Shown in pieces: positions 1 through 64,000 of a stretch of 64,000 nt of DNA; positions within the stretch are counted from its first letter, which is position 1, and every line of letters starts with the position of its first letter. The notes under the pieces are model-generated. The model made no database searches. It was not told the origin of the DNA and saw only the letters and a program-made list of their open reading frames with translations. Source of the stretch: Rhodobacterales bacterium (GTDB taxonomy: Bacteria; Pseudomonadota; Alphaproteobacteria; Rhodobacterales; Rhodobacteraceae); NCBI GenBank assembly GCA_026400355.1, contig JAPLPE010000021.1:62001-126000 (forward strand), given 5' to 3'. A program made the translations under genes and the position numbers.

Positions 1-168
1 GATGATGCGGTCGATCTCTCCGGTCGTCTGGCCGGGAAAGACGTGAGGTGCGATGTCGTCAAGGATGGCAGCCGCGACTTCTCCGGCATGGCGCATGCCG
101 GCGAAATCTACGGTCTCGTAAATGCGGATGCCGTCCCGCGTGAGCCTGCCCCTGCGTTCGTCCAACAT
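1..168 (-). CDS. map: Methionine aminopeptidase type I, N-terminal part
   Basis: This is the first 56 codons of a minus-strand gene that runs off the left edge of the window. The reading starts MLDERRGRL and continues through IRIYETVDFAGMRHAGEV, the usual N-terminal helix of type I (MetAP1) enzymes, which remove the initiator methionine from nascent proteins using two divalent metals. The metal-ligand Asp, His and Glu residues lie outside the window, so catalysis cannot be checked. An AAGGA motif sits about 8 bases before the ATG. It is divergent from the CinA-like gene, with about 140 bp between the starts for both promoters. Confidence 0.85.
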   Translation of the reverse strand, partial: MLDERRGRLTRDGIRIYETVDFAGMRHAGEVAAAILDDIAPHVFPGQTTGEIDRII

Positions 169-309
169 GCCATTCCTTTCAAATGCCCCGATCAGATAGG
201 CCATAGAAGGGCGGGAATCCAGACCGCGTGGTCCGCACGATGTTGCGACTGTGGCTTTGGGCGGCGCGGGGTCCTATACCTGCATTCAAGAGCAGCACGG
301 AGCAACAGA

Positions 310-1032
310 ATGCAGAACCCTACGGCCGCCATGATCGTCATCGGTGACGAGATCCTGTCGGGGCGGACCCGCGATTCGAACATGCATTATCTGGCCGGGG
401 AACTGACCAAGGTCGGGATCGACCTGCGCGAGGTGCGTGTGGTGCCCGACGAGACAGCGGCCGTGGTCGCGGCGGTAAATGCGGTGCGGGCGCTGTTTGA
501 TCATGTCTTCACCTCGGGCGGGATCGGGCCGACACATGACGACATCACGGCGGATTGCATCGCGGCGGCCTTTGGTGTGGGGATCGGCGTGCGGGATGAT
601 GCGCGGGCGATCCTGCAGGCGCATTATGACCGGGCGGGGACCGTGTTGAACGACGCGCGTCTGCGCATGGCGCGTATCCCAGAGGGGGCGACGCTGATCG
701 AAAACCCGGTGAGTTCGGCACCGGGCTTCACCCTTGGCAATGTGCATGTGATGGCCGGGGTGCCGTCTGTGTTTCAGGCGATGGTGGCGTCGGTCCTGCC
801 GACCTTGACCGGCGGGCGGCCCCTGTTGTCGCAGAGTTACCGGATCGCGCGGGGCGAGGGCGATATTGCGGGGCCTTTGGCCGCGTTGGCGGGGGAGTAT
901 CCGGATCTGATCATGGGATCCTATCCGTTCCAGAAGGATGGTGTTTACGGCGCGAATATCGTGATCCGGGGGCAGGACGGTGTGCGGGTGGATGAGGCGA
1001 TGGTGAAACTGGCGGCGCTGTTTCCGGCATGA
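310..1032 (+). CDS. CinA N-terminal-like molybdopterin-binding (MoCF_biosynth) protein
   Basis: A 240-aa protein consisting of a single MoCF_biosynth domain, as in the N-terminal half of CinA and in MoaB/MogA. The motif IVIGDEILSGRTRDSN lies near residues 8-23 and the SGGIGPTHDD loop near residue 78; these are the diagnostic parts of the fold. It lacks the C-terminal nicotinamide-nucleotide amidohydrolase domain of full CinA, so a role in NMN deamidation is not supported. The ATG at 310 is preferred over an upstream in-frame extension because the family homology begins here. Its stop overlaps the start of the next gene (ATGA at 1029), implying translational coupling. The exact substrate is unknown. 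Confidence 0.8.
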   Translation: MQNPTAAMIVIGDEILSGRTRDSNMHYLAGELTKVGIDLREVRVVPDETAAVVAAVNAVRALFDHVFTSGGIGPTHDDITADCIAAAFGVGIGVRDDARAILQAHYDRAGTVLNDARLRMARIPEGATLIENPVSSAPGFTLGNVHVMAGVPSVFQAMVASVLPTLTGGRPLLSQSYRIARGEGDIAGPLAALAGEYPDLIMGSYPFQKDGVYGANIVIRGQDGVRVDEAMVKLAALFPA

Positions 1033-1760
1033 GTCTGCTGCCCGGGGCCGAACTGCTGCGGGCGCTGGGGGCGACATGGCCCCCGGCGGCGCTGGTCCCT
1101 TGCGGGCCCTTCCTGTTGCGGGACGGACGCGGGGGCGGATCGCGGGTGTCGGCCGCGACGGCAGAGGGGGCGTTCACGGCGGCCGATCTGGATGTGGCCG
1201 AGGCGGGGATGATCGCGCTGGGGCAGGTGCCTCTTTTCATGGTGCGCGGGGGCGAAGTGTCTTTCGATACGTTACTGGCGGCGCGGGGCTATGTGGTGAA
1301 GGACCCGGTGGTGGGCTATGTCGGCGCTGTGGACGTGATGGCCGGGACTGTTCCGCCTGAAACGGCGTTCGAGGTATGGCCGCCCTTGGCCGTGCAGACC
1401 GTCATCTGGGCCGGGGGGCATGTGGGGCCAGAGCGGCTGGCCATCATGGCGCGGGTCAAGGGGCCAAAGGTCACGCTGCTGGGGCGGGTCGGGGATACGC
1501 CGGCGGGGACGGCTTTTGTCGCCTGTGACGGGCGTGTCGCGTTCCTTCATGCGCTTGAGGTGCGGGAAGGGCAGCGGCGGAAGGGTCTGGGCGGACGGAT
1601 GGTGCAGGCGGCGGCAAATTGGGCCGCGCGGCAGGGGGCCGGGGTGCTGGCGCTGGTCGTGACCGAGGCCAATGCCGTGGCGCGGCGTGTCTATGTCAGG
1701 CTCGGGATGGAGCAGACGGGGCAGTACCATTACCGCATCCGCCCGGGCGGGCCGGCATGA
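1029..1760 (+). CDS. GNAT-family N-acetyltransferase
   Basis: A 243-aa protein with a C-terminal GNAT fold. The acetyl-CoA pyrophosphate-binding motif A is visible as LEVREGQRRKGLGGRMV around residues 177-193 (Q/RxxGxG), followed by the helix and ANAVARRVYVRLGM, the usual N-A-x-x-x-Y region of motif B. The first 100 residues are poorly conserved. It is sandwiched in a coupled operon: ATGA overlaps join it to the CinA-like gene upstream and to the OmpA-like gene downstream. The acceptor substrate cannot be deduced. Confidence 0.8.
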   Translation: MSLLPGAELLRALGATWPPAALVPCGPFLLRDGRGGGSRVSAATAEGAFTAADLDVAEAGMIALGQVPLFMVRGGEVSFDTLLAARGYVVKDPVVGYVGAVDVMAGTVPPETAFEVWPPLAVQTVIWAGGHVGPERLAIMARVKGPKVTLLGRVGDTPAGTAFVACDGRVAFLHALEVREGQRRKGLGGRMVQAAANWAARQGAGVLALVVTEANAVARRVYVRLGMEQTGQYHYRIRPGGPA

Positions 1761-2716
1761 GACGTGGTCTGGTGCCAGTGCTGCTGGCCGGTCTGGCCCT
1801 GGCGGGTGCTGCCGGGGCGCAGACGCTGAGCTTTCCGGGCAATGCGCGGATGGAGCGCGAGATGGTCACGCCGCTCAGCCGCTATGCGATGCCGGTGGGG
1901 CCGTTTGCCGAAGGTTTCACGCCGGTTTCGCCGCATGAGGGCGAGGTGCGGGCGCAGGCGTGGCGGGTTGATGCGCTGGCGCTGACGACTCTGCAACTGC
2001 TGGCCCCGCTGCGCGAACAGCTTGTGGCGGCGGGGTTTGCCGTGGTCTTTGAATGCGCGACCGAGGATTGCGGCGGGTTCGATTTCCGGCACGGGACGGT
2101 CGTGATCCCGCCGCCCGAGATGTATGTCGATCTGGGTGATTTCCGGTTCCTTGCCGCCGAAAAGGGCGATGAGGTGGTGAGCCTTCTGGTCAGCCGGACG
2201 AGTGATGCGGGGTTCGTGCAGGTGATCCGCGTCGGCCCGCCGGGGCACGGGACGATCGCGACGGCAGGCGCGCCGCCTGTGCGGGGGACGCCGGTGGCCG
2301 AGGAGGAGTCGGGCGCGGTTGCGCCGATCGCGGTACCGGATGATTTTGGTGCGGCGCTTGATACGATGGGGCGGGTCGTGCTGTCGGACCTGAGCTTTCC
2401 CACGGGGTCGGCACAGCTTGCGCCGGGGGAGTATGCCTCTCTTCAGTTGCTGGCCGATTATCTGGCGGCAAATCCGTCACGGACGGTGGCGCTGGTCGGG
2501 CATACGGACAGTCAGGGGTCCCTTGATGCCAATATCGCCCTGTCGAAACGACGGGCGGGATCGGTGCTGGAACGGCTGGTAAGCGATTATGACGTGTCCC
2601 GTCAGCAGCTTGAGGCCGAAGGGATGGGCTATCTGGCCCCGGTTGCCACGAACCTGACGCCTGAAGGGCGCGAGGCGAACCGTCGGGTCGAGGTGATCGT
2701 GACCTCGACCGAGTAG
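1757..2716 (+). CDS. OmpA-family peptidoglycan-associated protein
   Basis: A 319-aa exported protein. A signal peptide occupies about residues 1-22 (basic start, then a leucine/alanine-rich core ending AGAAGAQ). The C-terminal ~105 residues form an OmpA-like peptidoglycan-binding domain: SFPTGSAQL, then VALVGHTDSQGS and NIALSKRRAGSV, ending in EGREANRRVEVIV. The conserved Asp and Arg that bind diaminopimelate are present in HTD and NRRVEV. The middle (about 25-190) is a family-specific region with two close cysteines (ECATEDC) that could form a disulfide. There is no lipobox and no obvious beta-barrel. It overlaps the GNAT gene by four bases and is the last gene of the trio. Confidence 0.85.
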   Translation: MRRGLVPVLLAGLALAGAAGAQTLSFPGNARMEREMVTPLSRYAMPVGPFAEGFTPVSPHEGEVRAQAWRVDALALTTLQLLAPLREQLVAAGFAVVFECATEDCGGFDFRHGTVVIPPPEMYVDLGDFRFLAAEKGDEVVSLLVSRTSDAGFVQVIRVGPPGHGTIATAGAPPVRGTPVAEEESGAVAPIAVPDDFGAALDTMGRVVLSDLSFPTGSAQLAPGEYASLQLLADYLAANPSRTVALVGHTDSQGSLDANIALSKRRAGSVLERLVSDYDVSRQQLEAEGMGYLAPVATNLTPEGREANRRVEVIVTSTE

Positions 2717-2905
2717 CGGCCGGGCGATCTGATAGCGCAATGGAATCCTGTGGTCGGGCGGCGTACTGCCTGGTCGTCGTCTGGGGCAGGATTGGGCGAA
2801 GACTGCGACCAGATCGTCAACGGCGGGATTGCGGGGGTGCTCGTTCCGTGCGTCGCGCGGCCTTGCTTTGGGGGGTGCAGGCCGGGGTGCGTCTGGCTGA
2901 AACGG

Positions 2906-2934
2906 AAAAAAGGCGCGGTCACTGGGACCGCGCC
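2906..2934 (-). terminator. Intrinsic terminator of the LysR gene
   Basis: On the minus strand a perfect 9-bp GC-rich stem (GGCGCGGTC/GACCGCGCC) with a 5-base loop is followed by six T residues. It lies 50 bp past the LysR stop, in the convergent gap with the OmpA-like gene. Nothing else recognisable lies in 2717-2983. Confidence 0.85.
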
Positions 2935-2983
2935 GGAGGAGGGGCGCGCATCAAGCACCCTTGGGGAAATCAGGAAGGCGGCG

Positions 2984-3889
2984 TTACCATCTGTCGGGGC
3001 CCTTGTCGGCGAAGGCGTTGACCAGGAAGTCGATGAAGGCGCGGACCTTGGGCTGGGTGAAGCGTCCGGGCGGATAGACGGCATAGATGCCCTGCACTTC
3101 GACCGGGAGATCGGGGATCGCCTCTTCGACGAGGCCCTTGGCCATCGCGTCGGCGTAGAGGAAGGAGGGCAGATAAGCGATGCCAAGGCCCGAGATGCAG
3201 GCATTCAGAAGCGACTGGCCGTCGTTCACCGTGAGCCAGCCTGCCGTGCGGACCTGCCGCTTTTCGCCCGAGTGCGCGGTAAGTTTCCAGACGGCGCCGT
3301 TGGCCTGATTGGAATAATGCAGAAGCTTGTGATCGTTCAGATCGTCGATCTTTTCGGGACGGCCGAACTGGGCAAAGTAGCCGGGCGCCGCGATCATCCG
3401 CTTGGACGTTTCCGTCAGTTTTCGGGCGCGGATGGTGGAGTCCTCAAGCTCTCCGATCCGGACGGCCATGTCGAAGCCTTCGGAGATGAGTTCGACGTAG
3501 CGGTTGTTCAGTACCATGTTGACGGTGATGTCGGGGAATTCCTGCAGGAATTCGCCCAGAACCGGCGACAGATGGTTCACGCCGAAATCGGTGGCCACGC
3601 TGATCCGCAGAAGGCCCGAAGGCGCGGTCTGCATAGAAGTGACAAGCGCATCAGCCTCGCCAGCGTCGTTCAGCACGCGGCGGGCGCGGTCATAATAGGC
3701 CAGTCCGATTTCGGTCGGGCTGACGCGGCGGGTGGTGCGGTTGAGGAGGCGCGCTCCGAGGCGCGCCTCGAGCGCCGAGACATGTTTGGAGACAGCGGAT
3801 TTTGAAATCCCCATCTTCTTGGCCGCGTCGGTAAAGCCCCCCTGATCCACAACCGTGGCGAAGGCCTCCATTTCCGTCAGGCGATCCAT
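2984..3889 (-). CDS. LysR-type transcriptional regulator
   Basis: A 301-aa LTTR of normal family length. The N-terminal winged helix-turn-helix spans about residues 1-60, with FTDAAKKMGISKSAVSKHVSALEARLG as the recognition region and LLNRTTRRVSPTEIG just after it. The remainder is a periplasmic-binding-like effector domain. I chose the ATG at 3889 over an in-frame start 7 codons upstream because GAGGGA sits 7 bases before it and the family starts here. It is divergent from the VOC gene at 4095, so that gene is a plausible target (inference); the 205-bp gap would hold both promoters. The effector is unknown. Confidence 0.9.
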   Translation of the reverse strand: MDRLTEMEAFATVVDQGGFTDAAKKMGISKSAVSKHVSALEARLGARLLNRTTRRVSPTEIGLAYYDRARRVLNDAGEADALVTSMQTAPSGLLRISVATDFGVNHLSPVLGEFLQEFPDITVNMVLNNRYVELISEGFDMAVRIGELEDSTIRARKLTETSKRMIAAPGYFAQFGRPEKIDDLNDHKLLHYSNQANGAVWKLTAHSGEKRQVRTAGWLTVNDGQSLLNACISGLGIAYLPSFLYADAMAKGLVEEAIPDLPVEVQGIYAVYPPGRFTQPKVRAFIDFLVNAFADKGPDRW

Positions 3890-4094
3890 ACTACGTCCCT
3901 CTCGGTCCAAACATGAGTGGAACCTCTCTGCCGTCGAAATCAGGCAGCAATGGGACTTGCTTCAGACAATCTCGGGGTTTTCGTGGGTATAGGTGAAGGC
4001 AGGGAAACGGATTTGCGGCCCTGCCGTGCCAGGACTGCGGCATTGGCGGGTTCAGGGATGCGCGCCTGGCGTTTCCACAGTATGGGAGAGTGCG

Positions 4095-4451
4095 ATGGCA
4101 AAGGTGACGGGAATCGGGGGGCTGTTCTTTCGGGCAGCGGACCCCAAGGCGCTCAAGGAATGGTACGCGACTCATCTGGGGATCGGAGAGCCGCCCTGGG
4201 GACTTTGGGCGCAGGAGGCGGGGCAGACCGTGTTCGCGCCCTTTGCGGCCGACACGGATTACTTTGGCCGCGCCAGTCAGCAGTGGATGCTGAATCTGCG
4301 GGTGGATGATCTGGACGGGATGCTGGCCCGGCTTTCGGCGGCGGGGATTTCGGCCGAGACGCGGGCCGAGTGGAATTCGCCCGAAGTCGGGCGGTTCGCG
4401 CGCATCCGCGATCCCGAGGGGAACCCGGTAGAGTTGTGGGAGCCTGCCTGA
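4095..4451 (+). CDS. VOC-superfamily (glyoxalase/bleomycin-resistance-like) protein
   Basis: A 118-aa protein with one vicinal-oxygen-chelate module: VTGIGGLFFRAADPKALKEWYATHLG at the start and FARIRDPEGNPVELWEPA at the end. The final Glu of VELWEP is the usual metal ligand of the family. Related proteins include dioxygenases, epimerases and drug-binding proteins, so the reaction is not predictable. The ATG at 4095 follows GGGAGAG by 4 bases. It is convergent with the FadH-like gene, whose stop lies 33 bp away. Confidence 0.8.
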   Translation: MAKVTGIGGLFFRAADPKALKEWYATHLGIGEPPWGLWAQEAGQTVFAPFAADTDYFGRASQQWMLNLRVDDLDGMLARLSAAGISAETRAEWNSPEVGRFARIRDPEGNPVELWEPA

Positions 4452-4483
4452 CAGTGCCTTGACGATGGTGGGTTTCACGCGCC

Positions 4484-6571
<2,088 letters not shown>

Positions 6572-6698
6572 TTACGTGGTTGGGGCTGGACCGGTCAGGC
6601 GTCCTTACTATTGAGGCGGCTCCGCTCGCTTCAGGCCCCGCTGTTCTTGCAAAGCCCCCTTCTGGCCGACAAAGCGGGCCACCGGGCCGATCGTGATT

Positions 6699-7070
6699 CT
6701 AAAGCGTCTCCACACAATGACGCCGGAAAGCACGTTTGAGCATGTCAAGTTCCGCCCGCAGCAGATCAATCTCGGCCCGCAGGTCATCGGCAAGCGGTTC
6801 GCCCGCCACGATTGCAAACCGTTCGAGCGTCTCTCCCGAGGCACCATCGGTGATGAGAAACGTCTGCACCCCGTCCGCGATCCTCTCAGCCGGGATCGGC
6901 ACGCGGATCGCCCATTCGCCGGGCTGGCTTTCGGCCACGACCTGCACGCCCCCGATCGCATCGCCCAGATGCGTGACGCGGATGGCAGGGGGTGTCGCCC
7001 CGGCTCCGGTCAGCACACCTTCCCACTGGCCGGCCAGCATGCGGATCTTGGTCAGTCTCATGTCGGCCAT
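6699..7070 (-). CDS. Conserved hypothetical protein
   Basis: A 123-aa protein I do not recognise as a named family. There is no signal peptide or membrane segment. The body looks like a small beta-rich domain (WEGVLTGAG, VTHLGDAIGGVQV, WAIRVPIPAERIADG) followed by a C-terminal charged helix with leucine heptads (about residues 90-118) that could be a short coiled coil. It begins 12 bp after the stop of the upstream gene at 7083 and is probably cotranscribed with it. Alternative in-frame ATG codons exist at the first and fourth positions; the first has GGGAA in front. Confidence 0.6.
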   Translation of the reverse strand: MADMRLTKIRMLAGQWEGVLTGAGATPPAIRVTHLGDAIGGVQVVAESQPGEWAIRVPIPAERIADGVQTFLITDGASGETLERFAIVAGEPLADDLRAEIDLLRAELDMLKRAFRRHCVETL

Positions 7071-7082
7071 GGGGGCATTCCC

Positions 7083-7856
7083 TTACATTTCGGCACGGGG
7101 ATAACGGGCCATCGTGACATCGCGAAGCGTCACCTGATTCATCATCGGGTTGTCAAAGATCAGGTCGAGCCATATCGCCTCGACCCGCTTTTCGTTCAGC
7201 CTGGTATAGGCGAGGTCGAATTCGACAAAGACCTCGCGGTCCTCAAGGGGAAGTTCGCGGACGATCTGTTCGGTATTCGGCCCGTGGCGGATGTTGAGCC
7301 GGGCGAACATCTCGATCGGGCGTTCGAATTCAGCCTGCACATCGACGCGGATCAGGTGGCGGCGTTTCAGGCCGCGGCACGCGTCTTCGGGCAGGTCAAG
7401 CACGAGGGACAGGAAACTGCCGTCAAAGTCGAAGACGTCAAGGCGCATGGCAAAGGGGGCCAGATCCTCTTCCCTCTGGCTGCGCAACTGGCGGATGGTC
7501 AGTTCGCTGGTCTTGCAATCGTGAAAGATCGTCGCATCATCGCCCAGCGGGGTCCTGCTGGCGACACCCGAGATACCCCTTTCAGGCAGGGGGCCACGCC
7601 AGAGATCGGGCCGCCATGACCAGTCTGTGCCGATAGGGAGCGGGAAGGAGTTCGAGCCGATCCTGGGGCGCGCCAGCCGGTTTTCAGCGACAAAGATGAC
7701 TTCGTTCAGTTTCTGCTGCAGCGCCCGCGCGTCGGCCCGGTCACGGCGAAGATCGGCAAGGTCAGCCGAGTCGGCGCGGCGTGCTGCGGCAGTCCAGCGC
7801 AAGAGAGTGCGCTGGAAGATGATCCTGTCCAAGAAGCCGAATCTGCGTCGTGCCAT
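7083..7856 (-). CDS. Conserved hypothetical protein (DUF6478-like)
   Basis: A 257-aa protein rich in arginine and acidic residues. The N-terminal 70 residues are predicted helical (arginine-rich, ADLADLRRDRADARALQQKLN), and the remainder is beta-rich with conserved-looking blocks such as PLPIGTDWSWRPDLWRGPL and FDNPMMNQVTLRDVTMAR. I believe it is the protein family named DUF6478, found mainly in Rhodobacterales, but that is from memory and unchecked. No signal peptide is visible. The next gene downstream (6699-7070) follows after 12 bp. Confidence 0.65.
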   Translation of the reverse strand: MARRRFGFLDRIIFQRTLLRWTAAARRADSADLADLRRDRADARALQQKLNEVIFVAENRLARPRIGSNSFPLPIGTDWSWRPDLWRGPLPERGISGVASRTPLGDDATIFHDCKTSELTIRQLRSQREEDLAPFAMRLDVFDFDGSFLSLVLDLPEDACRGLKRRHLIRVDVQAEFERPIEMFARLNIRHGPNTEQIVRELPLEDREVFVEFDLAYTRLNEKRVEAIWLDLIFDNPMMNQVTLRDVTMARYPRAEM

Positions 7857-7948
7857 CTGTCCCGCTCGGCCCTGCCCTGTGGGCGCTGCGCATTTTTTTG
7901 TTCTATGCTGGTAGTCCTGCCAAATAGTTTTCCAAAAGGAAACAGGGC

Positions 7949-8572
7949 TTAGTCATTTTCGGAGGCTGTAGCGGCACGGGCGTTGGCGGCGCGCACCTGT
8001 GCCACTGTGGCGTAAAGGAGTTCCTGCGCCTGACCCGAGGTGAGCGTCGTACGTTCGTAAGCGCGCACAGAAATCGTCGTGAGCCTGCCGTTGATATCAA
8101 GGAAGGCGCGCCATTCGTCCTGCATCAGGCCATCAACCAGTGCAGGTCCGCGGTCGGTGAAATGGACCGAAATCAGGCCGTCGCCCCGGTCCATCTGATC
8201 CACCCGGATATTGTTGGGCTGGCCCGACTGGCTGAGAAGCGCGGCACCCTGCCGGGTGCGCAGCAGGGCGGCCAGCGCGTCTTCAGACCCGGTGACAGCG
8301 GCGCTGCCTTCGGGGCCGAACTGCACGGTAACGAAACCGTCCGTCGTGGAAAAGACCCCGGTCGCCGCGATCAGGCCGCAGGAGGAGATGACGGCAAAGC
8401 CCGTCTCGGCACGGCTTGCGACCGGATCGACGCAATAACCTTGCGGCGCGCGGACCTTGACCGCCCCGTCAAGAAGCGCAAGCGTCTGCACCCCTTGTCC
8501 GGGCAGCGGCACGTCGCAGGCGGCCAGCCCGCAAAGGGCCAGCCCGGTCAGGATCAGGCGCAGACGACCCAC
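7949..8572 (-). CDS. Predicted outer-membrane lipoprotein of unknown function
   Basis: A 207-aa protein with a clear lipoprotein signal: LILTGLALCGLAACDVP has the lipobox LAAC near residues 16-19, so the mature protein would be lipid-anchored at Cys19. Asp at +2 would in E. coli mean inner-membrane retention; whether that rule holds here is unknown. No domain is recognised. It begins with GTG directly after the ilvD stop codon with no intervening base, so translation is probably coupled to ilvD by re-initiation, although the functions look unrelated. Two Cys (YCVDP and SSCG) could form a disulfide. Confidence 0.72.
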   Translation of the reverse strand: MGRLRLILTGLALCGLAACDVPLPGQGVQTLALLDGAVKVRAPQGYCVDPVASRAETGFAVISSCGLIAATGVFSTTDGFVTVQFGPEGSAAVTGSEDALAALLRTRQGAALLSQSGQPNNIRVDQMDRGDGLISVHFTDRGPALVDGLMQDEWRAFLDINGRLTTISVRAYERTTLTSGQAQELLYATVAQVRAANARAATASEND

Positions 8573-10306
8573 CTACTGGTCCATGTAGATGTGCCGTTCG
8601 GCCTTGGCCCCCGGATGGGTCACAGCGCCATAGCGCGCGCTGCCGACAAGCTTGGCGAATTTCCAGACGGCACCGGTTTCGTATTGGGTCACGCGGGGGC
8701 CTTTCCAGTTGGCCTTGCGCGTGGCCAGTTCTGCGTCGCTCAGCGCAACCGACAGTTCCCCGGTGATCGCATTGATGGTGATGACATCACCCGTTTCCAG
8801 CAGCGCGATGGGGCCGCCATGGGCCGCCTCGGGCCCGACATGGCCCACGCAGAAACCACGGGTCGCACCCGAAAAGCGGCCATCGGTGATAAGGGCGACC
8901 TTCTTGCCCATGCCCTGCCCGGAAAGCGCGGCGGTGGTGGCGAGCATTTCGCGCATGCCCGGCCCGCCGGCGGGGCCTTCGTTGCGGATGACGATGACCT
9001 CGCCCTCCTTGTAGCCGCGGGACTTGACGGCAGCAAAGGCGTCTTCCTCGCATTCAAAGACACGGGCGGGGCCGGTAAAGACCTGCTCGGCCTCGCTCAT
9101 GCCCGCAACCTTCACGATGGCGCCGTCGGGGCAGATGTTGCCCTTGAGACCGACCACGCCGCCCGTTTTGGTCATCGGGTTGGTGACGGGGTGAATGACC
9201 TTGCCATCAGGCTCGCCCCGGATCATGTCGAGTTCCTCGCCCAGCGACCGGCCCGATGCGGTGATGCAGTCTTCATGCAGAAGGCCCGCCTTCTTGAGTT
9301 CCTTCAGCACGACCGGCACGCCGCCCGCCTCGAACAGGTCCTTGGCAACATACTGGCCACCGGGACGAAGGTTCACAAAATAGGGCGTGTCGCGCATGAT
9401 GTCGGCCACGTCAAACAGGTCAAAGTCGATCCCGGCCTCGTGCGCGATCGCGGGCAGGTGCAGCGCGGCATTGGTCGAACCGCCGGAACAGGCCACGACG
9501 CGGGCCGCGTTTTCCAGCGATTTCAGCGTGACGATATCGCGGGCGCGGATGTTCCTTTCGATCAGGTTCATCACGGCAACGCCCGACGCCTCGCCATACT
9601 GGTCGCGGCTTTCATAGGGGGCAGGGGCGCCGGAGGAGTTCAGCAGCGCAAGGCCGATCGCCTCGGACACGCAGGCCATCGTGTTGGCGGTGTACTGCGC
9701 CCCGCAGGCGCCCGAGGACGGGCAGGCCACACGTTCGATGATCTCCAGTTCGGCATCCGACATGAGACCCGCCTGATGCTTGCCCACGGCTTCGAACACG
9801 TCCTGAATCGTCAGGTCCTGACCGTTCAGACGGCCCGGCAGGATCGACCCGCCATAGATGAACACCGACGGCACGTTCAGACGGACCATCGCCATCATCA
9901 TGCCCGGCAGGGATTTGTCACAGCCTGCAAGACCCACGAGCGCGTCATAGCAATGTCCGCGCATCGTCAGTTCCACGGTATCGGCAATCGCATCCCGCGA
10001 GGCGAGCGAAGAGCGCATGCCTTCATGGCCCATCGCCACGCCGTCCGTCACGGTGATCGTGGTGAATTCCCGGGGGGTGCCGCCGTTCTTTTTCACGCCC
10101 TGCTTGACGATCTGGGCCTGACGGCTGAGCGAGATGTTGCAAGGGGCCGCCTCGTTCCAACAGGTCGCGACGCCGACCCAAGGCTGGTGGATCTCTTCCT
10201 CGGTGATCCCCATGGCATAGAAGAAACTGCGGTTGGGCGCGCGGGCGGGGCCTTCGGTCACGTGGCGGCTGGGCAGTTTCGACTTGTCAAAGCGCTGGTT
10301 GGTCAT
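8573..10306 (-). CDS. ilvD: Dihydroxy-acid dehydratase
   Basis: A 577-aa enzyme of the IlvD/Edd family that dehydrates 2,3-dihydroxy acids to 2-keto acids in isoleucine and valine synthesis. Three cysteine sites expected for the iron-sulfur cluster are visible: [19 protein letters not shown] and [16 protein letters not shown]. The C-terminal half has the [13 protein letters not shown] and [15 protein letters not shown] blocks typical of IlvD rather than 6-phosphogluconate dehydratase. I chose the ATG at 10306, where homology begins; an in-frame ATG lies four codons upstream. It is divergent from the exported protein at 10482. Confidence 0.95.
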
Positions 10307-10481
10307 CGGTTCTCTCATGCTGGAAACGGTCCGGCAAAGGTGTAGTGTTGCGGGACAGGTGCGGCAAGCGGGCAATGCAGAAGTAATTGACGCAGGGACA
10401 TCGTCTTGTGGGGCGCGGGGCTCGCTCCTAGGGTCAAGACGGGACCGGGTTGGCGGTCATGGGTGAAAGCGGAGTGGCGGA

Positions 10482-11009
10482 ATGGCGTGGGCGTGGATGA
10501 TGGCGGCGGGGCTGGCTTTGATCGCCTCAATGGCGGGTGCACAGACCGAGGAGGCCATGCCCAACCCGTTGCGCGACGGCGGTCCCGTGGCCTGCGACGG
10601 CTGGGCACCCGAAAGCGATGCCGCCACGATGGCAGCCCTTGCCGGGATGTGGGAAGGGTCGGGGCTGGCTCCCGCCGTTCCGGACCTGCGGCCGGAAACG
10701 CCGTTCCGCTACTACCTGACCGCAGAGGTGGACGGGACATTCCGTCTTGAACGGCTGGTCTGCTTTCCGGGCATCGCGACCGAGGGGCAGACACCGCTTG
10801 AACCGATCTGCGGGCAGGCGGATCTGACCGGGCAATGGGCCGCGACAAAGGCAGAGGACGGGGCGATCACGATTGCCACGCGGTCGGCCGGGAATGACTA
10901 CACCGGGCAGGAACTGCCCGAGACCTGCGGGACGGGCACCCTGCAGCAGGTCGATGCGGATACGCTGACCGACAGCCACGGCAGCCCGATCCTCCGGTTC
11001 GTGAACTAG
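10482..11009 (+). CDS. Exported protein of unknown function
   Basis: A 175-aa protein with a Sec signal peptide (about residues 1-20, hydrophobic core WMMAAGLALIASMAGA, cleavage before QTEE). The mature part contains four cysteines in pairs (VACDGW, LVCFPG, PICGQ, ETCGTG), suggesting disulfides in the periplasm. The block MAALAGMWEGSGLAP and the beta-rich remainder resemble a small lipocalin-like or DUF-type domain, but I do not recognise the family. It lies 40 bp upstream of dinB on the same strand and may be cotranscribed. Confidence 0.6.
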   Translation: MAWAWMMAAGLALIASMAGAQTEEAMPNPLRDGGPVACDGWAPESDAATMAALAGMWEGSGLAPAVPDLRPETPFRYYLTAEVDGTFRLERLVCFPGIATEGQTPLEPICGQADLTGQWAATKAEDGAITIATRSAGNDYTGQELPETCGTGTLQQVDADTLTDSHGSPILRFVN

Positions 11010-11049
11010 GGGTATCCCGTCTGCGCTGCGCTGGTGCTAGGCTGGGGCC

Positions 11050-12303
11050 ATGCCATCCCTGTGCCGCGACTGTCTGACCACTTTCGAGACGGGCAAGCGT
11101 TGCCCCGCCTGCCGGTCGCCGCGTGTCACGGCGCATCCCGAACTGTTCGACCTGACGATTGCGCACATGGATTGCGACGCCTTCTTTGCCAGCGTCGAAA
11201 AGCGGGACAATCCTGATCTGGCCGACAAGCCGGTGATCGTGGGCGGTGGCCAGCGGGGGGTCGTGTCGACGGCCTGTTATCTGGCGCGGATCAAGGGCGT
11301 GCGGTCGGCGATGCCTATGTTTCAGGCGCTGAAACTGTGCCCGGATGCGGTGGTCGTAAAGCCCCGGTTTGACGCATATGTAGAGGCATCGCGGGCGATC
11401 CGGGCGATGATGGACGAACTGACCCCCGTGGTGCAGCCCTTGTCTCTTGATGAGGCGTTCATGGACCTGTCGGGGACGGAGCGGCTGCATGGTGCGCCGC
11501 CTGCGGTGATGCTGGCGCGACTTGTGAAGCGGATGAAGGACGAGGTCGGGCTGACCGGGTCCATCGGCCTGTCACATAACAAGTTTCTGGCCAAGGTCGC
11601 CTCGGACCTTGACAAGCCGAGGGGCTTTTCGGTCATTGGTCGGGCCGAAACGACGGATTTCCTGCGCGAAAAGCCCGTGCGGCTGATCTGGGGGATCGGA
11701 CCTTCCGCGCAGGAGCAACTGGAAGCGGCAGGGATCAGGACATTCGCGGACCTGTTGCGCTGGGAAAGGCGCGATCTGCATGCGCGGTTCGGGGGCATGG
11801 GCGAAAGGCTGTGGCATCTGGCGCGGGGCGAGGATGCGCGCCGGGTCGAGGCGCATGAGCCGGTAAAGGGCCTGTCGAATGAGACGACCTTTCACGAGGA
11901 TACGGCGGATGTGGACATCCTTGACGGGCATATCTGGCGGATGGCCGAAAAGGTCTCCTCCCGCGCCAAGGCGCGTGATCTGGCCGGGCGCGTGGTGACG
12001 CTGAAGCTCAAACGGGCGAACCACACGCTGATCTCGAAACGGCAAAGCCTGCGGCATCCGACCCAGATCGCCGACACGATCTACCGCGTGGCGCGGGGCC
12101 TGTTCGATCAGGTGGGCGAGGCGGGGCCGTACCGCCTGCTTGGGGTCGGGATCAGCGAGTTGACCGGGGCCGCGGAGGCCGACCGCGAAGGCGATCTCCT
12201 GGACCCCGATGCCGGGAAACGGGCCGAGGTGGAGCGCGCGGCGGATGCGATCCGCGCACGGTTCGGCAAGGATGCGATCGTGAAGGGGCGGTCGTTGCGG
12301 TAA
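11050..12303 (+). CDS. dinB: DNA polymerase IV (Y-family) with N-terminal zinc finger
   Basis: A 417-aa Y-family translesion polymerase. The catalytic region starts at about residue 36 with AHMDCDAFFASVE (Asp41 and Asp43), and the second carboxylate site is SLDEAFMD (Asp134, Glu135). Helix-hairpin-helix-like WGIGPSAQEQLEAAGI and a little-finger domain follow. The first 25 residues carry Cys5, Cys8, Cys18 and Cys21 in a CxxC-x9-CxxC arrangement, a small zinc-ribbon-like extension absent from E. coli DinB and seen in rhodobacterial homologues. The C-terminal beta-clamp motif is not obvious. Confidence 0.92.
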   Translation: MPSLCRDCLTTFETGKRCPACRSPRVTAHPELFDLTIAHMDCDAFFASVEKRDNPDLADKPVIVGGGQRGVVSTACYLARIKGVRSAMPMFQALKLCPDAVVVKPRFDAYVEASRAIRAMMDELTPVVQPLSLDEAFMDLSGTERLHGAPPAVMLARLVKRMKDEVGLTGSIGLSHNKFLAKVASDLDKPRGFSVIGRAETTDFLREKPVRLIWGIGPSAQEQLEAAGIRTFADLLRWERRDLHARFGGMGERLWHLARGEDARRVEAHEPVKGLSNETTFHEDTADVDILDGHIWRMAEKVSSRAKARDLAGRVVTLKLKRANHTLISKRQSLRHPTQIADTIYRVARGLFDQVGEAGPYRLLGVGISELTGAAEADREGDLLDPDAGKRAEVERAADAIRARFGKDAIVKGRSLR

Positions 12304-12481
12304 GTTTTGCACGATCATCCTTGGGATGGGCTGCGGATTCCCTCGAAAGGATCTTCCAGAACTCTTCGAAGCGTCTTGAGCGCGCCAGTCTGGCCAAAGG
12401 ACGGCCTTCCGATGGTTGCGCAATCTGGCTTTTCGCTCTAGAATGAATTGGGGTCTTTGATCAAAGGGAGGGCCGCTCTTC

Positions 12482-12547
12482 ATGTTTCGCAGCGGTCATC
12501 TGAGTTACGGACCTGTTCCTGCCCTGCAAATCCGTTTGCAGGGCTGA
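12482..12547 (+). CDS. Candidate 21-codon leader peptide upstream of the ABC-F gene
   Basis: A short reading frame (ATG to TGA) begins 9 bases after a strong GGGAGGG Shine-Dalgarno sequence and encodes MFRSGHLSYGPVPALQIRLQ plus a final Gly. Its last codons lie inside a perfect 10-bp inverted repeat (12521-12544), and the ABC-F start is about 100 bases further on. This layout resembles ribosome-stalling attenuators that control some ABC-F genes, but no such leader is known to me for this family. The peptide contains a PVP run that could slow translation. Evidence is position and ribosome binding site only. Confidence 0.4.
   Translation: MFRSGHLSYGPVPALQIRLQG
12521..12544 (+). promoter_or_regulatory. 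Perfect 10-bp hairpin inside the ABC-F 5' region
   Basis: GCCCTGCAAA and TTTGCAGGGC form a perfect 10-bp stem closed by a TCCG tetraloop of the UNCG type in RNA. No T-run follows, so it is not a standard terminator. It overlaps the end of the 21-codon leader, so ribosomes reading the leader would unfold it. The rest of 12304-12643 shows no other gene. Confidence 0.55.
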
Positions 12548-12643
12548 TCCGGGACCACAATCAAACCTCCCCTCCGGTCAGCCTGTCTGTCCGCGCCACA
12601 TGGCGCAACCTTTGCCCCCACCGGGCCTGACACGAGACCTGAC

Positions 12644-14164
12644 ATGACACTCATCACTTTGCGTTCGCTTGGCGTGACCCTTGGTGCGCCGCTTTTCGCT
12701 GACCTGTCCCTGACCATCGGCAAGGGGGACCGGATCGGCCTTGTTGCGGCCAACGGGCGGGGGAAATCGACGCTGTTGCGTTGCATCGCAGGAACGGGTG
12801 AGCCTACGACGGGCGATGTGACCCGGGCGCGGGGGACGCGGGTGGGGCTGGTGGAACAGGAGATCCCGCCGGGCCTTCTGGACCGGACGCTTTACGGCGC
12901 GGTGCTGTCGGCTTTGCCACCAGATCAGGCCGAGGAAGAAGGCTGGCGCGTCGATATCGCACTGGACGATCTGGAGATCCCGGCCGAGTTCCGCGAACGC
13001 CCCCTGCAGGCGCTGAGTGGCGGTTGGCAGCGGCTGGCCATGCTGGCGCGGGTCTGGGTGACGGAGCCGGACGCGCTGTTGATGGACGAGCCCACCAACC
13101 ACCTTGACCTTGACCGGATCGGACGGCTGCAACGCTGGATCGCCGCGCTGCCCCGCGATGTGCCGGTGATGGTGGCAAGTCACGACCGGGCGTTTCTGGA
13201 TGCCGTCACCACCCGGACACTGTTCCTGCGGGCCGAGCGGAGCCAGGTCTTTGCCCTTCCCTATTCCCGCGCGCGGGAGGCGCTCGACGAGGCGGATGCG
13301 GCCGAGGCGCGGCGGTTCGGGAATGATCTCAAACAGGCCAGCCAGTTGCGGCGGCAGGCGGCCAAGCTCAAGAACATCGGCATCAATTCGGGCAGTGATC
13401 TTCTGGTGGTAAAGACCAAGCAGCTGACCGAGCGGGCCGAGAAGATCGAGGAGGCCGCCCGGCCCTCGCATCAGGAGCGGAGTGCGGGGGCGATCCGGCT
13501 GGGCAACAGCGGAAGCCACGCGAAGGCGCTGCTCACGCTGGACGATGCGGCGGTGACGGCGCCGGACGGGCGGCTGTTGTTCCGGACGGGCAAGGTCTGG
13601 ATCGGGCAGGGCGACCGGATCGTCGTACTGGGGCGCAACGGCGCGGGCAAATCGCAACTGGTGGGGATGATCCTGCGGGCGATCCGGGGCGAGGCGGGGG
13701 CGATCCGGGCGGCGCCTTCGGTGGTGCTGGGGGCCAGCGATCAGGAGTTGACGCAACTGGCCGGGGACAGGACACCCTTCGACGCCATTACCCGGCGGTT
13801 CGACGTGGGCGATCAGCGGGCCAAGGCGCTGCTGGCCGGGGCGGGGATGGACATGGCGTTGCAGCAAAGCCCGATCAAGGCGCTTTCGGGCGGGCAGAAG
13901 GCGCGGCTTGCCATGCTGGTGCTGCGGCTGGAGCAGCCCAACTTCTATGTGCTGGACGAACCCACGAACCATCTGGATATCGAAGGGCAGGAGGCACTGG
14001 AGCGGGAACTGACCGCACATGGGGCCAGTTGTTTGCTGGTCAGCCACGACAGGAGTTTCGTGCGGGCGGTCGGGAACCGGTTCTGGCTGATCGACCGGAA
14101 AAGGCTGGTCGAGGTCGAGGGGCCGGAGGCGTATTTTGTCGAGGTTCTGGGGGGTGGGGCATAG
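12644..14164 (+). CDS. ABC-F family ATP-binding protein
   Basis: A 506-aa soluble protein with two ABC domains and no membrane segments, the ABC-F pattern of ribosome-associated translation factors. Domain 1 has a Walker A ANGRGKST (36-43), signature LSGGW and Walker B LLMDEPTNHLD; domain 2 has GRNGAGKS (about 326), LSGGQ and YVLDEPTNHLD. The charged linker with LRRQAAKLKNIGI and an EKIEEAARPS segment lies between, where ABC-F proteins carry their P-site interaction motif. It differs in length from Uup and EttA, so I give no symbol. The Arg in the first Walker A and Trp in the first signature are small deviations. A leader ORF and hairpin precede it. Confidence 0.85.
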   Translation: MTLITLRSLGVTLGAPLFADLSLTIGKGDRIGLVAANGRGKSTLLRCIAGTGEPTTGDVTRARGTRVGLVEQEIPPGLLDRTLYGAVLSALPPDQAEEEGWRVDIALDDLEIPAEFRERPLQALSGGWQRLAMLARVWVTEPDALLMDEPTNHLDLDRIGRLQRWIAALPRDVPVMVASHDRAFLDAVTTRTLFLRAERSQVFALPYSRAREALDEADAAEARRFGNDLKQASQLRRQAAKLKNIGINSGSDLLVVKTKQLTERAEKIEEAARPSHQERSAGAIRLGNSGSHAKALLTLDDAAVTAPDGRLLFRTGKVWIGQGDRIVVLGRNGAGKSQLVGMILRAIRGEAGAIRAAPSVVLGASDQELTQLAGDRTPFDAITRRFDVGDQRAKALLAGAGMDMALQQSPIKALSGGQKARLAMLVLRLEQPNFYVLDEPTNHLDIEGQEALERELTAHGASCLLVSHDRSFVRAVGNRFWLIDRKRLVEVEGPEAYFVEVLGGGA

Positions 14165-14182
14165 GGTGAAGCCTGTGGCTGG

Positions 14183-14230
14183 CCACCGGGGCGCTGCCCC
14201 GGACCCCGAGGTACTTCAGCGACAAGGAAG
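14183..14230. repeat. Dispersed GC-rich intergenic repeat, copy A
   Basis: Sequence after the ABC-F gene contains CCGGGGCGCTGCCCCGGA, an internal palindrome, followed by CCCCGAGGTACTTCAGCGAC. It shares the core TGCCCCGGACCCCG-G-TA with 17436-17483, where a similar tail ends in CAGAAGAAG. Both lie just after gene ends, as repeated extragenic palindromes do. Confidence 0.55.
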
Positions 14231-14323
14231 CTTGGGGGGAGTGGCGCAGGTGGAAGGTGCCCCGTGATCTTGCGGATGGGGATTAGCCTTGCCAAGACAA
14301 GGCGGGGCAGGGAAAGATCGGCC

Positions 14324-14686
14324 ATGAGTGAAGACAGCCCGATCTTTCTGCGCCTGAACTTTGACGGGCGCCCCCGGTTCGGGCCGGGGAAGGCTGCGCT
14401 TCTTGAAGTCATCCGTGATCAGGGGTCGATCACCCGGGCCGGCAAGGCAATGGGTATGAGCTACAAGCGGGCCTGGTCGCTGGTCGAAGAGATGAACGGC
14501 ATGTTCGCGGAACCACTCGTGGAAAGTTCGCGTGGCGGGGCAGACGGGGGCGGGGCGCGGCTGACGCAAGCCGGGGTGACCGTTCTCGCGGCCTACCGGG
14601 CGTTGGAGCAGAAGGCGGCCGAGGCGGGTGTGGCAGAGATGGCCGTGTTGCGGGGGCTTCTGGGCGATATGTCTGAACGGCGATAA
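14324..14686 (+). CDS. ModE-like molybdenum-responsive regulator, DNA-binding domain only
   Basis: A 120-aa protein matching the N-terminal winged-helix domain of ModE: LRLNFDGRPRFGPGKAALLEVIRDQGSITRAGKAMGMSYKRAWSLVEEMN is spread over residues 9-60, with the turn at GSITRAGKAMGMSYKRAW. Full ModE has two C-terminal molybdate-binding (TOBE/Mop) domains; here only about 60 residues follow, so molybdate sensing in the classical way is not possible. It precedes modABC on the same strand by about 70 bp and likely controls them (inference). The ATG at 14324 follows GGAAAG by about 8 bases. Confidence 0.8.
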   Translation: MSEDSPIFLRLNFDGRPRFGPGKAALLEVIRDQGSITRAGKAMGMSYKRAWSLVEEMNGMFAEPLVESSRGGADGGGARLTQAGVTVLAAYRALEQKAAEAGVAEMAVLRGLLGDMSERR

Positions 14687-14754
14687 CGCTTGCTCGGGGT
14701 GGGGGTCTGAGTGTTATATCCAGTCAAGCATATCGGTTGCCATAGGTCGGGCAC

Positions 14755-15516
14755 ATGGGGTTTTCGCGTTCTGTCATTCTGGCTGCGGCCCTGGCCGCGC
14801 TGCCCCATCTGGTGCAGGCTGGTGAGGTGACGGTCTTTGCGGCGGCGAGCCTCAAGACCGCGCTGGACGAAATTGCAGCGGACTGGCAGGGCAAGACGGG
14901 GAATACCGTCAGCATATCCTACGCCGGGTCGTCGCAGCTTGCGCAGCAGATCGAGGCCGGGGCGCCTGCGGATATCTTCATTTCGGCAGCCGTGAACTGG
15001 ATGGACACGCTTGAGGCGGCTGGCCGGATCGTGCCGGACAGCCGCGTGGACCTTCTGGGCAATACGCTTGTGATGGTGGCCCATGGTCAGGGCGCAGCAC
15101 CGGTTGAAATCGGGCCGGGGCTTGATCTGGCGGGGCTGCTGGCAGGTGGGAAAATGGCCATGGCGCTGGTCGATTCCGTGCCGGCGGGGGTCTATGGCAA
15201 GGAGGCACTGACGACGCTTGGCCTGTGGCCCTCGGTCGAGGGATCGGTGGCGCAGACGGACAATGTGCGCGCGGCGCTTGACCTCGTGGCATTGGGCGAG
15301 GCACCCTTTGGCATCGTCTATGGGTCGGACGCGATGGCCGAGCCGGACGTCACGGCCGTCGGCATGTTCCCGCAGGACAGCCACAAGCCCATCGTCTATC
15401 CCGCTGCCCTGATCGCAGAGCGGGACAATCCTGACGCGGCCGCGTTTCTTGACCACCTCTCCTTGGACGCGGCCAGGGCGGTGTTCGAAGCGCAAGGCTT
15501 TACCTTTCTGCCCTGA
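14755..15516 (+). CDS. modA: Molybdate ABC transporter substrate-binding protein
   Basis: A 253-aa periplasmic protein with a signal peptide (residues 1-22, ending LVQA). The mature start GEVTVFAAASLKTALDEIA, with the ligand-contacting Ser after AAA, and YAGSSQLAQQIEAGAPADIFISA are the ModA fingerprints for oxyanion binding. VPAGVYGKEAL and GEAPFGIVYGSDA complete the second lobe. It is followed by modB 37 bp downstream. The AT-rich stretch at about 14711-14735 just before the gene contains TTATAT and CATATC and is the likely promoter; I could not convince myself of a true Mo-box there. Confidence 0.95.
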   Translation: MGFSRSVILAAALAALPHLVQAGEVTVFAAASLKTALDEIAADWQGKTGNTVSISYAGSSQLAQQIEAGAPADIFISAAVNWMDTLEAAGRIVPDSRVDLLGNTLVMVAHGQGAAPVEIGPGLDLAGLLAGGKMAMALVDSVPAGVYGKEALTTLGLWPSVEGSVAQTDNVRAALDLVALGEAPFGIVYGSDAMAEPDVTAVGMFPQDSHKPIVYPAALIAERDNPDAAAFLDHLSLDAARAVFEAQGFTFLP

Positions 15517-15553
15517 CCTGCTGGTGTCGGCGCTGTGCCGAATGTGAGGACCG

Positions 15554-16252
15554 ATGGCCGACTGGCTGAGCCCCGAAGCGTGGACTGCCGTGCGTCTGTC
15601 GCTGTGTGTGGCGTTCTGGGCCGTGGTCTGGACCCTTCCCCTGGGGATTGCCGTCGCATGGCTGCTGGCCCGTCGGGAGTTTCCCGGCAAGGCTTTGCTG
15701 AACGGGATCGTACTCTTGCCGCTGATCCTGCCGCCGGTGGTGACGGGGTATCTCCTTCTGCTCAGCTTTGGCACACGTGGGCCGGTCGGCGGGTTCCTGC
15801 AGGAAAAGTTCGGGATCGTCTTTGCCTTTCGCTGGACGGGGGCGGCGTTGGCAGCGGGGATCATGGCGTTTCCGCTGATGGTGCGCGCAATCCGCCTGTC
15901 GATCGAGGCGGCAGACCGCAGGCTGGAACAGGCGGCCGGGACGCTGGGGGCGTCGCCCGTCTGGGTGTTCCTGACGGTGACGCTGCCGCTGATCCTGCCG
16001 GGGATCATTGCGGGGGCGATCCTGGCCTTTGCCAAGGCGATGGGAGAGTTCGGGGCCACGATCACCTTTGTGAGCAACATTCCCGGGCAGACGCAGACGC
16101 TGCCTTCAGCCATCTACGCCTTTCTGCAGGTGCCGGGCGGGTATGAGGCGGCGTTCCGGCTGGTCCTGATCGCGGTGCTGGTGTCGATGGGGGCGGTCCT
16201 TTTGTCGGAATGGGTCGCGCAGGTCGTGGCCCGGCGGATCGGGGGCGGGTGA
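15554..16252 (+). CDS. modB: Molybdate ABC transporter permease
   Basis: A 232-aa inner-membrane protein with about five to six transmembrane helices. The BPD_transp_1/EAA loop that contacts the ATPase is EQAAGTLGASPVWVFLTVTLPLILPGIIAG near residues 120-155, and FAKAMGEFGATITFVSNIPG is characteristic of ModB/CysTW-type permeases. The stop overlaps the modC start (TGATG), so translation is coupled and the transporter stoichiometry maintained. Confidence 0.95.
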   Translation: MADWLSPEAWTAVRLSLCVAFWAVVWTLPLGIAVAWLLARREFPGKALLNGIVLLPLILPPVVTGYLLLLSFGTRGPVGGFLQEKFGIVFAFRWTGAALAAGIMAFPLMVRAIRLSIEAADRRLEQAAGTLGASPVWVFLTVTLPLILPGIIAGAILAFAKAMGEFGATITFVSNIPGQTQTLPSAIYAFLQVPGGYEAAFRLVLIAVLVSMGAVLLSEWVAQVVARRIGGG

Positions 16253-17325
16253 TGCTGGACGTGGCGGTGCGGCACCGGCTGGGGAATTTCGCGCTGGATG
16301 TGGCGTTCCGCGCGCCACTTGGTTTGACGGCGCTGTTCGGGCGGTCGGGGTCGGGCAAGACGACCGTCGTGAACGCCGTCGCGGGCATCCTGCGGCCTGA
16401 TGCGGGCCGAATTGCGCTGGGCGACAGGGTGCTGTTTGACGAGCGGCTGAACCTGCCGCCATGGAAACGGCGGGTCGGCTATGTGTTTCAGGACAGCCGC
16501 CTGTTCCCGCATCTGACGGTGCGGCAGAACCTGCTCTATGGCCGGTGGTTCGCGCCCAAGGGGGACGGGCCGACACTGGAAACTGTCGTGGACCTGCTCG
16601 GGATCGGGGCGCTGCTGGCGCGGCGGCCGACGCTTTTGTCCGGCGGCGAAAGGCAGCGCGTGGCCATCGGGCGGGCGCTTCTGGCGCGGCCGGAGCTGCT
16701 CCTGATGGACGAACCGCTGGCCGCCATCGACGAGGCACGCAAGGCCGAGGTGCTGCCCTATCTGGAACGCATCCGCGATGCGACGACGGTGCCGGTCCTC
16801 TATGTCAGCCATTCGGTGGCCGAGGTCGCGCGGCTTGCCACGACCGTGGTGCTGATCGACGGCGGCCGGGTGGTGGGCCAAGGGACCGCCGCTGAGGTGC
16901 TGTCCGACCCCGGCAGCGTCGCAGCCCTTGGCCCGCGCGAGATGGGGGCGGTGATCGAAGCGCGCATCGCGGGGCAGGAGGCGGACGGGCTGACGCGGCT
17001 TGATGGTGCGGCGGGGCCGATCCTTGTGCCGCAGGTGGCGGGGGCGGTGGGCACGAGGGTGCGGCTGCGGGTGCAGGCGCAGGACGTGATGATCGCGCTG
17101 AACCGGCCCGAGGGGCTGTCGGCGCTGAACATTCTGCCTGCTGTCGTCCGCGAGGTAAGGATCGGCGACGGCCCCGGCGCATTGGTGCAGCTGTCCGTGG
17201 GGGGCGAGGTGATACTCGCCCGGGTCACCCGCCGGTCGGCCGTGGTGCTGGGTCTTGCGCCGGGTCTGGCCTGCTTTGCCGTGCTCAAGACCGTGGCCAT
17301 CGCGCCCGGCGATATCGGGCGCTGA
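16252..17325 (+). CDS. modC: Molybdate ABC transporter ATP-binding protein
   Basis: A 357-aa ATPase. Walker A GRSGSGKTT is near residue 30, the Q-loop FQDSRLFPHLTV near 80, signature LLSGGERQRVAIGRALL near 125 and Walker B LLLMDEPLAAID near 145. The C-terminal ~65 residues form a Mop/TOBE domain (LRVQAQDVMIALNRPEGLSALNILPA), which in ModC binds molybdate and regulates uptake. The start is the ATG overlapping the modB stop. It completes modABC. Confidence 0.95.
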   Translation: MLDVAVRHRLGNFALDVAFRAPLGLTALFGRSGSGKTTVVNAVAGILRPDAGRIALGDRVLFDERLNLPPWKRRVGYVFQDSRLFPHLTVRQNLLYGRWFAPKGDGPTLETVVDLLGIGALLARRPTLLSGGERQRVAIGRALLARPELLLMDEPLAAIDEARKAEVLPYLERIRDATTVPVLYVSHSVAEVARLATTVVLIDGGRVVGQGTAAEVLSDPGSVAALGPREMGAVIEARIAGQEADGLTRLDGAAGPILVPQVAGAVGTRVRLRVQAQDVMIALNRPEGLSALNILPAVVREVRIGDGPGALVQLSVGGEVILARVTRRSAVVLGLAPGLACFAVLKTVAIAPGDIGR

Positions 17326-17435
17326 GGCGCTTTGTTCCCAGCCTCTTCTGGTCTGAATCATCCCGGAGGTCCGGAGGAAGTGCCTCTGGTGCCGGGCACC
17401 CTTACCACGAATCCCGGTCGGGGGTTCTTGCCGGG

Positions 17436-17483
17436 CCCCCGGTGCTTTGCCCCGGACCCCGGGATAGCTGGAGCCAGAAGAAG
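17436..17483. repeat. Dispersed GC-rich intergenic repeat, copy B
   Basis: Between modC and the convergent hydrolase gene, a GGTGCTTTGCCCCGGACCCC block followed by GGGATAGCTGGAGCCAGAAG shares its core with 14183-14230. The preceding 50 bp are also palindromic (CCCGGTCGGGGG, CCGGGCCCCCGG). It may act as a bidirectional terminator. Confidence 0.55.
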
Positions 17484-17505
17484 CAGCGGGACCTTGTATG
17501 GGAGT

Positions 17506-18336
17506 TCAGTCGATGAAGGCGCGGACGGCGGCGTTGTATTCGTCGGGGGCCTGCAGCATCGCGAAATGGCTGGCCTGCGGCAGGATGACCAGTTGCGCGC
17601 CGGGGATCAGGGCTGCGATCTTTTCGGAATGCGGGCGCAGGATCGCCTCGTCATGTTCGCCCACAACGATCGCCGCGGGCACGGTGATCGCTGCAACCTG
17701 TTCGTCGGTCCAGTTGGGTTGGGTGGCCCACATCTCGGAAATCTGGGCGACGAAGGCATCGAACTGATCCGGGGTCGGCGACATCTTTGCGTAATCGCCG
17801 GCCATCATGGTGATGTAAGATCCGAAAACCGCATCCTCTCCCACTGTCGGATCGACGCCGTCGGTGGTGATGTTGGCGGCCTGCGCAAAAAGATGGTCGA
17901 GCCGTTCGGGTTGGTTCATCGCGATATCAAGGCCGATGATCCCGCCATCCGACCAGCCGACAAGATCAACCTTGTCGATACCAAGAAAGTCGAGAAGGGC
18001 GATGTAGTCCGAGGACATGAGGTCATAGCCGAAAGGCTCTTCCGTCCGGGTGGACCGCCCGTGGCCACGGCTGTCGGCGACGATGACAAGGTGGTCCTTC
18101 ATCAGGTCGGTGACCTGGGCGGACCAGATATCGGCATTGCCAAGGCCGCCGTGGATCAGAAGGACCGGATCGCCCGCGCCAAAGGTGGCATAGTACATCT
18201 CGATCCCGTTCACGGGGGCCATGCCGGTTGAAACCGGCCTGGGCATCGGGCCGGGGGTCGGGACAGACATCCAGCGGTCTTCGGCCAGTGCGGGTGTGGC
18301 AAGGGCCAAGAGCGAGACAAGGGCTACGTTTCGCAT
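17506..18336 (-). CDS. Exported alpha/beta-hydrolase
   Basis: A 276-aa serine hydrolase. A signal peptide covers residues 1-18 (VALVSLLALATPALA), so the enzyme acts in the periplasm or outside. The oxyanion region is LLIHGGLGNADIW, the nucleophile elbow is GWSDGG (GxSxG), the acid is probably the Asp in VVGEHDEA, and the histidine is in LPQASHFAML near the C-terminus. The lid segment around residue 160 is small. It resembles haloalkane dehalogenase-like or esterase families, but the substrate is not predictable. GAGGAA precedes the ATG by about 8 bases. Confidence 0.85.
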   Translation of the reverse strand: MRNVALVSLLALATPALAEDRWMSVPTPGPMPRPVSTGMAPVNGIEMYYATFGAGDPVLLIHGGLGNADIWSAQVTDLMKDHLVIVADSRGHGRSTRTEEPFGYDLMSSDYIALLDFLGIDKVDLVGWSDGGIIGLDIAMNQPERLDHLFAQAANITTDGVDPTVGEDAVFGSYITMMAGDYAKMSPTPDQFDAFVAQISEMWATQPNWTDEQVAAITVPAAIVVGEHDEAILRPHSEKIAALIPGAQLVILPQASHFAMLQAPDEYNAAVRAFID

Positions 18337-18489
18337 GACGGGTTCCTCAATGGGGGGGTACAGGAAGGCTACGGCATCGGGCCCCCTCGGCGCAAGAGTT
18401 GTCATCGGGCGGGGGCTTGAGGATGCGCGACCTGGTCGGGCGCGCACCGCAGCGAGGTTGCGCGACGCGCGAACGAGCGGCCTGTCAGG

Positions 18490-18948
18490 TCACACCGGCA
18501 GCGCAGTCGTCTGTCGTACCGTCCGCAGTGCAAAGGAAGACTGCATCTGCGCCACCCCCGGCAGGGTCGCAAGTGACTTGCGGTGGATGCGGGCAAAATC
18601 CTCGGTATCCATCGCCATGACCTTGAGCAGATAGTCCGCCGAGCCCGACATGAGGTGGCATTCCAGAACCTCGGGTACCCGGGCTACGGCCTTTTCGAAG
18701 GCATCCAGCACTTCGTCCGCCTGTCCGGAGAGGGTGATTTCGACAAAGACGGTCGTATGCCGGCCCATCTTGCGCGGGTTCAGCAGCGCCACATAGCCCG
18801 AGATGAACCCCTCCTCTTCAAGCCGCTGGACCCGCCTGTGGCAGGCCGAGGCCGAAAGGTTCACCCGTTCCGAAAGGTCGGCATTCGACATGCGCCCCTG
18901 TTTCTGCAGCGTTTCGAGTATCCGGCGGTCGATACTGTCCAGATCCAT
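18490..18948 (-). CDS. Lrp/AsnC-family regulator, probable regulator of alanine dehydrogenase
   Basis: A 152-aa Lrp/AsnC protein. The N-terminal helix-turn-helix is SNADLSERVNLSASACHRRVQRLEEEGFI (about residues 20-48), followed by the RAM effector domain with VFVEITLSGQ and GSADYLLKVMAMDTEDF. I chose ATG at 18948; an upstream TTG would leave no room for the GGAGGAG ribosome site, which is 10 bases before the ATG. It is divergent from ald with 135 bp between starts, a standard arrangement for the Lrp-type activators of alanine dehydrogenase (AldR), so ald control is a reasonable inference. Confidence 0.9.
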   Translation of the reverse strand: MDLDSIDRRILETLQKQGRMSNADLSERVNLSASACHRRVQRLEEEGFISGYVALLNPRKMGRHTTVFVEITLSGQADEVLDAFEKAVARVPEVLECHLMSGSADYLLKVMAMDTEDFARIHRKSLATLPGVAQMQSSFALRTVRQTTALPV

Positions 18949-19083
18949 TTCGCGCAAACTCCTCCTGCTTTTTGACTGAATGGCACATGATTCTGCTGTA
19001 TTTCAACTTCAGGGCGGCAGTCTTTGTCAGGACATTGCACCGGCGCTGCGCGATCCTCAACCTGCAACACGTTGGAGGACCCC

Positions 19084-20202
19084 ATGCGCATCGGCTGCCC
19101 CAAGGAAGTGAAACCCCAGGAATACCGCGTCGGCCTGACCCCCGATGCTGCCCGCGATGCCGTGGCGCGCAGCCACGCCGTCCTGATCGAGACGGGCGCG
19201 GGCCTCGGGTCCGGGTTTCCGGATGCGGACTATGTCGCCGCAGGCGCAGTCATCGTGCCGACAGCCGCCGATGTCTGGTCAACGGCGGAACTCGTGGTCA
19301 AGGTGAAGGAACCCCAGCCCGCCGAACGGGCGCAGCTTCATGCGGGGCAGGTGCTGTTCACCTATCTGCACCTTGCCCCCGATCCCGATCAGACGCGGGA
19401 TCTGATCTCCTCGGGTGCCTCCTGCATCGCTTATGAGACGGTGACGGATGCGGCGGGCGGGCTTCCTTTGCTCGCGCCGATGTCCGAAGTTGCCGGGCGG
19501 CTGGCCCCACAGGTCGGCGCATGGGCTCTGCAAAAAGCCAATGGCGGGCGCGGCATCCTGCTGGGCGGCGTGCCGGGCGTGTCCCCGGCGCGGGTTGTCG
19601 TCATCGGTGGCGGCGTCGTGGGGACGCATGCGGCGGTAATTGCTGCGGGCATGGGTGCGGATGTGACAGTGCTGGACCGGTCGCTTCAAAGACTGCGGCA
19701 TCTGGATGATCTGTTCGGCACGCGGTTCAAGACCGCCTATGCGAGCAGCGCCCAGACCGCGGCGCTTGTTGCCGAAGCGGACCTGGTCATCGGTGCGGTC
19801 CTTATCCCCGGTGCTGCGGCCCCCAAGCTTGTCAGCCGGGCGCAGCTTTCCACGATGAAGCCCGGTGCTGCTATTGTCGATGTGGCCATCGATCAGGGCG
19901 GCTGCTTTGAAACCTCGCATGCCACGACCCATCAGGACCCGATCTATATGGTCGATGGGATCGTGCATTACTGCGTGGCCAACATGCCGGGCGCCGTGGC
20001 GCGCACCTCGACCCAGGCGCTGGGCAACGCCACGCTGCCATTTGTCCTCGCGCTGGCCGACAAGGGCTGGCGGCGCGCCTGTACCGACGACCGGCACTTG
20101 CTGGCCGGACTGAACGTTCATGCGGGGCAACTGACCTGCGCACCGGTCGGCAAGGCGCTGAACCTGCCGGTCATCACGCCCGAAGCCGCGCTGACACTCT
20201 GA
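19084..20202 (+). CDS. ald: Alanine dehydrogenase
   Basis: A 372-aa NAD-dependent L-alanine dehydrogenase (reversible L-Ala + NAD to pyruvate + ammonium + NADH). MRIGCPKEVKPQEYRVGLTP is the N-terminal signature including the substrate-binding Arg, VKVKEP carries the Lys near residue 74, and VVIGGGVVGTHAAVIAAGMGADVTVLDR (about 172-199) is the Rossmann motif with terminal Asp. HYCVANMPGAVARTST near residue 300 is highly conserved in Ald. GGAGG precedes the ATG by about 5 bases. The divergent Lrp-type gene probably senses alanine. Confidence 0.95.
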   Translation: MRIGCPKEVKPQEYRVGLTPDAARDAVARSHAVLIETGAGLGSGFPDADYVAAGAVIVPTAADVWSTAELVVKVKEPQPAERAQLHAGQVLFTYLHLAPDPDQTRDLISSGASCIAYETVTDAAGGLPLLAPMSEVAGRLAPQVGAWALQKANGGRGILLGGVPGVSPARVVVIGGGVVGTHAAVIAAGMGADVTVLDRSLQRLRHLDDLFGTRFKTAYASSAQTAALVAEADLVIGAVLIPGAAAPKLVSRAQLSTMKPGAAIVDVAIDQGGCFETSHATTHQDPIYMVDGIVHYCVANMPGAVARTSTQALGNATLPFVLALADKGWRRACTDDRHLLAGLNVHAGQLTCAPVGKALNLPVITPEAALTL

Positions 20203-20251
20203 CAGGCGGCAAGGTCATTCCTGTGACGGGACCCGGTCCGGCATCCGTTCA

Positions 20252-20280
20252 GGCTCCAGTCAATCACGCCGGAGCCTTTG
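20252..20280 (+). terminator. Probable terminator of ald
   Basis: GGCTCC and GGAGCC form a 6-bp stem with a 13-base loop followed by TTTG about 50 bp after the ald stop. It is a moderate hairpin with a short T-run. Confidence 0.5.
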
Positions 20281-20281
20281 C

Positions 20282-20876
20282 ATGTTGTCCCGTTTCCCGC
20301 CCTCTCTGACCTGGGCTGTGCTGTCCTTTCCCGCCCTTCTCATGCCCGGCCGGTTGGTCGGCGGGGATGGAAGTGCATCGCGCGCAATCCCGCACGGATC
20401 GGGCGAATGGGCCACCCGTCTGATGATCATTGTCATGGTGGCGACCGCGCTGATGATGCTTTGCAAGGGCTGGCGTGGCCCGCGCTGTCTGGTGAAGAAC
20501 CGCCGCTATCTGGCGTGCCGTCGATCGGCTATGCCGCGATCCACCTCACGGCCCATCTCCGGGTCAAGCCTCTGACGCGGGCCCTTGCCGACCTCGCCCA
20601 ATTCGACATGCTGATGGGTTGACTGGCCTTCCTCGTCTTTATCCCGCTGGCCGCGACCTCGGCTGATCGGGCGATGTGGGCGATGGGACCGAACTGCAAG
20701 AAACTACACCGCCGGACCTATGCGGCGGCAGTCTTGTTCTGCCGCGCCGGGCGGCGCTGCACGATTGGCGCGGCTTGGGCGATGTGCAGGTCAACTTCGG
20801 CCCGTTACTCTGGCTGACGGGGTATCGGCTCTGGTGGAACTGGCTGCGCAGCCGTCCGCAGCGGATGGTCGCCTGA
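20282..20876 (+). pseudogene. Decayed ferric-reductase-like transmembrane heme protein
   Basis: Three frames can be stitched into one protein of about 195 residues of the ferric-reductase-like/MsrQ-YedZ heme-binding membrane family. Frame 1 (from 20282) has the start through GWRGPRCLVKNRRYL. A frameshift near 20515 moves to SIGYAAIHLTAHLRV...TRALADLAQFDMLMG, then a TGA at 20620 interrupts what should be a Trp before LAFLVFIPLAATSADRAMWAMGPN and KKLHRRTYAAAVL. A second frameshift near 20755 leads to LHDWRGLGDVQVNFGPLL...YRLWWNWLRSRPQ. The heme-ligand-type histidines (AIH, LHRRTY, LHDW) can still be seen. The gene is non-functional as read; sequencing error at three places is unlikely. Confidence 0.75.
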
Positions 20877-20882
20877 AACGCA

Positions 20883-20910
20883 AAAGGCCCGCCGGGGGTG
20901 GCGGGCCTTT
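20883..20910. terminator. Bidirectional terminator between the pseudogene and mscL
   Basis: AAAGGCCCGCC and GGCGGGCCTTT form a perfect 11-bp stem with a 6-base loop, with A and T runs on either side, so it can end transcription from both directions. It lies 20 bp past the mscL stop. Confidence 0.85.
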
Positions 20911-20929
20911 CCGATCGACAAACCCCGGC

Positions 20930-21367
20930 TCAGCGCGTCCTGAGAAGATCGCGGATCTCGGTCAGCAGTTGTTCGGACGTGGGCCCCGGCGGGGGGGCGG
21001 CAGCGGCAGCGGCGGCGTCCTTCTTGATCGTGGCATCCTTGATCTTGTTCAGCGCCTTGACCAGCATGAAGACCACGAATGCTATGATGAGGAAGTTGAT
21101 GACGGCGGTGATGAAGGCACCGTAGGCAAAGACGGCCGCGCCGCTGTCGCGGGCGGTGGCAAGACTTGCCCCGTCGGCCACTTCACCCGACATCACGAAA
21201 TACATGTTCGAAAAATCGACACCACCCAGGACAAGGCCGATCAGCGGGTTGATCAGATCCCCCACGAGGCTTGACACGATGGCGGTAAAGGCCGCCCCGA
21301 TGATGATCCCGACCGCCAGATCCATGACATTGCCGCGGGCAATGAAATCTCTGAATTCTCTTAGCAT
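20930..21367 (-). CDS. mscL: Large-conductance mechanosensitive channel
   Basis: A 145-aa inner-membrane channel that opens under hypo-osmotic stretch. The N-terminal [44 protein letters not shown] covers the amphipathic helix and pore-lining TM1 (in parts), and [26 protein letters not shown] is TM2. The C-terminal cytoplasmic helix ends in [16 protein letters not shown], preceded by an alanine/proline-rich linker. The start at 21367 is chosen over an upstream in-frame ATG because the family begins with MLxEFxxF and AGGGA lies before it. It is monocistronic. Confidence 0.95.
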
Positions 21368-21524
21368 TGACTGGTCCCTTTTATGTTGTCCCGCCACCCC
21401 GGTCTGATGCCGGCTGCGCGGATGCGCACAGTCATATGTCTGGAATGAAGGATGTGCATCTCTTTTCTTCTGGCAAGAGCCCTGTAGCCTGCGGGCTTAT
21501 CCCGTCGTTGCAAATGGAGTCACC

Positions 21525-22220
21525 ATGGCCGATCTTTCCGCCTTTCCGATCACCCGCAAATGGCCTGTCGCCAACGCCGACATCATCCAGTTGTTCGCCT
21601 ATCCCACCGCCAACGGGATCAAGGTTTCCATCGCGCTTGAGGAACTGGGGCTGCCCTATGAGGCGCACCGGGTCACTTTGGCCGATGCCGATGTGAAAAG
21701 CCCCGCATTCCTGTCGTTGAACCCCAACAACAAGATCCCCGCGATCATCGACCCGAACGGGCCGGATGGCGCGCCCATCGGGCTGTTCGAAAGTGGGGCG
21801 ATCCTGATCTATCTGGCAGAAAAGACCGGCAAGCTGATCGGCAAGACCGCGACCGAACGCTACAAGATCATCCAGTGGCTCATGTTCCAGATGGGCGGCG
21901 TCGGGCCGATGTTCGGGCAGTTGGGGTTCTTCGTGAAATTCGGCGGGGCGGCAGTGACCGACCCCATCCCGCGCGACCGGTATGTCGCCGAGGCGCGGCG
22001 ATTGCTGCGGGTTGTTGACGGGCAGTTGGAAGGGCAGGACTGGATCGCAGGGGACTATTCGATCGCGGACATCGCTCTGGGTCCCTGGCTCAATGGGCTG
22101 GACGGCTATGGGGCGCGGCCGATGGTGGACTGGGATGAGCTGAAGAACGTTCCGGCCTATGTGGAGCGGTTCATGGCCCGGCCTGCGGTGGAAAAAGGCA
22201 AGGGCATTCCGCCGCGGTGA
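21525..22220 (+). CDS. Glutathione S-transferase family protein (YghU/YfcG type)
   Basis: A 231-aa GST. The N-terminal thioredoxin-like domain has QLFAYPTANGIKVSIALEELGLPYEAHRV and LSLNPNNKIPAIID, followed by the glutathione-contact LFESGAILIYLAEKTG near residues 86-101. The all-helical C-terminal domain runs from about residue 110 (ERYKIIQWLMFQMGGVGPMFGQLGFF). The N-N-K-I-P and GVGPMFGQ blocks are typical of the nu-class (YghU/YfcG), which have disulfide-bond oxidoreductase activity. Substrate is unknown. Confidence 0.88.
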   Translation: MADLSAFPITRKWPVANADIIQLFAYPTANGIKVSIALEELGLPYEAHRVTLADADVKSPAFLSLNPNNKIPAIIDPNGPDGAPIGLFESGAILIYLAEKTGKLIGKTATERYKIIQWLMFQMGGVGPMFGQLGFFVKFGGAAVTDPIPRDRYVAEARRLLRVVDGQLEGQDWIAGDYSIADIALGPWLNGLDGYGARPMVDWDELKNVPAYVERFMARPAVEKGKGIPPR

Positions 22221-22336
22221 CGGGGTGGGCGGTGTGAACCCCGCCCTGCGTCACCGTCCGACACTAACGTTCCCACCGGTTCCGGTTCGGCAAACATCTC
22301 AGAAGGCCAGCGCCTGCGCCCGCGGGGCGTCCGGCC

Positions 22337-22383
22337 GGAAAGCATCACTTGGGTCGTGTGACCAAGGCGATGGCCTTGGTCAT
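22337..22383. repeat. Intergenic element shared by the pheT and pheS 3' regions, copy 1
   Basis: GGAAAGCATCAC is followed, 30 bases from its start, by GCGATGGCCTTGGTCAT. The second block is half of a perfect 9-bp hairpin (GACCAAGGC / GCCTTGGTC, 22360-22381). The same two blocks at the same 30-base spacing occur at 25881-25926 near the pheS end. Confidence 0.6.
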
Positions 22384-22413
22384 TCCAGTAGGGTGCGTTT
22401 CAACCCATCACCC

Positions 22414-22442
22414 GCACAGGGCGGGTTTACCCCGCCCTGTGC
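22414..22442 (-). terminator. 12-bp perfect stem abutting the pheT stop codon
   Basis: GCACAGGGCGGG and CCCGCCCTGTGC form a perfect 12-bp stem with a 5-base loop, starting directly after the pheT stop codon. There is no T-run, so it may act as an RNA-stabilising 3' end or as a weak terminator. Confidence 0.6.
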
Positions 22443-24839
22443 CTACTCGCGCAGCACGCCGCCTATCGCCTTGCCGACCTTCGCGACGATCCTGGCACTT
22501 ACCGCTTCGATATCGACATCCTTCAGCGTCGCCCCCACGGGCTGCAACCGCACCGTGATCGCAAGCGACTTCTTGCCTTCGCCAAGGCTCCTGCCGACAA
22601 AGCTGTCAAAGACCCGCACATCGGAAATCAGCGCCTTGTCCGCGCCAAGGGCGGCATTAACCAGCGCCAGCGCCTCGACCTTTGCATCCACGACAAAGGC
22701 GAAATCGCGCTCGACCGGCTGCAGGTCATGTACGACCAGCGCACCGCGCGAAGCCGTCTTGACCTTGGGCAGGGGCACTTCCTCGGGCCAGAGGGTGAAG
22801 GCCACGGCGGGGCCTTTCACATCCATCTCGCGCAGGATCCGGGGGTGGAGTTCGCCGAACACGCCCAGCACCTTTTTCGGGCCAAGGCAGATCATCCCGT
22901 GCCGACCCGGATGCCACCAGCCGGACGCACCGCGCAGGATCTGGACCCTGGCAGGCGAACCCATCGCGGCAAGCACGGCTTCGGCATCAGCCTTGACGTC
23001 GAACACATCGACGGGGCGGGACGACCCGTGCACATCCTTGGGCCCGGTCCTTCCGATCAGCAGACCGGTCACAAGCAGATGCTGTTCCCCCGGTTCGCCG
23101 CCGTGGAAGGCGTGGCCAGCCTCGAACAAAGCCATGTCCATGAAGCCCCGTGCCTGGTTGCGCGCTGCCGCCCGAAGAAGACCGGGCAGAAGCGCCGGAC
23201 GCAGATGGCTCAAGTCCGCGCTGATCGGGTTTTCCAGCATGTCGGTATCGCTGCCGCCGCCGAACAAGGCCGCCGCCGCCGGGTCGATGAACGAATAGGT
23301 CACGCATTCGTTGTAGCCCAGCGAAGCGCAGGTCCGACGGGCGGCAGCCACACGCACCTGCATCGGCGTGAGGATCGGCTTGGGCACCCCCGCCGAAACG
23401 CGCGGCATCGGGCGGCCGACAAGTTTGGTGAGCGACGCGATCCGGGCCACTTCCTCGACCAGATCAGCTTCGCCCTGCACATCGCCGCGCCAGGACGGGA
23501 CCTCGGCCATGTCGCCATTCAGGGTAAAGCCAAGCGCTGTCAGCGTCCGGCGCTGTTCATCCGCAGGAATTTCCATGCCGACAAGGCTTTGCACCCGGTC
23601 GGTATCCAGACGGAAGGACCGGCGCACGTCTGGCACGGCACCGGCCATGACCACATGCGAGACCTCGCCCCCTGCATGATCCACGATCATCCGCACGGCG
23701 CGGTCGAGCCCTTCAAGGGTGAAGGCCGGATCGACACCGCGTTCAAAGCGGTAGCGGGCGTCCGAATTGATCCTCATCGCCCGGCCAGTCAGCGCGATCT
23801 GCACCGGGTTCCAGTAGGCGCTTTCCACGAAGACATCGACCGTATCCTCCGACACGCCGGACGCCGCGCCGCCCATGATCCCGGCCACGCTCTCGGGGCC
23901 GTGGTCGTCACCGATGATCATTCCCCCGGCAAGGAATGTGTAGGTCTTGCCATCAAGGGCCGCGATGGTCTCGTCCCCGTGGGCGCGATAGACGCGGAGG
24001 TCGCCCTTGACCTTGGCCGCGTCAAAGACATGCAGCGGGCGGTTCACGTCGTAGGTGAAGAAGTTCGTCACATCGACGAGAAAGGAAATCGGGCGCAGGC
24101 CGATGGCGCGCAGGCGGTCCTGCAGCCATTCAGGCGACGGGCCATTCCTGACCCCACGGATCAGGCGGGCAGCAAAGACCGGGCAGCCGTCCGTGGTATC
24201 AGCGTCGATCGTGACCTTGAGAGGGCTGTCGAAGGTGCCTTCCACCTTGACCGGGGGCAGCGCCTTGAGCATGCCGATCCCGCGCGCGGCCAGATCACGG
24301 GCGATACCGTGGACGCCCAGCGCATCCTGCCGGTTGGGGGTAATCGCGATTTCGATGACCGGGTCCACCTTTGCGGGATCATTCACCGCGAGCCAGTCGA
24401 CGAACCGCTGGCCTACCGCGCCAGAGGCCAGTTCGATGATGCCGTCATGTTCCTCGGACAGTTCCATCTCGCGTTCGGAACACATCATGCCAAAGGATTC
24501 GATGCCCCGGATCTTGCCCACGCCGATGGTCGTGTCGATGCCGGGCACATAGACGCCTGGCTTGGCCACGACGACGGTGATCCCGGCCCGCGCATTCGGC
24601 GCGCCGCAGATGATCTGCAGAACCCCCTCATCCGTCTCGACCTTGCAGACGCGCAGGCGTTCGGCATCAGGGTGCTGTACGGCTTCGACCACCTTGCCGA
24701 TGGTGAACCCGGCGAGTTTCTGGCCGCGATTCTCGACCCCTTCGACCTCAAGGCCAAGGTCGGTCAGCGCAGCGGCGATCTCGGTCACGGTGGCCGTCGT
24801 ATCGAGGTGATCCTTCAGCCAGGAAAGGGTGAATTTCAT
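22443..24839 (-). CDS. pheT: Phenylalanyl-tRNA synthetase beta subunit
   Basis: A 798-aa subunit of the alpha2-beta2 PheRS that charges tRNA-Phe. MKFTLSWLKDHLDT begins the protein; residues 40-150 form the EMAP/tRNA-binding-like domain (VEAVQHPDAERLRVCKVETDEG, QIICGAPNAR). The B3/B4 editing domain, B5 and the catalytic-like core follow, and the C-terminal anticodon-binding domain ends at VGKAIGGVLRE with VFVGRSLGEGKKSLAITVRLQP preceding it. I use ATG at 24839, three codons after an upstream ATG. pheS lies upstream on the same strand but 1.25 kb away, with two small genes between, so cotranscription is doubtful. Confidence 0.95.
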   Translation of the reverse strand: MKFTLSWLKDHLDTTATVTEIAAALTDLGLEVEGVENRGQKLAGFTIGKVVEAVQHPDAERLRVCKVETDEGVLQIICGAPNARAGITVVVAKPGVYVPGIDTTIGVGKIRGIESFGMMCSEREMELSEEHDGIIELASGAVGQRFVDWLAVNDPAKVDPVIEIAITPNRQDALGVHGIARDLAARGIGMLKALPPVKVEGTFDSPLKVTIDADTTDGCPVFAARLIRGVRNGPSPEWLQDRLRAIGLRPISFLVDVTNFFTYDVNRPLHVFDAAKVKGDLRVYRAHGDETIAALDGKTYTFLAGGMIIGDDHGPESVAGIMGGAASGVSEDTVDVFVESAYWNPVQIALTGRAMRINSDARYRFERGVDPAFTLEGLDRAVRMIVDHAGGEVSHVVMAGAVPDVRRSFRLDTDRVQSLVGMEIPADEQRRTLTALGFTLNGDMAEVPSWRGDVQGEADLVEEVARIASLTKLVGRPMPRVSAGVPKPILTPMQVRVAAARRTCASLGYNECVTYSFIDPAAAALFGGGSDTDMLENPISADLSHLRPALLPGLLRAAARNQARGFMDMALFEAGHAFHGGEPGEQHLLVTGLLIGRTGPKDVHGSSRPVDVFDVKADAEAVLAAMGSPARVQILRGASGWWHPGRHGMICLGPKKVLGVFGELHPRILREMDVKGPAVAFTLWPEEVPLPKVKTASRGALVVHDLQPVERDFAFVVDAKVEALALVNAALGADKALISDVRVFDSFVGRSLGEGKKSLAITVRLQPVGATLKDVDIEAVSARIVAKVGKAIGGVLRE

Positions 24840-24902
24840 CGCGGGCATCCATTGCTACGGGCAGAGCCCCGTGGGCTCTGCTTTGGTCAGGGGCGCTCTT
24901 AT

Positions 24903-24952
24903 CCCATCGGGGGGGAAGGGGGAAGCTACCCCATCGGGGGGAAGGGGGAAGC
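24903..24952. repeat. Tandem duplication of a 23-24 bp G-rich unit
   Basis: CCCATCGGGGGG(G)AAGGGG followed by GAAGC occurs at 24903-24926 and again at 24930-24952, separated by three bases. It sits just upstream of pheT on the opposite strand to the small gene at 25039. No protein reading explains it. Confidence 0.7.
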
Positions 24953-25038
24953 GATGCTCTGAAATGGCCGCAATTCTGCCTTATTGCTGCCACAGAGCTG
25001 CAGCACAAGAAAATTTAGGTCAATCCTTTGAGGATGTC

Positions 25039-25290
25039 ATGGATTATCGCGGCCCTATCCTTCTGATTTTCGGCGCGACGCTGATCCTGTCACCGCTTGC
25101 CGTGAAAATGGTTGCGGAAGAGAGAATTGAGGTCGTTCGGATCGTCAAGACGGAGACGGGCTCGAACAGGACGTGCAGCGCGACATCCGTTCTTGACATC
25201 GACCGTAGCCTCAGCTGCCGCAACAACTTCGGCAAGCCAAGCCCCGATGTGCAGACGACGGGCGGTCTGGCGTCCATGCTCGGGGAGTAG
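25039..25290 (+). CDS. Small membrane protein of unknown function
   Basis: An 83-aa reading starting at an ATG preceded by TTTGAGGATG. Residues 4-22 (GPILLIFGATLILSPLAVK) form a likely transmembrane helix, followed by EERIEVVRIVKTE and a polar, cysteine-containing tail (NRTCSATS, SLSCRNNFG). It is on the plus strand between the minus-strand pheT and pheS and is convergent with the gene at 25308, with only 17 bp between stops. No family is recognised; the ribosome site is modest. Confidence 0.45.
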   Translation: MDYRGPILLIFGATLILSPLAVKMVAEERIEVVRIVKTETGSNRTCSATSVLDIDRSLSCRNNFGKPSPDVQTTGGLASMLGE

Positions 25291-25307
25291 GCGGGGATCA
25301 GTCAGGA

Positions 25308-25694
25308 TCAGAACGTCGCGCGCAGGATCTGCGGCATCGTCGGGTCCATGCAGATACCCCAAAGAACGGTAAACCCCGAAGGATACTCGGGCTTGTCAAA
25401 GATAACCGTGGCCACGCCCCAGTTCGTCGACGAAACGCCATCCGGCCCGGTCATCGTCGCCTCGCAAGGGCCGGTTTCGGTGGAAATCCAGTAGGCCTGA
25501 TGCACGCCGCGCTGATCAGCGTTGCCGCCAAGGCCCTGGATGTAAAGGCTCGCCATGCCGGTGGCATAGGGCACGCTCAGGACGGCGGTGCTGCCGATAT
25601 CGGCCTGATAGACGACCTGGCCCCAGTTGCTGTTCCAGACCTCATCCGCCGCAGCGGGGGTGGCAAGAAGAAGCAGGGCTGCGATTCTCTTCAT
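25308..25694 (-). CDS. Exported protein of unknown function
   Basis: A 128-aa protein with a signal peptide at residues 1-17 (MKRIAALLLLATPAAA). The mature part is beta-rich and aromatic (DEVWNSNWGQVVYQADIGSTAVLSVPY), with two cysteines (GPCEATM, WGICMDPT) that may pair. Similar small periplasmic proteins occur in rhodobacterial genomes, but I cannot name a family. It lies between pheS and pheT on the same strand but separated by 360 bp and 470 bp, so it is probably its own transcript. Confidence 0.6.
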   Translation of the reverse strand: MKRIAALLLLATPAAADEVWNSNWGQVVYQADIGSTAVLSVPYATGMASLYIQGLGGNADQRGVHQAYWISTETGPCEATMTGPDGVSSTNWGVATVIFDKPEYPSGFTVLWGICMDPTMPQILRATF

Positions 25695-25727
25695 GGGAGA
25701 GACCTTTCGGGTTAACCATTGAGGCAA

Positions 25728-26089
25728 GATATAACGGGTTCCGTTGAGTCAGGATAGTCATGCTTTCCAGAGGTTTGGTAGGAATTCCTGCCCCTCGTGA
25801 AACTGTCGCGGCACATGCCTGAGCGAGGCCCCCGCCCTGCGGGGGGCGGGCGCTGACCGGTACCCTGTGGCGGCGCGGGCGGAAAGCGTCACCCGCGACG
25901 TAAGGCCAACGCGATGGCCTTGGTCATGGATGCGAAGGGTGTGTGCCTGCATGCACCGCCACCTATGTCCTTGTCTTTCGCCTTTGTGCGCCCGGACTGG
26001 CCCCGCAAACCCTGCCCATGGTGCGCTTCAGCGCCCCATGGGCGGTGCGTAGGGTGGGTTCACCCCGCCTCATCCCCCGGCCCGGAAAT
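25728..26089. other. Gene-free gap before pheS with repeats
   Basis: These 362 bp between the exported protein and the pheS stop hold no convincing gene. They contain GC-rich palindromic sequence (GCCCCCGCCCTGCGGGGGGC at 25829-25848), the second copy of the pheT/pheS element at 25881-25926, and a GTAGGGTGGGTTCACCCC motif at 26049-26066 similar to motifs at other gene ends in this window. Confidence 0.5.
25881..25926. repeat. Intergenic element shared by the pheT and pheS 3' regions, copy 2
   Basis: GGAAAGCGTCAC and GCGATGGCCTTGGTCAT recur with the same 30-base spacing as at 22337-22383. Here the hairpin half is less perfect (AAGGCCA/TGGCCTT). It lies about 165 bp beyond the pheS stop. Confidence 0.6.
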
Positions 26090-27163
26090 CTACCGCGACA
26101 GTCCGCCGTCGAGCGTCGGCACGTCAAGCGCGGCAAAGCCATAATGCCGCAGCCAGCGCAGATCGCTGTCAAAGAAGGCCCGCAGATCGGGGATGCCGTA
26201 TTTCAGCATCGCAATCCGGTCGATCCCCATACCGAACGCAAAGCCCTGCCAAAGGGCCGGGTCCACCCCAGCGTTCTGCAGCACCTTGGGATGCACCATC
26301 CCCGACCCGAGGATCTCGAGCCAGCTGTCCCCGGTGCCGACCCTGAGCGTCCCGCCCTCCCAGGAACAGCGGATATCCACCTCGGCCGAAGGCTCCGTGA
26401 ACGGGAAATGCGAGGCGCGGAAGCGCAGGTCGACCTGATCGACCTCGAAATAGGCCTTCACGAACTCTTCCAGCACCCATTTCAGGTTGGCCATGCTGAT
26501 GCCCTTGTCGATGGCCAGCCCTTCGACCTGATGGAACATCGGCGTATGGGTCTGGTCATAGTCGGCGCGGTAGACGCGCCCCGGACAGATCACCCGGATC
26601 GGCGCCCCCTGCGCCTGCATCGACCGGATCTGCACCGGAGAGGTATGGGTGCGCAGTACATGCGGCGGGCGGTTATCGCCTTCCTTGCGATGCATGTAGA
26701 ATGTGTCCATCTCGGCGCGCGCCGAATGGTGCGACGGCATGTTCAGCGCGTCGAAATTGTACCAGTCGCTTTCCACCTGCGGGCCTTCTGCCACGGCAAA
26801 GCCCATGTCGGCAAAGATCGCGGTGACTTCGGCGGTGACCTGACTGATCGGGTGGATCGTGCCTTGCGGCCGGTTCCGGCCTGGCAGCGTCACGTCCAGC
26901 CACTCTGACCGCAGCCGTTCGTCCAGCGCCAGATCACCCAGCGCCGCCTTGCGCGCGGCGAGGGCCGAATTGATCTCGTCCTTGAGCGCATTGAGCGCGG
27001 GGCCCGCCGTCTGTCGTTCCTCGGGCGACATGGTGCCCAAGGACCGCATCAGAAGCGAAATCTCGCCCTTCTTGCCAAGGGCGTTGACGCGCACATCCTC
27101 GATGGCGGCCTCATCCGCCGCAGAGGCGATCAGGCGCAGGTATTTGGATTTCAGATCGTCCAT
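26090..27163 (-). CDS. pheS: Phenylalanyl-tRNA synthetase alpha subunit
   Basis: A 357-aa class II aminoacyl-tRNA synthetase subunit holding the active site of PheRS. The first 90 residues form the tRNA-binding coiled coil, then [17 protein letters not shown] opens the catalytic core. Motif 2 is around [21 protein letters not shown], and motif 3 is [16 protein letters not shown] near the C-terminus. [10 protein letters not shown] is also typical. The ATG at 27163 is preceded by GGACACC only, so the ribosome site is weak. It is the partner of pheT at 22443-24839. Confidence 0.95.
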
Positions 27164-27228
27164 GACGGGTGTCCCTCGACTGTGCCGCTGGCAAATACCG
27201 CGCCCCGCCCCAAGGCACAAGCGGGCCT

Positions 27229-27690
27229 CTATGCGAGGCGGATCAGGTCGCCCACCGCAATGCTGCCGCCTGAAATGATCCGGCAGTTCAGGCCCGACCG
27301 GTGTTCCATGAGGTCGCAGACCGTCTTGCCCGTCACCAGATCGAGATAGCGGCACGGCGTATTCAGCCGCCCGCCTTCCAGCAGCACCAAGCCTACAAGG
27401 AACCTCCGCCCGACGAGATGGTTCAGCGGCACATCCCGCGTGGTGAGGTTGCGCCGGTGTTCGTCAGGGGTCAGGTCGATCCCGTGGTCGCGCCGCAGGG
27501 CCTCGAGCGTTTCGTCCTCGATCAGCGTGACCTCGCGGATATCCGGCAAGGCGGAATAGGTGCCCCGTTCGGTGGCATAACGATCCCCGATGATGCCGAC
27601 GCCGGCGACAAGGTCAGCCCTCTGGTGCGCCTGCATCGGCGCTCGCGCCTTGGTCGCCGTGTGAATATGCAAGAGCCTGCCCTGCCACAT
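27229..27690 (-). CDS. MOSC-domain protein
   Basis: A 153-aa single-domain MOSC protein, the family found at the C-terminus of molybdenum-cofactor sulfurases and in YiiM-like reductases. [19 protein letters not shown] and [21 protein letters not shown] are the usual blocks, with the potential sulfur-carrier/ligand Cys in [10 protein letters not shown]. The ATG at 27690 follows AGGGGG by 8 bases. Its substrate is unknown; such proteins often bind Moco or transfer sulfur. It is 65 bp upstream of pheS on the same strand. Confidence 0.85.
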
Positions 27691-27857
27691 GATCTGCCCC
27701 CTGCCGTGCTGACCAGTACCGAAAGCAGTCATGAGGTCAACCCGCCCCGATGCTGCAGCATTGCTGATCTGCATCAGTGCCCGGCACGCCAGTACAGACG
27801 ATACTGCAGACATGGACCCCTGCCGGGGCCCGCAACCGCCATTTGGAGGCACGCAGA

Positions 27858-28031
27858 TTGGACAAGGATCGCATCGAAGGTTCGGCGAAAGTCGTCAAGG
27901 GCAAGGTCGAGACAGCCGTCGGCAAGATCATCGGCGATGCCAAGCTTGTGGCCGAAGGCCATGCCGATCAGGTTGAAGGGAAGCTGCAGAACGCCATCGG
28001 CGGCATCAAGGACACGATCCAGGGCAACTAG
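27858..28031 (+). CDS. CsbD-family stress protein
   Basis: A 57-aa CsbD protein: LDKDRIEGSAKVVKGKVETAVGKI, then AEGHADQVEGKLQNAIGGIKD. The KGKVE and ADQVEGKLQNAIG repeats define the family, whose members are induced by general stress but have no known biochemical role. The start is a TTG 8 bases after a strong GGAGG. An in-frame ATG lies 27 codons upstream but has no homology. It is followed by DUF3309 and is divergent from the MOSC gene. Confidence 0.82.
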   Translation: MDKDRIEGSAKVVKGKVETAVGKIIGDAKLVAEGHADQVEGKLQNAIGGIKDTIQGN

Positions 28032-28091
28032 GCCCCGCCGCCGGGCGCGGCCTGCGTCCGATCCGCCCTCCTGTTCAAGGGACCACAGGCC

Positions 28092-28256
28092 ATGTCACTC
28101 GGCACCGTCCTTGTCATCATCCTGATCATCTTCCTTCTGGGGGGCTTTTCCGGTCGCTTTGGCGGCTATGGCTATGGCTTTGGCCACGGCGGCGTCAGCG
28201 TGATCGGGGTCATCCTGATCGTGGTTCTGATCCTCGTCCTGACCGGGCGGCTCTGA
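28092..28256 (+). CDS. DUF3309-family small membrane protein
   Basis: A 54-aa protein with two hydrophobic segments (LGTVLVIILIIFLLGG and VSVIGVILIVVLILVLTG) flanking a glycine/tyrosine/phenylalanine-rich loop (GRFGGYGYGFGHGG). This is the DUF3309 layout; family members are short, glycine-rich and membrane-bound, without known function. It follows csbD by 60 bp and is probably cotranscribed as a stress-related pair. It is shorter than the usual gene-calling cut-off. Confidence 0.75.
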   Translation: MSLGTVLVIILIIFLLGGFSGRFGGYGYGFGHGGVSVIGVILIVVLILVLTGRL

Positions 28257-28355
28257 CTTCGCCCCCGGTGCAGAAGACAACAAAGGGGAGGCGGCCTTCC
28301 GGTCACCTCCTCCGGCGTTCAGGCACAGGCCCGAAGACCACCACTCGCTGCGAAC

Positions 28356-29117
28356 TCAGGCAGCAAAGCGCTTGTCTGCGCGCTGCTCAGTACTTTGCAA
28401 AAGGAACAGCGCCTTCTTGGGCATGACAAAGCGGTAGCCAATACCGTAAAGCGTCTCGATCGCATCAAACTCGGGATCGATCGAACGGATCTTCTTGCGG
28501 ATCCGCTTGACGTGGCTGTCTATGGTGCGGTCATCGACAAAGATCGTGTCCGAATAGACTTCGGACATCAGCCGGTCCCGGTTCTTGACCACACCCGGAC
28601 GACGGGCAAGGCACATGAGCAGGTTGAACTCGGTCACGGTCAGTATGACCTGCTTTTCCTTCCAGATGACCTCGTGCCGGGTCGGGTCCATGGACAGGTC
28701 GCCAAGGGTGATCGCCTGTTCGAACCCGGTCTGGGTGTTAAGGCTCTCGGTCTGGTTGGTATGCCGACGCAACAGGCAGTTGATCCGTGCCGACAACAGC
28801 CGGGGCGAGACGGGCTTGTCGATATAGTCGTCGGCACCAAGGCGCAGGCACAGGATCTCGTCGATCTCGTCCTTTGCGGCACTCAGCATCACGACGGGCA
28901 CAGTCCATTTTTCCCGGATGCGCTCCAGAAGCGCCATCCCTTTGGCGTTCTGCCCCGATAGGTTGATCACCACCAGATCCGCCTTCCGCCGTTGAAATAC
29001 CGCGAGAGCAAAGTCACCATCACGGTGGCGTTCGACTTCATATCCCTCGCTCACAAGAAGTTCCCGTGCAGGATCAAGCTTGTCTTGCTGGTCGTCAATA
29101 AACGCGATCTTCGTCAT
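28356..29117 (-). CDS. OmpR/ChvI-type response regulator with Asn at the phospho-acceptor site
   Basis: A 253-aa protein with a receiver domain (about 1-120) and a winged-helix output domain (about 145-240). The output half, LTVTEFNLLMCLARRPGVVKNRDRLM...YVDDRTIDSHVKRIRKKI, is ChvI-like (in this protein the segment reads IFVDDRTIDSHV). The acidic pair Asp8-Asp9, the Ser of LSAAKD near 79, and Lys101 of IDKP are present, but the phospho-acceptor position reads VVINLSG, with Asn52 instead of Asp. It is thus an atypical receiver unlikely to be phosphorylated normally. No histidine kinase is adjacent. Start ATG at 29117. The large upstream gap carries repeated GGATA boxes that may be its operator (inference). 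Confidence 0.85.
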   Translation of the reverse strand: MTKIAFIDDQQDKLDPARELLVSEGYEVERHRDGDFALAVFQRRKADLVVINLSGQNAKGMALLERIREKWTVPVVMLSAAKDEIDEILCLRLGADDYIDKPVSPRLLSARINCLLRRHTNQTESLNTQTGFEQAITLGDLSMDPTRHEVIWKEKQVILTVTEFNLLMCLARRPGVVKNRDRLMSEVYSDTIFVDDRTIDSHVKRIRKKIRSIDPEFDAIETLYGIGYRFVMPKKALFLLQSTEQRADKRFAA

Positions 29118-29592
29118 TTTTGTTCCCCAAAGGGCAAGGCTTTGCATCTTTGACCGGGTCCGACGGGGTCACCGCCCTTTCGGCCTCCTGCCGCGCCCGG
29201 ACGTCTGGCTGATCGGTCTTGCGCGACACTTATGGGATATTGTTTCCATCCGGGATTGTCGCTTGCGGGACCGGATACCCTGCGGGAGGCAACGGATAGG
29301 TGTCGTGCGCAAACGGACCTTTCCGGCGCGTTCGTGCCGGATACTACCCCTTTTGGATAGGGTGCCTATCCGTCGGATTGCGGCCATCGGGCCCGGAAGC
29401 CGCCAACTTCCTTTGTCCGGCCTTTTCGCCGCCCAAGAATATTCGCAATCCTGCGACTCACCCCTGGTGACCGGCAGAACCGCAGCCGTAGAGGGTCACG
29501 GATCGAACGCACAAGACGTGCGAAGATCTTGCGGTCGCCGCGGCCCGAAGGCCGCCCGCAAGGGGGCCGCGCGATCGCAGCCCCGGAATGAC
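29118..29592. other. Large gene-free region between the response regulator and rplT
   Basis: No gene or RNA is recognised here. Its left part (29273-29372) holds GGATA at 29273, 29294, 29339 and 29355, and the inverted form at 29367, including a perfect GGATAGG-GTG-CCTATCC palindrome at 29355-29371. The right part (29520-29580) is GC-rich with hairpin potential around GCGGCCCGAAGGCCGC. Confidence 0.5.
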
Positions 29593-29623
29593 AAAGGCCC
29601 CGCGCATCACGCGCAGGGCCTTT
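29593..29623 (-). terminator. Terminator of rpmI-rplT
   Basis: A 13-position stem (AAAGGCCCCGCGC with GCGCAGGGCCTTT, one C/A mismatch) and a 5-base loop lie 25 bp after the rplT stop, with T residues on the minus-strand 3' side. Confidence 0.75.
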
Positions 29624-29647
29624 GCCTTGTCACCCTGGAAACCGGGG

Positions 29648-29947
29648 TCAGGCGGGCAGAGCAGCTTTGGCCTTGTGGGCGATCGCTTCGAATGCCGCCG
29701 GTTCGTTCACGGCCAGATCGGCCAGAACCTTGCGGTCCACTTCGATCCCGGCCAGCGACAGGCCGTTGATGAAGCGCGAATAGGTCAGCGATTCGTCGAC
29801 CATGCGGGTCGCATACTGGTTGGCCTTGTCGACCGCCTGCTTGGCGACCTTGAAGGTGCGGCGACGGTGATCATAATAGCCTTTTGCCGCGTCAAGGATC
29901 TTCTTGTGACGGCGATGGGTGACGGTACCACCTTTGGTGCGTGACAT
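29648..29947 (-). CDS. rplT: Ribosomal protein L20 with a 20-residue internal deletion
   Basis: A 99-aa L20, against 118 in E. coli. The N-terminus ([38 protein letters not shown], through residue 48) and the C-terminus ([28 protein letters not shown]) are highly conserved. Between them, only MVDE connects, whereas L20 normally has about 24 residues including the arginine-rich DRxxRKRxFRxLWIxRINAA segment that packs on 23S rRNA. The gap is in frame and equals 20 residues against E. coli. L20 is needed early in 50S assembly, so this is either a real shortened L20, a second copy elsewhere, or an assembly error. It follows rpmI by 12 bp. Confidence 0.85.
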
Positions 29948-29959
29948 CTGATGTTCTCC

Positions 29960-30160
29960 TTAACGGTCGTAGGGCATGTAGGACTTGATGATCTTCGTGT
30001 CCTGCGCCGAAAGGACCGTGGTGCCGCGCGCATCACGGATGAACTTGGTGGTCCGCTTGATCATGCCATGGCGCTTGCCGGCCTGACCTGCCTTGACAAG
30101 CCCGGAGGCCGTCATCTTGAAGCGCTTCTTGGCGCTCGACTTGGTCTTCATCTTGGGCAT
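29960..30160 (-). CDS. rpmI: Ribosomal protein L35
   Basis: A 66-aa, basic L35. [20 protein letters not shown] is the universal N-terminal signature, followed by [25 protein letters not shown]. It has normal length. rplT follows after 12 bp, the standard rpmI-rplT pair, here without infC upstream. GGAGACC precedes the ATG. A good promoter is at 30238-30266. Confidence 0.95.
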
Positions 30161-30237
30161 TTCGGTCTCCTGTACAGGGGATGAACGCGCGCCTCGGCAT
30201 GCCACTTCGGCCGGACTCGCGGTGGGATAGAGCGCGC

Positions 30238-30266
30238 CGTATAGGGGGACCCCGGCAGAAGGGCAA
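30238..30266 (-). promoter_or_regulatory. Promoter of rpmI-rplT
   Basis: Minus strand: TTGCCC (30266-30261) and TATACG (30243-30238) with a 17-bp spacer, a good sigma-70 type promoter about 78 bp upstream of rpmI. Transcription would begin about 30230. Confidence 0.65.
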
Positions 30267-30283
30267 GAGGGGATGGAACAGTC

Positions 30284-30472
30284 CTATTTCACATATCGCC
30301 CGACGGCCCTCGCAAAGGCGTCCGGGATCGTGGTAAACGGATAGGTGTTGGGTTTCTCATGGACCGCGGCGGTCCGGAGCGGGCGGCATTCGGTCGTAGC
30401 ACCGATGATGAGCGGAACGGAAAAGACCGGCAAGACCGGCCCCATGCCAAAGAAGAGGTCCGTATCAAGCAT
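30284..30472 (-). CDS. Small membrane-associated hypothetical protein
   Basis: A 62-aa reading whose ATG follows GGAG by 6 bases. The N-terminal half (DLFFGMGPVLPVFSVPLIIGATT, in parts) is hydrophobic and could insert in the membrane; the C-terminal half is polar, ending IPDAFARAVGRYVK. It lies 33 bp after the pyk stop on the same strand, so it is probably in the pyk transcript. I do not recognise a family. A longer in-frame TTG start lacks a ribosome site. Confidence 0.45.
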   Translation of the reverse strand: MLDTDLFFGMGPVLPVFSVPLIIGATTECRPLRTAAVHEKPNTYPFTTIPDAFARAVGRYVK

Positions 30473-30505
30473 GCCGTCTCCGGCCTGAACCAACAGGGCG
30501 GTGAT

Positions 30506-31951
30506 CTACTCTGGTTCACCCACGAATATCAGACGTTCCTCGCAAGGGGCCACGCGCAGGATGTTGGTCGAACCCGGCGTGTTGAACGGCACACCAGCGG
30601 TGACGATGACCTTGTCCCGCTCGTTTGCATAGCCCTGGCTCAGCGCGGCGCGCACCGCGGCGACCACGGCCATCTTGAACCGGTCCACCGGGTCCACGAT
30701 CACGCAGTTGGTGCCCCAGGACAGCGACAGGCGCCGGGCCGTCCGTTCGACCGAGGTCAGCGCGATGATCGGCACGCGGGGCCGTTCGCGGGCGACCAGA
30801 AGCGCGGTCGTCCCGGATTCCGAAAAGCAGCAGATCGCCTTGACTTCGGTCGTCTCGGCAATCTCGCGTGCTGCTGACACGATCCCGTCTGCGACCGAGG
30901 TCCGGTGCGCCGTACGGCTTGATTCGATGATCTGCGTATAGGTCGGGTCGCTTTCGACCTCGAGCGCGACGTTGTTCATCGTCTGCACGGCTTCGATCGG
31001 GAAGGCTCCCGCCGCCGATTCTGCCGACAACATGATCGCATCGGCGCCTTCATAGATCGCGGTGGCCACATCGCTGACTTCGGCGCGGGTCGGCATCGGC
31101 GATTCGATCATGGATTCGAGCATCTGGGTCGCCACGATCACCGGCTTGGCGGCGGCGCGGCACTTGCGCACAAGACGCTTCTGGATCGGCGGCACGTTCT
31201 GCACAGGCAGTTCGACGCCAAGGTCGCCCCGTGCAACCATGATCCCGTCGGACACGGCCAGAATCTCGTCAAACGCCTTCACGGCGGCGGGCTTTTCGAT
31301 CTTGGACAGGATCGCGGCGCGGCCCTTGCACAGGTCGCGCGCTTCATGCACGTCCGCGGGGCGCTGCACGAACGAAAGGGCGAGCCAGTCCACACCCAGG
31401 TCGCAGACGAATTCCAGATCCCTGCGGTCCTTGTCCGACAGCGCCGCAAGCGGCAGCACCACGTCGGGCACGTTCACGCCCTTGCGGTTGGAAATCGTGC
31501 CGCCGACGGTGACGGTGCAGTTGGCATAATTCGTGCCGCAATCCAGCACCTTGAGACGGATCTTGCCATCATTGACCAGAAGCGAAGCCCCCGGTTCCAG
31601 CGCATCAAAGATTTCCTTGTGCGGGAGTTGCACACGGTTCACATCCCCGTCGGTCGGGTCCAGGTCGAGCCGGAACTTGGCACCGACGACAAGCTCTGCC
31701 GAGCCGTCCTTGAACGCGCCCACGCGCAGTTTTGGCCCCTGAAGGTCTGCCAGAATCGCGATGGGCGAGCCTATGTCCTTTTCGACCTGCCGGATGATCA
31801 TGTGCCGGGCGCGGATTTCCTCATGCCCGCCGTGGCTCATGTTCAGGCGGAAGACGTCCGCGCCTGCCTCGTGCAGGGCACGGATCATGTCATAGGTGCT
31901 TGATGCCGGGCCAAGCGTGGCGACGATCTTGACGTTGCGATGGCGTCTCAT
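30506..31951 (-). CDS. pyk: Pyruvate kinase
   Basis: A 481-aa glycolytic enzyme making pyruvate and ATP from phosphoenolpyruvate. The N-terminal KIVATLGPASSTYDMIRALHEAGADVFRLNMSHG, the active-site LSKIEKPAAV with its catalytic Lys (about residue 219), VARGDLGVELP and TQMLESMIESPMPTRAEVSDVATAIYEGADAIMLSAE are all intact. The C-terminal domain (SESGTTALLVARERPRVPIIALT) is present. Length fits the type without an extra PEP-utilising domain. It is divergent from the N-formylglutamate amidohydrolase gene. Confidence 0.95.
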   Translation of the reverse strand: MRRHRNVKIVATLGPASSTYDMIRALHEAGADVFRLNMSHGGHEEIRARHMIIRQVEKDIGSPIAILADLQGPKLRVGAFKDGSAELVVGAKFRLDLDPTDGDVNRVQLPHKEIFDALEPGASLLVNDGKIRLKVLDCGTNYANCTVTVGGTISNRKGVNVPDVVLPLAALSDKDRRDLEFVCDLGVDWLALSFVQRPADVHEARDLCKGRAAILSKIEKPAAVKAFDEILAVSDGIMVARGDLGVELPVQNVPPIQKRLVRKCRAAAKPVIVATQMLESMIESPMPTRAEVSDVATAIYEGADAIMLSAESAAGAFPIEAVQTMNNVALEVESDPTYTQIIESSRTAHRTSVADGIVSAAREIAETTEVKAICCFSESGTTALLVARERPRVPIIALTSVERTARRLSLSWGTNCVIVDPVDRFKMAVVAAVRAALSQGYANERDKVIVTAGVPFNTPGSTNILRVAPCEERLIFVGEPE

Positions 31952-32087
31952 GGGGGTGGTCCTTGCAGTCAGCTTCTGCGACGTAAGCAGGTGTTACCGC
32001 TAACGCCGGATTTCGCGCCCTTATTGCCTAATTCCAATCGTCTCACAACTAGCCTAAGGGCCAAGGCACAATGAAGACAGGCACCTT

Positions 32088-32840
32088 TTGACCGAAATGA
32101 TCCATCCTGCCTATGAAATCATCGGTGCAAACCGAACGTCGCGGTGGCTTGTCACCTGTGACCATGCCTCGAACGCCGTACCCGACTGGGTTGGCGACGG
32201 CGATCTGGGTCTGCCGTCCGCCGATATGGGCCGCCACATCGCCTATGACCTTGGCGCGGCAGGCCTGACGCGGGCCTTGGCCCGTCATCTGGACGCCGCT
32301 GCCGTCCTGTCCCGCTTCTCGCGCCTTGTGATCGACCCCAACAGGGGCGAGGATGATCCGACGCTCCTGATGAAGCTTTATGACGGCACGATCATTCCCG
32401 CCAACCGCCTCGCGGGAGCTGTTGAACTCGAACAGCGGCTTGACCGCCTTTACCTGCCCTATCACGCGGCGCTGGCCCGCACCGCCGCGCGCCAAGCCGA
32501 TACGGTCATCTGCGCCATCCACAGTTTCACGCCGCAACTGCGCGCCCGCGCCCCGCGTCCGTGGCAGATCGGGATTCTCTATTCCCACCTTGACGAACGC
32601 CTTGCCCTGCCGCTGATCGACCGCCTTCGGGCCGAGCCTGACCTGACCGTGGGCGACAATGAACCCTATGCAGGCCACCTGCCCGGCGATGCCATTGACC
32701 GCCATGCGCTGCAGACCGGACGGCCCAATGTGCTGATCGAACTGCGGCAGGATCTGATTGCAGACGCGCGGGATCAGGAGGCCTGGGCGGCCCGCCTGAC
32801 CCCCATCCTGCAAACCGTGCTCAAGGAAACGGGGCTCTGA
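32088..32840 (+). CDS. N-formylglutamate amidohydrolase family protein
   Basis: A 250-aa FGase-family protein. LVTCDHASNAVPDWVG carries the conserved Asp-His, MGRHIAYDLGAAGLTRALARHLDA and LVIDPNRGEDD are the central blocks, and ICAIHSFTP has the conserved Ser/His region. The family hydrolyses N-formyl-L-glutamate in histidine breakdown (HutG) but many members act on other N-acyl amino acids, and no hut genes are near. The start is uncertain: TTG at 32088 has AGG 6 bases upstream; ATG at 32097 has none. The stop overlaps the next start by one base (TGATG). Confidence 0.82.
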   Translation: MTEMIHPAYEIIGANRTSRWLVTCDHASNAVPDWVGDGDLGLPSADMGRHIAYDLGAAGLTRALARHLDAAAVLSRFSRLVIDPNRGEDDPTLLMKLYDGTIIPANRLAGAVELEQRLDRLYLPYHAALARTAARQADTVICAIHSFTPQLRARAPRPWQIGILYSHLDERLALPLIDRLRAEPDLTVGDNEPYAGHLPGDAIDRHALQTGRPNVLIELRQDLIADARDQEAWAARLTPILQTVLKETGL

Positions 32841-33490
32841 TGCGCTATCAGGCAGTCATCTTTGATCTCGACGGCACGCTGCTGGAAACCGAAAGCATGG
32901 TGATCACGGCCAGCCATGCCGCCTTTCGTCACTACAACCTGCCGCCCCGCATCGACATCCTCACCCGCGAAATCGGCGGTGTCGCCGGGAATGAAATCGC
33001 GGCCCTTGCCGCAGCCTTTGGTCCGGGCTTTGACGGTGCCGGTTTTGCCGCCGTCTGGGAAGACGCAATCATCGCGGCCTTTGCACAGGGCATCCTCGTC
33101 CGTCCGGGTGCCACCGATCTTCTGACCCATCTTGCCGCTATCGGCATGCCCCGCGCCGTTGCGACCAACTCGCTTACCCATACGGCCCGCAAGAACCTGG
33201 CTACCGCCGGGATCCACACCCATTTCGATCCTGCCCAAATCCATGGCCGCGACCGTGTGGAGCGGCCGAAACCCGCCCCGGACCTTTTCCTGCATGCCGC
33301 CCGCGCACTTGGAGCTGATCCGGCCCGCTGCCTTGTATTCGAGGATTCCGATGTCGGCACTGCTGCCGCGATCGCCGCGGGCATGACCGTGGTCCAGGTT
33401 CCTGATCAGCGTCCGCCGGGAACACAAGACGCGCATTTCATCACCGAAAGCCTGCTTGCGGGTGCCCGCGCCGCCGGCCTCATGCCCTGA
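32840..33490 (+). CDS. HAD-superfamily phosphatase (beta-phosphoglucomutase/phosphoglycolate type)
   Basis: A 216-aa HAD subfamily IA hydrolase. Motif I is IFDLDGTLLETE (Asp10, Asp12), motif II is ATNS, Lys of motif III lies in VERPKPAPDLF, and motif IV is VFEDSDVG. The alpha-helical cap occupies about residues 18-85. A beta-phosphoglucomutase or sugar-phosphate phosphatase role is possible; the substrate cannot be assigned. It is translationally coupled to the amidohydrolase upstream. Confidence 0.85.
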   Translation: MRYQAVIFDLDGTLLETESMVITASHAAFRHYNLPPRIDILTREIGGVAGNEIAALAAAFGPGFDGAGFAAVWEDAIIAAFAQGILVRPGATDLLTHLAAIGMPRAVATNSLTHTARKNLATAGIHTHFDPAQIHGRDRVERPKPAPDLFLHAARALGADPARCLVFEDSDVGTAAAIAAGMTVVQVPDQRPPGTQDAHFITESLLAGARAAGLMP

Positions 33491-33503
33491 AAGGATGCCC
33501 CCG

Positions 33504-33818
33504 ATGGACGACCAGACCCGTATCGAAATCGAAGCCGCCGCCTTCCGCCGCCTCCGTCAGCACCTGCTGTCCGACCGGCCCGACGTACAGAACATCGATA
33601 TGATGAACCTCGCCGGTTTCTGCCGCAACTGCCTCGCCCGCTGGGTGCAGGAGGCGGCAGCAGAAAAAGGCATCCCGATGACCAAGGACGAGGCCCGCGC
33701 CGACTACTATGGCATGCCTTATTCCGACTGGGTCGCGCAGAACCAGACCGAGGCCGATGCGGCCAAACACGCCGCCTTCGCAGAATCTTTCGCCAAGAAC
33801 GTGGGCAAGGCGGACTGA
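33504..33818 (+). CDS. DUF1244-family protein
   Basis: A 104-aa cytoplasmic protein of the DUF1244 family: EAAAFRRLRQHLLSDRPDVQNIDMMNLAGFCRNCLARWVQEAAAEKG (in parts) and ADYYGMPYSDWVAQNQ. FCRNCLARW holds the two conserved cysteines (CxxC). The family is small, helical and common in proteobacteria with unknown role. Start ATG at 33504 has AAGGA 9 bases upstream. It ends the FGase-HAD-DUF1244 run and is convergent with the aminotransferase gene. Confidence 0.85.
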   Translation: MDDQTRIEIEAAAFRRLRQHLLSDRPDVQNIDMMNLAGFCRNCLARWVQEAAAEKGIPMTKDEARADYYGMPYSDWVAQNQTEADAAKHAAFAESFAKNVGKAD

Positions 33819-33829
33819 CGCGACAAGGG

Positions 33830-33846
33830 GGTGGGCTAAACCCACC
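33830..33846. terminator. Convergent hairpin between DUF1244 and dat
   Basis: GGTGGG-CTAAA-CCCACC, a 6-bp perfect stem in the 38-bp gap between two convergent stops. No T-run. It resembles other short palindromes at gene ends in this window. Confidence 0.45.
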
Positions 33847-33856
33847 TGAACTCCCG

Positions 33857-34717
33857 TCAAACCGCCGCCTTCCGGCTCTCTTCAATGTAAATCTCGCGCA
33901 GCCGCCGCGCGACCTTGCCGGGTACGCCGCCGCCCAGCGCCACCCCGTCAATCTCGACCACTGGCATCACAAAGGTCGTGGCACTGGTGATAAAGGCCTC
34001 ATCCGCCCCCTTTGCCTCGTCCACTGAAAACGCCCGCTCCTCGACCACCATCTGTGCCTCGCGCGCAAAGCGCAGGACTGCGGCCCGCGTGATCCCGGCC
34101 AGAATCTCGTGGCCCAGATGCCGCGTGACGATGGTGTTGCCCTTCACGATATAGGCGTTGTTCGACGTGCCCTCGGTCACCACCCCGTCCTCAACCATCC
34201 ACGCGTCATCCACGCCCGCCTTCTTGGCCATCATCTTGCCCATCGACGGATACAGCAGCTGCACCGTCTTGATATCCCGCCGCCCCCAGCGGATGTCAGG
34301 GACCGAGATCACCTTCATCCCCTTCCTGGCAGCCGGATTGTCGGCCAGCCCCGGCTTGGACTGCGTGAACAGGACCAGCGTCGACGGCGTCACCGCCGGG
34401 TCGGGAAAGGCAAAATCCCGGTCCGCAGGCGCACCCCGCGTGATTTGCAGATAGACCATCCCTTCGTCGATGCCGTTCACCCGCACCAGTTCCCGGTGGA
34501 TCTCCAGCAAGTCCTCCATCGTGACCGGCGAGGCCATGTCGAGCTCGCCCAGCGACCGTTCCAGCCGCGCCGCATGACCCGCGAAATCAACCAGCTTCCC
34601 GTCCAGAACCGACGTCACCTCATAGACGCCATCCGCCATCAGGAACCCCCGGTCAAATACCGAGACCCGGGCCTGGTCCTCGGGAACATAGTCGCCGTTG
34701 ACATAGACGGTGCGCAT
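33857..34717 (-). CDS. D-amino-acid aminotransferase
   Basis: A 286-aa class IV PLP-dependent aminotransferase, the fold of D-alanine aminotransferase, BCAT and ADC lyase. The PLP Lys is in RRDIKTVQLLYPS (about 149), preceded by EVTSVLDGKLVDFAGHAARLERSL near the N-terminus; SNNAYIV and EILAGITRAAVL contact the cofactor. RWGRRDIK and TSNNAYIVK resemble D-amino-acid transaminases. It follows the DgcA-like gene by 12 bp in an apparent operon, so a role in D-glutamate/D-alanine metabolism is plausible (inference). Confidence 0.85.
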   Translation of the reverse strand: MRTVYVNGDYVPEDQARVSVFDRGFLMADGVYEVTSVLDGKLVDFAGHAARLERSLGELDMASPVTMEDLLEIHRELVRVNGIDEGMVYLQITRGAPADRDFAFPDPAVTPSTLVLFTQSKPGLADNPAARKGMKVISVPDIRWGRRDIKTVQLLYPSMGKMMAKKAGVDDAWMVEDGVVTEGTSNNAYIVKGNTIVTRHLGHEILAGITRAAVLRFAREAQMVVEERAFSVDEAKGADEAFITSATTFVMPVVEIDGVALGGGVPGKVARRLREIYIEESRKAAV

Positions 34718-34729
34718 GACTGATCTCTC

Positions 34730-35716
34730 CTAGCCCCAGAGCGCGGCCTCAGACGGGTGCACCCCCGCCGTGTCATACCGCAATGCATGGGCGCGGTCTT
34801 TCGCCAAAAGAAGCGGGCCGTCAAGGTCCACATAGTCCGCGCCCTGCGCCACGAGCACCGCCGGTGCCATGGCAAGCGATGTGCCGACCATACAGCCTAC
34901 CATCACACCGAACCCTGCCGCCCGCGCCGCGTCCCGCAGGGCCAGCGCCTCGGTCAGCCCGCCCGTCTTGTCAAGCTTGATGTTGACCACGTCATAGCGG
35001 CCTTTCAGCGCCACCAGCGACCCGCGGTCATGACAGCTTTCATCGGCACAGACGGGCAGGGGCCGCGCCATCTCGGCCAGCATCCCGTCCTGCCCGGCGG
35101 GCAGCGGCTGCTCGACCAGTTCCACCCCCAGCCGGACCAGATGCGGCGCAAGATCCGCATAAACCTCGGGCGTCCAGCCCTCGTTCGCATCGACGATGAT
35201 CCGCGCCCGTGGCGCCCCCTGCCGCACCGCTTCAAGCCGTGGCATGTCATCCGGCGTCCCCAGCTTGATCTTGAGAAGCGGACGCGCCGCATGCACCCGC
35301 GCCTGCGCCTCCATCGCCTCGGGCGTATCGAGCGACAGGGTAAAGGCCGTCACCACTGGCGCAGGCACGGCCAGCCCCCGCATCTCCCACACCCGCCGCC
35401 CGGCCAGCTTGGCCGCCAGATCGGCGAGCGCACAATCCACCGCATTCCGCGCCGCCCCCGGCGGCAAGAGCCCCGCCAGCGCCTCTGCCCAGTCCGACTC
35501 TTCAAGCGCCTCGACCTGCCTCTGCACAGCCTCGATCTGCGCTGTGACGCTTTCCAGCGTCTCGTCATACCGCGCATAGGGCACACATTCGCCGCACCCT
35601 TCAGAGCCGTCCACCACGGCCCGCACGGTCAGGACCCGCGCCTCGGTCCGCGCTCCCCGCGAAATTACAAAAGCCCGTGCCAACGGAAAGGATTCAGACG
35701 TCACAGAGATCTTCAA
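34730..35716 (-). CDS. dgcA: N-acetyl-D-Glu racemase / dipeptide epimerase, enolase superfamily (DgcA-like)
   Basis: A 328-aa enolase-superfamily enzyme of the L-Ala-D/L-Glu epimerase branch. LLKIKLGTPDD has the KxK acid/base lysines, DANEGW and the later Asp/Glu ligands in VEQPLP and CADESC bind Mg2+, and INIKLDKTGGLTEAL-type motif (here VVNIKLDKTGG) carries the second Lys. The best named relatives are DgcA enzymes acting on N-acetyl-D-glutamate; plain dipeptide epimerase is an alternative. Start is TTG at 35716, in phase with GGGGG upstream; the nearby ATG is out of frame. Next gene: D-amino-acid aminotransferase. Confidence 0.78.
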   Translation of the reverse strand: MKISVTSESFPLARAFVISRGARTEARVLTVRAVVDGSEGCGECVPYARYDETLESVTAQIEAVQRQVEALEESDWAEALAGLLPPGAARNAVDCALADLAAKLAGRRVWEMRGLAVPAPVVTAFTLSLDTPEAMEAQARVHAARPLLKIKLGTPDDMPRLEAVRQGAPRARIIVDANEGWTPEVYADLAPHLVRLGVELVEQPLPAGQDGMLAEMARPLPVCADESCHDRGSLVALKGRYDVVNIKLDKTGGLTEALALRDAARAAGFGVMVGCMVGTSLAMAPAVLVAQGADYVDLDGPLLLAKDRAHALRYDTAGVHPSEAALWG

Positions 35717-35968
35717 GGCGAACCCCCATTCTTTGCCACCCCGATATCCCCGGCAGAGGCATCGACACCAGCCCCCGCGCCACGTCACGCTCAGCTCGAA
35801 AACCGTCAAGGCCGAACGCTCGCCCCCAGTTGGCCCCCGCCATTCTCTTCCGACACCCAAACCCCGCAGCGACTTTGCCGGATCGCCCGAACGGCAGCCT
35901 GCCCCACCATCTTTCTTTGTCGGCCAGATACCTCCGCCGGAGGCTCCCGCACCTCTGCAAACGCTGCG

Positions 35969-36622
35969 TCACCCGCTGCGCCCGAACCGTCGGGCCGAAA
36001 TGTTGACATCCCCCCAGTCCGCCTCGCCAATTTCCTCCCCCGACCGCCCGTCCACCATCTGCCAGCCTGCCTCCGACAGGATCAGCGCGACCGGATGCAC
36101 CTCGCGCGGGTTGGCCGACCGTGCCGCCAGCCGCACGATCCGCCCTTCCTGCACCGCCAGCGCCAGCGCCGCCCGCCGTGCGTCCGCACCCTGCCGCGCC
36201 GCGTCCCGCCGGAACCGGTCGCGTGCCTTTGCCATCCGTGCACGCGTCTGGTCCGGAAACGCCTCCCAGATCTTGGCCCGCGCCCGGTCCGCTGCCACCC
36301 CCAGCCCCAGATCAACCAGATCCTGCGGTGTCCCCGACAGGATTACCCCCATCGCCACCGCCTCATCGGCATCCAGCCCCGTCAGCCGCGTCCGGTAGTC
36401 GAAACCGAGTTCGATCCCGCCGCCGTGCCCCGGAAAGACGATGATGGGCAGCCCCGCCTCGGTCATCGCATCCACATCCCTCAGGATCGTGCGCGGCGTG
36501 ACCTCAAGTTCCTCGGCCAGCCGGGGCGCGGTCATCCGCCCCCGGTTCTGCAACAACAGCAGGATCTGCAAAAGACGCGAGGCCCGCAACTTCGCCTCCG
36601 GGAACATGACAGAAGATGTCAT
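35969..36622 (-). CDS. YafY-type transcriptional regulator with HTH, truncated WYL
   Basis: A 217-aa regulator. The first 60 residues are an HTH-11/DeoR-type winged helix (LLQILLLLQNRGRMTAPRLAEELEVTPRTILRDVDAMTEAGLPI), and the middle resembles the WYL-linked region of YafY proteins (GFDYRTRLTGLDADEAVAM). The C-terminal WYL block usually has WYL itself; here it is short, ending DWGDVNISARRFGRSG. The start codon ATG at 36622 lies inside a perfect 9-bp inverted repeat with a 5-base spacer, a probable autoregulatory operator. It is divergent from the SRPBCC gene. Confidence 0.85.
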   Translation of the reverse strand: MTSSVMFPEAKLRASRLLQILLLLQNRGRMTAPRLAEELEVTPRTILRDVDAMTEAGLPIIVFPGHGGGIELGFDYRTRLTGLDADEAVAMGVILSGTPQDLVDLGLGVAADRARAKIWEAFPDQTRARMAKARDRFRRDAARQGADARRAALALAVQEGRIVRLAARSANPREVHPVALILSEAGWQMVDGRSGEEIGEADWGDVNISARRFGRSG

Positions 36623-36625
36623 GTT
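36603..36625. promoter_or_regulatory. Operator-like palindrome across the YafY start
   Basis: AACATGACA-GAAGA-TGTCATGTT is a perfect 9-bp inverted repeat with a 5-base spacer. It covers the regulator start codon and lies about 40 bp upstream of the divergent SRPBCC gene, so a bound dimer could repress both. Confidence 0.65.
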
Positions 36626-36664
36626 AACCCCTGTATGACCCGCCCATGTCAAGTGCGAGGGCCC

Positions 36665-37080
36665 ATGATCCGGTATTCCGTCACCCGCGATATCGCCGCC
36701 CCGCCCGATCGGGTCTGGGCAATCCTCTCCGACGCCCGCCGGCTCGAAGACGGCTTCGGCATCACCCGCATCGAAGGCACGCTTGCCCCCGGCGCCACGA
36801 TCAAGGTCTGGTCCAAGGTCAGCCCCGGCCGAGCCTTTCCCGTCAGGGTCACCACTTTCACCGCCCCCGCCCGCATGGTCTGGACCGGCGGCATGCCGCT
36901 TGGCCTGTTCCGGGGGGTCCGCACCTTCAGTCTTGCCCCCTTGCCCGGGACAGGCACCCGCTTCACGATGGAGGAGGTGTTCAGCGGCCCCTCTCTGGCC
37001 TGATCGGCCGCTCCATGCCCGATCTGCAACCCAGCTTTGAAACCTTCGCCACAGCGCTCGAAAGGAATGCCGAAAAATGA
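36665..37080 (+). pseudogene. SRPBCC-domain protein, frameshifted near the C-terminus
   Basis: The gene starts at ATG 36665 and reads as a START-like SRPBCC domain: YSVTRDIAAPPDRVWAILSDA, VWSKVSPGRAFPVRVTTF and FTMEEVF near residue 105. After FSGP at about 36988 the frame meets TGA at 37001, giving 112 residues. One base re-read gives GLIGRSMPDLQPSFETFATALERNAEK, the expected final helix, ending at 37080 and overlapping the next start (ATGA at 37077). The shift falls on a run of four C residues, consistent with loss of one C. The C-terminal helix closes the ligand cavity in this fold, so the protein is probably altered unless the base is a sequencing error. Confidence 0.75.
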
Positions 37081-37502
37081 ACATGGTCACCTATGGCAGC
37101 GGCACCGCCGACGACCCCTGGATTCTCAAGACCCCGCCGCAGACGTCCGATTTTCAGGCCTGGCGCGATGACACCACGACCCCGCCCAGCCTTGTCGTGC
37201 AGGTTGGCACCACAAGGCTCAGCTATCAGTGGCGCGGCATTGCCGATTGTCATGACATGCTGACCGCGCATGCCGACTGGATGCCGCTGGGAAACGCCGA
37301 CGAAGGCAAGCCCACCAGCCCCGGCACCGTCGAAGACTGGGCCCGCGATGCCACGAACCCCGTCGGCGGCTACTACGGCCTGCGCAAGGGCTACCGTGGC
37401 CGCTTTGCCAACTACGTCACCCCGATCATGGAACTCCTGGGCCTCGTCGATCTTGAACACGCCCCCCGCAACAACCGTGTCCGCGCCCGGTTGCCTTCGT
37501 AG
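37077..37502 (+). CDS. Conserved hypothetical protein
   Basis: A 141-aa soluble protein with blocks I have seen in proteobacterial hypotheticals (DDPWILKTPPQTSDFQAW, HADWMPLGNADEGKPTSPGTVE, NPVGGYYGLRKGYRGRFANYV). I think it is a DUF6855-like protein, unverified. No membrane or signal segment. Its ATG overlaps the last codons of the SRPBCC reading in the restored frame, so the two were coupled; the frameshift probably weakens its translation. Its own ribosome site is poor. Confidence 0.7.
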   Translation: MNMVTYGSGTADDPWILKTPPQTSDFQAWRDDTTTPPSLVVQVGTTRLSYQWRGIADCHDMLTAHADWMPLGNADEGKPTSPGTVEDWARDATNPVGGYYGLRKGYRGRFANYVTPIMELLGLVDLEHAPRNNRVRARLPS

Positions 37503-37520
37503 GGTGCGATTGAGCGCACC
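37503..37520. terminator. Short palindrome after the hypothetical gene
   Basis: GGTGCG-ATTGAG-CGCACC, a perfect 6-bp stem starting right after the stop codon and preceded by CGTAG. It belongs to a family of GTAGGGTG palindromes seen at other gene ends here. Confidence 0.5.
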
Positions 37521-37662
37521 GCCCGTCTTGAGCAAAGGGCAGGGTTGACCCCGTCACTCCCCCTCCCGAACGCACCCACCAACACTCCTTAACCATCCCC
37601 GACCACTCTCCAACTGCTCTCCCACTCAGAGATGAACACCCCCTTAACGCCTGGTCCAAAAG

Positions 37663-37715
37663 ATACCGACGCAATACCGACGCAATACCGACGTGATACC
37701 GACGTATTGCGGTAT
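37663..37715. repeat. Four tandem 11-bp direct repeats upstream of the UDG gene
   Basis: ATACCGACGCA (37663-37673), ATACCGACGCA (37674), ATACCGACGTG (37685), ATACCGACGTA (37696-37706), then the inverted TTGCGGTAT (37707-37715). The period is exactly 11 bp, close to one helical turn, so a DNA-binding protein could stack on one face. The flank 37725-37745 is AT-rich (TTTTTTCATATATTTA). The rest of the 356-bp gap holds no gene. The region is about 150 bp upstream of UDG. Confidence 0.75.
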
Positions 37716-37858
37716 CCACTTTTCGTCATTTTTTCATATATTTACACCCTTTCCCGACTACCCACCCCCTGCATCGGGCGAGGTCGCGTGGTCCACGCGG
37801 ACGAGCGCGCCTCACCACACCCCTGCCATTCCCCCGCGCAACCCCTTACACTCCCCTC

Positions 37859-38638
37859 ATGGACTCGGATCTCGACTTCTGGACGGCCAAGGCGCTCCTC
37901 GACTGGCAGATCGAGATGGGGGCGGATGAGGCGATTCGCGACGCCCCTCTCAACCGCTACGCCCTGAACGACACCCCTGCGCGGCCCGCCCAACCCGCCG
38001 CCGCCCCGCCCGATCCGATTACGGTGACCACAGACGCCCCCGCCATCGCCGCCCGCGCCGCCAATGCCGCCACAGACCTCCCCTCCCTTGCCGCCGCCAT
38101 GCAGGCCTTCGACCTCTGCGACCTCAAACGAGGCGCCCGCAACTTCGTCTTTGCCGACGGCCTGCCCGCCGCCCGCGTGATGATCGTGGGCGAGGCTCCG
38201 GGGGCCGAAGAAGACCGCGAAGGCCTCCCCTTCGTCGGCCGCGCCGGGCAGCTTCTCGACCGCATGCTCGACGCCATCGGCCTGTCCCGCCGCCAAGCTG
38301 ACCCGGACCTGGCCGTCTACATCACCAACGTACTGCCCTGGCGTCCGCCGTCGAACCGTACGCCGGAACGCCCTGAAATCGAGTTGTTCCTGCCCTTTCT
38401 TGAACGGCACATCACACTGGCCCAGCCCGATGTCCTCGTCCTGATGGGCAATACCCCCTGTCAGGCCCTGATGGGCCGCGCCGGAATCACCCGCATCCGG
38501 GGCCAATGGGCCGAAGTGCTGGGCCGTCCCGCCCTGCCCATGTTCCACCCGGCCTATCTCCTCCGCAATCCGACAGCCAAACGCGAAGCCTGGGCCGATC
38601 TTCTGGCCCTCAAGGCCCGCCTCATGAGCCAGCCATGA
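37859..38638 (+). CDS. Uracil-DNA glycosylase, family 4/5 type
   Basis: A 259-aa member of the UDG family 4/5 group. [23 protein letters not shown] carries motif A (GEAPG with the acidic residues after it) and [11 protein letters not shown] motif B with the conserved His. Fe-S-type cysteines are visible at [10 protein letters not shown] and NTPCQAL, though with fewer Cys than some family members. It removes uracil from DNA in base-excision repair. The first 80 residues are an alanine/proline-rich extension of low complexity. LysE follows with an ATGA overlap. Confidence 0.85.
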
Positions 38639-39252
38639 TCGTCGAACCTGCCGTCCTTCTCGCCTTCATTCCGGCCGCGCTCGCGCTCAATCTCACGCCT
38701 GGGGCCGACATGATGTTCTGCCTCGGTCAGGGCCTCCGCTCCGGCCCGCGGGCTGCCCTTGCGGCTGACGCGGGGATCGCGCTTGGCTGCATGGTCCATG
38801 TCCTCATCGCAGGCGCGGGACTTGGCGCGGTTGTCAGCCGCGCACCCGTGGTCTTTGACGTGATCCGCTGGCTCGGCGTCCTCTACCTCCTCTGGCTCGC
38901 TTACGTTGCCCTCACCTCCGGCCCCGTCCGGGAAAGCACACAGGGCGCCGCCACCCATGCCTTCCGCGACGGGCTGATCGTCAATCTGGGCAACCCCAAG
39001 GTCATCCTCTTCGTGCTGGCCTTCCTCCCCCAGTTCGTGGACCCGGCGCGCCCCGTCCTGTCGCAATTCCTGCTGCTGGGCACCATCATCAGCCTTGGCG
39101 GCCTGATCGTGAACGGCATCGTGGGCCTGTCGGCAGGCGGCATCGGCCACCGCCTTGCCCGCTCACCCAAGGCCAACCGCTGGCTCGGACGCATCTCGGC
39201 CACCATCTTCGTGGCCCTCGCGGCCCGCCTTGCCTTCCTGCAACGGTCCTGA
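38635..39252 (+). CDS. LysE/RhtB-family translocator
   Basis: A 205-aa integral membrane protein with about six transmembrane helices. ALALNLTPGADMMFCLGQGLRSGPRAALAADAGIALGC is the family motif (residues 16-52), and FRDGLIVNLGNPKVILFVLAFLPQFV is the second. The family exports amino acids and related metabolites. The start ATG overlaps the UDG stop (ATGA). Substrate cannot be predicted. Confidence 0.88.
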   Translation: MIVEPAVLLAFIPAALALNLTPGADMMFCLGQGLRSGPRAALAADAGIALGCMVHVLIAGAGLGAVVSRAPVVFDVIRWLGVLYLLWLAYVALTSGPVRESTQGAATHAFRDGLIVNLGNPKVILFVLAFLPQFVDPARPVLSQFLLLGTIISLGGLIVNGIVGLSAGGIGHRLARSPKANRWLGRISATIFVALAARLAFLQRS

Positions 39253-39268
39253 TCCGAAAGGCCCGCCC

Positions 39269-39811
39269 ATGTCCCGCATCGACGAAACCCGCCCCTTCCT
39301 CCCCGTCCGGATCGCCGTCCTGACGGTCAGCGACACGCGCACGCCCGCCGATGACCGCTCGGGCGACACGCTGGTCGAACGGCTCACGACGGCAGGCCAC
39401 ACCCTTGCCGCGCGGACCATCGTCCCTGACGACCGTGCGACCATCGCCGCGACCCTGCGGGACTGGATCGCCAACCCCGAGGTGGACGTCATCATTTCGA
39501 CTGGCGGCACCGGTCTCACTGGCCGCGACGTGACGGTCGAGGCGCACCGGGATGTCTATGAAAAGGAAATCGAGGCATTTGCGACTGTCTTTACCATCGT
39601 GTCGATGCAAAAGATCGGCACCAGTGCCGTCCAAAGCCGCGCCACGGGCGGCGTGGCGGGCGGCACTTATCTTTTTGCCCTGCCGGGAAGCCCCGGCGGC
39701 TGCCGCGATGCCTGGGACGAGATCCTGAAACGGCAGCTCGACTACCGCCACCGCCCCTGCAATTTTGTGGAAATCATGCCGCGTTTGGACGAACACCTGC
39801 GCCGCAAATAG
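39269..39811 (+). CDS. moaB: Molybdenum cofactor biosynthesis protein MoaB
   Basis: A 180-aa MoaB/Mog-type protein. RIAVLTVSDTRTPADDRSGDTLVERL and ISTGGTGLTGRDVT are the signatures, followed by the conserved FALPGSPGGCRDAWDEIL. The SGD and TGGTG loops bind molybdopterin in this fold. The N-terminal RIDETRPFLPV is typical of MoaB. It is 16 bp after LysE. It may act with the mod transporter elsewhere in the window. Confidence 0.9.
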   Translation: MSRIDETRPFLPVRIAVLTVSDTRTPADDRSGDTLVERLTTAGHTLAARTIVPDDRATIAATLRDWIANPEVDVIISTGGTGLTGRDVTVEAHRDVYEKEIEAFATVFTIVSMQKIGTSAVQSRATGGVAGGTYLFALPGSPGGCRDAWDEILKRQLDYRHRPCNFVEIMPRLDEHLRRK

Positions 39812-39817
39812 CCGCCG

Positions 39818-40621
39818 TCAGCCGCTGCAACCGCTGATATCGACGGCCTCGTCGCGGCCCAGCACCGTGATCCGCATGGCCGACCGGTCCAGCGCAAAGG
39901 CCTTGCCCGAGACATGGATCATCTCGACCTTGGCTGTCAGCATGTTGCCTGACCGCCAGGATTCCGATTCCGAAACCCAGATCCGCGGGTCCCCCGCCTC
40001 GATCACCACGACCTCGTCGCCACCTGCGGGCGGCATGTTCATCTGTGCCGTGACCCACAACCCGTCGTCCGATGGCTCAACCGAACAGGAGACATCCCCG
40101 ACCTTGGCCTCGGCCGCCGTCATCGGGCGGTCGACGAGAGCCGTCGCGATGGCCACGTTCCTCTGGCCTGTCACGGGCAAGGCCGCGTCAAAGCTCAGAT
40201 GCACCGGCACGCAGATCTCGTCACATACGCCGAGCTCAACTTGCCCGGCCAGCCGGGTCTCGCCACCGGGCGCGGTCGGCGTCAGCTCGATGGGGATGAC
40301 CACCTGTCCGGTGTAGCCGATGGATTGCATCCCATTCAGATGAAACACTTCGGGCACCGGCCAATGCAACTCGGCGCGGGCAATGTTCTCGGACCCTGAC
40401 CAGTCAAAGGCCGGCGGGATGCCCGCATCACCTGGTGCGCGCCAGTAGGTTTTCCAGCCCGGGGCCATCGACAGCCGCAGGCCCGCCATATGCGTCCCGT
40501 GGTCGGTATCCCAGCCCGGCAGCACCTCAAGCTTGATCACATCGTCCGCCCCCTGCGCCATGACGGGCAAAGGCAGACAGGACAGGACAGACAGCAGGGC
40601 GACAGGCAGGATCTTGAGCAT
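39818..40621 (-). CDS. Protein with DsbD N-terminal-like domain (thiol-disulfide)
   Basis: A 267-aa exported protein with a signal peptide (residues 1-22, ILPVALLSVLSCLPLPVMA). The body matches the DsbD alpha-like immunoglobulin fold: GLRLSMAPGWKTYWRAPGDAGIPPAFDWSGSEN, FHLNGMQSIGYTGQVVIPIEL and VELGVCDEICVPVHLSF with the reactive Cys pair CDEIC. It lacks the membrane and thioredoxin domains of DsbD, so it probably takes electrons from a CcdA-like partner elsewhere. It is convergent with moaB (6-bp gap). Confidence 0.82.
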   Translation of the reverse strand: MLKILPVALLSVLSCLPLPVMAQGADDVIKLEVLPGWDTDHGTHMAGLRLSMAPGWKTYWRAPGDAGIPPAFDWSGSENIARAELHWPVPEVFHLNGMQSIGYTGQVVIPIELTPTAPGGETRLAGQVELGVCDEICVPVHLSFDAALPVTGQRNVAIATALVDRPMTAAEAKVGDVSCSVEPSDDGLWVTAQMNMPPAGGDEVVVIEAGDPRIWVSESESWRSGNMLTAKVEMIHVSGKAFALDRSAMRITVLGRDEAVDISGCSG

Positions 40622-40726
40622 GCGTCACCTCTTCCGCCAACGCCTGTCCAATGGAAAGTCACGATGATGCGAGAGTGGGGTGAGCACCCCCTTGCACGTG
40701 GCGGGCCCGCACCACATCATCAGAGG

Positions 40727-41296
40727 ATGGAAGCATTCCCGTCCGCCCTTGCCGGAAAATGCCTGATCGCCATGCCGGGCATGGGCGATCCCCGTTTCGT
40801 GAAAAGCGTGATCTATATCTGCGCCCATTCCGATCAGGGCGCGATGGGCCTGATCGTCAACAAGCCCGCCCCCAATACCCGCTTTGCCGACCTGCTCGAA
40901 CAGCTTGGCATCAAGCCTGGGCCGGACATGCCCGATATCCGCATCCATATCGGCGGCCCTGTCGAACACGGGCGGGGTTTTGTCCTGCATTCTTCCGATT
41001 TCACGTCGCCGCAGGGGACGCTTCATGTAGATGACGACATCTCGATGACCGCAACGCTGGACGTGCTCGAACGTCTCGCCCAAGGCAACGGTCCGCGTTC
41101 CTCTCTGTTGGCGCTGGGCTATGCCGGCTGGGGACCGGGGCAGCTTGAATCCGAACTGGCGCAGAACGGTTGGCTGACCAGCCCTTCACGCCAAGACCTG
41201 GTCTTTGGCCGGGCCAATGAATTCAAATGGGCTGCTGCGCTGAAATCCATCGGCGTCGATCCGCTGTCACTTTCATCCACGTCCGGGCGCGCCTGA
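40727..41296 (+). CDS. YqgE/AlgH-family protein (DUF179)
   Basis: A 189-aa YqgE/AlgH protein. AGKCLIAMPGMGDPRFVKSVIYICAHSDQGAMGLIVNKP and IHIGGPVEHGRGFVLHS (in parts) are hallmark blocks; LALGYAGWGPGQLESELAQNGWL completes it. The family has a conserved fold of unknown biochemistry, linked in some bacteria to regulation. The ATG at 40727 gives the family length, but its ribosome site is too close; in-frame ATGs at 40664 and 40667 with GGAAAG upstream are alternatives. Confidence 0.85.
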   Translation: MEAFPSALAGKCLIAMPGMGDPRFVKSVIYICAHSDQGAMGLIVNKPAPNTRFADLLEQLGIKPGPDMPDIRIHIGGPVEHGRGFVLHSSDFTSPQGTLHVDDDISMTATLDVLERLAQGNGPRSSLLALGYAGWGPGQLESELAQNGWLTSPSRQDLVFGRANEFKWAAALKSIGVDPLSLSSTSGRA

Positions 41297-41579
41297 AAGC
41301 TTGAGGCTCGTCGCAAAGCGATGTGAAACCCGTTCGAACCACTGCAGACCGCCATTCGCCGTTCCATCTCGATCATCACCGCGTTTCTTCTGGCTGCTGT
41401 CCTGGCCAGTGTCGAAACGGCCCTTCGCGTGATCCTCCACAACATCTGGGGCGGTGGCGCGAACGAGGACAGGCCGATCGACGAAACCCTGGCCGCGCCC
41501 TGGCAGGCTGCTGGAATAGTCGGCCCCCGACGCGGTTTGGGGAGCATGATGCACCTTTGGCAGGACAGCGGCGGGGGTA

Positions 41580-41880
41580 ATGTTGCGCGGGGCGGATGAG
41601 AAGAGCGGGGCGCTGTTCAGCGATGTCGAGCCTGAGGATCGGATCCCCGTCCAGCATCCGCTTCGCAAGATCAGACGGGTGGTGAATGATGCTCTGGCCA
41701 GCCTGATCCGGGCCAGCCTGATCCGGGCCAGCCTGATCCGGGTATTGTTCTCGATCCGCTCGGAGCGGTGATTGATGGAACAGATCGAGTGCAGGCTGCT
41801 ATTCCGGTGGTTCGTCGGCTTTGGCGCCGACGATGCGGTCTGGGTGCCGACAGTCTTCACCAGGAACCGCGACCGTCTGC
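41580..41880 (+). pseudogene. IS5/IS1182-like transposase remnant
   Basis: The frame from ATG 41580 reads GADEKSGALFSDVEPEDRIPVQHPLRKIRRVVNDAL, the start of a common IS transposase. An internal deletion and the 15-bp triplication follow (41696-41740), then LFSIRSER, a TGA at 41769, and LMEQIECRLLFRWFVGFGADDAVWVPTVFTRNRDRL. After NRDRL at about 41880 homology stops; the catalytic DDE part is missing. No terminal inverted repeats or target duplication are seen. It is a dead fragment fused to the next remnant. The open stretch at 41325-41555 before it is unassigned. Confidence 0.7.
41696..41740. repeat. Three perfect 15-bp tandem repeats
   Basis: GGCCAGCCTGATCCG is repeated three times with no gap. 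In the transposase-remnant frame it encodes repeated A-S-L-I-R. It probably arose by slippage in decaying DNA. Confidence 0.85.
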
Positions 41881-42630
41881 GGCGGACGGTGGACATGATC
41901 CATCGCCATTCTCCGGGATCGACCCGGTGGCTGACTCGGGGTGCGGACAACTGACAGGAGCAAACCGAGGCCAACGCGGCGCTCTGGGCCAATGGCATCC
42001 TCAGCCGCTGTCCGATCACCGGTACCGCGCTGCACGATCCTGGCGTTTCGGTTGATGAAAAGGGCACGACGGTCTGGTTGTTCAGCATCCACCACGATGA
42101 TCTGCCCTATCAGCCCTGCAAGTTGCGCGACATTGAATACGGGGATGCGCCCGTCATCACGACCGAGGAGGAGGCGATCCGCTTAGCCAACGAAACGCGC
42201 GGACCCGCGATGGTCCTTCTGGCCGAGGCGATGGCGGCGGCAGGCGATGCACCTATGCTCGTGACGGGTGATTACAACGAACCCTCGGGCCTTGACGGGA
42301 CAGAGGCTGCCGTTGCCGCCGGGTAGCAGCCGGTCAAGGTCATGTGGCCCGAGACGGGCGCGCTTCCCGATCAGGGCTTCACCGACACCTGCCCTGCCGA
42401 ACATCCCGATCCGGTGGCGGAACCTGCCTTCACCTGGACGCCCGAATACCCTGAAGATACGACCCACGACCACCCGACCGCATCGGCGTCGTCTTTGCCC
42501 GCGCACCCGGACTGACAGGCAAGGATGACTGGATCGCAAGCGAAACCGGCCCGCACACCGATCTGGCCGTCGACCTCTGGCTGTAGGGCCAGCGCGCGAC
42601 ATTGGCCGAAGTGAGCTTCTCACGCAGGAA
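41881..42630 (+). pseudogene. Endonuclease/exonuclease/phosphatase-family remnant
   Basis: The reading resembles an EEP-fold nuclease: QTEANAALWANGILSRCPITGTALHDPGV, TTVWLFSIHHDDLPYQPCKL, EEAIRLANETRGPAM, MLVTGDYNEPSGLDGTEAAVAAG, and PEYPEDTTHDHPDRIGVVFARAPG (in parts). It is interrupted by TGA at 41952, TAG near 42324, a frameshift near 42475 and TAG near 42583, and it lacks the N-terminal part, replaced by the IS remnant. The GDYNEPS motif matches the GDFN motif of the family. It is non-functional. Confidence 0.7.
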
Positions 42631-42663
42631 TAGTGCACGCCCTCGCGGGCGCGCACTGTCAGA

Positions 42664-43557
42664 TCACACCCACTTTGCCAGCGGCGGCAGGCTCATCAGC
42701 ACAGCGTTGGCGTCATGCCCCGTCTCGAGCCCGAACTTCGTCCCCCGGTCATAGACGAGGTTGTATTCGGCATAGAGCCCCCGGTGGACGAGTTGCACGT
42801 CCTTGTCGGACTCGGTCCAGGGCGTATTCCGGCGGCGTTCGACCAGAGGAACATAGGCCGGCAGAAAGGCGCGGCCGATATCTTGGGTCAGGGCAAAGTC
42901 GGCCACCCAGTCGCCGGTGCAGTAATCGTCCATGAAGATGCCACCGACGCCGCGCGCCCGGCCCCGGTGCGGGACGAAGAAGTATTCGTCCGCCCAGGCC
43001 TTGAGCTTAGGGTAATGCGCTTCGCCATGCGGATCGAGATAGGCCCTCTGGGTGGCGTGGAAATGGGCTGTGTCCCCGGCATATTCGAGGCAGGGGTTCA
43101 GGTCGGACCCGCCGCCAAACCACCATGCGCCGGGCGTCCAGAACATGCGGGTGTTCATATGGACCGCCGGTGCATGAGGGTTCTGCATGTGGGCCACGAG
43201 CGAGATGCCCGACGCCCAGAACCGCGGGTCGCTTTCCATGTCGGGCACACCACGGGCGGCCATCGCCTTTTGCGCGCGGGGTGCCAGAGTGCCGTAGACG
43301 GTCGAGATATTGACGCCGACCTTTTCGAACACGCGCCCGCCGCGCATGACTGACATCAGGCCGCCGCCGGCGTCCGATCCGTCATCGGAATGGCGCCGCG
43401 TTTCGCTGACCTCAAACCGGCCAGCAGGCCGGTCTGCGAACGGACCCGAGGTTTGACTGTCCTCCAACCCTTCGAAAGCTGCGACGATGGAATTGCGCAA
43501 TTGCCGGAACCAGTCTGCGGCTTTGCCCTTTTCGTCTCCAAGATCCTCCGCCGTCAT
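42664..43557 (-). CDS. hemF: Oxygen-dependent coproporphyrinogen III oxidase
   Basis: A 297-aa HemF that converts coproporphyrinogen III to protoporphyrinogen IX using O2 in heme synthesis. The conserved stretch from GGRVFEKVGVNISTVYG through PHAPAVHMNTRMFW, WWFGGGSDLNPCL and EYNLVYDRGTKFGLETGHDANAVLMSLPP is intact, including the H-x-N-x-R and GGGSDLxP motifs. ATG at 43557 is chosen; an in-frame ATG three codons upstream is possible. It borders the decay zone on the left. Confidence 0.95.
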   Translation of the reverse strand: MTAEDLGDEKGKAADWFRQLRNSIVAAFEGLEDSQTSGPFADRPAGRFEVSETRRHSDDGSDAGGGLMSVMRGGRVFEKVGVNISTVYGTLAPRAQKAMAARGVPDMESDPRFWASGISLVAHMQNPHAPAVHMNTRMFWTPGAWWFGGGSDLNPCLEYAGDTAHFHATQRAYLDPHGEAHYPKLKAWADEYFFVPHRGRARGVGGIFMDDYCTGDWVADFALTQDIGRAFLPAYVPLVERRRNTPWTESDKDVQLVHRGLYAEYNLVYDRGTKFGLETGHDANAVLMSLPPLAKWV

Positions 43558-43655
43558 GCGGCCCATCCCATGTTATTGCTTATCAACATGATCTAGCACC
43601 CTTTGCAGGCCGGTCGCCAGACAGCTATGATTGATGCCAAAACCGGAGAGTCACC

Positions 43656-44042
43656 ATGTACAAAGTCCTGTTCGTAATTCCACTTCTGGCATTGGTCGCC
43701 TGCGCAACGCCGCAGCAGTCCTGCATCGCGTCTGCGACGCGGGAACTGAATAACGTCAATAGTCTGATCCAGACGACTCAGGCCAATATCGCGCGGGGTT
43801 ATGCGCTGTATCCGCAGCAGCAGGTCGTCGTCGTACGCGACATCTGCACAAGACAAAACCCGGATGGCAGCAGCTTCAACTACCGATGCGATCAGACGCA
43901 GACCGTCACGAACAATGTTCCCGTTGCCATTGACGTGCGGGCCGAGCGTGAAAAACTGCAGCAGTTGCAACAGCAGCAAGCCCGGCTGACCCGCGAATCG
44001 AATGCGGCGGTTCAGCAATGCGTCGCTGCCTATCCGGAATAG
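43656..44042 (+). CDS. Tandem lipoprotein, copy 1
   Basis: A 128-aa predicted lipoprotein: VIPLLALVACATP has the lipobox LVAC (Cys16). The mature part has QSCIASATRELNNVNSLIQTTQANIARGYAL, a central loop with two Cys (DICTRQNPDG, YRCDQ), and a C-terminal helix (REKLQQLQQQQARLTRESNAAVQQCVAAYPE). It aligns along its full length with the next gene. Helices flanking a disulfide-linked loop suggest a small envelope protein. Function is unknown. Confidence 0.72.
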   Translation: MYKVLFVIPLLALVACATPQQSCIASATRELNNVNSLIQTTQANIARGYALYPQQQVVVVRDICTRQNPDGSSFNYRCDQTQTVTNNVPVAIDVRAEREKLQQLQQQQARLTRESNAAVQQCVAAYPE

Positions 44043-44082
44043 GCCAGGTTGGCAGCGTGTGCCGGATGACAAGGAGAGCGTG

Positions 44083-44469
44083 ATGCGCAAAGTTCTGATG
44101 GTTTTGTCACTGGTCGCCCTGGCGGCTTGCGAGTCGCCGTTGCAGTCCTGCTTGTCTTCGGCCATGCAGGACCTGAACGCCGTGAACGCCCTGATCGCGC
44201 AGACGCAAGTCGATCTGCAGCGTGGCTATGGCACCGTCGAGCGACAGGAAGTGCGGACTTTCAACCGTATGTGCCCGGATTTCAACAGTGACGGCACGGT
44301 CGATTTCGAATGGTGCGAGCAGGTAGTCGTCCGCAACATCGAAGAGCCTGTCGCCATCGACCTACAGGAAACGCAAAGGCTCCTGAATCAGCTTGAAGGT
44401 CAGCGGACTCGGCTAGTGCCGCAGACGAATGCCGCCATCGCACAGTGTCAGGCGACCTTTCCCGAGTGA
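44083..44469 (+). CDS. Tandem lipoprotein, copy 2
   Basis: A 128-aa predicted lipoprotein: LVALAACESP has the lipobox LAAC. It is clearly paralogous to the upstream gene: QSCLSSAMQDLNAVNALIAQTQVDLQRGYG, a central loop with two Cys (RMCPDFNSDG, EWCEQ), and a C-terminal ETQRLLNQLEGQRTRLVPQTNAAIAQCQATFPE (in parts). Same length, same spacing of four cysteines. AAGGAGAG is 7 bases before the ATG. The pair arose by tandem duplication and has since diverged. Confidence 0.72.
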   Translation: MRKVLMVLSLVALAACESPLQSCLSSAMQDLNAVNALIAQTQVDLQRGYGTVERQEVRTFNRMCPDFNSDGTVDFEWCEQVVVRNIEEPVAIDLQETQRLLNQLEGQRTRLVPQTNAAIAQCQATFPE

Positions 44470-44475
44470 AAGGCC

Positions 44476-45279
44476 CTAATGGGCTGACACCGCCGCCGCG
44501 TCGATCAGCGTGCGGCCACCGTCAACTGTGATGATCTGGCCCGTCACAAAGCCAGATGCGTCCGAAGCGAGATACTGGACAGCATCCGACACCTCTGCCG
44601 GGCTCCCGATGCGACCGAGCGGCGTATGGGTGACGATTTCGGTGCGCATCCCTTCGTCCTGACGCAGGACACCGCGGAGATGGCCGCTCATCACGCTGCC
44701 ATAGGCCACGGCGTTGACACGAATCCGTTTAGGTGCGAGCGCCACGGCCAGTGACCGGGTCATCTGGTCCAGCGCCGCCGCGCTGACCGAATAGGCCAGA
44801 AGATCGGGCCGCGTCCGGCGGGCTGCGATGGAGGATATGTTGATGATGGAGCCGACCGGGCCATCCTGACTGTCTTCGGCCTGTCGGATCATGCGTTTGG
44901 CAGTCGCCTGCGACATGCGGAAGGCTGTCATCAGGTTCTGTTCCAGCAGTTCCTCGACCGAGTTGTCTTCGGGGTCGAGCGGGTTGGTCGGCAGGACCTG
45001 CCGCGATGCGTTGACGAGAATGTCGATCCTGTCAAAGGCGCTGGCGGCCAAGGACAGAAGATTGGTGACCGTCAGCTTTTCGCGCAGGTCACCGGCAAAG
45101 ATGCGGACGGGGCCGTCGTCGCCGGCGATCTGGCCCACTTCACGTTCCAGCGCTTCTTCGTCCATGTCGGCAAAGACGACCCGGGCGCCCTGGTCCACGA
45201 AATGCCGGGCGATCGCCAGACCGACCCCGTGCGCGGCACCTGTCACGATGGCTGTCTTGCCTGCGATGGAGAATGTCAT
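44476..45279 (-). CDS. SDR-family protein lacking the catalytic lysine
   Basis: A 267-aa short-chain dehydrogenase/reductase fold. The NAD(P) site TGAAHGVG (14-21) and Asp37/Asp40 are present, and Ser149 of INISSIA and Tyr163 are in place, but the YxxxK motif reads YSVSA, with Ala167 for the catalytic Lys; LVNNAG is also altered to LVNASR. Thus it may be a non-catalytic or unusual SDR. The C-terminal GRIGSPAEVSDAVQYLASDASGFVTGQIITVDGG is normal. It lies 24 bp upstream of nothing on its 5' side but is followed by the methyltransferase operon neighbours to its right. Function unknown. Confidence 0.8.
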   Translation of the reverse strand: MTFSIAGKTAIVTGAAHGVGLAIARHFVDQGARVVFADMDEEALEREVGQIAGDDGPVRIFAGDLREKLTVTNLLSLAASAFDRIDILVNASRQVLPTNPLDPEDNSVEELLEQNLMTAFRMSQATAKRMIRQAEDSQDGPVGSIINISSIAARRTRPDLLAYSVSAAALDQMTRSLAVALAPKRIRVNAVAYGSVMSGHLRGVLRQDEGMRTEIVTHTPLGRIGSPAEVSDAVQYLASDASGFVTGQIITVDGGRTLIDAAAVSAH

Positions 45280-45303
45280 GTGGGGTTCCTGTCGGAGGGG
45301 CGG

Positions 45304-46275
45304 TCAGCGTTTGGGGCGGGTCGCATGGATGATGCGGAAACTTGGGTTGCCGCCGATATCCTCGACCACCTTGAAGCATTCGGTCAGTATCGGATCATAG
45401 GGCAGATGGCGATTCGCCACCATCCAGAGCTGGCCGCCGGGCGTCAGCATGCGCGATGCAGCGCGGATGAAGGCGCGGCCCAGATCGGGATCAGCCGCGC
45501 GGGACGTGTGGAAGGGTGGGTTCATGACGATGCCGTCGATGGGTTTGCCCGGGGCAAAGCAGATGGCGTCGGCCCAGTGGAAATGCGCCCGGGGGTCGGT
45601 GATGTTCAACCGTGCGCAGTCGAGGGCCAGTTGTTCGGCCTCGATGAGATCAAGTGAAGTGACCGAGTCGTGCTTGAGCACTTCACTTGCGAGATAGCCC
45701 CAGCCGGCACCGAGATCGGCCATGCGGGAGGGGAGTTTCCAGGGCAGGGCTGCGGCGAGAAGGGCCGAGCCCGGGTCGATCCCATCGCCGGAAAAGACCC
45801 CGGCCTGCCGGATGAAACCGTCCGGGCCACGGGCAGGTTCAGGGGCGGTCCAGTCGGCAAAGCGGTCGGTCACGGGGAACCAGAAAATGCGGCCATGCGC
45901 CTTGGTCAGGGTTTCTACATCACCGATGCGGCTGCGCACGTCGCGCCAGAGGCTGTCGATCCCGTCGGTTTTCTGACCGTCGACCATGACGAATGGGGCC
46001 AAGTGGCAGGCCTCAGCGACGAGGGTGCGGGCATGGGTCTTGGACCGGGGGACGACGATCAGCGCGGACGCAGCGGGTTTGGGCGTGACGACAACCTTGA
46101 GTCCAGCGGCGACCCAATGGTCATGGTCGGGGCGAAAGCCCTGACTGACGCGGAGGCGGGCGGGGTCAAAGGCCGAAAGATCGGTCGTTGCTGGCGGTCG
46201 CAGAACGGCGATGTCCCCGTCGGGTAGCCGCAAATTGCCCTCTTGCAGGGCAGTGGTCAGACGCGACTGGGGCAT
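45304..46275 (-). CDS. RsmC-like class I SAM methyltransferase
   Basis: A 323-aa methyltransferase of the RsmC/RlmG type, which modify guanines of rRNA. The SAM-binding region is MADLGAGWGYLASEVL (about 187-202), and the N6/N2-guanine motif IVMNPPFHTSRAADPDLG (NPPF) follows. VPRSKTHARTLVAEA (about 76) is the N-terminal pseudo-domain. Site of action, 16S rather than 23S, cannot be fixed from sequence. It follows clpS on the same strand by about 30 bp. Confidence 0.8.
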   Translation of the reverse strand: MPQSRLTTALQEGNLRLPDGDIAVLRPPATTDLSAFDPARLRVSQGFRPDHDHWVAAGLKVVVTPKPAASALIVVPRSKTHARTLVAEACHLAPFVMVDGQKTDGIDSLWRDVRSRIGDVETLTKAHGRIFWFPVTDRFADWTAPEPARGPDGFIRQAGVFSGDGIDPGSALLAAALPWKLPSRMADLGAGWGYLASEVLKHDSVTSLDLIEAEQLALDCARLNITDPRAHFHWADAICFAPGKPIDGIVMNPPFHTSRAADPDLGRAFIRAASRMLTPGGQLWMVANRHLPYDPILTECFKVVEDIGGNPSFRIIHATRPKR

Positions 46276-46308
46276 GGGTTCCGGCGGGGTGGGGTCAGCG
46301 ACCCGTCC

Positions 46309-46647
46309 CTACTCTTTCTCCATCGTGCACTGCAGCGGGTGCTGGTGCCGCTGGGCAAAGTCCATCACGAGCGCAACCTTGGTTTCGGCGATCTCGTACG
46401 AGAACACGCCGACAACAGCTATTCCCTTCTTGTGGACGGTCAGCATCAGTTCGAACGCCTGCGCGTGCGTCATGCCAAAGAACCGTTCAAGCACATGCAC
46501 GACGAATTCCATTGGCGTGTAATCGTCGTTGAGTATCAGAACCTTGTAGAGCGGCGGACGTTTGGTTTTAGGACGTGTTTCAAGCTTGACGCCGATACCA
46601 AGATCGTCGTCAGGATTTTGCGCCATCATGTAGAAATCGGTCAACAT
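46309..46647 (-). CDS. clpS: ATP-dependent Clp protease adaptor ClpS
   Basis: A 112-aa Clp[46 protein letters not shown] carries the N-degron pocket residues (NDDYT, MEFV), and [21 protein letters not shown] ends the protein. ClpS delivers N-end-rule substrates to ClpAP. clpA is not in the window. The start at 46647 has AAGG 6 bases before it; ATG codons at 46629 and 46626 are alternatives. Confidence 0.95.
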
Positions 46648-46745
46648 CGTGGACCTTGCGTTTCCCCGGCCAAAGCCACTTTGATCGCTTTATATAGGCT
46701 GTGATGCGGCCATGAAAAGACCAGAGATCAACCAGAGGACGGGAT

Positions 46746-47474
46746 ATGACGACGCAGAGGGATCGCTGGACAGTTGGCTTTGATGCAGACGACACGCTTT
46801 GGCATCATGAACGCTTCTATCAGCTGACTCAGGCGCGATTTGCCGAACTTCTGGGCAGTTATGCGGAGCGCGATCATCTGAACGAAAGGCTGCTTGCAGC
46901 CGAGCGGCGCAACCTTGGTCATTACGGATTCGGGGTGAAGGGGTTTGTCCTGTCGATGATCGAAACGGCCATCGAAGTGACTGAAGACCGAGTCCCCGCT
47001 GCCGTGATCGGTGAGTTGCTGTCGGCGGGGCGCGAAATGCTGGCCCATCCGATCGACCTTTTGCCCCATGCGCGAGATGCGGTGACGTCGGCGGCCGAGA
47101 TGGGCCGGGTCGTGCTGATTACCAAGGGCGATCTCCTGGATCAGGAACGCAAGCTCGCGCAGTCCGGTCTGGGTGACCTGTTCGATGCGGTCGAGATCGT
47201 CAGCGACAAGACCCCCGTTATCTATGCCCGCATCTTTGGCCGTCTGGGCGGGCTGCGGCAGGCGATGGTCGGCAACTCCGTCAAATCGGATGTCCTGCCG
47301 GCGATCGAGGCCGGGGCATGGGGTGTGCATGTGCCGCATCGGCTAGCCTGGGCGCTTGACCATGCCGACGCGCCCCAGACCCATCCCCGTTTCCGAGAGA
47401 TCGCAACGCTGGGCGAACTGCCGCAATTGCTGTCGGAACTGGAACACATGCCTTCCACAATGTCGCCACAATGA
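46746..47474 (+). CDS. HAD-superfamily hydrolase
   Basis: A 242-aa HAD protein. Motif I is GFDADDTLWHH (Asp13, Asp15), motif II is LITKG, Lys of motif III lies in VSDKTPVIY, and motif IV is VGNSVKSDV. A helical cap (about 25-100) lies between motifs I and II. FDADDTLW and MVGNSVKSDVLPAIEAGAWGVHVP are characteristic of the YjjG/nucleotidase-like group, but substrate is unknown. AGGACGGG precedes the ATG; it is divergent from clpS. Confidence 0.85.
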   Translation: MTTQRDRWTVGFDADDTLWHHERFYQLTQARFAELLGSYAERDHLNERLLAAERRNLGHYGFGVKGFVLSMIETAIEVTEDRVPAAVIGELLSAGREMLAHPIDLLPHARDAVTSAAEMGRVVLITKGDLLDQERKLAQSGLGDLFDAVEIVSDKTPVIYARIFGRLGGLRQAMVGNSVKSDVLPAIEAGAWGVHVPHRLAWALDHADAPQTHPRFREIATLGELPQLLSELEHMPSTMSPQ

Positions 47475-47663
47475 TGACACATTCCCTTATCTGGTAGGCA
47501 CCTCGCCGAATCCCCCAAAATCTGTGTTGCCCACATGCACCGAGGGCGCAAAGCGATTGAAATTAGGGAGTTTTCCAGAGCCATATGTTGTGCTAGGTTT
47601 TTGCTAATCATGAGGTCACCGGGCATGCATCCGGGACCCAGAGGCAGATAGAAGGCAAGCAAA

Positions 47664-49265
47664 ATGACCAGTCGACTGGCGCAGTCGGCCCGTTTCGGGC
47701 TGTTGCTGTTGTTGATCCTGATTGCGGGCGTCTTTGCTCCGATGGCGGGCCATGCGGCCCCGTATGCCGACTACGTTATGGATGCCCGAACTGGCGAAGT
47801 TATCCATGCCACGAATGCCGACACACGGCTTCACCCGGCGTCACTGACCAAGATGATGACGCTTTACATTGCATTTCAGGCGATTGATCGCGGCGAGATT
47901 ACGCTGGACACCGAAATCATCGTTACGGCCGAGGCCGCGAACATGGCCCCGTCAAAGCTGGGTCTTCGTGCGGGGCAGACGATCCGGTTGCGGTATCTAC
48001 TGCGGGCCGCCGCCGTGAAATCGGCAAATGATGCGGCCACCGCTGTCGGCATCGGCCTTGCCGGATCCAGTCAGGCCTTTGCGGCGCGCATGAACGCCAC
48101 CGCTGCGGCGATGGGCATGAACAACAGCCATTTTCTCAACATGAACGGCCTGACCCAACAGGGCCATTACTCCACCGCTCATGACATGAGCATCCTTGGC
48201 CGTCACCTGATCTATGACTTCCCGCAGTACTATAACCTGTTTTCGCGCAGGACGGCCGATGCGGGCATTGCCGAAGTCGCCAACACGAACCGGCGTTTCC
48301 TTGACAGCTATGAGGGCGCGGACGGGATCAAGACGGGCTTTACCAACGCAGCCGGCTACAACCTTGTCGCCTCGGCCCAGCGGGGGCAGGTCCGGATCAT
48401 CGCGACCGTGTTCGGCGGAACGTCGACGGCCAACCGCAATGCCCGTGTTTCGGAGCTTCTGGATCTTGGCTTTGCCGAGGCAACGCAGAATGTCGCAGCG
48501 CGTGCCCTTGATGTCGTGCCCTATGTCGAGACGGCGTCTGCTGCACCTTCCAACGATGCGCCTGCCAATGGGCCGGAGACGGTGGAGCCGGGTGCATCAG
48601 GCCGTACGATCCGGGTTTCGGGTCAGGTCCAGAACAGCATCCGTCCGCAGTCCCGGCCTGCGCTGGAAGGCGACGCACTGATTGCGGCAGTGACTGCGGA
48701 CGTTATCGAGGATGTTCTGGCCGAAGCTTTGCAGACTTCGGCCAGCACCGCAGCGCCAGCCGAGCCCGAAGTGACTTTTGCTGCATCAACGGATGCGCAG
48801 CCCGAAACGCTGGCCGCTTTGGCCGACGTCGCACAGGTTGAACGGGCCGCGACGGGAGAGATGCTTGTTGCCGCTGACGTCGCCGCGGCGGTCGACGAGG
48901 TGACTGTCGAACCCGAGGCCCGTCCTGCCGAAATCATCATGACGGCCGAGGCGATCGCTCCGGCAGAAGACCCCGCTGCCGATGAAGGCACCGAAGTGGT
49001 CACCCGTGTTTCAACCTCGGGTGGGCATCACTGGGGGATCAATCTGGGCAGGTTCAATTCCGAAATGTCAGCGCAGCGGTTCCTGTTGCAGGCGACGCTT
49101 GCCGAATCTGAGGCGCTTGATGGTGGCCTGCGCCGGATCATCCAGCTTTCCGGCGGGTTTGATGCAAACGTCATGGGCCTGACGCGAGATCAGGCTGATC
49201 TGGCCTGCCGCAGGTTCCAGGCGCGGGGCACGACGTGCTTCATGATCGGAACCGAAGAAAGCTAA
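47664..49265 (+). CDS. D-alanyl-D-alanine carboxypeptidase (PBP5 type) with SPOR domain
   Basis: A 533-aa exported low-molecular-weight PBP. Signal peptide residues 1-31; Ser60-x-x-Lys63 (ASLTK), Ser120-Ala-Asn122 and Lys223-Thr-Gly225 form the active site that trims the terminal D-Ala of peptidoglycan stem peptides. Residues 285-455 are an alanine/glutamate-rich linker with low complexity. The last ~75 residues (HWGINLGRFNSEMSAQRFLLQATLAESEALDGGLRRI, in parts) are a SPOR domain that binds denuded glycan. Its stop overlaps that of yejF (convergent). Confidence 0.9.
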   Translation: MTSRLAQSARFGLLLLLILIAGVFAPMAGHAAPYADYVMDARTGEVIHATNADTRLHPASLTKMMTLYIAFQAIDRGEITLDTEIIVTAEAANMAPSKLGLRAGQTIRLRYLLRAAAVKSANDAATAVGIGLAGSSQAFAARMNATAAAMGMNNSHFLNMNGLTQQGHYSTAHDMSILGRHLIYDFPQYYNLFSRRTADAGIAEVANTNRRFLDSYEGADGIKTGFTNAAGYNLVASAQRGQVRIIATVFGGTSTANRNARVSELLDLGFAEATQNVAARALDVVPYVETASAAPSNDAPANGPETVEPGASGRTIRVSGQVQNSIRPQSRPALEGDALIAAVTADVIEDVLAEALQTSASTAAPAEPEVTFAASTDAQPETLAALADVAQVERAATGEMLVAADVAAAVDEVTVEPEARPAEIIMTAEAIAPAEDPAADEGTEVVTRVSTSGGHHWGINLGRFNSEMSAQRFLLQATLAESEALDGGLRRIIQLSGGFDANVMGLTRDQADLACRRFQARGTTCFMIGTEES

Positions 49266-50863
49266 TGTGCGACCGCTGCCGCCTCGAAGGCGGCGGCCAT
49301 GAGCGCCTTGGTATAGTCGGTCTCCGGCGCATCGAACACCGCCGCCGCATCGCCCGCCTCGACCACGTCGCCGTTCTTCATCACCATGACCTTGTGCGCC
49401 ATCGCCCGGATGACCTTCAGGTCGTGGCTGATGAACAGATAGGCCAGCCCGTATTTGCGCTGGAGATCGCGTAGAAGGCCCACGATCTGCACCTGCACCG
49501 TCATATCGAGCGCAGAGGTTGGTTCGTCCAGCACGATCAACTGGGGCCGCAGGATGAGGGCGCGGGCGATGGCGATACGCTGGCGCTGGCCACCGGAAAA
49601 CTCATGCGGGTAGCGGTGCGCCATTGCAGGATCCAGGCCAACCTCGGTCATGATCTCGGCCACCATGGTGCTGCTGTTCTGGCCGGGGGCGATGCCGTGG
49701 ACGCCAAGGCCTTCGGCGATGATCTGTTCCACGGTCATCCGGGGCGAGAGTGAACCGTAGGGATCCTGAAAGACGACCTGCATGTCCTTGCGGAGCGGCC
49801 GCATCTGGTTCTGGCTTAGCCCGTCGATCCGTTTGCCCAGAAGGCTGATAGGCCCTTCGGACCGGATCAGGCGCATGATGGCGAGTGCGAGTGTGGTCTT
49901 GCCCGATCCGCTTTCGCCCACGATGCCGATAGTCTCGCCCGCCCGGACCGACAGGGTCGCGGCGTTCACTGCCTTGATATGGCCTACGGTCCGTTTCAGC
50001 AGACCGCGGTGGATCGGGAACCAGATCCGCAGAGCGTCGGTTTCGACGATGGTCTTTGACCCTTCAGCCACTGGGATCGGAAGGCCGGTCGATTCCGCCT
50101 CAAGCAAACTGCGGGTATAGGGGTGTTGCGGGTTGGCAAAGATCGTCTCGGTCGGGCCTTGTTCGACGATCTCGCCGTTTTTCATGACACAGACACGGTC
50201 GGCGATGCGGCGGACGATGGTGAGGTCGTGGGTGATGAAGAGAAGGCTCATCCCCTCGCGCGCCTTGAGATCGGCCAGAAGATCGAGGATCTGGGCCTGA
50301 ATGGTCACGTCGAGCGCGGTGGTGGGTTCGTCGGCGATGAGGAGGTCTGGGCCGTTGGCGAGCGCCATCGCGATCATCACGCGCTGACGCTGACCGCCGG
50401 ACAGTTGATGCGGATAGGCGCCCAGACGGGTTTCGGGGTCGCGAATGCCGACCTTGGTCAGGAGTTCAATGATCTTGTCCCGCACCGCCGGGCCGCGCAG
50501 GCCCTGATGCAGTTCAATGGATTCGGCCAGTTGTTTCTCAATCGTGTGAAGCGGGTTGAGCGACGTCATCGGCTCCTGAAAGATGAAGCTGACATCGTTG
50601 CCGCGCACCTGCCGCAGTTCGGGTTCGGATGCGCCGACCATTTCCTTGCCGTCACAGCGGATCGACCCTTCGATCCGGGCGCTGTCGCCCAGAAGGGCTA
50701 CGGTGGAGAGGGCCGTCACCGATTTGCCCGAGCCGCTTTCGCCCACCAGTGCGACCGTCTCGCCCTTGCCGATGGTGAAGGAGACGCCGCGTACGGCGTG
50801 AACCTCGGCCCCGTCCTGCTTGAACCTGATGTGCAGGCTTTCGACCTGAAGGATGTCGGTCAT
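49262..50863 (-). CDS. yejF: Peptide ABC transporter ATP-binding protein, two ABC domains
   Basis: A 533-aa protein with two ABC ATPase domains, as in YejF. Domain 1 has GESGSGKSVTALS, LSGGQRQRVMIAMAL and LLIADEPTTALD; domain 2 has GESGSGKTTLAL, FSGGQRQRIAIARAL and LIVLDEPTSALD. It pairs with the permeases YejB and YejE and the binding protein YejA. In E. coli it imports microcin C; in other alphaproteobacteria Yej relatives import muropeptides. yejE lies upstream with a 4-bp overlap. A role in cell-wall recycling is inferred. Confidence 0.92.
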   Translation of the reverse strand: MTDILQVESLHIRFKQDGAEVHAVRGVSFTIGKGETVALVGESGSGKSVTALSTVALLGDSARIEGSIRCDGKEMVGASEPELRQVRGNDVSFIFQEPMTSLNPLHTIEKQLAESIELHQGLRGPAVRDKIIELLTKVGIRDPETRLGAYPHQLSGGQRQRVMIAMALANGPDLLIADEPTTALDVTIQAQILDLLADLKAREGMSLLFITHDLTIVRRIADRVCVMKNGEIVEQGPTETIFANPQHPYTRSLLEAESTGLPIPVAEGSKTIVETDALRIWFPIHRGLLKRTVGHIKAVNAATLSVRAGETIGIVGESGSGKTTLALAIMRLIRSEGPISLLGKRIDGLSQNQMRPLRKDMQVVFQDPYGSLSPRMTVEQIIAEGLGVHGIAPGQNSSTMVAEIMTEVGLDPAMAHRYPHEFSGGQRQRIAIARALILRPQLIVLDEPTSALDMTVQVQIVGLLRDLQRKYGLAYLFISHDLKVIRAMAHKVMVMKNGDVVEAGDAAAVFDAPETDYTKALMAAAFEAAAVAH

Positions 50864-51966
50864 GAAAAGGTCTTTCGCGGGTCAAAGGCATCGCGGACGC
50901 CTTCGAAGATAAAGACCAGGAGCGACAGCATGATCGCAAAGGTAAAGAAGGCGGTGAAGCCAAGCCATGGGGCCTGCAGGTTTTCCTTGGCGTCCTGACT
51001 GAGTTCGCCGAGCGATGGGGCGGACAGGGGCAGTCCAAAGCCGAGGAAGTCGAGCGTCGCCAACGACCCGATGGCCCCGGTCACGAGGAAGGGCATCAGA
51101 GTCACGGTCGCCACTATGGCGTTGGGCAGCATGTGACGGAACATGATCTTGGCGTTCGACACACCAAGTGCCCGGGCGGCGCGGACATATTCAAAATTCC
51201 GCGCCCGCAGGAATTCGGCCCGGACCACGCCGACAAGGGCGGGCCAGCCGAACAGCACGGAGAGGAACACAAGTAACCAGAAACTTCGCTCGAGGATCGC
51301 GAAGACGATGATGATGACGTAAAGCGACGGGATGCCGCCCCAGATTTCAAGGATGCGCTGGAAGATGAGGTCGGTCCAGCCGCCGAAATAGCCCTGCACG
51401 GCGCCGGCCATGATGCCCACGACCGAGGACACGGCGACGACGACTATTGCAAAGAAGATGGACAGCCGGAACCCGTAGATCACCCGCGCCACCACATCAC
51501 GCTTGGCACTATCAGTGCCAAGCCAGTTTGTTTCGGAGGGCGGGGCAGGGGCCACACCGGGGACATCGACGATGGTGTTGTAGGAATATGGAATGATCGG
51601 CCAGATCATCCAACCCTTGTGGAACCCATCGGCCGTGATGGTCCCGGCCTTGGCCTGTTCGATCAGTCCTTCGGGGTCGTCATAGCATTCCAGCAGGCCG
51701 CCTGTGTAGATCAGGCACTGGAGTTCGACGTCGAGGTAGCGCGCCCGGCTGGGCAGGTCACCGCCGAAATCGCGTTCCGAGAAGTACTGGAACACGGGCA
51801 TTCGCAATTCACCGCGGTAGCTGACAAGGATCGGTTTGTCGTTGGCGATGAACTCGGCAAAGAGCGAGGTCACGAACAGGACGAGAAAGATCCAGAGCGA
51901 CCAGAAAGCCCTTGTATTGCGACGGAAATTGCGCCAGCGGCGTTGGTTCAGAGGGGACAGGCGCAT
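50860..51966 (-). CDS. yejE: Peptide ABC transporter permease YejE
   Basis: A 368-aa inner-membrane permease of the OppC/YejE group with about six transmembrane helices. The N-terminal MRLSPLNQRRWRNFRRNTRA and FWSLWIFLVLFVTSLFAEFIAN are typical; a periplasmic loop of about 110 residues follows TM1. The EAA loop is VRAARALGVSNAKIMFRHMLPNAI. I take ATG 51966 (GGGGGTGA upstream); an in-frame start 7 codons earlier would overlap yejB. Confidence 0.92.
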   Translation of the reverse strand: MRLSPLNQRRWRNFRRNTRAFWSLWIFLVLFVTSLFAEFIANDKPILVSYRGELRMPVFQYFSERDFGGDLPSRARYLDVELQCLIYTGGLLECYDDPEGLIEQAKAGTITADGFHKGWMIWPIIPYSYNTIVDVPGVAPAPPSETNWLGTDSAKRDVVARVIYGFRLSIFFAIVVVAVSSVVGIMAGAVQGYFGGWTDLIFQRILEIWGGIPSLYVIIIVFAILERSFWLLVFLSVLFGWPALVGVVRAEFLRARNFEYVRAARALGVSNAKIMFRHMLPNAIVATVTLMPFLVTGAIGSLATLDFLGFGLPLSAPSLGELSQDAKENLQAPWLGFTAFFTFAIMLSLLVFIFEGVRDAFDPRKTFS

Positions 51967-51970
51967 GAGG

Positions 51971-53059
51971 TCACCCCCGGCTTTCAAAGTCGATGCGGGG
52001 GTCGATCAGGACATAGGTCAGATCGGTGATGATCCCGATGACCAGACCGATGAGCGAGAAGGCAAAGAGTGTGCCGAACATCACCGGGTAGTCGCGTTGC
52101 AGTGTCGCTTCGAAACCCAGACGGCCCAACCCGTCGAGAGAGAAGAGCGTCTCAATGATGAGACTCCCGCCAAAGAAGACGCCGACGAACAGCGCCGGAA
52201 AGCCCGAGATGACCAGCAGCATCGCATTGCGGAAGATGTGGCCGTAAAGCACGCGGCTTTCGGTCAGGCCCTTGGCCTTGGCCGTCATGACGTACTGTTT
52301 CTTGATTTCGTCCAGAAAGCAGTTCTTGGTCAGAAGGGTCAGCGTGGCAAAAGATGAAATCGTCAGCGCCAGAACCGGCAGGAAGATGTGCCAGAAGTAA
52401 TCGAGCACCTTCCCGATTGCGGAGAGGTCTTCCCAGTTGCTTGAGGTCAGGCCCCGAAGCGGGAAGATGCGCCAGTAAGAGCCGCCTGCGAACAGGACGA
52501 TCAGCAGGATCGCGAACAGGAATCCGGGGATCGCATAACCCACGATGATCGCGCCGCTTGTCCAGGTGTCAAAGCGTGATCCGTCCCTGACGGCCTTGCG
52601 GATACCAAGCGGGATTGAGATCAGGTAGGCGATCAGCGTGGACCAAAGGCCCAGAGTGATCGACACGGGCATCTTTTCCAGTACCAGATCGACGACCGAC
52701 ATGGACCGGAACCAGCTTTCGCCGAAATCGAGCCGCATGTAATCCCACATCATGTTGAGGAATCGTTCCAGCGGCGGCTTGTCAAAGCCGAATTCCTTTT
52801 CCAGCTGGGCGATGAATTCGGGCGGCAGGCCGCGGGCCCCGGCATAGGTGCTGCCAGTGTCGTTTGTTTCCGCCACGATTTCCGTATCGCCCCGTCCGCC
52901 CGAGATGTTTTCGAACACATCACCGCGCCCTTCCATCTGGGCGATGATCTGTTCGATCGGCCCGCCGGGGACGAACTGGATCAGGGCAAAGTTCAGGATC
53001 ATGATACCGAGCAGCGTCGGAATCACGAGCAGGAACCGTCGCAGGATGTAGGCGCCCAT
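51971..53059 (-). CDS. yejB: Peptide ABC transporter permease YejB
   Basis: A 362-aa permease of the OppB/DppB type. The N-terminal [37 protein letters not shown] (in parts) is the family start, with a polar loop (residues 44-90) characteristic of YejB. The EAA loop is [25 protein letters not shown], and the C-terminus ends [37 protein letters not shown]. It is 4 bp upstream of yejE. Confidence 0.93.
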
Positions 53060-53075
53060 CTGGGTTCAGGTCAGC

Positions 53076-54992
53076 TTAGCGCAAAGCGCCGGCGGCCCGG
53101 AGTGCATCACCCTTTTCGGCGTTGTACCACCAGAAACTCAGTTGGCCCAAAGCGTAAGGCGGCAGCGGATCGGGATGTTCATACATGTCGAAATAGGCGA
53201 CCCAGAAGTTCGGGTTGTACCAGGTCGGAACGATGAACATTTCGCGCCGCATGATGCGGTCGATCGCCCGCACACCGGCCGCCATTTCTTCGTAGTCCGT
53301 TGCCGCAGCGACGACCTGGATCAGCTTGTCCACCGCCGGAGAGGAGAAGGACGCCGGGTTGAACACGTCGCCCACGCCTTCGCTGCCATAGCGCTGGGTC
53401 AGGCCAAGACCTTCGTCGAGACGGTTGGAATAGCCGTCGATGATCATGTCGTAATCCAGATCGAGCTTGCGCTGCTGGTACTGTGCAGGATCGATCCGGT
53501 TGTAGGTCGCGTTGATGCCGATGCGGGTCAGGTTGTCGACATAGGGCATCACGATGCGATCGAAAGTCGGCGAGTATGACAGGAACTCGACGTCCAGGGT
53601 CGTTCCGTCGGCATTGCGGACCTTGCCATCTTCGCCGGCAACCCAGCCCGCCTCTTCCAGCAGGGCCAGGGCGGCACGCAGGTTGGTCCGGTCAAGCTGC
53701 TGGGCCGCGTCCGAGGTATGGGGCATCGTCACCGGTTCCGTGAGGATCGCGGGATCGATCAGGTCTGAGACCGACTGCAACAGTTCGAGTTCGCGGCCTT
53801 CGGGGACGCCCTGTGCGGCAAGGTCGGAGTTCTGCCAGAAGCTTTCGCGCTGGCTGAAAAGGGAATACTGCAGGGTTTCGTTCGTCCAGGAGAAGTTGAA
53901 CACCAGAGCCATTGCATCGCGCACCCGGCGGTCGGCAAACTGGGGTTTGGCGAGGTTGAAGACAATACCGTTGGCACCCGGCAAATTGCCGTTGGGCAAG
54001 GTCACCTTGACGACATGACCCGCCGAAAGGGCCGGAAAGTCATACTGGGTGGCCCAGGACAGGGACGAGTTTTCCTGCCGGAAGGTGTATTCGCCGGCCT
54101 TGAACCCTTCAAACGCTGCCGTGGAATCGGCAAAGTATTCGACCCGGATGGTGTCAAAGTTGTTCTGGCCGATATTGATGGGCAGGTTGTTGCCCCAGTA
54201 ATCGGGGTTGCGTCGGTAGATGATCTGCCGGCCAGGATCAAGTGAATCAAGAATGTAGGCGCCAGAGCCCGGCGAGATTTCAAGACGGCCTTCGTCAAGA
54301 CGCGCGCCGGTGGTTTCGTACCAGGTCTTGCTCCAGACCGGCGATCCGCCAGCTGTCCCGATGCGGTCGCGCACCGGCGCGTCCGGCACGAAATCGAACC
54401 GCACGGTCAGATCGTCAATGACGCTGACCCCAGCAATGATCTGGGAAACGGCGGCACGGTAGGATGGCAGCCCCTGTTCCATGAGCAGGTTGTAGGAGTA
54501 GGCCACGTCATTCGCTGTCACGGGGATGCCGTCCGAAAACCTGGCCTCCGGGCGCATGTGGAAGATGACGTAGGACAGATCCTCGGGGTATTCGAGCGTC
54601 TCGCAGAGCAGGCAATAGGATGACGTCACCTCGTCTGCGGTTCCGGTCATCATCGTTTCATAACCGCTCGTCGACAATGACCCCGGCGTCCCTTCGGCGG
54701 CATAGGGGTTCATGTTGTCAAACGCGCCCTGTGCCCATACGCTGATTTCGCCACCCTTGGGCGCATCCGGGTTCACATAGTCAAGATTTGCGAAATCGGG
54801 GCCGTATTTCAGCTGTCCGTAAAAGTTGTAGCCATGTGAGGTGATGACAGTGGCATCCTGCGCGCGCGCTGCATCTGTCATCATGGCGCTCGCGACCACA
54901 AGGGCCCCTCCGAACAGCCAGCCCTTCCTGTGCGGCTGTGCATTTGCGCGGGCAGCGGCAAGAACAATCGTGCGGTGATCCTGGGGCAGCAT
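53076..54992 (-). CDS. yejA: Peptide-binding periplasmic protein YejA
   Basis: A 638-aa SBP_bac_5 solute-binding protein. The start at 54992 has AAGGAG 7 bases before it. A long N-terminal region (about residues 1-45) includes the signal segment LFGGALVVASAMMTDAARAQ. Then HGYNFYGQLKYGPDFANLDYVNPDAPKGGEI is the YejA start, and WPVGNNLP-like loops and YNPNFWVAYFDMYEHPDPLPPY near the C-terminus match the YejA family. It should deliver peptides or muropeptides to YejBEF. It is the first gene of the operon, 16 bp before yejB. Confidence 0.92.
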   Translation of the reverse strand: MLPQDHRTIVLAAARANAQPHRKGWLFGGALVVASAMMTDAARAQDATVITSHGYNFYGQLKYGPDFANLDYVNPDAPKGGEISVWAQGAFDNMNPYAAEGTPGSLSTSGYETMMTGTADEVTSSYCLLCETLEYPEDLSYVIFHMRPEARFSDGIPVTANDVAYSYNLLMEQGLPSYRAAVSQIIAGVSVIDDLTVRFDFVPDAPVRDRIGTAGGSPVWSKTWYETTGARLDEGRLEISPGSGAYILDSLDPGRQIIYRRNPDYWGNNLPINIGQNNFDTIRVEYFADSTAAFEGFKAGEYTFRQENSSLSWATQYDFPALSAGHVVKVTLPNGNLPGANGIVFNLAKPQFADRRVRDAMALVFNFSWTNETLQYSLFSQRESFWQNSDLAAQGVPEGRELELLQSVSDLIDPAILTEPVTMPHTSDAAQQLDRTNLRAALALLEEAGWVAGEDGKVRNADGTTLDVEFLSYSPTFDRIVMPYVDNLTRIGINATYNRIDPAQYQQRKLDLDYDMIIDGYSNRLDEGLGLTQRYGSEGVGDVFNPASFSSPAVDKLIQVVAAATDYEEMAAGVRAIDRIMRREMFIVPTWYNPNFWVAYFDMYEHPDPLPPYALGQLSFWWYNAEKGDALRAAGALR

Positions 54993-55144
54993 GGGGCACT
55001 CCTTCTTGGGACTTTGTCGGTCGGCGGCGCGACACCTTCTTTTGCTGCAGCTAAAGGACCGCGCAACAAACATTCAAGTTGAGATTGCGTGAGGAATGGT
55101 GAACGGTGCGTGTGACAGCGGGAAAGCGGTATATGCAAAGGAAA

Positions 55145-55175
55145 AAGGCCGTTCCGGTGCTTCGGAACGGCCCTT
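55145..55175 (-). terminator. Terminator of the cytochrome c gene
   Basis: GGCCGTTCCG / CGGAACGGCC form a perfect 10-bp stem with a 6-base loop. On the minus strand the stem is followed by TTTTT. It lies about 20 bp after the cytochrome c stop and 150 bp before yejA. Confidence 0.9.
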
Positions 55176-55193
55176 GATGAAGAAGTCCTACAC

Positions 55194-55757
55194 TCAGTTG
55201 GTCTGGGTCGCGAGGAACGCAATGAGGTTGGCGCGGTCCACTGGATTACGCATCCCGCTATAGCCCATTTTGGTCCCCGGTGCATATCCCTTGGGGTTGG
55301 CGATAAAAGCGTCCAGCGATTCCGGGGTCCATACGTCGTTCACGGCCAACAAGGCACCGTCATACTGGTATCCCGTTGCAGCCTCGACCGGACGGCCGAC
55401 TACGCCATGCAGATAGGGGCCGGTGCCGTTCTTGCCTGCCTCGAGCGAGTGGCAGGACTGGCAGGCGCGAAAAGCGGTTTCGCCTTTTGAGACATCGGCA
55501 GCAGCAAAGAGTTCCTCAAAGGACGGGCCCTCTTCGACGGGTGCCGCTTCTTCGGCTTCCTCTCCGGGCACTTCGACGACATATGATGCAACTTCATGTC
55601 CGTGCCCGCCACCGTGGCCCCGGCTGAAGATCGTTTCAGCGAACCAACCGCCCAGCAGGAACACCAGTAATGCGCCGCAAAAGCCGCCCACTGCTTTGGT
55701 GATGGTCATTGTGTCGAACATGTCGCTATCCATTTTGTCCGCAAGTTTCGCGCTCAT
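55194..55757 (-). CDS. Membrane-anchored cytochrome c (CycM/c552 type)
   Basis: A 187-aa class I cytochrome c. The N-terminal membrane anchor is about residues 22-43 (AVGGFCGALLVFLLGGWFAETI), followed by a glycine/histidine- and glutamate-rich linker. The heme site is CQSCH (Cys99, Cys102, His103), and the Met ligand is in GTKMGYSGM. Such cytochromes carry electrons to cytochrome oxidase in rhodobacteria. The ATG at 55757 has GGAAG 7 bases upstream; an internal ATG at 55733 would also give an anchored protein. It is divergent from pheA. Confidence 0.88.
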   Translation of the reverse strand: MSAKLADKMDSDMFDTMTITKAVGGFCGALLVFLLGGWFAETIFSRGHGGGHGHEVASYVVEVPGEEAEEAAPVEEGPSFEELFAAADVSKGETAFRACQSCHSLEAGKNGTGPYLHGVVGRPVEAATGYQYDGALLAVNDVWTPESLDAFIANPKGYAPGTKMGYSGMRNPVDRANLIAFLATQTN

Positions 55758-55838
55758 GTATCCGCTTCCAACCCCCCTGTGCAAGGTATAAGGGCGCGAC
55801 TTATTGCCCGAATTCGGGGCCTTGACGGGGATTAGAGC

Positions 55839-56681
55839 ATGGTCGGCCGGATCGCATTCCAGGGTGAGGCGGGGGCCTATGGCCATCAAGCCTGCGTCGA
55901 GGCGCGACCGGGCCTTGAACCATTGCCGTGCCCGACTTTCGAAGACGCGATGGACGCTGTCCGGCGCGGGGATGCCGAACTGGGCATGATCGGGGTCGAG
56001 AACTCGACCTATGGTCGGGTGGCCGACGTTCACCACCTGCTCCCTTACAGCGGACTCTACATCGTGGACGAGGCCTTTGTGCGGGTTCACATCAACCTGC
56101 TGGCCGTCAAGGGCGCGACGCTGGCTGATGTGAAGCGGGTGCGCAGCATGGCGATCCTTCTGGGACAGGCGCGGGGGTTCATCCGCGAACATGGGCTCGC
56201 GACGCTGAACTGGTCTGACAATGCGGCGGGGGCGCGTGAAGTGGCGCGTCTGGGCGACAAGGCCGAAGCAGCGCTGGCCAGCGAGATTGCGGCCGAGATC
56301 AACGGTCTGGATGTGCTGGCGCGGCATGTCGAAGACAATGACAACAACACGACCCGGTTCCTGATCATGTCACGCGAGCTTGACCTGACGCGGCGGGGCG
56401 ATCTGGGGATGATGACAAGCTTCGTCTTCCGCGTCCGCAACATCCCGGCGGCGCTGTACAAGGCGCTGGGCGGGTTTGCCACGAACGGCATCAACATGAC
56501 CAAGCTGGAAAGCTACATGGTCGGCGGCCAATTCACGGCGACCCAGTTCTATGCCGAGATCGAGGGGCACCCGGACGATGCCAATGTGAAATTGGCGCTG
56601 GAGGAACTGGGGTATTTCACCGACCACTTCCACCTGATGGGCGTCTATCCGGCAGCCCAGCGCCGGCACGCCACCGCCTGA
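55839..56681 (+). CDS. pheA: Prephenate dehydratase
   Basis: A 280-aa monofunctional prephenate dehydratase. IAFQGEAGAYGHQACVE begins the catalytic domain, GVENSTYGRVADVHHLL carries conserved Asn-Ser, and EDNDNNTTRFLIMSRE holds the TRF active-site motif near residue 180. The C-terminal ACT domain (MTSFVFRVRNIPAALYKALGGFATNGINMTKLESYM) would bind phenylalanine; the usual ESRP motif reads ESYM. No chorismate mutase domain is present. A plain, divergent promoter shared with cytochrome c is likely. Confidence 0.93.
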   Translation: MVGRIAFQGEAGAYGHQACVEARPGLEPLPCPTFEDAMDAVRRGDAELGMIGVENSTYGRVADVHHLLPYSGLYIVDEAFVRVHINLLAVKGATLADVKRVRSMAILLGQARGFIREHGLATLNWSDNAAGAREVARLGDKAEAALASEIAAEINGLDVLARHVEDNDNNTTRFLIMSRELDLTRRGDLGMMTSFVFRVRNIPAALYKALGGFATNGINMTKLESYMVGGQFTATQFYAEIEGHPDDANVKLALEELGYFTDHFHLMGVYPAAQRRHATA

Positions 56682-56686
56682 CAGCT

Positions 56687-57160
56687 TCAGGCGGATTTGC
56701 CGCGCTTGTAACGGCCCTCAACCTCCTTTGCGAAGGACGTGAGGCGGTTCTGGAGCCTTGTCGATATCGAGTTCGTGGCAAGCTTGAACGACTGGACAAG
56801 AAGCCGTGAGGTCAGGTTCGTCGGAATGAGTTCGATTTCGATCGTCAGGCGGGTATGGGTGCCCGAGAGGGCGACGAGGTCGATCTTTGTTTCGCTGTCC
56901 AGCCCGCCCGACTTGCTCTTGATCGCCATTTTGCCCGGGACTTCGAGTTTGGTGATCTCGAGCCCGACTTTTCGTTCCTTACCCCGAAACGGGACCATTG
57001 CATTCCAGACTGAGCCGACCCCGGGAACAGGGCGTGTGTCAACGCGATTGACGATTACACCCTGACGCTGTGCCGCCCCTTCCAAACTCGCATAATCAGT
57101 AATCTGGGCGAACACGAAGTCCACGGGGGCTTCGATATCATTCTTGGTCGCAAACTTCAT
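56687..57160 (-). CDS. SRPBCC-family protein
   Basis: A 157-aa soluble SRPBCC (START-like) protein. MKFATKNDIEAPVDFVFAQITDYASLEGAAQRQG is the typical first strand and helices, and TRLTIEIELIPTNLTSRLLVQSFKLATNSISTRLQNRL the C-terminal helix. A lipid- or polyketide-binding role is common for the fold; no specific ligand is evident. ATG at 57160 has GAAGG 6 bases upstream. It is convergent with pheA (5-bp gap) and lies 43 bp from nudC, transcribed the same way. Confidence 0.8.
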   Translation of the reverse strand: MKFATKNDIEAPVDFVFAQITDYASLEGAAQRQGVIVNRVDTRPVPGVGSVWNAMVPFRGKERKVGLEITKLEVPGKMAIKSKSGGLDSETKIDLVALSGTHTRLTIEIELIPTNLTSRLLVQSFKLATNSISTRLQNRLTSFAKEVEGRYKRGKSA

Positions 57161-57203
57161 GACTTGCCTTCCCGCCTTGCCTTTCAATAATGCCTAATGG
57201 GGC

Positions 57204-58169
57204 CTAGTCGAGCCGGTCCGCAAGCCAGTTTTCCAACAAGAAATGTGCAATGGCGCCTTTTCTGGCCGCCCTTATGGACGCATCGCGCCCAGCAAAGATT
57301 TCAGCGAGGCGTTCCCGGCTGACCCAGAGCGCGTGTTCAAGTTCCTTTGGGTCAAGCGTGATGGCGGTATCGAGCGCCTCGCCCTTGCAACCGAACATGA
57401 GCGAGGCGGGAAAGGGCCAGGGCTGGCTGGCGAGGTAGCCGACGGCACCCACGCGGACGCCCGATTCCTCGAACACCTCGCGGCGGACGGCGGCTTCCAT
57501 CGTCTCGCCCGGTTCGATGAAGCCGGCGAGGAGGGAGTACATGCCTTCCGGCCAGCCGGGAGAGCGGCCAAGGAGGACCGCATTGCCGTGCGTGATCAGC
57601 ATGATCACGACCGGATCGGTGCGGGGGAAATGATGTGTGCCGCAGGCTGGGCAGTTGCGTTCCCAGCCCGACATGGCCATGATGCTGGGCTGGCCGCAGC
57701 GGGCGCAGAAGCGGTGGCTGTCGTGCCAGCCGAACACTGCCTTGGCTGTCGCTGCCAGTTCGGCATCGCGGGGCGGGAGGCGCGTCATGACGGCGCGCAA
57801 CTCGGCAAAGCGGAGTTCCGGCGGCAACAGGGGATGGCGCTGTTCGGTCGCATCAAGAAAGGCGCCGATGGAGGCGATATCCTCGCCTTGCGGTTCCCAT
57901 CCGGAGATGTCATGGGCCCAGAGCCCGGCCCCGTCTTCGCGGCCCAGAAAGACCGGGGCTTCACCGCTGGCAAGGACTGGATGGTCCAGCTGCAGCCGCG
58001 CCAGGGCGTCGGGGCCTTCCCCGGTCACGAGCGGCTTGCCCCGCCAGAGGAGCAGGCTGCATGAGCCGGGCTTTGCCCTCAACGCGTCCAGAGCGGCCGC
58101 ATCGCCCCGCACTTCGGCCGCCCGGTCAAGACCGGAGCCCCCAAACGTCACTGTTTCCGCGATCTTCAT
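57204..58169 (-). CDS. nudC: NAD(+)/NADH diphosphatase NudC
   Basis: A 321-aa Nudix hydrolase. CARCGQPS and CPACG are the four-cysteine zinc ribbon (about residues 155-178), the Nudix box is GFIEPGETMEAAVRREVFEESGV, and SQPWPFPASLM is the NudC-specific motif that recognises NAD(H). It cleaves NADH and decaps NAD-capped RNA in the families where it was tested. The N-terminal domain (1-150) is divergent as usual. ATG at 58169 has AGGACAG upstream. Confidence 0.93.
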   Translation of the reverse strand: MKIAETVTFGGSGLDRAAEVRGDAAALDALRAKPGSCSLLLWRGKPLVTGEGPDALARLQLDHPVLASGEAPVFLGREDGAGLWAHDISGWEPQGEDIASIGAFLDATEQRHPLLPPELRFAELRAVMTRLPPRDAELAATAKAVFGWHDSHRFCARCGQPSIMAMSGWERNCPACGTHHFPRTDPVVIMLITHGNAVLLGRSPGWPEGMYSLLAGFIEPGETMEAAVRREVFEESGVRVGAVGYLASQPWPFPASLMFGCKGEALDTAITLDPKELEHALWVSRERLAEIFAGRDASIRAARKGAIAHFLLENWLADRLD

Positions 58170-58296
58170 AACTCTGTCCTGGCTGTTTGGCGCACCATCG
58201 GCAATCGGCGGCAAAGTTGAAAGCCGCCACAGACTGTTCTCGACTTTTCCGGTCCAGAGCGCACATTCCCGGCAACAAAAGGCAAGAGGTGACAAC

Positions 58297-60144
58297 GTGA
58301 AACGGGCAGGGGGTGCTCAGGGACCGACCGCGCAGTTGCGGGTACTGGCCACGACAGACCTTCATGCGCACCTGATGGCGCATGATTACTTTACCGACCG
58401 TCCAAGCAGGACGGCCGGGCTGGTCTGGACGGCGTCACTGATCCGGCGGTTGAGGGCGGGGTCTGACAATACCGTCCTGTTCGACAATGGGGATTTTCTG
58501 CAGGGCAATCCGATGTCGGACTGGGTTGCGGCAAATCCCACAGCACTTGCCGATGCGGCGCATCCGATGATCGCCGCAATGAATGCGCTGGGCTATGACG
58601 CCGGGACGCTGGGCAATCACGAGTTCAATTATGGGTTGGAGTTTCTGGCCGAGGCCCTGCGCGGAGCCACCTTTCCCGTGGTTTCGGCCAATACGCTGGA
58701 TGAGGCGGGCCAACCGCTTGTGCGGCCGTATGTTGTTCTCGACCGGAAGATCAGTGACGATGACGGGGCAAGCTGGCCTGTCGGGATCGGGGTCATCGGC
58801 CTTGCCCCGCCGCAGATCGCGCTTTGGGAACGAATCAGTCTGGGTGACCGGATCGGGACAAGGGATATCCTCGCGACCGCCCGGGAGCTTGTCCCCCGGA
58901 TGAAGGCAGAAGGGGCGGATGTGATCGTGGCCCTGTGTCATTCCGGGATCGGAGCGGAGAGGGCCGAGCCCGGAATGGAGAACGCCGCCGTGCCGCTGGC
59001 TGCGGTCGAAGGGATCGATGCCATTGTCACAGGGCACACGCATCAGGTGTTTCCGGGGCCGGCGTGGGCAGAGGGTGGCGCAATTGATCCGGCAGGACTG
59101 TTGCACGGCAAGCCTGCCGTCATGGCGGGCTATCACGGGTCACATTTGGGCGTGATCGACCTGAGCCTTTTCCGGGAGGACGGGCGGTGGCGGGTGACGG
59201 AGGGCGCCTCACTGGCCGTGCCGATTGCGGACAGGCAAGATCCCGTAGTGCGCCGCGATCCCGCGGTGATGGCCATCGGGCGCGGGGTTCACCGGCGTGT
59301 GCTGGCCGAGATCCGCAAGCCGCTGGGCGAGACAACGGTGCCTTTGCAAAGCTTCTTTTCGCTGGTCGGGCCAGATGCTTGTCTTCAGCTTGTCGCGGAT
59401 GCGCAAAGGGCAAGGGCTGTAGAGGCGCTGGCCGGGACGGCCTATGCAGGATTGCCGCTGTTATCGGCGGTGGCACCGTTCAAGACGGGCGGACGGGCTG
59501 GACCGGACAACTATGTGGACATTCCGCCCGGCACACTCGTGCAAAGGCATGTGTCCGAGCTTTACCCTTACCCGAACGGGTTCTGCGTTCTGGTGATCCG
59601 GGGGACCGACGTGGCTCTGTGGCTAGAACGGAGCGTGTCGCTGTTCCACAGGCTTGTGCCGGGGGTGATGGATCAACCGCTGATCGACCCGGGATTTCCG
59701 GGGTACAATTTCGATATGCTGGACGGGGCGGAGTATGTCGTTGATCCGACGCGGCCTGCACGGACGGATGCGTCGGGACGTGTTCTTGATGCCGGAGCAC
59801 AGCGGATTGTGGCGCTCATGATCGGCGGGCGGGCGCTCGACAAGGACGAGACAGTGTTGGTTGCGACGAACGGCTATCGGGCTGGGGGTGGCGGAGGGTT
59901 TGCAGCGGCCATAAGCGGAACGGTTGTTCACAAGGACGCGCTCAGCACGCGGGAAGTCGTTCTGGACCATATCCGCCGGACCAGCCCGGTTGCCCCGGTC
60001 GCATGCCCGACATGGCGTTTTGCCGACAATCCCGGAACGGGAGCGTGGTTCGACTCGGGCCGGGGGGCGGGGGCCCATGCGACAGGTGCGATCTATTTGG
60101 GTGACACAGAGGAGCTATTCCGGCGGTACCGGATTGCCTTCTGA
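58297..60144 (+). CDS. 5'-nucleotidase/2',3'-cyclic phosphodiesterase-like metallophosphatase
   Basis: A 615-aa two-domain protein. The metallophosphatase domain has TTDLHAHLMAHDYF (metal ligands), LFDNGDFLQGNPMSDW, LGNHEFNYGLEFL and VTGHTHQVFPG. The C-terminal 5'-nucleotidase domain binds substrate, with YPYPNGFCVLVIRGTDV and YRAGGGGGFAAA. It resembles CpdB, which hydrolyses 2',3'-cyclic nucleotides. The GTG start follows AAGAGG by 7 bases. No signal peptide is visible, unlike periplasmic CpdB, so it may be cytoplasmic. Confidence 0.86.
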   Translation: MKRAGGAQGPTAQLRVLATTDLHAHLMAHDYFTDRPSRTAGLVWTASLIRRLRAGSDNTVLFDNGDFLQGNPMSDWVAANPTALADAAHPMIAAMNALGYDAGTLGNHEFNYGLEFLAEALRGATFPVVSANTLDEAGQPLVRPYVVLDRKISDDDGASWPVGIGVIGLAPPQIALWERISLGDRIGTRDILATARELVPRMKAEGADVIVALCHSGIGAERAEPGMENAAVPLAAVEGIDAIVTGHTHQVFPGPAWAEGGAIDPAGLLHGKPAVMAGYHGSHLGVIDLSLFREDGRWRVTEGASLAVPIADRQDPVVRRDPAVMAIGRGVHRRVLAEIRKPLGETTVPLQSFFSLVGPDACLQLVADAQRARAVEALAGTAYAGLPLLSAVAPFKTGGRAGPDNYVDIPPGTLVQRHVSELYPYPNGFCVLVIRGTDVALWLERSVSLFHRLVPGVMDQPLIDPGFPGYNFDMLDGAEYVVDPTRPARTDASGRVLDAGAQRIVALMIGGRALDKDETVLVATNGYRAGGGGGFAAAISGTVVHKDALSTREVVLDHIRRTSPVAPVACPTWRFADNPGTGAWFDSGRGAGAHATGAIYLGDTEELFRRYRIAF

Positions 60145-60220
60145 CAGAGGCAGGGATCGACAGTCCGATGACATCCGGTCATAAGGCCGCATCCAAACCG
60201 GACGACGGAACGACGCCCCC

Positions 60221-60868
60221 ATGACCCGCCCCTATGACGCCGTGATCTTTGATTTGGATGGAACGCTGATCGACACCGAGGTGCTGTGCAACGAGACCGG
60301 CGTAGAGGCTTGCCGCAACCTTGGTTTTCCGGTGACGATGGGTTTCTTCGAAGGGCTTGCCGGGATTCACGACGTTGAGCGCGCCCGGCTGATCGGGCTG
60401 GAGACAGGCCATACGATTGATCTGGAAACCTTTTATGCCGAATGGGACCGGCTTTGCACGATCCGGTTCCGGCGGGGTATTCCTCTCAAGCCTGGCGCGC
60501 TGGACCTGATCGGGCAGATTGCCAGTGTGGGCCTGCCGATGGCGGTAGCCACGTCGAGCCGGCGGGGCCCTGCGCATGAGAAGATCACGCTGGCCGGGCT
60601 TGCGCCGTGGATGAAAGCGGTTGTGACGTTTGACGATGTTGTCGCGGCCAAGCCGGCGCCCGATCCGTATCTGCTGGCGGCAGAGCGACTTGGTGCTGCT
60701 CCGGCGCGCTGCATTGCCTTCGAGGATTCCGAGACGGGGGCGCGGTCTGCCTTTGCGGCCGGTCTGACGGTGGTACAGATCCCCGACATTCATGCGACCG
60801 AGGGTGAACATGCCCATCATGTGGCGCCGTCCCTTTTGGCGGGTGCGTTTGCCGCAGGGCTTATCTAG
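60221..60868 (+). CDS. HAD-superfamily phosphatase (beta-phosphoglucomutase type)
   Basis: A 215-aa HAD subfamily IA enzyme: motif I IFDLDGTLIDTEVL (Asp11, Asp13), motif II ATSSRR, Lys of motif III in VAAKPAPDPY, motif IV AFEDSETG. It is about as long as, and weakly similar to, the HAD at 32840, with the same C-terminal GLTVVQIPD motif. Substrate unknown. It starts 76 bp after the nucleotidase and may be cotranscribed. Confidence 0.85.
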   Translation: MTRPYDAVIFDLDGTLIDTEVLCNETGVEACRNLGFPVTMGFFEGLAGIHDVERARLIGLETGHTIDLETFYAEWDRLCTIRFRRGIPLKPGALDLIGQIASVGLPMAVATSSRRGPAHEKITLAGLAPWMKAVVTFDDVVAAKPAPDPYLLAAERLGAAPARCIAFEDSETGARSAFAAGLTVVQIPDIHATEGEHAHHVAPSLLAGAFAAGLI

Positions 60869-60988
60869 GGTTCCTGACCACATCTGATCCGATGGTGCGC
60901 GTCCCGGCGGTCCGCGTGGCGATCGCCACGCGGGTAAAGGTCTTGCGCCGAAGGCGCTCTGCCGGATGACGGCCGGTTCGAAAAGTGC

Positions 60989-62362
60989 CTAGAGCGCGAT
61001 GACCTGCGCGGGATCTAGCAGGAACGGTGCCACGATCCCGCACGTGTCTGCCAGTGGCAGAAGGTCGGCCGGAACCTCCAACCCGATCACGTCGCGCATG
61101 AACGCGGCACGGGCCGCGCAGCGGGCCGCGACGTCGGGGAAATCGCGCTCAACGGCGGCGCGCAAGGAGGCGTCGGCAATGACATAGCCGTCCTCCATCC
61201 GGGTCGAGGCATAGACCGGGTTGCCGGGGATGACGTCCATCTGGAAGGCCATGCCGGATCGAAGCGGGATGGATGAGCCTTCCGAGACGGGGGAGGATAT
61301 CCATTCGTCCATGCCGATCAGGTGACCGGGGTTGAGCGTGATGCCAAAGGTGTCGAACGGCAGCGCGGCCATGATGCGGGACCAGACCTCTCCTCCCGCC
61401 ACGCCGGGGCGCATGAGGCTGCACCAGAGTGACATGGCCTGAACGTATGGCCCGGCGAAGGCCGCGACATAGTCCTGTGCGGCGACGGGAAGGTCAGAGG
61501 CGTCAGAGGCAATCCAGCCTGCACGGCAGATGTTCGATCCCCAGTGGCAGATGTTGAAGGACAGCGGGACGCCGCGGTTGATGATCTGTCCTGTCGGGCC
61601 TGACATGCCCTGATCGGCGCGGGCCCCTGTGGCCAGCGTCTGGTGGCAACCGAGCGGCAGGCCGCCGACACTTGCCGCCGCAAAGGCTGCGAAATCGGTC
61701 ATTCCTTCGCGCAGGCCAAAGGCAAGTCGGGTGAGCGTTTTGGCGGCCATCTGGTTGGAAAACTCGATCCGGGCGATTTCTGCGGCATCGACGGTGCAGC
61801 GCAAACCATGGGCAGGGTGCATGAAAAGGTCGGTCGCGTTCACGACCGATCCTGCGCGTTTGCGCAAGGGATCGGCGAGGTAGACGGGCAGATCGAGTGC
61901 CTGATCGGGGTCGTCCATCTCGTCGGTGCCGAAGTATTTCCAACCGGCGGTGCCTGCCTTCGCCCCGGACGGCACCAGATCGCGGAAGGCATCAACGATG
62001 CGCTTGCCTTTGCGGGGCTGCGAGATGAGCGAGAGACTGGGGACCAGTTCGACGGCGACGATCCCGGCCCGCACCAGGGGAGAAATCCGCGTGTAGGGTT
62101 CGCATTCGTTCCCCACGAGCAGCGTCGCTGCCGTTGCCGTCAGAACCAGCACCGCTTCTTCGAACCTTGGGTCAAAGGCGGTCAGCCACTGGATATTGGC
62201 GAAGTGTTCGCGGTCGCCATAGACGACCAGCACGTCAAGACCTCGTCCTGCGATTGCTGCCCTTGCCTGTGCCAGCCGTCCCTGCAGTTCCGGCAGGTCA
62301 AGGTCGGGGGGCAGGTCGGGCATTCCGGTGTCAGGCCAGTCGATGCGGATCAGGCGGGGCAT
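60989..62362 (-). CDS. M24-family peptidase-like protein with degenerate metal site
   Basis: A 457-aa protein of the Xaa-Pro peptidase/creatinase (pita-bread) family. The N-terminal creatinase-like domain is about residues 1-170, then ARIEFSNQMAAKTLTRLAFGLREGMTD opens the C-terminal domain. The paired Asp metal ligands, usually in a VxxDxG...SDxTR stretch, are replaced by LSFNICHWGSNICRAGW; His in LNPGHLIGMDEW remains, the usual Glu-Pro is FQMDVIP, and the last Glu is in RMEDGYVI. A standard dinuclear metal site is therefore not supported; creatinase-like members without metal exist. Function unknown. Confidence 0.82.
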   Translation of the reverse strand: MPRLIRIDWPDTGMPDLPPDLDLPELQGRLAQARAAIAGRGLDVLVVYGDREHFANIQWLTAFDPRFEEAVLVLTATAATLLVGNECEPYTRISPLVRAGIVAVELVPSLSLISQPRKGKRIVDAFRDLVPSGAKAGTAGWKYFGTDEMDDPDQALDLPVYLADPLRKRAGSVVNATDLFMHPAHGLRCTVDAAEIARIEFSNQMAAKTLTRLAFGLREGMTDFAAFAAASVGGLPLGCHQTLATGARADQGMSGPTGQIINRGVPLSFNICHWGSNICRAGWIASDASDLPVAAQDYVAAFAGPYVQAMSLWCSLMRPGVAGGEVWSRIMAALPFDTFGITLNPGHLIGMDEWISSPVSEGSSIPLRSGMAFQMDVIPGNPVYASTRMEDGYVIADASLRAAVERDFPDVAARCAARAAFMRDVIGLEVPADLLPLADTCGIVAPFLLDPAQVIAL

Positions 62363-62493
62363 GGGTCTTGTCCTTCAGGGCAGAGTTTCGGCGGGGATCA
62401 TGCGGCACAAGCGGGCCTCTGGCAAAGGAAATGACCTTTTCCGCCGCCCGGTCCTGTGATCATCATGGCAGGAGTGACCAGAGGGGGGAAAAG

Positions 62494-63474
62494 ATGCGGG
62501 TTCTTGTGACAGGGGCAGCAGGGATGATCGGGCGGAAGCTTACGGCGCGGCTGGCCGTCGACGGGCATCTGGGGGGCAAGGCGCTGACCGCGCTGATTCT
62601 GCATGACATTGTGGCCCCACCCCGGCCTGATGTGGCGATCCCGGTGATCGATCTGGCCAGCGACTTTGCCGATTTGGCGACAGCCGAGGAGTTGATCGGG
62701 CACCGGCCCGATGTGGTGTTCCATCTTGCCGGTGTTGTGTCCGGCACGGCAGAGGCGAATTTTGATCTGGGCTATGCTGTCAATCTGGACGGCACGCGGC
62801 GGCTGTTCGATGCGATCCGGCTGTCGGGACTGCATCCCCGGGTCGTCTATGCCTCGACCGCGGCTGTCTTTGGCGGGCCGTTCCCGGATGTCGTGCCGGA
62901 CGATTTTGCGCCGACGCCGCTGTCGTCCTACGGAAGCCAGAAGCTGATCGGCGAGGTCATCCTGTCGGATTATACGCGACGAGGTTTCATGGACGGCGTC
63001 GGTCTGCGCCTGCCGACGATCTGCGTCCGGCCGGGCAAGCCGAACGGGGCGGCGTCGAGCTTTTTCTCCGGGATCATCCGGGAGCCGCTGAACGGCCAGC
63101 CTGCCGCTCTTCCGGTGCATCGCGACTGGGTTCATACCCATGCGAGCCCCCGCGCCGCCGTGGGGTTCTTTATCCACGCCGGTTCTATGGACACGAGCCC
63201 GGTCGGGTCGCGCCGGAACCTTGTCATGCCGGGGACAAGCGTCAGTGTAGGGGAACAGATCGCATCGCTCACCCGTATCGCCGGGCCGCGTGTGGCGGCG
63301 CTGATCCACGAGGCGCAGGACCCTGCAGTCTGGGCCATCGTCAAGACATGGCCGCAGCGTTTTGCGGCGACACGTGCCCGCGATCTGGGCTTTGTGGCCG
63401 AAACGAGCTTTGACGAGATCATCGAGGCCTATATCACCGAGGAACTGGGCGGACGCCTGCCTGAATTCGCCTGA
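62494..63474 (+). CDS. denD: NAD-dependent epimerase/dehydrogenase, DenD-like
   Basis: A 326-aa extended SDR. The Rossmann motif VTGAAGMIGRKL is at residues 5-16; the catalytic Tyr and Lys lie in YGSQKLIGEV; Ser/Thr of YASTAAVFG completes the triad. The wording LHDIVAPPRP and LGLRLPTI-like sites match D-erythronate dehydrogenase (DenD), but without den/otn neighbours I infer the role by family only. The ATG follows GGGGGGAAA. The operon to its right is non-coding RNA. Confidence 0.75.
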   Translation: MRVLVTGAAGMIGRKLTARLAVDGHLGGKALTALILHDIVAPPRPDVAIPVIDLASDFADLATAEELIGHRPDVVFHLAGVVSGTAEANFDLGYAVNLDGTRRLFDAIRLSGLHPRVVYASTAAVFGGPFPDVVPDDFAPTPLSSYGSQKLIGEVILSDYTRRGFMDGVGLRLPTICVRPGKPNGAASSFFSGIIREPLNGQPAALPVHRDWVHTHASPRAAVGFFIHAGSMDTSPVGSRRNLVMPGTSVSVGEQIASLTRIAGPRVAALIHEAQDPAVWAIVKTWPQRFAATRARDLGFVAETSFDEIIEAYITEELGGRLPEFA

Positions 63475-63484
63475 TCCGGTTGTC

Positions 63485-63513
63485 TTGCGCGACGGCATTG
63501 CAGGGGCTATATG
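63485..63513 (+). promoter_or_regulatory. ffs: Promoter of the SRP RNA gene
   Basis: TTGCGC (63485-63490) and TATATG (63508-63513) with a 17-bp spacer, ending 7 bases before the predicted 5' end of the SRP RNA. Confidence 0.7.
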
Positions 63514-63520
63514 ATGGAAC

Positions 63521-63613
63521 GAGGGGTTGGCGCGGGCATGCGTCTCGCCAACCCGGTCAGGTCCGGAAGGAAGCAGCCGTAACGAGCCCCGCTTGGGTCG
63601 TTGTCCAGCCTCT
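63521..63613 (+). ncRNA. ffs: Signal recognition particle RNA (4.5S type)
   Basis: About 93 bases. GGTCAGGTCCGGAAGGAAGC at 63555-63574 followed by AGCC is the universal SRP domain IV (Ffh-binding loop with GGAA). The 5' end GAGG pairs with CCTC at 63609-63612 and UUGG with CCAG nearby, closing the long hairpin. An additional GGGTTGGCG/CGCCAACCC self-complement (63523-63553) suggests an alternative local stem. Ends are inferred from pairing and from the promoter at 63485. Confidence 0.88.
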
Positions 63614-63619
63614 CACCTA

Positions 63620-63635
63620 CACCCCTTGCGGGGTG
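63620..63635 (+). terminator. Short hairpin after ffs
   Basis: CACCCC-TTGC-GGGGTG, a 6-bp perfect stem 6 bases after the SRP RNA end; no T-run. A possible processing or termination site. Confidence 0.45.
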
Positions 63636-63681
63636 GATACCGAAAACCGGGTGCGCCCCGGACAAGCGAAGGAGGGAAGAC

Positions 63682-63720
63682 ATGGAGATTGTCATCATCC
63701 TCCGGGCCGCCGCCGTCTGA
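63682..63720 (+). CDS. 12-residue ORF between ffs and rsgA, possible leader peptide
   Basis: The reading MEIVIILRAAAV follows a strong GAAGGAGGGAAG ribosome site by 1-6 bases. It is rich in Ile, Val and Leu, as branched-chain attenuation leaders are, but the gene that follows is rsgA, not ilv or leu. It may be a chance reading with a good ribosome site. Confidence 0.3.
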   Translation: MEIVIILRAAAV

Positions 63721-63797
63721 GGACCGCCGCCGCCCGCTGCGAAGCTGTCTGTGCGTGATGCGCAGGCCCCATTCCTTCGTTTTCGGGACATGTTAGA

Positions 63798-64000
63798 TTG
63801 ACCTTACTGACCCTTGCCGACCTTGGATGGTCGGCCCCTTTTGCCGCGCAAACGGAAGATGGCGAACCCGGGACGCCCGCCCGCGTATCGGAAGTGACCC
63901 GGGACACGCTGACAGTTCTGACCCCGGACGGCCCGCACAGCATCCTGCCCGCCGAATCGACCGGGCTTTATGCCGTCGGTGACTGGGTGATGACGGATGG
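63798..64000 (+). CDS. rsgA: Ribosome small-subunit GTPase RsgA, N-terminal part
   Basis: The first 67 codons of a gene running off the right edge. LTLLTLADLGWSAPFAAQ, then PARVSEVTRDTLTVLTPDGPHSILPAE and TGLYAVGDWVMTDG, are the N-terminal OB-fold of RsgA (YjeQ), a circularly permuted GTPase that matures the 30S subunit. The GTPase motifs lie outside the window. The start is TTG at 63798; the ATG at 63793 is out of frame and stops after three codons. The ribosome site is weak. Confidence 0.8.
   Translation, partial: MTLLTLADLGWSAPFAAQTEDGEPGTPARVSEVTRDTLTVLTPDGPHSILPAESTGLYAVGDWVMTD

Follow-up and report, generated by a model that had tools for sequence, protein, structure and literature searches.

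Gene, protein and domains

In the window, i.e. the whole 64,000-nt stretch of DNA that was analysed, a gene on the minus strand encodes a response regulator whose product starts MTKIAFIDDQ. Conservation was scored at 109 near-invariant positions, defined as at least 97% constant in 117 canonical ChvI rows. These reference rows are each at least 62% identical to the ChvI of the same genome, and a few loci are present twice among them. The following features were assigned:

28356 to 29117, minus strand: gene for a ChvI-paralogue response regulator of 253 aa, with a pseudo-receiver (Asn52) and an OmpR-type DNA-binding domain
28782 to 29108, minus strand: pseudo-receiver domain, residues 4–112, with a Pfam Response_reg match and the catalytic set D-D-N-S-K
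28962 to 28964, minus strand: AAC codon for Asn52, the residue in the acceptor position, from sequence and alignment
28764 to 28871, minus strand: alpha4-beta5-alpha5 dimer face, residues 83–118, with 19 of 22 canonical near-invariants kept
28428 to 28655, minus strand: Trans_reg_C DNA-binding domain, residues 155–230 (Pfam)
29235 to 29371, no strand assigned: upstream cluster of six GGATA sites, among them GGATAGG-GTG-CCTATCC at 29355–29371

An alternative in-frame ATG at 29147 would yield a product of 263 aa; the start at 29117 is favoured by a GGGGA ahead of the ATG and by the alignment with ChvI. An initial annotation of this locus had described a ChvI-like response regulator with a normal output domain, in which Asn52 (in VVINLSG) occupies the acceptor position alongside Asp8, Asp9, Ser79, and Lys101. 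This description held in all parts. The protein is 51% identical over residues 1–231 to the canonical ChvI of its own genome, both domains were recognised by Pfam (Response_reg, PF00072, at 71.4 bits with a cut-off of 30.2; Trans_reg_C at 75.9 bits), sequence and alignment agreed on the catalytic residues, and 53 of the 56 near-invariants in residues 139–231, the DNA-binding domain, are kept. Against NCBIfam, none of the 25 models shown exceeded its cut-off. At acceptor +7, where canonical ChvI has Asp, the protein has Lys59, and a search of the beta3-alpha3 loop for a substitute Asp found none. GADDY is retained, and at its C-terminus the protein carries a tail of roughly 20 residues. In an AlphaFold2 model (12-row alignment, mean pLDDT 70.5) the receiver forms a complete (beta-alpha)5 fold, so that it is predicted to be intact, while parts of the DNA-binding domain, e.g. 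residues 175–198, are below a pLDDT of 50. The sequence identifies the gene as a paralogue of chvI that has diverged and encodes a pseudo-receiver.

The canonical ChvGI system and the gene neighbourhood

The genome also carries a canonical chvI (G000:C16) with the catalytic set D-D-D-T-K. Its neighbours encode PEP carboxykinase, HPr kinase (hprK), and a sensor kinase in which HisKA and HATPase_c domains are present (chvG). The window gene lies instead between rplT and DUF3309/csbD, outside the PEP carboxykinase/chvG/hprK setting of ChvI orthologues, and its D-D-N-S-K set departs from their DDDTK. As a normal chvI-chvG-hprK locus is present elsewhere in the genome, we concluded that the window gene is a paralogue and not the ChvI of the cell. 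The two proteins have both domains in common, and the recognition region RTIDSHxKRxRKK is kept. The window protein differs from ChvI in Asn52, in an altered acceptor loop and alpha1, in the C-terminal tail, and in the lack of an adjoining chvG. The PEP carboxykinase gene by the canonical chvI (L128 2705–4353, minus strand) is split into two overlapping ORFs of 363 and 187 aa, which looks like a frame break, either in the gene or in the assembly.

Within the 64-kb window, no histidine kinase was detected, either by tblastn with ChvG (no match at E≤1) or by a simple scan for H-box, N-box, and G-box motifs, in agreement with the earlier statement that none is nearby. The associated view of an orphan regulator under non-phosphorylation control stood in part: the usual Asp is absent and no kinase gene is near, but the gene is an additional copy in a genome that already has a normal ChvGI system. 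This makes modulation of that system likelier than a free-standing pathway.

The neighbouring stress genes csbD and DUF3309 were confirmed by Pfam. They adjoin the gene, as annotated, but are located on the opposite strand and run towards it, so that the arrangement is convergent and no operon is formed; moreover, the neighbours of the orthologue described below differ, comprising 1-Cys peroxiredoxin and universal stress protein (Usp) genes (L127 6787–11304). On the other side, the rplT-like ORF (29648–29947, minus strand) encodes only 99 aa, and its match to the L20 model falls into two parts; presumably, its middle is shortened compared to the usual L20.

The GGATA cluster spans 137 bp, 118–254 nt upstream of the gene start, and two of its sites make up an inverted repeat without mismatches (arms of 7 bp, spacer of 3 nt). 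The six sites compare with an expectation of 0.15 in 140 bp, given the frequency of GGATA in the window itself, and any other stretch of 140 bp in the window contains at most two. The repeated boxes noted earlier are thus real and above local chance, and the cluster is putatively operator-like. A tie to the window regulator, however, was not supported, and we rejected the boxes as the regulator's own operator: the 600 nt ahead of the orthologue contain no GGATA, and the palindrome, allowing up to 2 mismatches, is not enriched in the genome (11 per strand vs 14 for the reversed control). In the region 27700–29700, GGAAC-N16-18-GTT had a single match, overlapping the start of the window gene, and TTGC-N3-GCAA, described as a putative Caulobacter ChvI motif (PMC9731502), had none. 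A loose sigma70 pattern gave no match in 29100–29650.

Orthologue and distribution of the Asn type

The initial annotation had proposed aligning orthologues at Asn52, with Asp in all of them and Asn only here as the sign of a recent mutation. A single orthologue was found, in a genome of another genus (G391, locus L120). It is 55% identical to the window protein and likewise has Asn at the acceptor position, on the basis of which, as one orthologue, a private recent mutation was ruled out. Its catalytic set is D-N-N-S-L, the second acidic residue (Asp9) and Lys101 being lost. Among 114 aligned loci, 112 have DDDTK; the other two are the window protein and this orthologue.

In the family set of 394 genomes, one per genus, matches at E≤1e-74 occurred in 4 genomes, namely the window's own, G391, G072, and G173, the latter two with DDDTK. 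A DNA pattern of GADDY followed by PVSPRL/PVTPRL-like codons was present in 2 of the 394 genomes, the window's own and G391, while the reversed control of this pattern had no match in the listed rows for the same genomes. The type represented by the window protein is accordingly carried by only these two family genomes. The class was covered by 385 genomes; at E≤1e-70, G655 and G234 were the sole matches beyond the window's own, and both have DDDTK. No further orthologue was recovered from plasmids by tblastn, where all of the 5000 matches listed were below 60% identity, or from genome contigs, where the best 80 of 420 all had DDDTK with a top identity of 52%. In the genus searches, the genera of G000, G391, and G026 are represented by one genome each.

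Other ChvI duplicates

At E≤1e-36, 360 of the 394 family genomes matched, and two or more matches were listed in 30. We re-searched 35 genomes, namely six with a single weak match and those with two or more, except the window's own (29 of the 30). From these, 25 extra or weak ChvI-like copies were read, the window gene included, with 14 weaker places left out. The acceptor was Asn in 7 copies (L001, L120, L125, L126, L130, L135, and L143), Asp in 17, and unreadable in one (L141, broken at its start). The Asp group includes L137, which looks like a canonical ChvI truncated at the end of a contig, and two copies, L134 and L142, in which the acceptor Asp is kept and other catalytic residues are lost. 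Every readable acceptor other than Asp was therefore Asn (7/7); no other residue occurred. Among aspartate-less receivers (ALRs), Asn is given as 16%, the commonest replacement after Glu, in PMC4395418, and we claim no probability for 7/7 against 16%, since the copies share ancestry and one transition suffices to turn Asp into Asn.

Several copies were individually distinct. In L134 (G199), both acidic pocket residues are changed to His-Arg and the Lys to Gln while the acceptor Asp is kept, i.e. the pocket decayed without loss of Asp. L125 (G017, 4975–5662) has Asn inside an otherwise canonical LNIKMPRMDG loop, with the Thr and Lys regions rebuilt; here the receiver decayed by another route. 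In G026, the Asn-type copy (L126, 1770–11310) is located among three hybrid kinases with PAS, HisKA, HATPase_c, and receiver domains (Pfam), and that of G234 (L143, 3702–4223) adjoins a SelR-domain gene.

The window protein was grouped with ChvI-type regulators in both phylogenetic trees that were calculated. In the full tree (35 rows) it paired with G391a (95/83) inside a five-member group of window protein, G391a, G026, G391b, and G199 (91/95) next to canonical ChvI. In a reduced tree of 27 rows, from which eight mostly long rows had been removed, the pair (94/83) and the five-member clade (96/95) recurred; the branches of this clade are long, and its exact joint to canonical ChvI is unsure. 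Elsewhere in the full tree, G106 and G234 (both Asn) stood beside Asp-bearing copies and G017 (Asn) in yet another place, all three being long branches whose placement may be false. As G199 keeps Asp inside the clade, the distribution of Asn needs at least two changes on the 27-row tree. Either Asn was thus ancestral and later reverted to Asp, or it arose repeatedly.

Regional distribution of the changes

In OmpR-family regulators, the side formed by alpha1 and beta3-alpha3 docks the kinase, and alpha4-beta5-alpha5 is the dimer face. The window protein keeps only 12 of 30 near-invariants in residues 1–82, which contain the acceptor pocket and the kinase-docking side, compared to 72 of 78 in alpha4-beta5-alpha5 and the DNA-binding domain combined (Fisher p = 3.6e-8); the linker accounts for 0 of 1. 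For G391a the values are 13/30 and 65/78 (p = 7.7e-5). A regional split was also obtained for four further Asn copies (p from 0.0019 to 0.026) and for two degenerate Asp copies (p = 0.002 and 0.0064), and was absent from the G017 Asn copy L125 (p = 1). None of 14 Asp-bearing paralogues displayed a significant split, the lowest p being 0.18, with L137 (fragment) and L141 (broken) left out. All of these Fisher values serve as guides only, as positions in a protein are not independent.

In the window protein, losses among the near-invariants include N12, I13, S16, and V17 in alpha1 and D52, K54, M55, P56, R57, and D59 in the acceptor loop; in addition, T79 is changed to Ser and F103 to Val. The latter is the K+2 position, which was Phe in 34 of 34 canonical rows. 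In the seven Asn copies it is Val in three, Ile and Ala in one each, Phe in L125, and Tyr in L143, so that five of seven have Ala, Ile, or Val. According to a recent review, Ala, Ile, Leu, and Val at K+2 shift CheY towards active forms (PMC12632262).

Proposed role and alternative explanations

With odds that we put slightly above even, the pattern of kept and lost residues suggests a partner or competitor of ChvI that is uncoupled from kinases, biased towards the active state, and controlled by the amount made. By sequence, the gene is a duplicate of chvI in which the receiver turned into a pseudo-receiver; according to the model, neither ChvG nor any other kinase would switch it. Val at K+2 would bias the protein towards the active form, the kept alpha4-beta5-alpha5 face would allow it to dimerise with itself or with ChvI, and it would bind ChvI-type DNA sites. 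The level of synthesis and the partner may then set the effect, by which the ChvI envelope-stress response would be raised, lowered, or redirected. ChvI is put forward as heterodimer partner because the dimer face is kept, a surface to which this function is also assigned in PMC5965902. Both heterodimer formation and control by amount are named as possible pseudo-receiver modes in the same review (PMC12632262). Several observations count against this role: a G017 copy without regional split, Phe and Tyr at K+2 of L125 and L143, and no TTGC-N3-GCAA around the gene. Likewise, the retention of Asp8, Asp9, Ser79, and Lys101 counts against a complete loss of phosphate chemistry, for which they would be unneeded. 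The role further relies on an orthologue sample of n = 1. A broader reading, which we consider speculative and rather doubtful, is that chvI was repeatedly duplicated in this family into Asn-locked, kinase-blind subunits that would retain the dimer face and the DNA reader and pair with ChvI to form a coincidence detector; Asn might hold the receiver in an active-like state and hence be kept or reached again.

Different explanations were weighed against the role as partner or competitor of ChvI. Cys90 (alpha4) and Cys114 (alpha5) on the dimer face could couple oxidation to dimerisation, similar to Cys128 of RitR, an Asn-type pseudo-receiver with a Cys switch according to PMC4395418 and PMC5965902. 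The window protein has three Cys and 86 of the 117 canonical rows have none, and the orthologue near a 1-Cys peroxiredoxin gene and the Asn copy next to SelR fit such a redox switch. However, window protein and orthologue have no Cys position in common, a gain of two to seven Cys is also seen in Asp-bearing paralogues, and GADDY, lost in RitR, is kept. The redox switch was dropped as the main reading because the Cys are unconserved and were also gained by Asp-bearing paralogues, and we regard it as unlikely. A slightly smaller chance is given to a kinase decoy, which would bind ChvG without accepting phosphate and thereby damp ChvI phosphorylation. ChvG is encoded in the genome, and PMC12632262 considers competitors for binding possible, but the near-invariants of alpha1 are lost and a decoy would not need the upkeep of its DNA-binding domain.

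We consider it still less probable that phosphorylation persists in hidden form, with Asn52 deamidating to Asp or a nearby residue taking the phosphate, so that the regulator would still be switched. The four kept pocket residues and an Asn to Asp reversion cited for one receiver in PMC4395418 are consistent with this idea; against it, near-invariants are lost in alpha1 and the acceptor loop, the beta3-alpha3 loop offers no substitute Asp, and the orthologue lacks the second acidic residue and the Lys. A decaying pseudogene on its way out appears very improbable: the lost receiver near-invariants and the long branch in the trees would fit, but the frame is intact with a plausible ribosome site, an orthologue occurs in another genus, and the DNA-binding domain is well kept.

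Comparison with known pseudo-receivers

Like the aspartate-less receiver and pseudo-receiver (ALR/PsR) regulators, the window protein is an OmpR-family regulator without the acceptor Asp: PF00072 is recognised and the Asp is replaced, as in pseudo-receivers generally. It differs from them in being derived from ChvI and in keeping DD, Ser, Lys, and GADDY, while the G391 orthologue has lost DD2 and Lys. Pseudo-receivers are an already known kind, and a ChvI-derived lineage was not found in the open-licence literature searched by titles and the starts of abstracts. The mechanisms that switch bacterial pseudo-receivers were called a mystery in the 2025 review (PMC12632262). In the present case, a pseudo-receiver regulator and a working regulator of the parent type share one genome; the former has lost its phosphotransfer side but retains the surfaces for dimerisation and DNA binding. 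With a dead-receiver paralogue beside its parent, heterodimer formation with the parent versus competition for the parent's sites is directly testable.

RitR of Streptococcus pneumoniae resembles the window protein in its Asn acceptor and in having diverged from a canonical regulator (CovR). In contrast, RitR uses Cys128 and, according to PMC5965902, lost GADDY on moving to a Cys switch; the window protein retains GADDY, and its Cys positions are unconserved. With regard to the proposed mode, in which one regulator acts via another, the BldM-WhiI heterodimer may serve as precedent (PMC4125116), as may Brucella ovis, where CenR contacts EssR and works without its Asp (PMC10592609). For both pairs, the likeness concerns the proposed mode only, and the window protein would be an analogous case in which a regulator blind to its kinase acts through a partner.
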